Assembly (NCBI GenBank): GCA_004524565.1
Contig: SDNZ01000014.1
Location: forward strand, 1-32,940
Length of the DNA: 32,940 nucleotides
Source of the DNA: Candidatus Thorarchaeota archaeon
GTDB taxonomy: Archaea; Asgardarchaeota; Thorarchaeia; Thorarchaeales; Thorarchaeaceae
Reading direction: 5' to 3'
Below the pieces are notes generated by a model. It was not told the origin of the DNA. It worked only from the letters and a program-made list of their open reading frames with translations, and ran no database searches. Both the position numbers and the translations under genes were made by a program. Below, in pieces: positions 1 to 32,940 of this stretch. Position 1 is the first letter of the stretch; each line of letters opens with the position of its first letter.

Positions 1-625
1 CTCCTTCACCTGCATGTGCAACTCTATGGAGTCCCATAGCAGTAGCGCGTTTGTAGTGTTCTACAAAAAGTCTTGGCGGGGATTGAGCCTCATTTCCTCC
101 AAGATCTACAGTGATGATATTATCAGGTTTCTTTTCAATCAAATCTAGGATTTCCATTGCTTCTTCAAATGTTGAATTACGAACCAAATCAACCCTGATG
201 TTTGTTTCAACTCCAAATTCATCCTTGGCTTTCTGGATTCCTCTATTGATTGAATCAACCATCTTTTCAAAATCTAGTCCTTTTGGAATATGGTCTCTTG
301 GGGAGAAACTAGCCTCGATATATCGAACATTGCTCTTGGCACAGTTCTCAAGCATCTCATAGGTGATTCGCTCAAAGTGATGCTCTTCCGTGATGTATTC
401 CACAATCTCCATGTACGTTCTCAAGAAATTCAGAAAGTCGGTGTACTCGAACTGCTTGATGATTTCCTCGACTTGAGTATAAGGCGCATTGACTCCATCC
501 TCTCGTATGATCGATAGTAATGTTTCAGGTCTTATTGAGCCCAATATATGGACATGCAATTCAACCTTAGGTAATGTACGAATTGCATCAAGGATTTCCA
601 TTTGAGAAAATTCCCCTACTCGCAT
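1..625 (-). CDS. add: Adenosine deaminase family protein, 3' end cut by window edge
   Basis: This is a metal-dependent amidohydrolase of the adenosine/AMP deaminase family, which converts adenosine to inosine in purine salvage. It is read on the minus strand from the ATG at 625, and 208 codons are visible. The N-terminal Zn-binding motif is clear (PKVELHVHILGSI, about residues 19-31, with the HxH pair). The last visible residues are HAGEG, the family motif holding the catalytic glutamate. The final third, including the HH and late Asp metal ligands, lies off the left edge. A TATA-like element lies about 50 bases upstream. Deamination of a related substrate such as a modified adenosine or 5'-deoxyadenosine is possible, since specificity cannot be read from this part. 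Confidence 0.9.
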   Translation of the reverse strand, partial: MRVGEFSQMEILDAIRTLPKVELHVHILGSIRPETLLSIIREDGVNAPYTQVEEIIKQFEYTDFLNFLRTYMEIVEYITEEHHFERITYEMLENCAKSNVRYIEASFSPRDHIPKGLDFEKMVDSINRGIQKAKDEFGVETNIRVDLVRNSTFEEAMEILDLIEKKPDNIITVDLGGNEAQSPPRLFVEHYKRATAMGLHRVAHAGEG

Positions 626-676
626 GTTAAGTCTTTACTATCTGTAATTTTCCTTCACACCCTTTTTAGTTATTAA

Positions 677-684
677 ATTTATAA
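677..684 (-). promoter_or_regulatory. TATA-like element for the adenosine deaminase gene
   Basis: The minus strand reads TTATAAAT inside an AT-rich run, 52 bases before the ATG at 625, so initiation would fall near 650. The run is nearly symmetrical and could also drive the plus-strand leader ORF and thioredoxin-like gene, with initiation near 705. Inferred by eye only. Confidence 0.4.
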
Positions 685-734
685 TTTTAGGATGTATTAT
701 CTGGGAGTATATGGCCATTTGTTAAGTCTCTCTT

Positions 735-851
735 GGAGGGTATAGTGGAGACTTAGCTCAACGTAACGATGTAATTCAAAAAACATGTAGTATTATTTCT
801 CACACCCTCCAGAACGCCTCAATTCAACCATTTAATGCATTCTGTTGGAGG
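735..851 (+). promoter_or_regulatory. Possible alternative hairpins controlling the Shine-Dalgarno site
   Basis: CCCTCC at 805-810 is complementary both to GGAGGG at 735-740 upstream and to GGAGG at 847-851 downstream. The downstream copy is the Shine-Dalgarno sequence of the 17-codon leader ORF, and its stem can be lengthened by AGAA (811-814) with TTCT (840-843). The two pairings exclude each other, the layout of a translational switch. The stems are short and no ligand class is recognised. Confidence 0.25.
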
Positions 852-856
852 AGTAT

Positions 857-910
857 ATGTCGATACTCGTTATATTCAGAATTTGCTATCTTTCTCGTGA
901 TAAGCTATGA
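857..910 (+). CDS. 17-residue leader peptide overlapping the next gene
   Basis: A short ORF starts at ATG 857, three bases after GGAGGAG (847-853), the strongest ribosome-binding sequence in this region. It encodes MSILVIFRICYLSRDKL, and its TGA shares bases with the ATG of the following gene (ATGA, 907-910). The overlap suggests that translation of the thioredoxin-like protein depends on this leader. The frame of the next gene is closed upstream by a TAA at 901, so the leader is not an extension of it unless there is a frameshift. Confidence 0.4.
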   Translation: MSILVIFRICYLSRDKL

Positions 911-1248
911 CCGTTAGAACAGAATCAGCCCATCTCACTATCGAATCACCCAAAACTGCTTGCGGAAGATGCAGTTGCATTATTCTTTATAGTAGTGAGA
1001 AATGTGTTCTATGTGATGCAGCTTTAGAAATTCTACATTCTGTTATTTCTGATTTCGGATTGCCTATTAATGTCATCAGAAAAATAGATGTCTTGAATGA
1101 TGACGATGGTTGTGGTCTTCCTCTACCAGTTGGATTACCAGCTTTAAGGATCTGTCAAGAATTAATTACTGGAATACCTGATATGGACGTAGCTCGTGGT
1201 GCTGTTATGCATGCTATCCTGAATGGATGTTTCGAGAACTGTCAATAA
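907..1248 (+). CDS. Small Cys-rich thioredoxin/glutaredoxin-fold protein
   Basis: This is a 113-residue protein with the features of a glutaredoxin-like fold. A beta strand (CIILYSS) leads into a redox CxxC (Cys33-Val-Leu-Cys36) at the start of a helix, and a VGLPALRI stretch near residue 78 matches the cis-proline loop. It differs from ordinary glutaredoxins in having an extra N-terminal CxxCxC cluster (Cys19, 22, 24) and a C-terminal CFENC, so metal binding or disulfide relay are both possible. It probably reduces or transfers disulfides in the cytosol; no signal peptide is seen. The start at 907 overlaps the stop of the leader ORF and has no good Shine-Dalgarno of its own, which fits coupled translation. 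Confidence 0.65.
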   Translation: MTVRTESAHLTIESPKTACGRCSCIILYSSEKCVLCDAALEILHSVISDFGLPINVIRKIDVLNDDDGCGLPLPVGLPALRICQELITGIPDMDVARGAVMHAILNGCFENCQ

Positions 1249-1300
1249 TACATTATTTTAGTGTGCTGTAACAGCCTTCTCCAATGACCAGATGAATGAA

Positions 1301-1585
1301 TTATCTTGGTAGATGAAGATTCGCCATGCTTCGCCAAATCTCCCTGTTTCTCTGGAGTTCTTTCACTTTCTCATAATCAATATGATACATAGGTTTACGC
1401 ATATCAGAGAGATTCGGTACCTTTCTGCAGAGATGACCCGATTGCAATGTCTTCAGAGCTAGGGTAACAGTTCTCATGGCGAGTCCACTCTTCTGTGCAA
1501 TCTCTGCTGGATACATTGGTCCTTGAATGGTCAATTGATTTAGCACAATTAGTGTGCTCTTCGTGAGATTGATTGGTAGACTCAT
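1301..1585 (-). CDS. Small winged-helix transcriptional regulator
   Basis: This 94-residue protein is almost entirely a winged helix-turn-helix. A helical start (LTKSTLIVLNQLT) is followed by the HTH (MYPAEIAQKSGLAMRTVTLALKTL, given here only for its pattern) and a wing (SDMRKPMYHID). ArsR and MarR families contain such domains, and no sensor domain or metal-binding cysteine pair is present. I chose the ATG at 1585, preceded by GGTGATAGG, over the GTG at 1594. A perfect 15-base palindrome lies 35 bases upstream, so autoregulation is likely. It is transcribed away from the double-HTH regulator at 1751. Confidence 0.75.
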   Translation of the reverse strand: MSLPINLTKSTLIVLNQLTIQGPMYPAEIAQKSGLAMRTVTLALKTLQSGHLCRKVPNLSDMRKPMYHIDYEKVKELQRNREIWRSMANLHLPR

Positions 1586-1619
1586 ACCTATCACCAGTGA
1601 GTTTTTTCCTAATCAATAC

Positions 1620-1634
1620 GATTGTGTCACAATC
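1620..1634. promoter_or_regulatory. Perfect 15-base palindrome, probable operator
   Basis: GATTGTG and CACAATC flank a single T. The palindrome sits between two divergent regulator genes, just upstream of the winged-helix gene. A further GATTGT at 1652-1657 forms a looser inverted pair with ACAATC at 1629-1634. This is a likely binding site for one of the two flanking regulators. Confidence 0.5.
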
Positions 1635-1680
1635 ATCACATATCGTATGAGGATTGTCGGGTTGAAATCATAAAATGTTT

Positions 1681-1688
1681 AATATAAG
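1681..1688 (+). promoter_or_regulatory. TATA-like element for the double-HTH regulator
   Basis: AATATAAG preceded by TTT gives a good archaeal TATA match. Transcription would start near 1710, about 40 to 75 bases before the candidate start codons at 1751 and 1787. Confidence 0.4.
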
Positions 1689-1750
1689 CATTGTCTACGG
1701 CGTAATCGATATTGCTCCAACGTCAAGCTTAATTGTGAAAATCATTCCAG

Positions 1751-2872
1751 TTGGAACAAGGTGATTGTCTGACACGTATTCGTCCCATGGATCAAAAGGA
1801 CGTTGATATACTAGGCGCACTAGATGCTCTAGGTGGGAAATGCTCAACAGAAGAGCTAAGTCAAAAGACTGGTTATCCTGCTCGCACAGTCAGGTATCGC
1901 CTTCAGAGAATGCGCGACACGCAAGTACTCCTTCCTGCCAGGGCATTCACACATGAGCGAAAGATGGGTTTGGGAGAAACTATTGTGATTGTTCATACAA
2001 CGCCTGGTTCCAACCCGATTCTTGAAAAAATGTTTGAAGAAATCAGTTCTATCTATTACTGGTCATCAACATATGGGCGATACAATGGATTTGCTATTTA
2101 TGTTCTATATTCTATTACTACTCCCAGTATACCAAGAAGACTCGCGGAAGTTTTCCAAAAAGAAGGTCTGATCTCTGACTTCTATTTGTTTGACCTTACT
2201 GATTATGAGCACAAGTATGGTGATTTCAAGTATCTCGATCCAATACTCGGTTGGCATTATGATTGGAGTGATTGGCATAAAAAAATCAAGAAGACTCTCA
2301 AATCAAAGACAAATAGAATCAATACACAATGTGATGAGAATCCTTCAATTTTAGAATTTGACACTAACGATTATGGAATCCTCAGAAGCCTATACGATGA
2401 TGCAATGGTACAACAAAAGGATCTTGCCCGACTATTCGGATTATCTGAAACACAGGTCACAAAGAAGATTCGTAGATTAGAAAGTGCAGGTGTAATCAAG
2501 GGATATGGTTCTTATTTTTCTTCAATTAGTGATGTGTTGGGTGTTAATCTCTATCTAGAAATCGAGGAACCTGTTGCACGAATTATGAATAATTTCTATA
2601 CTCATCCATATATTGGCTCTATCATTATGGAATCTAGAACCCGTTGGGGTATTCGTATGGGTTTACCCGCAAGTGATTTTCCTGGTTTCCTTCAAGGACT
2701 GGATCTCATGCAACCATATCTCAAATCCTGTGTTTTCCAGATTAATCATACCTATACAAGAGATTCAAGCATGCATCCCTATGACCTTTTCAATAAAGAT
2801 ACTCACAAATGGGAAACTCCGATATCCGATTACCTCGAAATCATTTCAGATATTATGGCTGAATCAAGATGA
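1751..2872 (+). CDS. Two-HTH Lrp/AsnC-like transcriptional regulator
   Basis: This 373-residue protein has two helix-turn-helix units. One is at about residues 18-60 (DILGALDALGG then TARTVRYRL-type recognition helix), and the second at about 207-255 (DYGILRSLYDD, LARLFGLSETQVTKKIRRL). Each is followed by an alpha/beta stretch like the Lrp RAM or effector half, so the protein looks like an internal tandem duplication. The reading frame opens with TTG at 1751. The first ATG in frame is at 1787 (MDQKDVDI), directly before the first HTH and perhaps the true start; neither has a clear ribosome-binding site. The last nine bases overlap the end of the convergent nuclease-like gene. The ligand is unknown. 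Confidence 0.75.
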   Translation: MEQGDCLTRIRPMDQKDVDILGALDALGGKCSTEELSQKTGYPARTVRYRLQRMRDTQVLLPARAFTHERKMGLGETIVIVHTTPGSNPILEKMFEEISSIYYWSSTYGRYNGFAIYVLYSITTPSIPRRLAEVFQKEGLISDFYLFDLTDYEHKYGDFKYLDPILGWHYDWSDWHKKIKKTLKSKTNRINTQCDENPSILEFDTNDYGILRSLYDDAMVQQKDLARLFGLSETQVTKKIRRLESAGVIKGYGSYFSSISDVLGVNLYLEIEEPVARIMNNFYTHPYIGSIIMESRTRWGIRMGLPASDFPGFLQGLDLMQPYLKSCVFQINHTYTRDSSMHPYDLFNKDTHKWETPISDYLEIISDIMAESR

Positions 2873-3559
2873 TCCTTGGTTCTTTACGTATAGGTGTGCA
2901 TTTCCTTCCTTTCCGATGACCTTCAATATTTCCATTTTCCGCATACAATATGTCATCTTCTGAACAAGACGTCTGGGGACCTTCAGAACCTCGGTTAGTG
3001 TTTTAGTTGTAAATGGTTCTACCAAAGTGTCTGGAATTAATCGTAAGAACTCCTTAGGAGTAGAAAATAACGTTCTATCAACAATATCAATAAGCCTGCG
3101 ATCAATGCTACTCCATCCCCTCCTTTTCCAACTTCCTTTTCCATCATTGAAACGAATATCCTCTTCCCTAGTTAGTATGACTTCGACTTCAAAATTTGAA
3201 TGTATAATGAACGTTGGAATACTAACAAGTTCTTCGAAGATATGTAGAATCCCCATCTTCTTGGGAGATTTTCTTCGACTTATTACTTCTCCATTTCTAT
3301 CCTGTTGAACAATCCATTTCTCTTTAGCAATTGGATACACGAGGCGTACTGGATGATTCTTCATGAGTTTGAACAGCTTATCCTTAATAGCTGAGAATTT
3401 TCTGGTTTGGATCTCTATCAGCAGGTCTCCTCTTACCACATCAACAATATATCCATCCACATTGACTTCAATTTCTGCATCTGGTGTATTATACAATTCT
3501 TTGATTTTTGCATGGAGTGAACGCTCTTGAAGAGTACCTATGCCGCCTCCATTCTTCAT
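2864..3559 (-). CDS. PD-(D/E)XK-like nuclease-fold protein with C-terminal winged helix
   Basis: This 231-residue protein begins with a compact alpha/beta domain. A conserved-looking Glu12 sits on the first helix, then Asp40 (VDVVRGD) and Glu49 in LLIEIQTRK, a D-x8-E-x-Q spacing that fits a variant PD-(D/E)XK site with Gln for Lys. The last 60 residues (LTEVLKVPRRLVQKMTYCM and after) look like a winged helix. I think it belongs to an uncharacterised archaeal/bacterial family. A role in DNA repair or defence is possible, but no methylase or other restriction partner is nearby. It is the last gene in a minus-strand run after GNAT but may have its own promoter (TATTATAC near 3604). Confidence 0.55.
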   Translation of the reverse strand: MKNGGGIGTLQERSLHAKIKELYNTPDAEIEVNVDGYIVDVVRGDLLIEIQTRKFSAIKDKLFKLMKNHPVRLVYPIAKEKWIVQQDRNGEVISRRKSPKKMGILHIFEELVSIPTFIIHSNFEVEVILTREEDIRFNDGKGSWKRRGWSSIDRRLIDIVDRTLFSTPKEFLRLIPDTLVEPFTTKTLTEVLKVPRRLVQKMTYCMRKMEILKVIGKEGNAHLYVKNQGSS

Positions 3560-3615
3560 AATTCAGAATTCCTTTTGTTTACTTATTGACTGTTCTATTA
3601 CAAGTATAATACGAT

Positions 3616-4083
3616 TTAATGATTGATATGCCTAGTCCAAATCACACCGTCATCATGAGGATAGAGTTTGAGAATTCTTGCCTCTTCTGTGAATCCTAGA
3701 TTAGAATAGAATTTTCGAGCGACCTCGTTTTCACCCTCCATGAAGATTATGATGACCCTCAGAGGATATCCATTTTCTGAGTAGAACTTAGAGGTTTCTT
3801 GAATGAAATATGTAACTAACCTTTTAGCAACACCCTGACGCCGAAAACTCTTATTGACTCCGAGTGCCACGATTTCTACAACACCATCATCGAATCCACC
3901 TCTTCTATCCCATGTCAATGTTCCGCAGAGTTGTCCATCTTGGAGCGCCAACAGGGTTTTGAAATGCTCAATAAAATCTTGAGCAAATCTCTCTGCTCTC
4001 TCGCTATCATTGTTAATCTCCTCTAGATACATCTTGACAAGTAGAGCTCTATCTAATTCTGTTGCTACTCTAATCTCGAACAT
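3616..4083 (-). CDS. GNAT family N-acetyltransferase
   Basis: This 155-residue protein spans the whole GNAT fold. The acetyl-CoA pyrophosphate loop is in motif A (VNKSFRRQGVAKRLV, with RRQGVA at residues 81-86). A later NEVARKFYSNLGF stretch is motif B with the usual Tyr. The substrate could be a protein N-terminus, amino group or small amine and cannot be read from the sequence. It follows the IscU-like gene by 46 bases, and a hairpin covering its ribosome-binding site (4085-4104) suggests that its output is set separately from the Fe-S genes. Confidence 0.85.
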   Translation of the reverse strand: MFEIRVATELDRALLVKMYLEEINNDSERAERFAQDFIEHFKTLLALQDGQLCGTLTWDRRGGFDDGVVEIVALGVNKSFRRQGVAKRLVTYFIQETSKFYSENGYPLRVIIIFMEGENEVARKFYSNLGFTEEARILKLYPHDDGVIWTRHINH

Positions 4084-4084
4084 T

Positions 4085-4104
4085 ACCCTTGCAAATACAA
4101 GGGT
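4085..4104 (-). promoter_or_regulatory. Inverted repeat covering the GNAT ribosome-binding site
   Basis: ACCCTTG and CAAGGGT are perfect 7-base arms around a 6-base loop, between the IscU stop and the GNAT ATG. In the minus-strand mRNA the second arm contains AAGGGT, the Shine-Dalgarno, three bases before ATG. It may limit GNAT translation or act as an operator or processing site. Confidence 0.4.
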
Positions 4105-4129
4105 CTTTCATATGTACTTGATGTTCAGG

Positions 4130-4906
4130 TTATTCGATGATTACCACTTGATCAACAAATAGCTCGTAGTCTTCATCCTCGTCGAGATTTCGAATTAAGA
4201 CCTTCTCTACTTCAAATTCACCACGAATTTCAAGAAGTCGTGATTCATAGAGTATTTTGACGTTTGAGTTCTTTAGCTGTTCATCCAGTTCAGCAGTTGT
4301 CATTACGGTTTTTTCAGGTGTAAGAAGAATCACCCGATCACTAACTTCTGTAAGTTCGATTGCTTGTTCTACAGATTCATCTCCTGAATGGAGAACTAAT
4401 ATTCTTTGTTCTTCAAAATCCTTCAGATCATCAACTGTTTGCCATACTCCTTTATTGAGAAATTCGTCCTGTCCAATAACGCACCCGGGTTCTTCTTTCT
4501 TAGTATCCTCTGGGGGAATGTCTTCACCTTTCCCTCTTCGGTAACTAATGATTGCTTCATGAAGTGCATCCGCAGCCAGGTTTGAGCAATGCATTTTAAT
4601 TGGTGGTAATCCATCTAGCTCACCAGCAACATCCTCACGAGTGAGTTCCATTGCCTCATCAAGGGTCATACCTACAACCATCTCAGTTGTCATACTTGTT
4701 GTTGCGATTGCTGAACCACAACCGAACGTTCGGAATTTTGCGTCAGTTATTTTGTCTCCATCGATTCGAATGAATACTTCCATGATGTCACCGCATGTGG
4801 GATTACCTACTTTACCAACGGCTACATCATCTCCTTCCAATGTTCCAACATTTCGTGGATTACGAAAATGGTCCAGAACTTTTTCACTATATTTTGTAGA
4901 TTTCAT
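4130..4906 (-). CDS. iscU: IscU-type Fe-S scaffold fused to a degenerate thioredoxin-reductase-like domain
   Basis: Residues 1-128 are a complete IscU/NifU N-terminal scaffold that builds [2Fe-2S] or [4Fe-4S] clusters for delivery. The three ligand cysteines are present (Cys38 in PTCGD, Cys63 in FGCGSA, Cys107 in HCSNLA) along with Asp40. A linker of about 35 residues holding Cys142 leads to residues 167-258. This stretch resembles the NADPH-binding half of thioredoxin reductase/AhpF (SGDESVEQAIEL, later VEKVLIRNLDED and VDQVVII), but the GxGxxG loop is replaced by LHSGDES. The domain may therefore be a docking or regulatory remnant rather than a reductase. The gene starts five bases after the IscS-like stop, so the two are co-translated and probably form a complex. 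The normal IscU length is about 130-150 residues, so the tail is an addition. Confidence 0.85.
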   Translation of the reverse strand: MKSTKYSEKVLDHFRNPRNVGTLEGDDVAVGKVGNPTCGDIMEVFIRIDGDKITDAKFRTFGCGSAIATTSMTTEMVVGMTLDEAMELTREDVAGELDGLPPIKMHCSNLAADALHEAIISYRRGKGEDIPPEDTKKEEPGCVIGQDEFLNKGVWQTVDDLKDFEEQRILVLHSGDESVEQAIELTEVSDRVILLTPEKTVMTTAELDEQLKNSNVKILYESRLLEIRGEFEVEKVLIRNLDEDEDYELFVDQVVIIE

Positions 4907-4911
4907 CTTTT

Positions 4912-6081
4912 CTACACCTTTTTTGCTTTGTATATTGGTGATAGGTCTCGCAGTCTTGTGACAACTTCCGGTACAGATTTGAGTACACTATCTATGTCTT
5001 CATCAGTATTGAATCTTCCAGTGGTAATTTGTAGAGAACCGTGCGCTTCTTCATGCATCAATCCAGTCGCTATGAGTGTATGAGATGGTTCCAGTGTTTT
5101 AGAAGTACATGCAGAACCTGTTGAAATTGCTATTCCTTTATCTTTGAATGATAATAGGATTGATTCTCCCTCTATTCCATCAAATCGAACATGTGTATTG
5201 CTAGCAAGGCGTTCAGTGGGATGTCCATTTAGATAACTGTCTGGAATCTCCTCCAGAATCTGTTTTGTCATTCTATCTCGATATCCAGTGAATCGTTTGA
5301 CCTCACCTGGCATTTCTTTCTGCATTATTTCTGCAGCAATTTTCATTCCAACGATACCGGGTACATTTTCACTTCCAGATCTAAGACCTCGCTCTTGTCC
5401 TCCACCAATCATTATCGGATTTACTCTATACTTATTCCTCATATACAAAACGCCAACACCCTTTGGCCCATAGAGATCGTTTGAAGAAAGTGCCATTAGA
5501 TGGATTCCATCTCGCTTTACATCAATCGGAACAAGTCCTTCTGCGGCTACTGCATCCGAATGAAATGCAATACCCTTTTCTTCTGCTAGTTTTCCTATCT
5601 CTCGTATTGGCTGAATAGTGCCAATCTCATTACTTGCATAACCAACTGAGATGAGAATTGTCTGATCTGTTATTCGCCGTTCAAGTTTTCGCATATCTAC
5701 TCGACCGTACTTATCGACTGGAGCTTTTGAAATCTGGAATCCTGATCGTTCCAGATGTTTGGCTATATTGTGAATTGAAATATGCTCTATTTCTGAAATA
5801 ATGATGTGATTGCCTTTTTGTTGGTTCTTCATAGCATAACCAACAATTCCAAGATTTATTGATTCAGTAGCGCTTGAAGTGAAAATGATCTCTTCCTCGT
5901 CTGCGTTGATGAACTCTGCAATAGACTTTCTACTCTCTTCTAACGCATCTGTTCCAATATCTCCTGTTGAATGAAGTGCAGAAGGATTTCCGTATTTTTC
6001 ATCAAAATATGGTAACATTCCCTCTATCACTCGAGGGTCCACTGGTTTTGCACTCTGATTATCAAGATAGATTTCTTTCAT
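4912..6081 (-). CDS. iscS: IscS/NifS-like protein with the PLP lysine replaced by Asp
   Basis: This 389-residue class V aminotransferase-fold protein aligns along its length with IscS, which normally takes sulfur from cysteine using PLP. The PLP-binding S-G-H-K motif is changed: the protein reads LSSNDLYGPKG, with Asn201-Asp202 where His-Lys is expected. The catalytic or cluster-ligand cysteine is kept (Cys325 in STGSACTSK). From memory, Archaeoglobus fulgidus IscS has the same SSND change, lacks PLP, and uses its loop cysteine to help hold a cluster on IscU. Other shared features are the LDNQSAKPVDP start and GGGQERGLRSGSEN. The likely role is a structural partner of IscU that accepts sulfide or persulfide from elsewhere. 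It lies between TusA-like (42 bases upstream) and IscU (5 bases downstream). Confidence 0.92.
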   Translation of the reverse strand: MKEIYLDNQSAKPVDPRVIEGMLPYFDEKYGNPSALHSTGDIGTDALEESRKSIAEFINADEEEIIFTSSATESINLGIVGYAMKNQQKGNHIIISEIEHISIHNIAKHLERSGFQISKAPVDKYGRVDMRKLERRITDQTILISVGYASNEIGTIQPIREIGKLAEEKGIAFHSDAVAAEGLVPIDVKRDGIHLMALSSNDLYGPKGVGVLYMRNKYRVNPIMIGGGQERGLRSGSENVPGIVGMKIAAEIMQKEMPGEVKRFTGYRDRMTKQILEEIPDSYLNGHPTERLASNTHVRFDGIEGESILLSFKDKGIAISTGSACTSKTLEPSHTLIATGLMHEEAHGSLQITTGRFNTDEDIDSVLKSVPEVVTRLRDLSPIYKAKKV

Positions 6082-6123
6082 TGTACCCCTACCTCACACC
6101 ACTTTGTTGTTGATTATTGTTGA

Positions 6124-6369
6124 TCAATTTTCTTTCCGTCTGATTAGTATTCGATTTGTTCCATCAGGTAAGCGTTTTGCACTGATAAAAGTATGACCAG
6201 TTCTTTTTGCAAAGCGTTTGATGTCTTCTTCTGCTGCTGGATCATCCGCAAGGATTTCCAGTATTTCCCCTGGTCCTATACTCTCGATGGCTTGCTTTGC
6301 TTGAAATAGTGGTTGAGGACAATAAAGCCCCACACAATCCAAGCTTTCGACTGGTTCTTGTCCACTCAT
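6124..6369 (-). CDS. TusA/SirA-family sulfur carrier
   Basis: This 81-residue protein is the typical size of TusA. It has the family signature LDCVGLYCPQPLFQAKQAI with the sulfur-carrying Cys17 in CPxP, then a ferredoxin-like fold ending in ILIRRKEN. I chose the ATG at 6369 over the TTG at 6375 because GGAGATGA (6376-6383) lies six bases before it. It is the first gene of the TusA-IscS-IscU run. Because the partner IscS lacks the PLP lysine, this carrier is unlikely to receive sulfur from it by the usual desulfurase reaction; it may instead bring sulfur to IscS/IscU. Roles in molybdopterin or tRNA thiolation are alternatives. Confidence 0.88.
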   Translation of the reverse strand: MSGQEPVESLDCVGLYCPQPLFQAKQAIESIGPGEILEILADDPAAEEDIKRFAKRTGHTFISAKRLPDGTNRILIRRKEN

Positions 6370-6375
6370 GAACAA

Positions 6376-6383
6376 TCATCTCC
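6376..6383 (-). promoter_or_regulatory. Ribosome-binding site deciding the TusA-like start
   Basis: The minus strand reads GGAGATGA, six bases before ATG 6369. This places it correctly for that start and overlaps too closely for the TTG at 6375. A TATA-like ACTTATAAGA-type stretch lies farther upstream near 6405. Confidence 0.6.
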
Positions 6384-6503
6384 AATAAACTATTGTTAAT
6401 TATTATCTTATAACTTTATTCATAGATTACGAGTCCAGGTATTGTTGTTTACGTGTATTTTTATTGAGGTTTTTCAGGATTAGACAAAATCGTTCTGAAG
6501 TTG

Positions 6504-7619
6504 ATGAACATGGTCAAGAAGAGTCGAGCTGCTGTGGTCCCTAAGCCCAGTGCACCTTTAGAAATAGAAGAGTATGAGATACCCGACCTTGCTCCTGGGG
6601 CTGCTCTACTAAAAGTGGCAAATGCAGGAGTATGTGGTACTGACGTGCATCTCTGGCACGGCCGACTTGCAGGTGTTCCGTATCCACTAATACCTGGTCA
6701 TGAGGTGGTTGGAACCATTGAAGCGATAGGTCCACATGCTGTAAAAGACCTCGATGGGAATGAGTTGAAGGTAGGCGATCGGGTGACCTTTCATGATGTG
6801 TACAATACCTGTTACAAATGCTGGAACTGCCTTATTGCTAAAGCTCCAACAAAGTGTACGAATAGAAGAGTATACGGAATAACCATGGACTCAACAGAAC
6901 ACCCTCATCTGATAGGGGGTTATAGTGAGTACCTCTATCTCTCCCCTGGCACACACATCATTAAGATACCCGACCATGTTAGCTTTGATGGTGCCAGCGC
7001 TGTTGGATGTGCAATGCCCACCGCTGTCCATACAGTCTTACGAAGTCCAATGACTTGGGGAAAGAATGTTGCAGTACAAGGCTCAGGACCTGTTGGTTTG
7101 ATGATTGCTGTACTTGCCCTCATCAGTGGTGCTTCCACTGTTACAATGATTGATCAAGCAAAGAATCGACTTGAAATCGCAAAGAAGTTCGGAGTCACGC
7201 ATACACTCAACATCGGGGAAACTACGATAGAGGAGCGGAAGCAAGCGCTCATCGACATTGCTGGTGGTCATGGACCTGATATTATCTATGAGGCAACTGG
7301 AAATGCAAAAGCTATCCCTGAGGGAATCGAGCTAGTTCGAGAGGGTGGTGCGTATTCTATTTGCGGACAGTACACTGATAGTGGTACTATCGAGATTAAT
7401 CCTCATCTTATGAATCGAAAGCATCTTGATATCAAGACAGTCTGGGGTTCAGAGACCCTTCATGTCTATCGTGGTGTAAAAACCATAGCAGATAATTACG
7501 ATCGGTTCCCCTTCGAATCTCTTGTCACTCACACATTCAGTCTTGACGAAGCTCAGAAGGCACTAGAAACGCAAGAGAGCTTTGCTTCGTTAAAGGCAGT
7601 TATCAAACCAAATGAATAA
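6504..7619 (+). CDS. Zinc-dependent medium-chain alcohol dehydrogenase
   Basis: This protein of about 371 residues in the medium-chain dehydrogenase/reductase family would oxidise an alcohol or polyol, or reduce the aldehyde or ketone, with NAD(P). The catalytic zinc ligands are visible in GVCGTDVH (Cys44) and GHEVVG (His66-Glu67). A structural zinc site has four cysteines, in YNTCYKCWNC and TKC (about 103, 106, 109, 118). The Rossmann loop is VQGSGPVGL (about 190-198). An acidic residue after the second strand (MIDQAKN) favours NAD. The start is ATG 6504 or 6510; the TTG at 6501 is less likely and no clear ribosome-binding site is seen. It is followed after 17 bases by the M24 peptidase. It resembles threonine/sorbitol dehydrogenase relatives, and the substrate is unknown. 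Confidence 0.88.
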   Translation: MNMVKKSRAAVVPKPSAPLEIEEYEIPDLAPGAALLKVANAGVCGTDVHLWHGRLAGVPYPLIPGHEVVGTIEAIGPHAVKDLDGNELKVGDRVTFHDVYNTCYKCWNCLIAKAPTKCTNRRVYGITMDSTEHPHLIGGYSEYLYLSPGTHIIKIPDHVSFDGASAVGCAMPTAVHTVLRSPMTWGKNVAVQGSGPVGLMIAVLALISGASTVTMIDQAKNRLEIAKKFGVTHTLNIGETTIEERKQALIDIAGGHGPDIIYEATGNAKAIPEGIELVREGGAYSICGQYTDSGTIEINPHLMNRKHLDIKTVWGSETLHVYRGVKTIADNYDRFPFESLVTHTFSLDEAQKALETQESFASLKAVIKPNE

Positions 7620-7636
7620 AACGAGGCGATTCAATC

Positions 7637-8821
7637 ATGTCGTTCGATCTAGAAAAATCAAAGTGCGAGCAAGCTGTTGAGCTACTGAAAGAACTTGATA
7701 TTGATGCATGGCTTGTTTGGGTCCGAGAGACCTCGCAAATTGCCGATCCTGTCATGGAACTCATTTTTGGAGGTGATGTTGTCTGGCAATCTGCTTTCCT
7801 TTTTACCAAGAAGGGGGACAAGATATCAATTGCTGGCAATTTTGATACTGATGGTATCAAAGCACGAGGTATCTTCGATCAAGTTATCCCATATACACAG
7901 GGAATCAAGGATGAGTTAGTTCGTCAGTTAGAGAAGTACAATCCTTCAAAGATTGCGATCAATTACAGTACTAATGATGTTGCCGCTGATGGTCTCACTG
8001 TGGGTATGCATATGATTCTGAAAGATTATCTAGAAGACACCCCATATGTTGAACGATTGATCTCTGGTGAGACTCTAGTTCAAAAACTTCGTGGAAGGAA
8101 ATCTGTCAAAGAGATTGAACGCGTAAAGAAAGCAGTTGCAATCACAGAGGAGATATTCAAAGCTGCTGAAGGGTTTGTGAGACCCGGAATGACTGAGATT
8201 GAGATATACAACCTATTCCATCACGAAATGGACAAGCATGGTGTCACAAGTGCCTGGAATGATGACCACAATCCTGCAGTGGATGCTGGCCCGAACAAAC
8301 AATTCGGGCATGCTGGTCCAATTGAAAACAAGACCAAGCCGGGCCATCTTCTTCACTTTGATTTTGGTGTACGGTACAAGGGCTACTGTTCAGACATCCA
8401 GCGGATGTTCTTCTTTGGTAAGGAAAAGGACATTCCCGAACAAGTTCAAAATGCCTTCGAGACCGTGCGAGACGGAATAATTGCAGCATCTGAATTCATT
8501 CGACCTGGAGTGCTAGGATATGAAGTAGATGCAATTGCTCGTGATTTCGTTACAGATGCAGGATATGAAGAGTATCAACATGCATTGGGTCATCAGATTG
8601 GAAGACATGCTCATGATGGTGGCGGTCTTCTTGGTCCTCAGTGGGAACGCTATGGTGATACCGTCAAACAACCTGTAGAATCTGGAAATCTCTTCACGCT
8701 CGAATTTTATGTTACCACAGAGGACTATGGTCAGATGAGTCTCGAAGAAGATATTGTGGTTACAAAGAATGGATGTGAGTTTCTCTCTCATCCACAGAAG
8801 AAATTGATTTGTATCAACTGA
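7637..8821 (+). CDS. M24-family metallopeptidase (Xaa-Pro peptidase-like)
   Basis: This 394-residue protein has a creatinase-like N-terminal domain (about 1-160) and a pita-bread catalytic domain. All five metal ligands of the M24 family are found: Asp242 (HFDFGV), Asp253 (CSDIQR), His319 (GHQIGRHAHD), Glu356 (LFTLEF) and Glu371 (MSLEEDIVV). It should be an active di-metal Xaa-Pro aminopeptidase or dipeptidase in the cytosol, though creatinase-type amidohydrolases share the fold. It is probably co-transcribed with the dehydrogenase upstream. Its last eight bases overlap the end of the convergent LarE gene. Confidence 0.88.
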   Translation: MSFDLEKSKCEQAVELLKELDIDAWLVWVRETSQIADPVMELIFGGDVVWQSAFLFTKKGDKISIAGNFDTDGIKARGIFDQVIPYTQGIKDELVRQLEKYNPSKIAINYSTNDVAADGLTVGMHMILKDYLEDTPYVERLISGETLVQKLRGRKSVKEIERVKKAVAITEEIFKAAEGFVRPGMTEIEIYNLFHHEMDKHGVTSAWNDDHNPAVDAGPNKQFGHAGPIENKTKPGHLLHFDFGVRYKGYCSDIQRMFFFGKEKDIPEQVQNAFETVRDGIIAASEFIRPGVLGYEVDAIARDFVTDAGYEEYQHALGHQIGRHAHDGGGLLGPQWERYGDTVKQPVESGNLFTLEFYVTTEDYGQMSLEEDIVVTKNGCEFLSHPQKKLICIN

Positions 8822-9629
8822 GATCAAGACCCTCGTCCATAGAACCAGTTCGATATCCCTTGAGATCTAGTGTTATATAGGCAAAACCTACGTCATGTGC
8901 CTGTTGCTCAAGCTCCTTCATCTTTGCCTGATTGAACATTTTGGGAAGTTCATTTGCACCTACTTCAATTCGAACTAAGTCACCATGATATCTTGCGCGA
9001 ACGCATTTCACATCGAAAATTGTCATCACAGCTTTTTCTACGGTTTCAACCATATGTAAACGTTCAAGGGTTATTTCTGTACCATATGGGAATCTTGTTG
9101 CCAGGCATGCCATAGATGGTTTATCTGCAACTGAGAGACCTCGATTTCGAGCATATTCGCGTATTTCATCCTTAGTTATGTTTGCCTGAAGAAAGGGTGA
9201 TTGTACAGCTGACTGTTCCAAAGCTTGTGCTCCCGGTCGATATCCTTCAGTTTCACTTGCAGTTGTCCCCTCAACTACTATTTCAAGACCCATCTCTTCA
9301 GCAGCTCTCATCCAATTCTGCGATAGGATCTTCTTACACGTGTAGCATCGATCAATCTCATTTGATGCTAGACTTTCTTCCTCTACCCAATTGAATTCCT
9401 TTACAATCAAATCTAGTTCTAGTTCCTTCGCAACTTCTTTCGCTCCTATTAGCTCACTCTCAGGAACGGTATTGCTGGAAATGATCAGAAGCTTCGTAGT
9501 TGATGCGACATCAGATACTACACTTGCCAGTACAGTACTATCAACTCCTCCACTGAATGCAACTAGAACCTTCTTTCCTAACAGGTCTTTTTTGATTGCA
9601 TCAAATTTTGCTATTGTTGAATCTTTCAT
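8814..9629 (-). CDS. larE: LarE-like ATP-dependent sulfur transferase
   Basis: This 271-residue N-type ATP pyrophosphatase has the PP-loop SGGVDST (26-32). In Lactobacillus, LarE adenylylates the nicotinate-derived precursor and donates sulfur for the nickel-pincer cofactor. The key motif PSMACLATRFPYG carries Cys175 at the place of the sacrificial cysteine. Two further cysteines form CYTC (Cys95, Cys98). LarE proteins with three conserved cysteines are known to hold a [4Fe-4S] cluster and to act catalytically instead of being consumed, so this one may be of that kind (inference). LarB, LarC and a lactate-racemase-like enzyme are not in the window. It lies 51 bases after speA on the same strand. 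Confidence 0.85.
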   Translation of the reverse strand: MKDSTIAKFDAIKKDLLGKKVLVAFSGGVDSTVLASVVSDVASTTKLLIISSNTVPESELIGAKEVAKELELDLIVKEFNWVEEESLASNEIDRCYTCKKILSQNWMRAAEEMGLEIVVEGTTASETEGYRPGAQALEQSAVQSPFLQANITKDEIREYARNRGLSVADKPSMACLATRFPYGTEITLERLHMVETVEKAVMTIFDVKCVRARYHGDLVRIEVGANELPKMFNQAKMKELEQQAHDVGFAYITLDLKGYRTGSMDEGLDLS

Positions 9630-9680
9630 AAGTTGATATTCTCCATCCGAATTGGGGTCTTAAGCTTTCAGAAGGGTCTC

Positions 9681-11522
9681 TTAGCTATTCATGTACGGAT
9701 CTTCATCAACATTGATATCTGCATAACCAACATCCCTGAGGAGATGTTCAATTGACTCTGCACCTGTAATCCATGTGATTCCCCAAGTATTGTCCTCACG
9801 TAACCTTAACTCAACATCAGGGAGGTCTCCAAGTAGATTGTGATCCATCTCTATTGCATCCTGGTAGGCTCCAACTAATGCAAGGACAAAATGTGAGCCA
9901 GGAAGCCGATCAAGTATACCAACTGGAATTCCATCATTCATCATTCCACCAGGCATCGTAAGTGGTCGTTTATCCTTCGTGAACCAAACATTGTCTGTGT
10001 TCTGAAGATAGAAATGTGAAATCTCACCATCAGAATCACATGTGATATCCACAAGTCTAACCGTTGTTTCAGGATGAACATGCAGATTGGAGATTGGAAC
10101 AACCGGGAAATGTTGTTGTACAAGAACATAGTCTGCAATACTGTTGAAGACACTAAAATTACCAATAACAATGTGCTCAGGATGCCAAAAACTTCTGATT
10201 TGTTTTTCTGAAGTGAATGACTGAATTCCCAAAGCAACGAGTCTCTCACGTGTTGCTCTCTCTAAGATTCCAACAATCATTTCTCTCTCAAAGATTGCAC
10301 CCAAGCCTGCTAAAGACATTCCACCAAAATGTGAATGGAAATCATTCCAAATATCAACAAGATCCGTCAATTCGGTGACGTTACTTATTTTTTCAAGATA
10401 CTCCTCTTCTTTGGTTAATGCGGTCTCAGAAAAACACTCTCCACCAGGTGCGGGAAAAACAGACCGAACTTCGAGAGCTTCAACAATCACTAAGGCCGCA
10501 GGTGCTGTTATTCCTCTACCAGATTCTATCATGATATTTGGAAAAGGATGTTTACCGTGTGATTCCTTGAGCATTTCTTTGATGCCAAGTACAATGTTTC
10601 TCGCATATTGATACATCAGATCTGGAGGGTGCTTTCCTGTATAATCGATAGCTAATCCTCCTCCAAAATCGATGTTTTCTAAATTGGTCAATCCCATATC
10701 TCGTAATTGTGCATAAAGATTGGTTAGGAACTGACCAAATCTACTGAATGATTTGAGGTCTGTTATTTGAGACCCTGCATGGCCAAGAATTGTAGTGATT
10801 GATTCTGTAAATCCTGCCTGTGTGAGTAAATCTACTACATTGTAGAGATCATGAATACTGAGACCAAATTTAGAATCCCTTCCTGTGGAGTGGGACCAGT
10901 GTCCTTCTACATTCAAATAGGGTTTGATTCTGAACACCAACTCGGTCTTCTTGGGATCGAAGTGTTCCACAACCATTCTTGCTTCATGAAGTGATTCAAT
11001 TGAGATTGCTACCTTGAAACCTTTCTCCACTGATTCCCGGATAAGTCTAAGATAGTCTGGGTCCTTTGCTCCATTGCAGACAATACGTCTATGTTTCTCC
11101 TTTTTAATTACAGATGTGATAAGAAGTAGTTCAGCTTTTGTTCCTGCTTCCAACCCGTACTCAGAATCTGAACGAATTACAGAAGTTACGAAATCACTTC
11201 TTTGATTCACTTTCACTGGATATATTCCAATGAATTCTCCATCGTATTCTAACTCTTCGAATACTTTCTCGAATGTGGTTCTGAGTTTCTTAATCTGATA
11301 GGTTATGAGCTGCGGAATTCTCAGAGTAAATGATGAAACGTAGCCTGGCGATTTACCATTAGCACTCTTGATTTTCTGGACTATCTCATTGATAGTGATT
11401 TGCTCATCCTGTAGTTTAATACAAAGCTCACCACTCTCTAGAATATCCAAGAAGTGGAGGTCATTCCTACCAACTCCGAAGACGGTTCTTGCTTTATCGA
11501 TTGACCACGTCTCATCTGTCAT
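9681..11522 (-). CDS. speA: Biosynthetic arginine decarboxylase, SpeA type
   Basis: This 613-residue fold-III PLP decarboxylase converts arginine to agmatine for polyamine synthesis. The PLP lysine is in FIGIYPVKVNQ (Lys104), the glycine loop in NIDFGGGLAIDY, and the second active-site cysteine in VDITCDSDGE near residue 515. The length is close to the 630-660 usual for SpeA. Archaea generally make agmatine with pyruvoyl-type or AdoMetDC-like enzymes, so a SpeA-type gene suggests acquisition from bacteria or an early duplicate. It sits in a minus-strand run after the two Cache receptors, 33 bases downstream of the second. No agmatinase is seen here. Confidence 0.93.
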   Translation of the reverse strand: MTDETWSIDKARTVFGVGRNDLHFLDILESGELCIKLQDEQITINEIVQKIKSANGKSPGYVSSFTLRIPQLITYQIKKLRTTFEKVFEELEYDGEFIGIYPVKVNQRSDFVTSVIRSDSEYGLEAGTKAELLLITSVIKKEKHRRIVCNGAKDPDYLRLIRESVEKGFKVAISIESLHEARMVVEHFDPKKTELVFRIKPYLNVEGHWSHSTGRDSKFGLSIHDLYNVVDLLTQAGFTESITTILGHAGSQITDLKSFSRFGQFLTNLYAQLRDMGLTNLENIDFGGGLAIDYTGKHPPDLMYQYARNIVLGIKEMLKESHGKHPFPNIMIESGRGITAPAALVIVEALEVRSVFPAPGGECFSETALTKEEEYLEKISNVTELTDLVDIWNDFHSHFGGMSLAGLGAIFEREMIVGILERATRERLVALGIQSFTSEKQIRSFWHPEHIVIGNFSVFNSIADYVLVQQHFPVVPISNLHVHPETTVRLVDITCDSDGEISHFYLQNTDNVWFTKDKRPLTMPGGMMNDGIPVGILDRLPGSHFVLALVGAYQDAIEMDHNLLGDLPDVELRLREDNTWGITWITGAESIEHLLRDVGYADINVDEDPYMNS

Positions 11523-11555
11523 TATTTCTTTCCTCTGATTGGTGAAAAGAGGATG

Positions 11556-12995
11556 TTACTCTTCATCCTCTCTTATAGTATCGAGCATTCCTTGGAAAGC
11601 TCTGGCTAATTCACCTATCTCATCGTCTTTTGAGATATACGTTTGGTCCACTTGCAGTTCTGCAGTGTCCAAGGGCTCATCTCGAATCCTAGCTGCTGCA
11701 TTTCTCGTTGCTAGATCCATTAGGTATTGTAATGGCCGAGTAATAGTATTGGAAACCGATACTGCTACGATCCCTGCTATCACAATCCCTCCGATTGTCA
11801 CAAAGAGAATGAATTGAGCTGCTTCAGCATTTGCAGCTGCGATTCTTGCTTCAAGAGGTGGTATTGCCTCCAGTACTTCATTGAGTGGAACAGAAATCAC
11901 ACAGATGTATCCACCTTTTCCTACGGGAGTGAAAACCATGATACTCTCGTTATTGTTCTTGGTGTATCTCAAGGAACCCGAGGTCTCTGTCACCAGAGTG
12001 TTTCTGATATCATCCATATCATTCTCGGTAAGTGGATCTGTTGTACCAGTATCCTGTTCAATATCCAGTAGATATGGTAATCCCGCTAGATAATCTGTAT
12101 CTTCAACCTCTGGATGTGCTACAATCTCACCAAGTGAATTGAGCAAGAATGCGTAGCCACTTTCCAAAACACTCACGTCGATGACTTTGTCTTGAATGTC
12201 GCTTATGGTAATATCTCCAGAAATAACGGCAAGTGGGATTCCACCGCTATAGACCAGTTTTCCGATCGATATAAGCAAGACATTATCAAACTCATCATAG
12301 TATGGATCAACAAAGACGATGTCACCATTTCCTGATGCAATTTCCTGATACCAGAACTCACCTCTAGGATCATAGCTTGGATAGTCTAGAATACTACCTG
12401 GATAGTTTATGAAGAGTCCATCATCAGTAAATGCGATGTACAACCATCTGAAGTCGATTTGGTTATGAATCGAGTTGAAGATGTAGTCCATATTGGATAC
12501 ACGACCCAGTTTGTCAGATTCTGCAGCTTCATAGGTCAGGTAATTGGAAGCATCATAACTACGGTGGAACCAACTACTGTAGGTCCATGAGACGTTAAGC
12601 CCATAGTTGGCATCGTAGTGATTATCCGCAGGATCAGGTGCAATAGTATCATTCTCAAAGAGCTCGTTGAAGTAGACCTCTCGATTCGCATACGTAGAGC
12701 CCGATTCGAATAATGATTCTAGTTCTGTTGCTGCAGCTTCTATCATCCCTTGTGCACTGGATAGCTTCTGATTGATCACCAACGCGGTTTTTTCTGCTGT
12801 TGATTCCATATTATCTTCAATCTGTGTTTGAAGTGCCAGTGAACTCTCATCTCGTGTGAACCCTCCAATCAAGTCCACAAAAGTCAATGATACGAAACCT
12901 GTGGCAGAGAGTGAAACAAGTGAGATCACTACGAACGTGAGAATGACGTTTGTTCTAAAACTACCTTTTTTCTTGGTTTGTGTTGATTGTGCCAT
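11556..12995 (-). CDS. Membrane Cache-HAMP receptor without an output domain
   Basis: This 479-residue sensor-like protein has a membrane segment at about 16-38, an extracellular double Cache domain to about 380 (WLYIAFTDDG, EFWYQEIASGNG, then YAFLLNSLGEIVAHPE), a second membrane segment at about 387-412 and a HAMP domain to the end (ITRPLQYLMDLA, DDEIGELARAFQGM). It stops after HAMP with no kinase, methyl-accepting or cyclase domain. It starts 14 bases after the stop of the Cache-TPR-VWA protein and has a similar ectodomain, so it is probably a duplicate that works with that receptor. The ligand would be a small extracellular molecule such as an amine, amino acid or organic acid; the nearby speA makes a polyamine link a guess only. 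Confidence 0.85.
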   Translation of the reverse strand: MAQSTQTKKKGSFRTNVILTFVVISLVSLSATGFVSLTFVDLIGGFTRDESSLALQTQIEDNMESTAEKTALVINQKLSSAQGMIEAAATELESLFESGSTYANREVYFNELFENDTIAPDPADNHYDANYGLNVSWTYSSWFHRSYDASNYLTYEAAESDKLGRVSNMDYIFNSIHNQIDFRWLYIAFTDDGLFINYPGSILDYPSYDPRGEFWYQEIASGNGDIVFVDPYYDEFDNVLLISIGKLVYSGGIPLAVISGDITISDIQDKVIDVSVLESGYAFLLNSLGEIVAHPEVEDTDYLAGLPYLLDIEQDTGTTDPLTENDMDDIRNTLVTETSGSLRYTKNNNESIMVFTPVGKGGYICVISVPLNEVLEAIPPLEARIAAANAEAAQFILFVTIGGIVIAGIVAVSVSNTITRPLQYLMDLATRNAAARIRDEPLDTAELQVDQTYISKDDEIGELARAFQGMLDTIREDEE

Positions 12996-13009
12996 TTTCT
13001 CATCTCCTC

Positions 13010-15868
13010 CTAGTAATCTACTGTTGTTCCTCCCACTTCGAGTTGTGCCATCAAGACTCCAATTTGCTCAAAGGCTCTCTCTATGTCCAACCTCACATTT
13101 GTGCTATCAACTACAGACAGATATTGCCCTTGCGGGATGCTTTCACAGATTGACTCAAGAAGTTCTTCAGTTGTCATCTTTTTACCTGTCTTTGGAGATC
13201 GCAGTCTCTTCTTAGTATCCACTGGGGATGCCAATTCTTGACCAACACCAATGACTATCAGGTTCACATCGAGATGGTTATCACGAATGAACCCTTCAAT
13301 GGTGAGGGGTCTCTTACGTTTGATCCGGTCCTTCTCAGTGAATATTCCTTCAAGAGCATCCAATGAATAGGTATCCGAACTATTGTCTTGACCATCGGTC
13401 AATGCGATAATCCATCTATGTTCACTTGATTCGATTTTATTTAGCTCCTCCAAAGCTCGTCCAAGTGCATCATAGAATGCAGTAGCATAATTGGGATACT
13501 TGAGAGAATCCAGTGCTTTCACAATCGTACTATCATCATCTGATTGCTCACCCTTGATAGTTAGAGGTAAGATCTCTCTGTAGGATGAATTGAAGATGAT
13601 GATTGATACTGCATCTTGCGGATTGACCTGACTAGCTAATATTTCCTTGGCACCATTAACAGCAGCCTTGATTCTCGATTGCGCTTGCATGCTACCAGAA
13701 TAATCAATGACGAAAGTAACGCTCTTCTTGTACCGAATCGAACGTTTGAGTCGTTCTGCCTTTCTTCGTATCTCATGGCTAGGTTTGTCCAGTTGATCAA
13801 GTACATCTGCGAGCCTTTGCATTGCAAAAACAACTAACCAGAGCTCATCAGTTTCCTCCCCGAATTTGATAGCATCACTGTATTCTTTTTCTGCCTTTCT
13901 CCAATGACCTTGTACCTGATAGAGCTCACCTTCGTGATAATGGATGTATGCAAGACTTCGATCGTACCCTATGGATTTCGCAATCTTTTGTGCCTCATCA
14001 AATTTGGATTGAGCTTGACTATATCTCCCATCTCTCATGAGTACAAGCCCCATCGCATCATATCGTCTGGCAAGACCATAAGAGTTCTTGATTGTGAGGT
14101 CGATAGCTTCAGCATCTTCTAGAAGTTTCATTGCTTTGTCTGCGTTTTTGAGGTCCATTTCAACGAGAGCCATGTTATGATAGGTAGATGCTACTCTCAT
14201 CATTGCATCTTTCTCATCAGCTCCATCTTCTTTTGCTCTTTCCAGAAGTCTGTTAGATATGGCTAATGATTGATTGTAGTAGTCCATAGCATCTGTTGTA
14301 TCTCCACGTTGTCTGAAAACATTACCAATGTTCAGGAGCATTGTCTGCTCTCCCGCCTCTATCTGTAGCCTTCGACTAATTTCAAGAAGGTTCTGATAGT
14401 TAGCGAGCGCTCGACGAAGATCGCCTCGGATGAATGCTTGATTACCGAAGCGACACGCTTCTTGGAAACTCAATAATGCATCTACCGTCGTTCCTACCTC
14501 TTCGTACATAGCCCCTGCTGTTGTTACACCACGCGTGAAGTCCTGTTTTGCCATTTTGCTAACAAGACGAGTCATCTCACGGATTGGTTCGACAACTGCC
14601 TCTCCTCGTCTTGATGAAACTGCTGATACAACCGCTGCTACTACTGCAAGAATACCTGCGAGGACACCGGTTAAAATTAGTGTCCTAGTAGCTACGAGAT
14701 TGAGGATTTCAGTTGCGGGAGCAATGACATCCGCGTCGGGGACTACAACAAGTAGTATATAGTCAGTATTTGGAATGTTAACGAAGGATAAATGCCAATC
14801 CAGGCCATTCTTCTGATACTCTAGCAATCCAAAGTCTTCTACTAAAACCTCAGTATTCAGTAAGTTTCTGAATGCTGTTGCTTCAGGGCTTCCAGATATG
14901 CCAAACTCAAGAGATTCAATTGATGCAACATCTTCATCATCTAATGGTTGATCTGGATGAGCCACGACATCACCATTTGTGTCAAGTAAGAACGCATAGC
15001 CATTTGTTGAAACATCAAGATTGAGAACCTTATCTAGTACTGTTCCCATTGTAACGTCTGCAGAAACAACACCAATAAGAGACCCATTATCAAATCTAAC
15101 TGGTCTACCCATTGAAATCACCAGACCTACTGGGTCAATATATGGTGCAGTGAATATTACATTATCATCAGAGGGACTGATTCCTGCTACATTTGTGTAC
15201 CACTCTTCACTATTTGCATCATAATCTTGACCTGGCCCATTCCAATCCAGAAAATATGATAATTGGTCAAAAGGATAGTTCCTAAACAGATGTTGGTCGG
15301 ATACAGCTAAATCGTAACCCATGTAGAGCCATTTATAGTCAGGATTCATTTCGTGCAGTGCTCTGAAGATATTAATCATATTTGATGAATAATCAAGTGC
15401 ATTTGCAGTTAATGTTGAATGGTCCTCTGGATCGTTATTGTTCCATTGATCGCGAGGGATGAAGTAACAATCTGTTTCAAATGAGATCGTATCCGATTCA
15501 TACGATTCTGTGATAGCAGGGTCTGTTTCGTAATCCAACGCACCCAAGCTTAGATCCACAGTCGGGTCCCAATAGTGTGAATATTGTGGCGCTGCTGTGA
15601 TCCGTTCATTGAACAAATCTTCGCAATACTGTTCCATCATATAGACTCCATCGATGTAGCTTTGCCATCTTTCTTGTATGAAGAGTGCAGTATCGTTGGA
15701 TAGTCTCTGAAGATTTGCTAGTTCCTCAGCTTTTAGTGCATCTGCTGCATCTCCTGCATTAGCATTGGCAACGGTAAATATTTGCCCCATTGATAATGCT
15801 GAAATTACGAGCATTGGCACTAGCGCCACAACTACGAATGTGACGACTATTCTCTTTGAAATATCCAT
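13010..15868 (-). CDS. Membrane receptor with Cache, TPR and von Willebrand A domains
   Basis: This 952-residue protein is anchored by membrane segments at about 8-30 and 397-419. Between them is an extracellular double Cache domain (WLYMGYDLA, then YAFLLDTNGDVVAHPD). Inside the cell follow a HAMP-like helix pair (about 420-466), about six TPR-like repeats (467-700; for example ALANYQNLLEIS, AMDYYNQSLAIS, AQSKFDEAQKIA) and a VWA domain from about 715. The VWA metal site is complete: DYSGS (Asp722, Ser724, Ser726), Thr796 and Asp825 in LTDGQDN. It should therefore bind a partner through Mg/Mn. The architecture reads as ligand sensing linked to protein assembly. It is 62 bases after the beta-propeller gene and 14 before the Cache-HAMP gene. 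Confidence 0.88.
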   Translation of the reverse strand: MDISKRIVVTFVVVALVPMLVISALSMGQIFTVANANAGDAADALKAEELANLQRLSNDTALFIQERWQSYIDGVYMMEQYCEDLFNERITAAPQYSHYWDPTVDLSLGALDYETDPAITESYESDTISFETDCYFIPRDQWNNNDPEDHSTLTANALDYSSNMINIFRALHEMNPDYKWLYMGYDLAVSDQHLFRNYPFDQLSYFLDWNGPGQDYDANSEEWYTNVAGISPSDDNVIFTAPYIDPVGLVISMGRPVRFDNGSLIGVVSADVTMGTVLDKVLNLDVSTNGYAFLLDTNGDVVAHPDQPLDDEDVASIESLEFGISGSPEATAFRNLLNTEVLVEDFGLLEYQKNGLDWHLSFVNIPNTDYILLVVVPDADVIAPATEILNLVATRTLILTGVLAGILAVVAAVVSAVSSRRGEAVVEPIREMTRLVSKMAKQDFTRGVTTAGAMYEEVGTTVDALLSFQEACRFGNQAFIRGDLRRALANYQNLLEISRRLQIEAGEQTMLLNIGNVFRQRGDTTDAMDYYNQSLAISNRLLERAKEDGADEKDAMMRVASTYHNMALVEMDLKNADKAMKLLEDAEAIDLTIKNSYGLARRYDAMGLVLMRDGRYSQAQSKFDEAQKIAKSIGYDRSLAYIHYHEGELYQVQGHWRKAEKEYSDAIKFGEETDELWLVVFAMQRLADVLDQLDKPSHEIRRKAERLKRSIRYKKSVTFVIDYSGSMQAQSRIKAAVNGAKEILASQVNPQDAVSIIIFNSSYREILPLTIKGEQSDDDSTIVKALDSLKYPNYATAFYDALGRALEELNKIESSEHRWIIALTDGQDNSSDTYSLDALEGIFTEKDRIKRKRPLTIEGFIRDNHLDVNLIVIGVGQELASPVDTKKRLRSPKTGKKMTTEELLESICESIPQGQYLSVVDSTNVRLDIERAFEQIGVLMAQLEVGGTTVDY

Positions 15869-15930
15869 TTCCTCTTTCTCCGCATGTTCTTGTAATTTGT
15901 CATGTTGACCATCATTTCTAGTGAAAACCC

Positions 15931-17370
15931 CTACCCAGTCTGTACTCTCAACTCCTCGATTAGCTTCTCTACAAAATCACGAGAGCTCATTCTCTCGTCA
16001 AGAGCAAATAGATTTCCCTCTAGTGTTCCTTGAATAGCTCCTTCACCAAGAAGGATAATCAAGGTTCTTCGTAATAATGTCCGATCCACGCCAGTTTCTT
16101 TTTCCATTTTTTCTACATCAACTGTGTCGGCACCTTTGAGTAAATCAAGAAGAATTGATTGTACTCTTTTTGCATCCCTTTCATCGATTTTCTTGTATTT
16201 TAATTTCTTTTTAGTTCTAACAAAAGTACTGCCATCCAGATGACCCTCAATATTGTCACTCTGTATCATTGCCTGCAAACTACGTCTTAGATTATATGCG
16301 GCAGGTCGTGGAAGGGTCTTTCGAAGTATTCTATCTAATTCTTTGAGCTCAATCTGAGGGTGTTTTCCTGTAATCGAATCAATACTCTCTTGGATGTATT
16401 CTTCCGTTGCGTATTCCTCTATCATCTGTAGCGTGGCACCACATGATGCGCACTTTGGAGCTTCTGGCGATGCAGGTGCTCCACAATTACCGCATTTTAT
16501 TGCTCGGCGATATAGTGTTTCTTTAGTAGAGCCGATTTGCTGAAGAATCACCTTTTCACTACGTGAAACCTTACCAGTTTCTTCAACCTCCCAGAAACTC
16601 AGCTTCCTATCTTTAGTACTCACAACAAGGTATGCAATATCTGAGATATCATCAGGCACTCCAGTTGCCATGGACCTTGGGACATTTCCAACATCAAGCC
16701 GTTCAATCTCGTTTCCATCTATATCCCAGATTCTAAGTGTAGATGATAGATCTCCTGTCACGAATAATATTCTTTCATCAAATGATATCACTGCAAATAC
16801 GGTAATCTTGTTTCCAAACTGTAATTCTTTAAGATGATATCCTGCTGACGTCAAGATGGTAATCTTCCCTTTTTTGTCAGCTATAACAACTTCTAATTCG
16901 GTGTCTTTTGTAATATCTTCAAGCCAAACATCTGCAATCGGTTCGTCAATATTCCTTGTGAAGATTGCATCCTTATCATTATTATAGAGAATAACTCGAT
17001 TGTTTTCGAGAGCTACCACAACTTCTGCAGCATCATCACCATCTACATCTCGCGCATCACAAGCTATGACATCACTTTCCAATCTGATATTCCAGATAGT
17101 ACTCCCTCTATGATCTACCACAAGGACCTTCTTTCCTACTCCGCCAACGAGAGCATCCTTCCCATCTCCTATAATATCAGCAACTGCAATACATCGTACT
17201 TTACTACTCCATTTTCGAGTGCTACGAAGTGTACCCTGAGCATCAAAGACCCTCATACGGTCTCCGTAATCGAGAGAAAATATCTGTGCACTTGTATCCC
17301 TCTTCTGTCTGACGTAAACAGAGTAGACATTAGCTGTTGTAGGTACATTGGCAATCGCGCGAATCTTCAA
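15931..17370 (-). CDS. Beta-propeller, zinc-ribbon and winged-helix protein
   Basis: This 479-residue soluble protein has three parts. Residues 1-275 are repeated four-strand blades with FG-GAP/WD-like sequence (VADIIGDGKDALVGG, DVDGDDAAEVVVAL, DITKDTELEVVIAD). Residues 293-310 form a zinc ribbon with two CxxC pairs (Cys293, 296, 307, 310). Residues 335-457 hold two similar helical/winged-helix units, each ending in a beta wing (IEGHLDGSTF, IQGTLEGNLF). The C-terminal units recall PCI-type or DNA-binding winged helices, which I cannot tell apart by eye. It is the first gene of the run leading to the Cache receptors, so it is a candidate cytosolic partner of the VWA receptor. A scaffold role is as likely as a transcription role. 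Confidence 0.7.
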   Translation of the reverse strand: MKIRAIANVPTTANVYSVYVRQKRDTSAQIFSLDYGDRMRVFDAQGTLRSTRKWSSKVRCIAVADIIGDGKDALVGGVGKKVLVVDHRGSTIWNIRLESDVIACDARDVDGDDAAEVVVALENNRVILYNNDKDAIFTRNIDEPIADVWLEDITKDTELEVVIADKKGKITILTSAGYHLKELQFGNKITVFAVISFDERILFVTGDLSSTLRIWDIDGNEIERLDVGNVPRSMATGVPDDISDIAYLVVSTKDRKLSFWEVEETGKVSRSEKVILQQIGSTKETLYRRAIKCGNCGAPASPEAPKCASCGATLQMIEEYATEEYIQESIDSITGKHPQIELKELDRILRKTLPRPAAYNLRRSLQAMIQSDNIEGHLDGSTFVRTKKKLKYKKIDERDAKRVQSILLDLLKGADTVDVEKMEKETGVDRTLLRRTLIILLGEGAIQGTLEGNLFALDERMSSRDFVEKLIEELRVQTG

Positions 17371-17407
17371 ATCTTAATTCCGCTCCGTAGAGGATTTGTC
17401 GCATAGC

Positions 17408-17415
17408 AATATAAG
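17408..17415. promoter_or_regulatory. TATA-like element shared by divergent promoters
   Basis: AATATAAG on the plus strand (CTTATATT on the minus) lies in the 69-base gap between the divergent propeller and deacetylase genes. Minus-strand initiation would fall about 13 bases before ATG 17370, and plus-strand initiation almost at ATG 17440, which would make the deacetylase mRNA nearly leaderless. Inferred by spacing alone. Confidence 0.35.
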
Positions 17416-17439
17416 TGTGCACCGAATTCGAAACTCCTG

Positions 17440-18516
17440 ATGAGTTTTTCAGGAAAATGTAACATTGGGTTTCTCTGGAGCGAACTTCTTGAGAGTTTCG
17501 ACTTTGGTTCGAAACATCCTATTCAGATAGGTCGTTTCAGGATGTTGCGTGACTTCATTAGAGAGAATGGTTTTCTTGATTGTCCTAATGTACAGATAAT
17601 CAATCCAGAACTTCTTTCAGAGGAACTCCTAAAGAAAACTCACTCTGCTGAATACATTGCTAAGATTCAGAATATTTCTGAAACTGGAGTTGGAGACATA
17701 GACATAGATACTCCTGGGTTCAAGAATATCTACTTCCACTCACGAATTGCTTCAGGCGCATCAGTTACTGGTGTTCATTCAGTTATGTCTGGTGATATTG
17801 ATCATTTCATCTCTCCGACAGGAGGGTTTCATCATGCAAGTTTCGAGAAAGGGGGTGGTTTCTGTATAATCAACGATGTTGCTGCTAGCGTCCTTGCACT
17901 GAAAGAATACGGTCTCAAAAGAATTTTAGTAGCAGATTTTGATGTTCATCATGGTAATGGAACACAAACTTATTTCTATGATGATCCTGATGTCATGCAA
18001 ATCTCCTTTCACGAGGATCCAGAATGGATGTTTCCACATGATGGTTTAATCCACGATATCGGATCTGGTGCAGGTCGTGGTTATAACATCAATATGCATT
18101 TTCCAATGGATGCTGGCGATTCTGTATACCAATATGCATATGATGAGTTGGTCCCCAAATTGGTCAATTTTTACAAACCTGATTTCATTATTTTCATTCC
18201 CGGATTTGATGCTCACTACTTGGATCGACTTGCTCACCTTACAATTACGACAGATATGATTCGTTATATTTCAGAATCAATCCACAAGGCTGCTCATCGC
18301 CATTCGGATGGACGTATGGGTGTTCTGACCGGTGGAGGATATACTCGCACCTCATTGAAATGGGGATTTGCCACGGTAATGTCCGTACTCGCAGATCATC
18401 CATATCAACCCCCAGTCCAAGAACCTCCCTTCGAAGATGATGAAGAAACTTGGAATGTTGTACGTTCCAATGTCAGTAAGGTAAAGGATTTGGTCTTTTC
18501 AGAACTTGGAATCTAA
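17440..18516 (+). CDS. Histone-deacetylase/AcuC family Zn deacetylase
   Basis: This 358-residue protein of the arginase/deacetylase fold removes acetyl groups from lysine side chains or small amines such as acetylpolyamines. Zinc ligands are Asp168 and His170 in VADFDVHHGNGT and Asp257 in IPGFDAHYLD. The charge-relay histidines are His131-His132 in GGFHHA, and the catalytic tyrosine is Tyr302 in LTGGGYTR, so the active site is intact. It is transcribed alone and its stop overlaps the end of the convergent corrinoid protein gene by four bases. A GNAT acetyltransferase is present elsewhere in the window, but a link between them is not shown. The substrate could be an archaeal chromatin protein, a metabolic enzyme or a polyamine. 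Confidence 0.9.
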   Translation: MSFSGKCNIGFLWSELLESFDFGSKHPIQIGRFRMLRDFIRENGFLDCPNVQIINPELLSEELLKKTHSAEYIAKIQNISETGVGDIDIDTPGFKNIYFHSRIASGASVTGVHSVMSGDIDHFISPTGGFHHASFEKGGGFCIINDVAASVLALKEYGLKRILVADFDVHHGNGTQTYFYDDPDVMQISFHEDPEWMFPHDGLIHDIGSGAGRGYNINMHFPMDAGDSVYQYAYDELVPKLVNFYKPDFIIFIPGFDAHYLDRLAHLTITTDMIRYISESIHKAAHRHSDGRMGVLTGGGYTRTSLKWGFATVMSVLADHPYQPPVQEPPFEDDEETWNVVRSNVSKVKDLVFSELGI

Positions 18517-19208
18517 GAAAGCTCTTCGATGAATCTCTTAGCGATTTCAACTGAGCTCATTGCATCTTTACCAAATGCATCTGCTCCAGTGTATTCCATT
18601 ATACTTTGGTCAATATCGCCGCCACCAATCATGACCTTTACACTATCTCGGATTCCAGCTTTGGACAATGCTTCGATTGTTTGTTTCATCACGTCATGAG
18701 TTATTGTGATCAACCCACTCAATGCAAGAACTTTGGCACCTGTTTCTTTGAGTTTTTCAATGAATTTTTCAGCTGAAACATCTTCACCAAGATCAAAGAC
18801 TTCAAACCCGTTAGAAAGCAAAAAAGCTACAACAAGATTCTTTCCAATATAATGAACATCTCCTGCGACAGTACCAATTACAATCTTGCCGCTCCCCTCT
18901 TCTTTCTGAGTAGAGAGTAATTCAGGCTCTAATATCTCCATAGCCCGTTTAAAGATCTCAGCTGACATAACAAGTTCGACTAAGAAGTATTCGTTATCTG
19001 AGAATCTTTGTCCAACTATATCCATACCCTTTTTCAAGTCACCAAGTATCTGGAATGGTTCCGTTCCTTCTTCTAGGTGCTTCTTGATTAGGGCTATCAC
19101 CGTTTCGTCTTCAATATCTGCCATTGCTGTAATCAAGTCGTTCATAGTAAGCTTGTCTCCGTCGTCCATTATATTGAGGAACAAAATCGAGAATGTATGT
19201 CGCTTCAT
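18513..19208 (-). CDS. Corrinoid (B12)-binding methyl-shuttle protein
   Basis: This protein of about 231 residues matches MtaC/MtbC-type corrinoid proteins, which carry a methyl group on cobalt between two methyltransferases. The N-terminal four-helix cap is followed from about residue 110 by the Rossmann-like B12 domain. Its lower cobalt ligand is His in GDVHYIGKN (DxHxxG), with later SGLITITHDVM and GGGDI motifs. The frame begins at 19208, but the methionines at 19169 (MDDGDKL) and 19145 (MNDLITA) fit the family start better. It follows the RACo-like activator by 10 bases. No substrate-specific methyltransferase lies in the window, so the methyl donor is unknown. Confidence 0.88.
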   Translation of the reverse strand: MKRHTFSILFLNIMDDGDKLTMNDLITAMADIEDETVIALIKKHLEEGTEPFQILGDLKKGMDIVGQRFSDNEYFLVELVMSAEIFKRAMEILEPELLSTQKEEGSGKIVIGTVAGDVHYIGKNLVVAFLLSNGFEVFDLGEDVSAEKFIEKLKETGAKVLALSGLITITHDVMKQTIEALSKAGIRDSVKVMIGGGDIDQSIMEYTGADAFGKDAMSSVEIAKRFIEELS

Positions 19209-19218
19209 ATATCTTTCA

Positions 19219-20811
19219 TTATTGCAACGAAATAGATTGCAAGAAGACCTCTTGGAATCTCTCTTGTGATGCTAGCTCTATGTATTGGGTTTCTTTCACA
19301 AGTCTCTCCGCGAGTTCTCTATTCTTTTTCGAAAGGAGTAAACCTTTCGCCCCCTCTCCTGCTGCGTTACCTACAGGAATAATCTGAGAGACCTCAACTT
19401 TCGGAAGGAGCCCTATTGCCAGTGCACTTTCAGGCCGGATATAATTCCCAAATGCTCCTGCAAGTAGCACTCTATCTATCTCAGATACACTTTTTCCCAC
19501 TCTTTCTAGAAGTAGTGTAGTACCTGCTTGAATCGCTGCTTTTGCTAGTTGGACCTGCCTAACATCCTTTTGTGTGAAGATGATCTGATTTCCCTGAACA
19601 TTCTCATCCTTTGTTACTATAAGGTATGATAGTCCCTGTTTTTCGTTCTCTTGAACTCTTATCGATTGCTTGAGTAATCGACCTGTGTTATCTATGATAC
19701 CCACCTTAAGTAATTCAGCAACTACGTCAACAATTGCAGATCCGCATAACCCTCTGGGAATGCTTTCTCCTATGATTGATATCTCTGGCCGCCCATCTTT
19801 GTTTTCAATTGAAAGATATTCAATTGCACCAGTTTGGCCTCGCATCCCGTGAAGGATAGTAGATCCTTCAAAGGCTGGTCCTGCAGCTGCAGAGCAGCAA
19901 TACATTTTGCCATGATCTGAGAGAACTATTTCTCCGTTAGTACCAATATCAATTCCAATAACAACATCATCTGCTAAATCCAGTCTTTGTGAAAGAATGA
20001 ATCCTACTGTGTCACCACCTACAAAACCTGCAATATTAGAAGGCAAGTAGAGTTCAGAATCATCACTCATTTGGATTCCAAGTTGCTGTGGTTTTATTGT
20101 TGTAGGTCCAGAAATCGAAGGTAGGTATGGTGACAGTCCAAGTGTGATTGTATCTGCTGCAAGGAGAAGATGATGCATGGCAGTATTACCAACGACAACG
20201 ATTCGCCTAATTTGATTCAAATTAATTCCTGTGTTCTCTACTAGTTTACTAATTTGATGATTGATCTCGTTGACGACTCGTTCTTGAAGTATGATTGCTC
20301 CATCTTTCTCTCTTGCAGCATAGGTGATGCGAGATATCACATCTTCCCCATAGGCAGTCTGTGGATTCAAAGATTCCACCTGAGCTATCTGATTCCCATT
20401 TGACAACTCGAGAAGATACGCTACCATTGTTGTAGTGCCAAGATCTAGTGCAATACCAAACTGATTCTGTAGTTGAGGGTCGATAGTCCATTCCTTGGTT
20501 TCTGATTTACTAAGTATCTTGACCTGTTCTTTTCTTTGCGGTAACATAATTCTGGTCTGTTCTTCTATCTGGTATCGACAAGCTAAACGCGCTCCAATCC
20601 TCAATTCTCCAGATGATAGATGTTCTATATCTTGGTCGGTGGGATCTCTTGTTGGATGAACAACCACACGACATTTCCCACAAGATCCCCTTCCCCCACA
20701 ATCTGATGAAATGTGAAGTCCGACCTTACGTGTAGCTTCTAGGATAGTGGTTCCACTTTCGACTAACACCCTGAGACCTGATGGTTCGAATATCACCACT
20801 ACATTCGACAT
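19219..20811 (-). CDS. RACo-like reductive activator of corrinoid proteins
   Basis: This 530-residue protein reduces inactive Co(II) corrinoid to Co(I) with ATP. The N-terminal plant-type [2Fe-2S] ferredoxin has Cys38, Cys44, Cys47 and Cys78 (C-x5-C-x2-C-x30-C). From about 115 onward is the ASKHA-fold ATPase/DUF4445 part (FGIALDLGTTTMVAYLL, IGIDIGTNGEI, LAGAFGNYI). This layout is that of RACo and differs from RamA, which has C-terminal [4Fe-4S] clusters. It precedes the corrinoid protein by 10 bases, so that protein is its likely client; the divergent Rdh-like enzyme, also corrinoid-dependent, is a second possible client. The start is ATG 20811 behind AGGTAGTG. Confidence 0.92.
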   Translation of the reverse strand: MSNVVVIFEPSGLRVLVESGTTILEATRKVGLHISSDCGGRGSCGKCRVVVHPTRDPTDQDIEHLSSGELRIGARLACRYQIEEQTRIMLPQRKEQVKILSKSETKEWTIDPQLQNQFGIALDLGTTTMVAYLLELSNGNQIAQVESLNPQTAYGEDVISRITYAAREKDGAIILQERVVNEINHQISKLVENTGINLNQIRRIVVVGNTAMHHLLLAADTITLGLSPYLPSISGPTTIKPQQLGIQMSDDSELYLPSNIAGFVGGDTVGFILSQRLDLADDVVIGIDIGTNGEIVLSDHGKMYCCSAAAGPAFEGSTILHGMRGQTGAIEYLSIENKDGRPEISIIGESIPRGLCGSAIVDVVAELLKVGIIDNTGRLLKQSIRVQENEKQGLSYLIVTKDENVQGNQIIFTQKDVRQVQLAKAAIQAGTTLLLERVGKSVSEIDRVLLAGAFGNYIRPESALAIGLLPKVEVSQIIPVGNAAGEGAKGLLLSKKNRELAERLVKETQYIELASQERFQEVFLQSISLQ

Positions 20812-20925
20812 TGCACTACCTATTTACTACTGAAGTAAATGATACCTTTAAGGACAAAGGTTCCAACTTCAGACTTGCAGATAGAAGAATGTAAAAGCCC
20901 CTCGGTTACAAATTGCGAAACTACT

Positions 20926-20931
20926 GGAGAT
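20926..20931 (+). promoter_or_regulatory. Ribosome-binding site deciding the Rdh-like start
   Basis: GGAGAT lies six bases before ATG 20938. This supports that start over the ATG at 20839, which has no such site and would leave only 27 bases between two divergent genes. Confidence 0.6.
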
Positions 20932-20937
20932 AATCCA

Positions 20938-22296
20938 ATGCAAGTTTCTGAATCTCTGTGCAATCCACAAATATGCAATTACGAATGTCTTGATGCTTGT
21001 ACACGGATTCATGGTGATGAATCACCTCTTGGATTCAGGAAAGAATCTCTCTTCCCTGTAATAGATGAAGAGACCTGTACCGAATGCTTAGCATGCGTGA
21101 GAGCATGTCCATTGAACGCTCTTAGTTTAGACGGTACCTATGAACTCCCACCTGTTCTCCAAGCTCCTCCCAAACTAACAATCTCAACTGAACGCCCATA
21201 TGAGGTATCTGATATCCTCTCAAGAATGTCCGAGGCTGACACAATCTTTGCTAGAGTGCAGTTCGATTCTGATTATGAGTATTATCACCAGACAGAGTTT
21301 TCAGGAGCAGAGTACATGATTTCCAAAGAAATTCCTGGGTACAGTCGTTTTGAACATGAGCTCAGTGTTGCTGCATGGAAACTCTATGACTCACGACATT
21401 CGATAAAGCGTCCGGGAATTGGACTTGATTCCGAAGCTGATGAGGTTGGTGAGAAGTCCGTTACAGATGCCCAGTTACTTACAGAAATGGTGAGGAAAGC
21501 AGGGCTCTTCTTTGGTGCTGATCTTGTGGGCATTGCAGATTTAAACAGAACTTGGTTATACACTCACAATCGCAAGAGTGAACCTTACAATGTTCCTGAA
21601 TCTTATACTCGTGTAGTCGTAATGGCTATCGAGATGGACTATGATGCTATTGCCTCCTCTCCTACATTCACTAGTGCTGCAGCGACTGGTCTTGGATATT
21701 CGATGATGGCATTCATTGAAGCTGAACTCGCATCATTCATCAGAAGAATGGGATACAATGCGATGACATGTGGGAATGATGTTGGAATGAGTGTTCCAAT
21801 GGCAATAGATGCGGGTCTTGGTCAGTACGGACGCCATGGACTTCTAATTACCAAACCCTACGGTCCCAGAGTGCGCATTGCTAAAGTATTGACAGATATG
21901 CCTTTGATTCCTGATGCGCTCGATCTAGATTTTGCAAAAGCAGTTGTTCGTTTCTGTAAAATCTGTGAGAAGTGTGCCACTAATTGTCCATCTCAATCAA
22001 TACCGTTTGGAAAGGAGCAAACCTGGGAAGGTAAAACGAAATCGAATAATCCTGGAATCAAGAAATGGTATGTGAATGTAGAAACCTGCTATGGTTTCTG
22101 GATTGCGAATGGATCTGAATGTTCTAACTGTATTCGCTCATGTCCATATAACAAGAAAGCTGGATTTGTGCTTCGCTCCCTCATGTGGTTTGTTCAGCAC
22201 ACACCTTGGTTAAATCGTTTCATTGTCAAGTTTGATGACCTATTTGGGTATGGTAAACAAAAATCTGGTGAGAAGTTCTGGAAAAAATTCCGATAA
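20938..22296 (+). CDS. Reductive-dehalogenase-like corrinoid/Fe-S protein with N-terminal ferredoxin
   Basis: This protein (452 residues from ATG 20938) has a [4Fe-4S] motif near its N-terminus (CTECLACVRACP). The main part resembles RdhA and the related QueG. The tell-tale stretch is AGLGQYGRHGLLITKPYGP, followed by VRIAKVLTDMPL, and earlier IEMDYDAI. Near the end are two more cluster motifs: CKICEKCATNCP, and an isolated Cys followed by CSNCIRSCPYN. RdhA uses cobamide and two [4Fe-4S] clusters to remove halogen from organic compounds. There is no Tat signal peptide and no RdhB membrane anchor beside it, so it is probably cytosolic. Epoxyqueuosine reductase is less likely, given the NPGIKKWYVNVETC block typical of RdhA. 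It is divergent from the corrinoid activation pair and followed by a PAS kinase. Confidence 0.75.
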   Translation: MQVSESLCNPQICNYECLDACTRIHGDESPLGFRKESLFPVIDEETCTECLACVRACPLNALSLDGTYELPPVLQAPPKLTISTERPYEVSDILSRMSEADTIFARVQFDSDYEYYHQTEFSGAEYMISKEIPGYSRFEHELSVAAWKLYDSRHSIKRPGIGLDSEADEVGEKSVTDAQLLTEMVRKAGLFFGADLVGIADLNRTWLYTHNRKSEPYNVPESYTRVVVMAIEMDYDAIASSPTFTSAAATGLGYSMMAFIEAELASFIRRMGYNAMTCGNDVGMSVPMAIDAGLGQYGRHGLLITKPYGPRVRIAKVLTDMPLIPDALDLDFAKAVVRFCKICEKCATNCPSQSIPFGKEQTWEGKTKSNNPGIKKWYVNVETCYGFWIANGSECSNCIRSCPYNKKAGFVLRSLMWFVQHTPWLNRFIVKFDDLFGYGKQKSGEKFWKKFR

Positions 22297-22417
22297 TCTC
22301 CCTCCTAGTAGAGAATATTAAGGTGTAGAGCCTATCACTTGATGCTTGATATTGAGTAATACAATATGATTTATCCAACTCGACCTAGAATAAATCGAGT
22401 CCGAGGTATGATTGACA

Positions 22418-23884
22418 ATGTCGAAAAAGGCAGGGACACGGACGCAGAAATCCAATAAGAGTACTACAAAGACGAAGAAGAAATCTCTGCCTACAATCCC
22501 GATTTGGAATGATGATATGATTACAACGATTCTGAATAATTCCCACGATGGAATCGTCATTCTTGGTGAAGAATATACTTTTGAGTATATCAATGAGAGA
22601 GGTTTAGCCATCTATGGTGGTTCAGCTTCAGATTTGGCAGGTAAAGATTTTCGACTATTCATGAAAGATGACACAGCACGCATGGTTGCAGAGTACTACG
22701 AAAAGAGACGCAGGGGGGAAGAAGTACCCACTGTGTATCCATTTCGTTTGTTGCGAAAAGATGGCATTGAAGTTACAGTTGAAGGTAGAGTCTCACTGGT
22801 TACAGGACCTGATAAGAAGCTAAAAGTCATAGCTCATCTTCTTGACATCACTCAGATGGAAAAAGACCTTAGGGCTCTCGAAGAATCAAAGACCCGATAC
22901 AAGCTACTAGTTGAAACAATGAACGATGGCCTAGCCATCGATAACGAAGATGGTGAATTGACCTACGTTAACGATGCTTTTTGTAGAATGCTCGGTTGCA
23001 GTTCGGGGGAACTTATTGGAAAACACTGGAGTGACCTTACCGAGGAAATGACCCCCGAAGATGTTAAGAACAAAATCGAACAGCGAAAAATTGGCTTATC
23101 TGAGAGTTACGAACTAACCTGGTGTCACAAGAATGGAGACACCGTTCCAACTATTGTTTCTGCCACTCCGTATATTGATCACGATGGTAAATTTGCAGGA
23201 ACGTTTGCTGTGATAACAGAAATCTCAGATCAAAAGAATGCAGAAGAATCAATCCAATTCTATTTGGATCTTCTTTCACACGATATTGCTAATCAATTGC
23301 AGGTCATTATGACTAGTAGTGGTCTCCTAGAACAGGAAGTCCCAGCTTCCTATATCGCAGATGCAAGGCAGGATATTTTGGATGCTGTCGACCGCTGTAA
23401 TCGGCTCATAACAAAAGTAAAACGAGCAGGTCAGATTCGTCGTATCCCAATCACCAGTGTAGATATCGTTGATGTTATTGATGAAAAGACTGCAGTCCTC
23501 CAACGCGTTTACAATGCTAAGATTCACAGGACTGGTTCAAAGAAACAAGTACTGGTTGAAGCTGATTTGTTATTGGGAGAGCTCATTTGGAATCTTCTTG
23601 AGAATTCAGCTCGTCATAATCCTGTCGAGCACAAAGAAGTCTGGATTTCTATCAAACCAAAAGGTGATTTAGTTCTCCTATCCATCGCAGATAATGGTCC
23701 CGGACTCAGTGATACAAGAAAGAAGAATCTCTTTACAGAGCGTAGTCATGCTGGCGGAGTTGGTCTCAAATTAGTACGCCAGATGATTCGCAAATATGGC
23801 GGATCAATTGAAGTAGAAGATCGAGTGAAAGGGAAACCTAATGAGGGTGTGAATTTCGCTGTGACTTTTCGAAAGGCAAAGTAA
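22418..23884 (+). CDS. Soluble PAS-PAS histidine kinase
   Basis: This protein of about 488 residues has no membrane segment. After a Lys/Thr-rich tail of 30 residues come PAS1 (about 38-150, GIVILGEEYTFEYIN) and PAS2 (about 163-275, GLAIDNEDGELTYVN). The kinase core follows: an H-box with His288 (DLLSHDIANQLQ), an N-box (NLLENSARHN) and G-boxes (DNGPGL, GGVGLKLVRQM). It should autophosphorylate on sensing a cytosolic cue such as redox state or a small ligand. No response regulator lies in the window. The start chosen is ATG 22418 behind GAGGT. It follows the Rdh-like gene by 121 bases on the same strand, an arrangement also found in bacterial organohalide-respiring operons. Confidence 0.9.
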   Translation: MSKKAGTRTQKSNKSTTKTKKKSLPTIPIWNDDMITTILNNSHDGIVILGEEYTFEYINERGLAIYGGSASDLAGKDFRLFMKDDTARMVAEYYEKRRRGEEVPTVYPFRLLRKDGIEVTVEGRVSLVTGPDKKLKVIAHLLDITQMEKDLRALEESKTRYKLLVETMNDGLAIDNEDGELTYVNDAFCRMLGCSSGELIGKHWSDLTEEMTPEDVKNKIEQRKIGLSESYELTWCHKNGDTVPTIVSATPYIDHDGKFAGTFAVITEISDQKNAEESIQFYLDLLSHDIANQLQVIMTSSGLLEQEVPASYIADARQDILDAVDRCNRLITKVKRAGQIRRIPITSVDIVDVIDEKTAVLQRVYNAKIHRTGSKKQVLVEADLLLGELIWNLLENSARHNPVEHKEVWISIKPKGDLVLLSIADNGPGLSDTRKKNLFTERSHAGGVGLKLVRQMIRKYGGSIEVEDRVKGKPNEGVNFAVTFRKAK

Positions 23885-23901
23885 GGTAAATGACGCTCCA
23901 A

Positions 23902-24195
23902 TCATCTAGTCTTATTCTGTAATCTTGCGTAAAGTCCTTCAAAGAAATCTTTCTTCTTAATCTCATTTATCTTGAAGAAATTAGTCCTGATGCGATACAA
24001 TCTTCTCTTGATTGCTTCATAGTCCTTTAGTTTTCGTTTGCCAACAGCACTTTCAATGATGGTTGTAACTTCTTCAGGAAAGTTGTCGATATACTGACAT
24101 TGTTTCACTTGAATGTGAAACAGAGTACTCTGTAGAATGTCTGTTCTAGATATACATCTATTTTCCATTGCGCACGGTCCCCACGCAATTGACAT
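23902..24195 (-). CDS. Small protein of unknown function
   Basis: A 97-residue ORF with several cysteines (CAMENRC near the N-terminus, one more in QVKQC) and a basic, helical C-terminal half (KRKLKDYEAIKRRLYRIR). I recognise no family. It starts at ATG 24195 just below an AT-rich promoter region and ends near the convergent histidine kinase gene. The gap it fills and its plausible composition favour a real gene, but no ribosome-binding site is clear. It may be a small DNA- or RNA-binding protein. Confidence 0.45.
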   Translation of the reverse strand: MSIAWGPCAMENRCISRTDILQSTLFHIQVKQCQYIDNFPEEVTTIIESAVGKRKLKDYEAIKRRLYRIRTNFFKINEIKKKDFFEGLYARLQNKTR

Positions 24196-24202
24196 CTAAT
24201 TT

Positions 24203-24223
24203 TTCTAATAAAAGTTCTAATAA
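24203..24223. repeat. Direct repeat TTCTAATAA upstream of the small minus-strand gene
   Basis: Two copies, 24203-24211 and 24215-24223, are spaced by 12 bases. They overlap the expected promoter of the small gene starting at 24195 and could be a tandem regulator site. Confidence 0.3.
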
Positions 24224-24280
24224 TACTGACATTATGTCTAGTGTCTCCATCCGCGCGTTTCGATTTTTAGAGGGTCGAAG

Positions 24281-24288
24281 TTTTAAAA
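24281..24288 (+). promoter_or_regulatory. TATA-like element for the radical SAM gene
   Basis: TTTTAAAA with GTCGAAG before it gives a BRE/TATA arrangement. Initiation would lie near 24310, about 15 bases before ATG 24325. Confidence 0.45.
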
Positions 24289-24324
24289 TGGATTAAAATT
24301 CAAACAATCGGATTTGAGTAGAGG

Positions 24325-25020
24325 ATGAGAATAGCATCTTTTATCGATATCAGCCTTGTTGATGTACCTAAGATTCCTGTCACTGTGATATTCACTAGTG
24401 GGTGCAATATGGACTGTGGATACTGTCAGAATGCTGAAATAATTCCTCTTGATTCTGGATCAGAGATGATTATTTCCGACATCGTTGAGAGTGTTCGTGA
24501 TAATCTATCGGATGGCTACTGCATCACTGGGGGCGAACCAACCATCCACAAAGATTTACCTCTCCTTATCAAAGCATTACGGGAGGACGGAGCTGGTCAT
24601 ATCAATCTAAATACTCAAGGGTCAGTTCCTGATATTCTGGAAAAATGCCTTCCGTACCTCGATTCGGTCTGGTTCGATATGAAAGCAGTTCCAGAAAGAT
24701 ATGCAGAGATAACCCGTGTGAAATTCGATCCATGGCCTCGAGTCCTTAGAAGTATCAAACTGCTCATTGATTCCAATGTGAGTTTCTGGCCTCGCACAAC
24801 ATATGTCGGTCGATTGATGAAGCCAACTGAGATTCTGGAAATTGCAAATCTCCTTCACGAGCTTGGTTTTCAAGGTGAATATCTTATTCAGAATTACTTG
24901 AAATCTTCTGGCACTCGCGAAAGTGAGGTTGTCAATTTTGAAGAACCAAACAAGAGCGAGTTGGAATCTCTAATTGATTCAATGCCCTCTGGAATCACAT
25001 TGAAACTCGAATGGCGTTAG
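24325..25020 (+). CDS. Radical SAM activating enzyme (NrdG/PflA-like)
   Basis: This 231-residue protein has the radical SAM cluster motif C-x3-C-x2-C at Cys27, Cys31 and Cys34 (SGCNMDCGYCQN). The SAM-binding glycine motif TGGEPT is at about 73-78, and VWFDMKAV follows later, the DxK-type motif of PflA relatives. It probably creates a glycyl radical on an anaerobic ribonucleotide reductase or similar glycyl radical enzyme, which would fit an anaerobic life. The partner enzyme is not in the window. It is transcribed alone, with a short leader, and GAGTAGAGG directly before ATG. Other COG1180-type activities are possible. Confidence 0.85.
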   Translation: MRIASFIDISLVDVPKIPVTVIFTSGCNMDCGYCQNAEIIPLDSGSEMIISDIVESVRDNLSDGYCITGGEPTIHKDLPLLIKALREDGAGHINLNTQGSVPDILEKCLPYLDSVWFDMKAVPERYAEITRVKFDPWPRVLRSIKLLIDSNVSFWPRTTYVGRLMKPTEILEIANLLHELGFQGEYLIQNYLKSSGTRESEVVNFEEPNKSELESLIDSMPSGITLKLEWR

Positions 25021-25046
25021 GACGAAATAGCACACACACAGACAAC

Positions 25047-25055
25047 CTTTTAAAC
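25047..25055 (+). promoter_or_regulatory. TATA-like element for proteasome alpha
   Basis: CTTTTAAAC, with ACAAC before it, lies about 75 bases upstream of the ATG at 25125, giving a leader of roughly 48 bases that contains GGAGTG (25109-25114). Confidence 0.45.
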
Positions 25056-25124
25056 TCCCTAGGGGACACCTTGGTTTGACCACGCCAGATACTAGGTGTT
25101 AATCTCCTGGAGTGTCATATTATC

Positions 25125-25862
25125 ATGTTTCCGACACAGAGTATGGGTTACGACCGAGCTATTACTGTCTTCAGCCCTGAAGGAAGACTGTATCAAGTTG
25201 AGTACGCAACAGAAGCTGTCCGACATGGACCGCTAGCCGTTGGTGTGAAAGCATCCGATGGTGTTGTACTAGCTGGAGAGAAGAGATCTCCACATGCACT
25301 TGCAGATCTTGAATCACTGAAGAAACTCCTTTTGATTGATGATCATGTTGGTACTGCTATTGCAGGTCTACATGCAGATGCGAGGAAGCTCATCGACCAA
25401 GCTCGAGTGCAGGCTCAGATAAACAGACTTAGTTATGATGAACCAATCTCTATCCAATCTCTCGTTGTTAACATCTGTGACACAAAACAACTTCATACAC
25501 AATATGGCGGTGCTCGTCCTTATGGTGTTTCATTGCTTCTTGGTGGCATTGATGACCACGGTCCGCAACTCTACACAACGGATCCATCTGGCTCATTCTG
25601 GGGTTGGAAGGCTGCAGCAATTGGAAAAGAAGCTGATGTAGTTCGTGATTTCTTCAGTGAACACTATAAACCAACTCTCAAGATTGATGCTGCTCTCGAC
25701 TTAGCTCTTAAGGGTCTCTTCAGATCTGAGGACTTGGCTGCTCTCGATGTATCTGAAAAATCTAAGACTGTAGAGATTGGAATGATTGATACAACTGATA
25801 AGATTTTCAAGATCTTGACAAATGAAGAAGTAGAAACTAAACTCGCAGCGCTCAAAGTGTAG
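25125..25862 (+). CDS. psmA: 20S proteasome alpha subunit
   Basis: This 245-residue protein forms the outer rings of the 20S proteasome, gating access of unfolded proteins to the proteolytic chamber. The N-terminal gate and alpha-signature (GYDRAITVFSPEGRLYQVEYATEAV) is intact, and the first threonine-nucleophile position of beta subunits is absent, as expected. Other marks are GVVLAGEKR, IAGLHADAR, YGGARPYGVSLLL and DPSGSFWGWKAAAIG. It stands alone, with no exosome or Rpp genes after it in the window. The next gene is convergent and ends nine bases away. Identification is secure. Confidence 0.98.
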   Translation: MFPTQSMGYDRAITVFSPEGRLYQVEYATEAVRHGPLAVGVKASDGVVLAGEKRSPHALADLESLKKLLLIDDHVGTAIAGLHADARKLIDQARVQAQINRLSYDEPISIQSLVVNICDTKQLHTQYGGARPYGVSLLLGGIDDHGPQLYTTDPSGSFWGWKAAAIGKEADVVRDFFSEHYKPTLKIDAALDLALKGLFRSEDLAALDVSEKSKTVEIGMIDTTDKIFKILTNEEVETKLAALKV

Positions 25863-25871
25863 TTCATTTGT

Positions 25872-26768
25872 TCAACTCTTGCATTGCTTGACTAATTGGT
25901 CAATAATAAGGCCAGCTATATCTAAACCTGTCACTCTTGCTAGTGCACTCCATGAAGGTGCAGCATTAGCTTCGATCACGCAAGGCCCATCAGGAGATTC
26001 AATGATATCCACTCCAGTATAATCTAGGTTCAATACTTCTGCAGTCTTCAATGCGCACTCTCTGTATTCAGAAGTAAGTTCTGTGACTTCGGCTTCACCA
26101 CCGCCATGAACATTGGTGCGCCATTCGCCCTCGATATCTTTTGGTACATATCTATACATTGCACCGACAAGTTCTCCTCCGATCACGAACGCTCTGATAT
26201 CTCTGTTAGGTTTTTGTATTAGTTCTTGAACGTATAGTACTTGCCCAAGCTGATGAATAAATTTCATAGCACGATATGTAAGCTCTTTGTGCTCTGCTCG
26301 GATCATTCCCATACCTCGAGCTCCAATGAGGGGTTTGATGATTACATCGCCTACCTCTTCAGCAAAATTAATGGCAGCCTCTAAATTCTCACCAATGTAT
26401 GTTCTTGGAACCCGAATACCTGCTTTGTTCAACGCAGTAAGGGTTGCATACTTGTCCTTGGCTCTTCGGAATGAGTATGCAGGATTCATTACGTAAATTC
26501 CTGCATCCTCAAAATGTTCAAGGAGACTGATTCTGTATGTGATTTGATCGCCAGTACCGAATCCAATTGTTCTGACTAAAATACCATGCATATTCGAAAC
26601 GTCTTCTTCATTCAGATGAATGAACTTGTTTGGAATCTGTGCGGCAATATCGGGCAATCGAAATGGCTTCGGTGTGTGCCCCTTAGCTTTGATTGCATCA
26701 ATCAGACCTGCAGTTGCCCAATTGTTCACATTCTCGTGATAGACTACTCCAAAAAGACGATTCGTCAT
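25872..26768 (-). CDS. RimK-family ATP-grasp ligase (MptN/CofF-like)
   Basis: This 298-residue ATP-grasp enzyme would join a glutamate or similar amino acid to a carboxylate. The ATP-binding lysine and glycine loop are in VIIKPLIGARGMGM, a second ATP motif is VLYVQELI, and the metal-binding end is VIEANAAPSW. Archaeal members add glutamate to tetrahydromethanopterin or coenzyme F420 (MptN, CofF) or act in LysW-linked synthesis (LysX). The pattern here fits the first group best, and the corrinoid genes nearby are consistent with methanopterin-based C1 metabolism (inference). The start is ATG 26768 with GAGGGT six bases before it, rather than the TTG at 26774. Confidence 0.8.
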   Translation of the reverse strand: MTNRLFGVVYHENVNNWATAGLIDAIKAKGHTPKPFRLPDIAAQIPNKFIHLNEEDVSNMHGILVRTIGFGTGDQITYRISLLEHFEDAGIYVMNPAYSFRRAKDKYATLTALNKAGIRVPRTYIGENLEAAINFAEEVGDVIIKPLIGARGMGMIRAEHKELTYRAMKFIHQLGQVLYVQELIQKPNRDIRAFVIGGELVGAMYRYVPKDIEGEWRTNVHGGGEAEVTELTSEYRECALKTAEVLNLDYTGVDIIESPDGPCVIEANAAPSWSALARVTGLDIAGLIIDQLVKQCKS

Positions 26769-26899
26769 AGGCAAACCCTCGTTTCTATGTAGATTTGTTT
26801 GGATGTGTTCTGTTAAAAGAGCTATCTACAGCACGACATTCTGTTAGCTAAGATAATCGTTAAGTACTCTCCATATCCCGTTGCGAAGACAAGGAGCGA

Positions 26900-26914
26900 A
26901 TGATTCTCGAATGA
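26900..26914 (+). other. Four-codon mini-ORF overlapping the carbonic-anhydrase-like start
   Basis: ATG at 26900, three bases after AAGGAG (26891-26896), encodes MILE and ends in a TGA that shares bases with ATG 26911. It has the same layout as the leader at 857-910. It may serve to load ribosomes for reinitiation, or the AAGGAG may simply serve ATG 26911 at a long spacing. Confidence 0.3.
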
Positions 26915-27918
26915 TCAACAAGCTTGTGGAAATGGCTGAAAAACTCTCTGAAGCGCGAAAGAAAGACCCTGAATTCTCATCTCGAATGGATGAAGCCGCC
27001 CAAGGACAAGCACCTAGATTTCTAATGATTTCACCAATCAAACGAAGCTCTCAGGACCTTCAACTATTCAATATGAAAATGGGCGACGTGTTTCATGGAA
27101 CCCGTGTTTCAAACGAACCACTATTATCACCTTCACAAGCCCCTATACTATTTGCTGGTCCTGCATCCTATAATCACGAATTTCCAGAGAAACGTGGTGT
27201 CATCCTTACGTTTGAACAAGATGAACCTGAAGGAATTATCAAAGAGTCGCTGGAAAGTGTCACTCTGCATCCTGACCTGCATGGACTGCCTGTGATTGTA
27301 TTTCGAGTAGATTATGAGCAAGGTAGAGCTCGTATATTTGCTCATGGAATGGGACGAAACTATGAGTCTGAGAATTGGCTATTATCCCGAGTACAAAGAC
27401 CTGATGAATTGGACACTGATACGCTAGTGCTAATCTGCTCCGATTCGCGAGTTCATCCCCCAATAACTCCCAAAGGTCTTCCCATGGCAATTCAAACATT
27501 GGGAGGATATCTTCCAAAATATACGGGGTTCGATGATGAAACCCTCCAGTTGGACAATTTCTTTGAAAATTGGCTATCAAAAGAAAATGATTCGCAACAT
27601 ATCCTCATCGTCGCGCATGGAAATTTTGAGGGTGAAGGGCCCTCTTGTGGGGCAGGAACAGCTTCTCTTAATTCCGATACTATTCCAAACGAAATCCTCC
27701 GATCAGTAATTGTTCAGCTTGAAAATGCTGCAAGACCTTTCGAATCCGAACCCGCCAGAACTGCTGAAGACCGAGTAAAATCATTATCTTCAGCTATACG
27801 GAAGAATCTCCTCACCTATCCTGCAGTTAAGGCAGTAGTTGATTCAAAAATTCCTGACTTCATCAAAATTCTTCTAATGGATACTATTAGTAATGTGCTG
27901 TCAACAACAGACGATTAA
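26911..27918 (+). CDS. Divergent beta-carbonic-anhydrase-like protein
   Basis: This 335-residue protein has an unknown N-terminal half (to about 165) and a C-terminal half with the beta-carbonic anhydrase zinc pattern. CSDSR gives Cys176, Asp178 and Arg180, and IVAHGNFEGEGPSCGAG gives His236 and Cys246. In ordinary members the second pair is HxxC; here nine residues separate them, an insertion inside the zinc site. The fold may bind zinc but have lost or changed the CO2/bicarbonate reaction. The start chosen is ATG 26911; a TTG at 26881 is in frame. It is transcribed alone, converging with the Mrr-like nuclease gene four bases away. I do not recognise a family for the N-terminal half. Confidence 0.55.
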   Translation: MINKLVEMAEKLSEARKKDPEFSSRMDEAAQGQAPRFLMISPIKRSSQDLQLFNMKMGDVFHGTRVSNEPLLSPSQAPILFAGPASYNHEFPEKRGVILTFEQDEPEGIIKESLESVTLHPDLHGLPVIVFRVDYEQGRARIFAHGMGRNYESENWLLSRVQRPDELDTDTLVLICSDSRVHPPITPKGLPMAIQTLGGYLPKYTGFDDETLQLDNFFENWLSKENDSQHILIVAHGNFEGEGPSCGAGTASLNSDTIPNEILRSVIVQLENAARPFESEPARTAEDRVKSLSSAIRKNLLTYPAVKAVVDSKIPDFIKILLMDTISNVLSTTDD

Positions 27919-27922
27919 CAAT

Positions 27923-28588
27923 TTAGAATAGACCACTGTAAGATACAATCCGGTCCTCGTAGATTTCAAAATCTTGGATGAACGAGTTAAATTTGAACAC
28001 AGGGACAACCGGAACTCCCTCGTGCATCTCGACCTCTTCCACAAGCCAAGTAACCATGGTTGGAAAGATAATATATTGACCCTTTATCATAGAAGGTATC
28101 TTTTTGGATAATCGCTCGAGCTGGGAAGTAAGTCTGCTTGTACGCTCTTTCTGTTTCTCAGCTGCAGTTCGCAAAGCTGATGTTTTTCCTCCTCTCACAC
28201 TCCACATTTTTGCATCCACAGAAAGTGCTGTACGACCACGAATACCGATTACATCAATTTCCATTCCCTTAACAACTGATGTTCCTTTTCTTCTGAAACT
28301 CTCAGTACACCGAAAACTATTCTCAGTTAAGATACTAGCAACCAATCCTTCAAAATCTTTCCAAGTCATCAGTTTTACAACATCTGCTATTTCTACTCCT
28401 ATTTTAGTAGCCAGCATTGCGAGGTCTATTCTCTTCTCCCTATTGACGAGAATCGTGCCTTCCTCGTTAATGAGAAGATTGAGATTTCTACAGAGGTCCA
28501 TATCCAAAGTCTCTAGATCTTCTGCTATTCCAGATTCTTTTGATTGGTCTAAAATTTCCATAATAGTTGACTTGAGAGTGATATTCAT
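27923..28588 (-). CDS. Mrr-like PD-(D/E)XK endonuclease-fold protein
   Basis: This 221-residue protein has a helical N-terminal 70 residues and then a restriction-endonuclease-like core. Glu80 is in TWKDFEGLVASIL, Asp112 in MEIDVIG, and Asp125-x-Lys127 in LSVDAKMW, spaced as in Mrr/Holliday-resolvase-like enzymes. It is likely a DNA nuclease, perhaps of repair or modified-DNA restriction. No modification or helicase partner is adjacent. A palindrome-containing promoter region is shared with the divergent gene at 28653. Archaeal proteins of this kind are mostly uncharacterised. Confidence 0.65.
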   Translation of the reverse strand: MNITLKSTIMEILDQSKESGIAEDLETLDMDLCRNLNLLINEEGTILVNREKRIDLAMLATKIGVEIADVVKLMTWKDFEGLVASILTENSFRCTESFRRKGTSVVKGMEIDVIGIRGRTALSVDAKMWSVRGGKTSALRTAAEKQKERTSRLTSQLERLSKKIPSMIKGQYIIFPTMVTWLVEEVEMHEGVPVVPVFKFNSFIQDFEIYEDRIVSYSGLF

Positions 28589-28602
28589 TCTAGATTTTCA
28601 TT

Positions 28603-28628
28603 TACTGAGTTAGTTTTTAAGCTCAGTA
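28603..28628. promoter_or_regulatory. Inverted repeat enclosing a divergent TATA region
   Basis: TACTGAG (28603-28609) and CTCAGTA (28622-28628) are perfect 7-base arms around a 12-base spacer containing TTTTTAAG, a TATA-like element usable in both directions. The site lies between the nuclease gene and the divergent hypothetical gene, so a regulator binding here could control both. Confidence 0.45.
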
Positions 28629-28652
28629 GGTAACAAAGTAATAGGTGGGTCT

Positions 28653-29147
28653 ATGTCAGAAATTAAAGTTGGTTGGGTACGAGTTCTGAAAGCATTCGAT
28701 GATTGGATAGACTACGAGTCCACTGAATTCGGACCTTATACTGGTTACTTTTCTCTGGATAATCTCAGAGACCTAATGCATTCAGAACGAATTGGTTGGA
28801 TGGTTTCTATGTATGAGGAAATAATTCCTGGACGTGTTCAAAAATGTAAGAATGCCGGTGTGGCTTTCGAGGATTTCCTACCATACATGCCGGATCCTGA
28901 GGCACGAGAGATTGTTCAATCAATGATAGATCTTACCCAAGTGCTAACGGATGATATGCTAGCGATGAGTGATACGATTAACAGCATGAAAGAAGATTAT
29001 GAGTCCGGTGGATTTGATGATGCTGTTCCTTATCTTGCTGATCTAGCAGATTCAGAAGAAAACATTAGACATCACATGAGTCTATTTAGTCAGGGATTTA
29101 ATCAACTAAGTAAGATGGGTCTCGAAATGCCAGATATGGAATCCTAA
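28653..29147 (+). CDS. Small helical protein of unknown function
   Basis: A 164-residue acidic protein, predicted mostly helical, with no motif I recognise. It has two aromatic-rich segments early (GWVRVLKAFDDWIDY, FGPYTGYFSL) and long amphipathic helices later (MIDLTQVLTDDMLAMSD, ENIRHHMSLFSQGFNQL). The ATG at 28653 is preceded by GGTGGG, a good ribosome-binding site. It is the only gene on its strand here and faces the Mrr-like nuclease across the shared palindromic promoter. A ligand-binding helical bundle is possible. Confidence 0.7.
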   Translation: MSEIKVGWVRVLKAFDDWIDYESTEFGPYTGYFSLDNLRDLMHSERIGWMVSMYEEIIPGRVQKCKNAGVAFEDFLPYMPDPEAREIVQSMIDLTQVLTDDMLAMSDTINSMKEDYESGGFDDAVPYLADLADSEENIRHHMSLFSQGFNQLSKMGLEMPDMES

Positions 29148-29236
29148 ACTTATCGAATTGATGGTTTTAGGAAAATTTAAGTGAAAATTCTCTTGGATTG
29201 TGGTTGACCCACTTAGAATGTGAGGTGAAAAACGCA

Positions 29237-29335
29237 ATGGGTACTGAAACCACATACTCTGCCCATCATTATCGGGTCTCAAACGCGAAAGGTGACTACC
29301 AAATTACGTCACGAGGTGAACGTGTTCTCCAGTGA
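29237..29335 (+). CDS. 32-residue leader ORF before the winged-helix gene
   Basis: ATG 29237 lies eight bases after GAGGTGA (29222-29228), a far better ribosome-binding site than any before the following gene. It encodes MGTETTYSAHHYRVSNAKGD and 12 more residues ending at TGA 29333-29335, overlapping the beginning of the regulator frame. The end (YQITSRGERVLQ) looks like a winged-helix wing. It may be a regulatory leader peptide, or the true N-terminus of the next protein separated by a frameshift. Confidence 0.4.
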   Translation: MGTETTYSAHHYRVSNAKGDYQITSRGERVLQ

Positions 29336-29651
29336 CCGTAAGGTCTCTACTACTAGTTTTAACAGTCTTGCAGCATCGTTCTTCAGATTAGCAGATGCTA
29401 GAATGAGTGATACTCAGAAGACTGTTCTGAAATTAAGTTGTCAATTACTTAAATTCAATGACCTGACGGTGACTGCATTAGCAGACTTAGTCTCCCGTAG
29501 ATCTAATGTTCCATATAGCACAGTAAAGTGGAACCTACGCTCACTAAAGGAGATGGGGTTGCTGACTTGCGGTAATTTACTCCGGAAGGGAGAGCACGCC
29601 AGTCTAACGCGTGAGGCTCGAATGTTGGCAGACTATTTCGAACAAGAATAA
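29292..29651 (+). CDS. Winged-helix transcriptional regulator
   Basis: A 119-residue protein whose second half is a winged helix: SDTQKTVLKLSCQLL, then LADLVSRRSNVPYSTVKWNLRSL as HTH, then GLLTCGNLLRKGEHASLT as wing. The first in-frame start is GTG 29292 with no ribosome-binding site; GTG 29322 and ATG 29403 are also possible. The 32-codon ORF that overlaps its 5' part has the strong site, so either coupling or a frameshift must be considered. It ends just before a strong terminator. Regulation of a neighbouring gene is possible but not shown. Confidence 0.6.
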   Translation: MTTKLRHEVNVFSSDRKVSTTSFNSLAASFFRLADARMSDTQKTVLKLSCQLLKFNDLTVTALADLVSRRSNVPYSTVKWNLRSLKEMGLLTCGNLLRKGEHASLTREARMLADYFEQE

Positions 29652-29659
29652 CATTAGAT

Positions 29660-29695
29660 ACGGGTGGGCTCCTTGGAGTCCATCCGTCTTTTTTT
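29660..29695 (+). terminator. Strong intrinsic-type terminator hairpin
   Basis: ACGGGTGGGCTCC and GGAGTCCATCCGT can form a stem of up to 13 pairs, two of them G-U, around TT, followed by a run of seven T (29689-29695). It lies nine bases after the stop of the winged-helix gene and should end its transcript. Confidence 0.7.
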
Positions 29696-29717
29696 CCCAA
29701 GGCAATCAAGAGAAGAA

Positions 29718-29734
29718 ACAGAGTGCTTCTCTGT
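29718..29734. other. Hairpin between convergent genes
   Basis: ACAGAG and CTCTGT flank TGCTT, with a possible extension by GAGAA and TCTC across a bulge. There is no T-run. It lies in the 118-base gap between two convergent genes. Confidence 0.35.
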
Positions 29735-29739
29735 TCTCT

Positions 29740-29768
29740 ACCGCAACTGCAACGCTTTACGTTGCGGT
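29740..29768. other. Hairpin with an alternative nested pairing
   Basis: ACCGCAAC (29740-29747) pairs with GTTGCGGT (29761-29768). The inner GCAACG and CGTTGC (around CTTTA) can pair instead. It is immediately downstream, on the minus strand, of the gene ending at 29770, and may terminate or stabilise that transcript. Confidence 0.4.
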
Positions 29769-29769
29769 T

Positions 29770-30429
29770 TCATCGCATCTTCTTCTCGAATAGCTCCCAC
29801 CCGTCTTTGATGAGTGCTTTTGCCTTGACGAGATTGGTTGAACACGCAAGAACAATGTCTACAGTTTTGCTCTCATCAGGACCAAGATTCCTATGATTCC
29901 ATTGGAGACCTGTAGCAATGTCTTTCGGGCCTAACTCAAGGTTCTTCTTGAGGTCGCGAGTTTCACCATCTACCTTCAGCCTGAGTGGAGATGCTATCTC
30001 CCAAGCATCTGATACTGGTTTTGAAGCCATGGCAACACACAAAGGATTGTCATCACATGCTGATATCAGACCCATTTCTCCATCGTAGACTCCAATATCG
30101 TCTTTATAGCTTGCCGGGCCACCAACATCGAAGTCCATGAAGTTATACAATTTCAAATCTTCAATGAGTTTATCACTGAGATTCGTAATCCTGTGGCGAA
30201 TCAGCATGATCGGCTTGTTGTAGCTCCATACCTCAATATCGAATCTTGCCATGGGTGAATCGCTACCAAATGGATTGTGATTCAGAACAACTCTTGCTCG
30301 ACCCTTTTCAGATTCTTTACTGGCGATTGAGATTGTTTCTCTCTCAGTCGAGCTTACTTCGTAAAGAACACCATCAACAAGGTATGTGAGCCAAAAGCCT
30401 CCCTTGGTGTCTGCAGGATTTCTGAGCAT
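29770..30429 (-). CDS. Beta-rich protein of unknown function, N-terminus uncertain
   Basis: A 219-residue ORF from ATG 30429 with alternating beta strands typical of a beta-sandwich (FWLTYLVDGVLYEVSS, ARFDIEVWSYNKPIMLIRHRI, KTVDIVLACS). I recognise no family for certain; carbohydrate-enzyme accessory sandwich domains come closest in feel. The frame stays open 23 codons upstream, to a TGA at 30499-30501, and reads sensibly there (GHGRLGFYIIRLSLIDANGK), but has no ATG. A different frame farther upstream also reads plausibly, so a frameshift or a broken gene is possible. Confidence 0.55.
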   Translation of the reverse strand: MLRNPADTKGGFWLTYLVDGVLYEVSSTERETISIASKESEKGRARVVLNHNPFGSDSPMARFDIEVWSYNKPIMLIRHRITNLSDKLIEDLKLYNFMDFDVGGPASYKDDIGVYDGEMGLISACDDNPLCVAMASKPVSDAWEIASPLRLKVDGETRDLKKNLELGPKDIATGLQWNHRNLGPDESKTVDIVLACSTNLVKAKALIKDGWELFEKKMR

Positions 30430-30617
30430 TAGTTGTTCTTTTCCATTCGCATCGATCAGACTGAGGCGTATGATGTAGAAACCCAGGCGACCATGACCTC
30501 AGGATGAACACTCAAGTGTATATGAAACGTCCAACCTCGGTTTCCGGTTCCCAGTTTCGAGGATTTCAGACATGACCGATCACTGTACCTATGCTACGTA
30601 GGAATTGCGCTAATCGT

Positions 30618-30626
30618 GATATAAAC
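30618..30626 (+). promoter_or_regulatory. TATA-like element upstream of the coiled-coil gene
   Basis: GATATAAAC gives a fair archaeal TATA match. Initiation would fall near 30643-30648, which coincides with the start of the 25-codon ORF and would make that ORF leaderless. Confidence 0.35.
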
Positions 30627-30642
30627 ATCAGTATTGGTCATA

Positions 30643-30720
30643 ATGAAGGAATATGGACAAACTCTCACAAGTCATAAAGTTGATAAACAGGGCGATAAAA
30701 TCAGTATCAAGTCAGGGTAG
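30643..30720 (+). CDS. 25-residue ORF before the coiled-coil gene
   Basis: ATG 30643 opens 25 codons (MKEYGQTLTSHKVDKQGDKI and five more) ending with TAG at 30718-30720, nine bases before the start of the coiled-coil protein. There is no ribosome-binding site, but the TATA spacing suggests a leaderless start. It could be a leader peptide or chance. Confidence 0.3.
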   Translation: MKEYGQTLTSHKVDKQGDKISIKSG

Positions 30721-30729
30721 GTTTTCTTG

Positions 30730-31956
30730 ATGACTAGTCTCACCGTTGAACAATTGCAAAAATGGTATCGAAAACAGCTTAAGAATAAATCAAGCGATTT
30801 TCTCAAACAAGCTGAAAAGAGCTACAAGATTGTTGAAAGAGCTCTTGTAGACGTGGAAGAACTAGTCAAAGCTTTCGAGAATGAAGAAATAGATGAAACA
30901 GATGGTATTGCTTCTCGATTTGCATTAAAAGTCAAAGAAATTGTCGAAGACTTCGATGTCGACAAAGATATCACATACGAAGGCACAGAAGCTATGCAAG
31001 CAGAGATCCAACGATTTATCCAAGAGCTTTGGGGAGCTGGAGCCCGATGGATTAGAAGATTGGACAAGAGATACAAGACTACAATCAAATCTCTTGATGT
31101 TGCTATGAAAGAACTTGCTAAAGAAATGAAAAAGATTGGAAAACTACTCTACGATTATAGTTGGGTAAAAGATCTCGAGCGTATTGGAGGTCGAATAGAA
31201 ACACTTCATGATCTTACTTTCAGTAAAGAGATATTCGAAGAGCAGATACAGACTGTTCGTTCTAAAATCCATACTGCTGAAATGGAGTACAATTCTGCAA
31301 AGAAGGCTTATGGTTCATTCACCGAAACCTCCAATGTTGCAGAACTACTAAGTCTGGACGAACAAGCCGAACACGTTTCAAGCATCCTCAAAATGAAGAT
31401 GAATCCGTTAAAGAAACAAGTGAAGAAATTCCTGCAGAGTGATACTGGTGTACGATTTGGACCTGCAGGTCAAAAAGCACTCATAGATTATTTTGATGAC
31501 CCATACACTGCAATAGCTGAAGAGCCTGTGGGATATCCCGGTCTTGTTGAAGGTCTCTCTGGACTGCAAGAAGCAATTGAAACTAAGAAGATCTCATTGA
31601 AAGATCGATTAGCTCGACGAGCAGTTGAAGAAATTGGGATGATTCGGGATGGTGGGCTTCAGGATCTTCAGAACCAAGCAAAAGAAATCGAAGAAAAGAG
31701 ACATACTTATGCTGGATCGGACGTCTATAAACAAAGTGCTGAATTTGAATCAAATTTGACTGAAGCAAAGAAGAATCTAGACTATCACAGGAATGACCTT
31801 CTGCGTATCCGTGACGACCTTCAACGGCAAATTAGCAAAGTCGATGAGTTCAAGGTGCGAATTGAAGCTGAAATCCTGGAATCATTCTCAGAAAAGGTTA
31901 CTATTCAATTAGAGGTTTCCCTTGAGCCTCTTATTGCCTTATGTACAATTGAGTGA
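30730..31956 (+). CDS. Long coiled-coil protein of unknown function
   Basis: A 408-residue, highly charged protein rich in Lys, Glu, Gln and Leu with long heptad-like stretches (about 20-50, 110-150, 165-200, 310-390), suggesting an elongated coiled coil. There is a less regular central part with FGPAGQKALIDYFDDPYTAIAEE-type sequence (about 250-280). No ATPase, membrane or catalytic motif is seen. The start is ATG 30730 behind GGGTAGG, with a TTG three bases earlier. Its last 35 bases overlap the DTD2 start, so the two are probably co-expressed. It may be a structural, cytoskeletal or chaperone-like protein; I recognise no family. Confidence 0.8.
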   Translation: MTSLTVEQLQKWYRKQLKNKSSDFLKQAEKSYKIVERALVDVEELVKAFENEEIDETDGIASRFALKVKEIVEDFDVDKDITYEGTEAMQAEIQRFIQELWGAGARWIRRLDKRYKTTIKSLDVAMKELAKEMKKIGKLLYDYSWVKDLERIGGRIETLHDLTFSKEIFEEQIQTVRSKIHTAEMEYNSAKKAYGSFTETSNVAELLSLDEQAEHVSSILKMKMNPLKKQVKKFLQSDTGVRFGPAGQKALIDYFDDPYTAIAEEPVGYPGLVEGLSGLQEAIETKKISLKDRLARRAVEEIGMIRDGGLQDLQNQAKEIEEKRHTYAGSDVYKQSAEFESNLTEAKKNLDYHRNDLLRIRDDLQRQISKVDEFKVRIEAEILESFSEKVTIQLEVSLEPLIALCTIE

Positions 31957-32797
31957 TGGGCGGCTGACAATATTGCGCGTACTTGTCACATCAGAGAAAG
32001 ATATTGCGAGTCAGACAATTAAAACGGTCTTGATTGAAGAATATGGATTTCTTCCCACAGGAAATAATTTTGAAAATAATCCAATACTTGCGTGTGACGA
32101 TTCTGCAATTCTCATTACTACAAATCGTGATATGATTTTTTGTGATCACTTAGAGGATTACTTTGACGCAGACGCATTCATTTTCTGTTCGCGGCATAGA
32201 GCTGAGTCTGGAAGACCTGCATTGCTTGTCCATAGCACAGGCAACCTCGGAGAAGAGGCTCTGTTCGGAGGAAATCCTCAAGAGGTCTCTGTATCCGCAC
32301 CCGCTCTTGTATCAGTCGCATTGCGGTGTCTTTACAAGGAGCGAAATGAACGAGGTCTCGACGATTTTGACGTTTCGCTAGAAGTGACTCACCACGGACC
32401 AACATCCATGAAAACTCCTCTTGTCTTTGTTGAACTTGGAAGTTCTGAAGATTACTGGACTCATAAAGAGGGAGCTAGAGTAGTTGCAGCTGCAATAATG
32501 GAATGTGTAAAAACTCCTTTCGGAAATGAATCTGTAATTGGATTTGGAGGCACACATTATGCTAGTAAGTTCAACAAACTTGTTCTTGAGAAGGGATACA
32601 ATATAGGACACATGGCTCCTAAATATGCGGTGAATGATTTGACGATGGATATTGTCAAAAAGATGATTACAAGGACCACAGGAAAGGTCACTTGCGCAAT
32701 TATCGATTGGAAAGGTTTGAATGCTGAGAATAAAGAACACCTTTTCCCGATTTTGGAAAAGATTGGATTAGAAATTGTGAAATCTAAGCAGGCCTGA
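31922..32797 (+). CDS. dtdA: D-aminoacyl-tRNA deacylase, archaeal DTD2 type
   Basis: This protein of about 291 residues removes D-amino acids, and in plants also aldehyde-modified residues, from mischarged tRNA. Family marks are SRHRAESGRPALLVHSTGN, EVTHHGPTSMKTPLVFVELGS and IGFGGTHYASKF with its conserved histidines. No ATG precedes the first family strand (LRVLVTSEKD). The TTG at 31922 has GAGGT five bases before it inside the upstream coiled-coil gene, so a TTG start with overlap is likely. TTG at 31949 or 31973 would give shorter proteins closer to the usual N-terminus. Identification of the family is secure; the exact start is not. Confidence 0.92.
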   Translation: MSLLLPYVQLSDGRLTILRVLVTSEKDIASQTIKTVLIEEYGFLPTGNNFENNPILACDDSAILITTNRDMIFCDHLEDYFDADAFIFCSRHRAESGRPALLVHSTGNLGEEALFGGNPQEVSVSAPALVSVALRCLYKERNERGLDDFDVSLEVTHHGPTSMKTPLVFVELGSSEDYWTHKEGARVVAAAIMECVKTPFGNESVIGFGGTHYASKFNKLVLEKGYNIGHMAPKYAVNDLTMDIVKKMITRTTGKVTCAIIDWKGLNAENKEHLFPILEKIGLEIVKSKQA

Positions 32798-32907
32798 ACA
32801 AATAATTTCTCAGTTTGTCGTATTATTCCGGATTATATTACGTTCCCGAAAGGCTAATTACAAGAATAGTCACAACCCTGACTAATACGGATGTTGATGG
32901 GGATAGT

Positions 32908-32940
32908 ATGGCTGAAAAAGATAATGCTCTAGCAATCAAA
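32908..32940 (+). CDS. Start of a gene cut by the right edge
   Basis: ATG 32908 opens an uninterrupted frame of 11 codons (MAEKDNALAIK) to the window end, preceded by GGGGAT (32899-32904) as a ribosome-binding site. A TATTCCGGATTATATTA stretch near 32822-32838 may hold its TATA element. Too little is visible to name it. Confidence 0.45.
   Translation, partial: MAEKDNALAIK

Follow-up and report, generated by a model that had tools for sequence, protein, structure and literature searches.

The main gene of the window (the whole Thorarchaeal stretch of 32,940 nucleotides that was analysed) appears to encode one of the two subunits of an Asgard transmembrane receptor, namely the one that bears the output; it would form a heteromer with the product of the paralogous gene beside it (Table 1). 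For the explanation as a whole, namely a two-subunit Cache receptor with ligand-driven, MIDAS-dependent protein recruitment, we estimate a probability of roughly 0.5. What sets the system apart is that a Cache-HAMP receptor carries an apparently new output and is constantly accompanied by a paralogous partner. In the loci checked, the gene always occurs with this second sensor gene and in most cases with genes for a propeller protein and an arginine decarboxylase, which suggests an ancient and so far undescribed route by which outside signals reach the cell interior.

Table 1. Features of the receptor locus and its linked genes, in window positions.
Feature	Position	Strand	Details and basis
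Main gene, TM1-dCache-TM2-HAMP-TPR-VWA protein	13010..15868	-	952 aa, ATG start
TM1, residues 7-25	15794..15850	-	hydropathy
Extracellular dCache ectodomain, residues about 36-380	14729..15763	-	Pfam, model, Foldseek
Pocket stretch YDANSEEWY, residues 216-224; Glu221 at PctA Arg126 position	15197..15223	-	PctA alignment
TM2, residues 396-414	14627..14683	-	hydropathy
HAMP-like linker, residues about 415-470, degenerate in window copy	14459..14626	-	Pfam in homologues
TPR array, residues about 471-712	13733..14458	-	Pfam, model
VWA domain, residues 715-945, predicted cytoplasmic	13034..13726	-	Pfam, model
MIDAS DxSxS: D722, S724, S726	13691..13705	-	identical in 60/60 homologues
MIDAS Thr796	13481..13483	-	T in 59/60 homologues
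MIDAS Asp825	13394..13396	-	D in 58/59 homologues
Paralogous partner receptor, TM1-dCache-TM2-HAMP, without output domain	11556..12995	-	479 aa; Pfam, hydropathy
SpeA-like (probably biosynthetic) arginine decarboxylase	9681..11522	-	Pfam, NCBIfam, neighbour clustering
Beta-propeller - zinc ribbon - two winged-helix protein, cytoplasmic	15931..17370	-	479 aa; Pfam, model

Among prokaryotic extracellular sensors, Cache receptors are the principal type. The earlier note on this DNA had read the gene as a Cache ectodomain joined to TPR repeats and an intracellular VWA domain, and Pfam matches above the cut-offs, predicted folds and membrane topology all agree with this order. The dCache_1 profile (PF02743) matched residues 213-374 of the main protein (E 1.5e-13, 51.3 bits against a curated cut-off of 45), TPR_12 matched three stretches (E 3.3e-17), and VWA_2 matched residues 717-827 (E 2.9e-13), the latter two also above their curated cut-offs. 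The AlphaFold2 model, made with an alignment of 41 homologues, reached a mean pLDDT of 82.6. After a long helix and a tandem alpha/beta Cache (about 36-380) comes the TM helix; HAMP-like helices lead to a TPR array of about 11 helices (484-711), and the C-terminal part folds as a Rossmann-type VWA domain (715-945). These boundaries lie close to those proposed before. The pTM of the model is only 0.43 and confidence in the HAMP region is low, with signal geometry outside the model's reach. In a Foldseek search with the model, dCache structures ranked near the top, among them PctA (1.4e-9) and alpha2delta (1.7e-9). The two hydropathy-derived TM segments place the Cache domain outside and TPR-VWA inside. 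None of the domains expected from other receptors (kinase, MCP, GGDEF, cyclase, phosphatase) was found as output domain with Pfam and NCBIfam.

DxSxS, Thr and Asp are all present at the predicted metal site of the VWA domain. The five MIDAS residues that had been named from the sequence (Asp722, Ser724, Ser726, Thr796 and Asp825) proved exact, and they are near-invariant over about 60 Asgard homologues. We can sensibly infer that an outside ligand signal is turned into metal-dependent protein binding through this domain.

An assembly join of two genes could be ruled out by the full-length, single-frame homologues (36-87% identity) present in many genomes; with tblastn, query residues 1-952 were matched in 12 further Thorarchaeota or archaeon MAG contigs. 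Occurrence was surveyed in 227 genomes of the phylum, 189 other archaea and plasmids, with bacteria hardly sampled. Strong matches to the main protein or its paralogue were found in 70 of the 227 genomes (26 of 61 genera), and the same domain order is kept across many Asgard genera. No full-length homologue was detected in the 189 other archaeal genomes, which contained only partial matches corresponding to the Cache-HAMP part of ordinary receptors, to TPRs, or to VWA alone. In these archaea, the Cache matches start no earlier than profile position 150, which is also the pattern of ordinary receptors. Plasmids yielded only TPR or MCP fragments, covering at most 26% among the matches listed.

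The earlier note had treated one gene as the system. Its architecture and metal site were right; what it overlooked were the HAMP segment and the adjacent paralogous receptor. The partner gene lies directly downstream of the main gene, 14 bp apart, and its product matched dCache_1 with 66.6 bits (cut-off 45) and HAMP with 25.3 bits (cut-off 25) in Pfam. Counted at E limits of 0.1 and 1, a Pfam HAMP match follows TM2 in 23 of 41 main homologues and 37 of 38 partner homologues, the main copy of the window being below detection. In all 62 loci checked (about 55 distinct places), the main and partner genes are direct neighbours on one strand, usually with an intergenic gap of 0-16 bp. In a tree of the Cache domains, main and partner proteins formed separate clades (support 99/98) with similar branching within each, indicating a single duplication before the sampled families parted, followed by joint inheritance. 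In L017/L077 (G213), a single TAA splits the main gene, which may reflect error or decay.

The strongest sign that main and partner proteins work together via their membrane and HAMP segments is a joint loss of the Cache domains in family f20 (such labels follow the numbering used in this analysis). In five genomes of this family, both genes lack Cache and are reduced to TM1-short loop-TM2-HAMP, and the main gene still encodes TPR-VWA. A homologous multi-TM gene of 244-251 aa lies immediately upstream in all five Cache-less loci with a readable upstream contig. L060 and L061, two other members of f20, still have Cache, and L060 has no multi-TM gene upstream. Joint Cache loss combined with the upstream multi-TM gene makes the sensor look exchangeable with the output retained, and this replacement suggests that the output half can be transferred as a module. 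The persistence of TPR-VWA with its MIDAS after both subunits have lost Cache is also what one would see if the tail were a fixed scaffold, or a factor that helps to assemble, say, a membrane complex. In that case, Cache would only adjust how stable the tail is or where it sits, and no recruitment would be gated by a ligand. Assembly factors indeed often contain TPR and MIDAS-VWA domains. However, HAMP, a signal-relay module, is kept with the pair even in the Cache-less versions, and the multi-TM gene occupies the upstream place in these operons. A purely static role is, in our view, unlikely.

The ectodomains were aligned to PctA for a view of the ligand pocket. The amino-acid motif dCache_1AA reads Y....R.WY ... 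Y ... D, in which the Arg binds the carboxylate (PMC9901441). At these six positions, the main protein has Y216, E221, W223, Y224, Y243 and D271, and the partner Y208, E213, W215, Y216, Y232 and D261. Hence both window proteins keep five of the six residues found in PctA and alpha2delta, and both have Glu in place of the carboxylate-binding Arg126. Among Cache-bearing homologues, this position is Glu in 22 of 37 main proteins and Glu or Asp in 29 of 35 partners; the main proteins of f11 and f12 have Gln, Tyr or Trp. Three main homologues (L055, L056 and L059) keep the Arg and with it the whole YxxxxRxWY stretch. These three, together with the five retained residues, would fit an ordinary dCache_1AA amino-acid sensor, as in PctA and alpha2delta, coupled to an unusual output. 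The motif Arg is, however, absent from both window proteins, and the acidic exchange recurs in the homologues at the frequencies given; we therefore rejected ordinary amino-acid sensing for the window and hold it to be quite improbable as a general explanation.

What marks the amine motif dCache_1AM is an insertion together with an Arg-Asp pair that lies above the pocket (PMC10104139). At the shared positions, the Asgard proteins have W, Y and D, and the placement of the insertion and the Arg-Asp pair is uncertain in the alignment. TlpQ, a dCache receptor for polyamines and histamine, has a strongly negative pocket (PMC6234866). With TlpQ and McpU, the Asgard receptors share the dCache domain and an acidic pocket as expected for cationic ligands (PMC6234866), whereas sequence similarity is weak (E about 0.007-0.01 with the partner profile) and the output of TlpQ and McpU is an MCP domain. 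Taken together, the change from Arg126 to Glu in both pockets and the likeness to the acidic pocket of TlpQ favour, and suggest, a cationic ligand for both window pockets. With SpeA encoded next door, an amine is a reasonable guess. A strict link between pocket Glu and SpeA was unsupported, as some families that lack SpeA have acidic residues too.

When neighbouring genes were clustered, the only clusters present in at least three Asgard families were the Cache pair, the beta-propeller protein (6 families) and the arginine decarboxylase (5 families). In the window, the run propeller-main-partner-SpeA has gaps of 62, 14 and 33 bp. Against the SpeA equivalog model NF003763/TIGR01273, the window protein scored 352.9 bits (cut-off 369), and its relative in L047 scored 385.5, above the cut-off. 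The decarboxylase gene is located downstream in the Thorarchaeal, f8 and f11 loci and is divergent in f9. Its place beside the pair in five Asgard families and two orientations, including an overlap with the partner gene in L045/L046, raises the possibility that the pair senses extracellular polyamine or agmatine and that SpeA is controlled by either the VWA domain or the propeller protein with its winged helices, which would place arginine decarboxylase or polyamine synthesis under direct regulation. This is a narrower form of the recruitment explanation, and the two are not mutually exclusive. The receptors of f18-f21, however, have no SpeA nearby, and the pocket change does not strictly track SpeA. 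Direct control of SpeA can thus be proposed only tentatively. The final gene of the Thorarchaeal run (8814-9629) encodes a LarE-like sacrificial sulfur transferase, above the NCBIfam cut-off; it was rejected as a member of the module, being kept only among Thorarchaeal neighbours. Beside the module, positions 17440-18516 and 18513-20811 encode a histone-deacetylase-fold protein, a B12-binding protein and a RACo-type corrinoid reactivator, which are kept in near relatives.

The model of the propeller protein (pLDDT 85) shows a propeller, then a zinc ribbon, then two winged helices. Its tail varies from family to family, several of which have zinc modules there, and in f8, f11 and f12 its gene is not adjacent to the pair. 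The protein is probably a client or co-factor of the receptor. The propeller (15931-17370) gave weak profile matches to the BBS2, BBS7 and ITFG2 families and structural matches to the BBSome, IFT-A and KICSTOR, all of which probably reflect general propeller likeness. In integrins, a VWA-type I domain is likewise set against a beta-propeller, and the Asgard locus encodes a MIDAS-VWA and an FG-GAP-like propeller side by side. In contrast to integrins, the Asgard domains are cytoplasmic and there is no sequence relation beyond the folds, so that the comparison is an analogy only.

In the mechanism that we favour, ligand-driven recruitment, the Cache-HAMP-TPR-VWA and Cache-HAMP paralogues would most likely assemble via their membrane and HAMP segments. 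A small extracellular ligand would bind the Cache pockets, in the Thorarchaeal version probably a cationic one (an amine, agmatine or polyamine). The resulting movement would travel from TM2 through HAMP to the TPR-VWA tail, which would gain or lose a MIDAS-dependent grip on a cytoplasmic protein; the leading candidate for this cytoplasmic protein is the linked beta-propeller/zinc protein. The output would be protein recruitment and not phosphorylation, cyclase activity or chemotaxis. Here we infer that the VWA domain is the signalling output, that the propeller protein is its partner and that the ligand belongs to the class named.

The bacterial and archaeal chemoreceptors and kinases with dCache_1 (PctA, Mlp24 and mmHK1) resemble the Asgard pair in the fold, the pocket positions and the relay through TM and HAMP segments. 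They differ in that the pair has no MCP, kinase, cyclase, GGDEF or phosphatase output and in that the distal half of the Asgard ectodomain is unmatched in them. According to a 2016 census, Cache outputs comprise chemotaxis, kinase, c-di-GMP, phosphatase, cyclase, Ser/Thr kinase and transcription, as well as VWA_N/VGCC_alpha2 in ion-channel proteins; a cytoplasmic VWA is absent from these classes, and Cache in archaea and eukaryotes was attributed to horizontal transfer (PMC4822843). A receptor with a cytoplasmic MIDAS-VWA output would be a further type. The earlier note knew of no described system with this order, and a literature search that reached few subscription papers returned no description of a Cache-HAMP-TPR-VWA receptor.

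Alpha2delta, a subunit of animal Cav calcium channels, is the target of gabapentin. Like the Asgard main protein, alpha2delta and CACHD1 combine a dCache ectodomain and a MIDAS-bearing VWA domain in one protein. In alpha2delta, the VWA lies outside the cell as an insertion within the first dCache (PMC9901441), whereas the Asgard VWA is C-terminal and predicted to be cytoplasmic, behind TM2-HAMP-TPR. Membership in the alpha2delta family was rejected because of this different position and because other VWA domains are closer to the Asgard VWA than that of alpha2delta.

When a profile of the partner's distal ectodomain was compared with the whole PDB, it matched alpha2delta-1 (3.5e-6) and CACHD1 (0.006), the next hit being DNA polymerase kappa (0.27). 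The corresponding profile of the main protein matched alpha2delta-1 at 7.6e-4. Matches of the full-length partner to alpha2delta span both sides of the point of the latter's inserted VWA. The proximal Cache half scored higher against PctA, that is, against bacterial receptors, than against alpha2delta. VWA_N (PF08399), the Pfam family for this distal region, was above the cut-off in three Asgard genomes and at E<=0.001 in ten, and the window proteins themselves are not among these matches. The matches above the cut-off always lie in these Cache genes; the weaker ones lie there or in VWA-less cousins. The reading of VWA_N as a general feature of archaea was rejected, as it was found in none of about 165-170 non-Asgard genomes and none of 14 control genomes. 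At the sequence level, a distal ectodomain common to the Asgard receptors and alpha2delta is thus supported, and sharing it makes the origin of alpha2delta testable. It is more doubtful whether the receptors form a distinct ancient signalling class with metal-dependent protein recruitment as output, two co-inherited paralogues with exchangeable sensors, and an ectodomain that is the nearest prokaryotic relative of that of alpha2delta/CACHD1, with Asgard as candidate source.

A cousin locus with two adjacent Cache genes without VWA was seen in L085, L086 and L087 (f9). In L085, the gene beside these cousins encodes leucine-rich repeats with a weak Pfam match to a prokaryotic RING finger. Similarity to this gene weakly suggests a C-terminal RING/FYVE-like zinc finger in the partner receptor of L059 (6063-7697), and weak matches suggest that the propeller protein of f9 carries one C-terminally as well (L047, 6314-7621).
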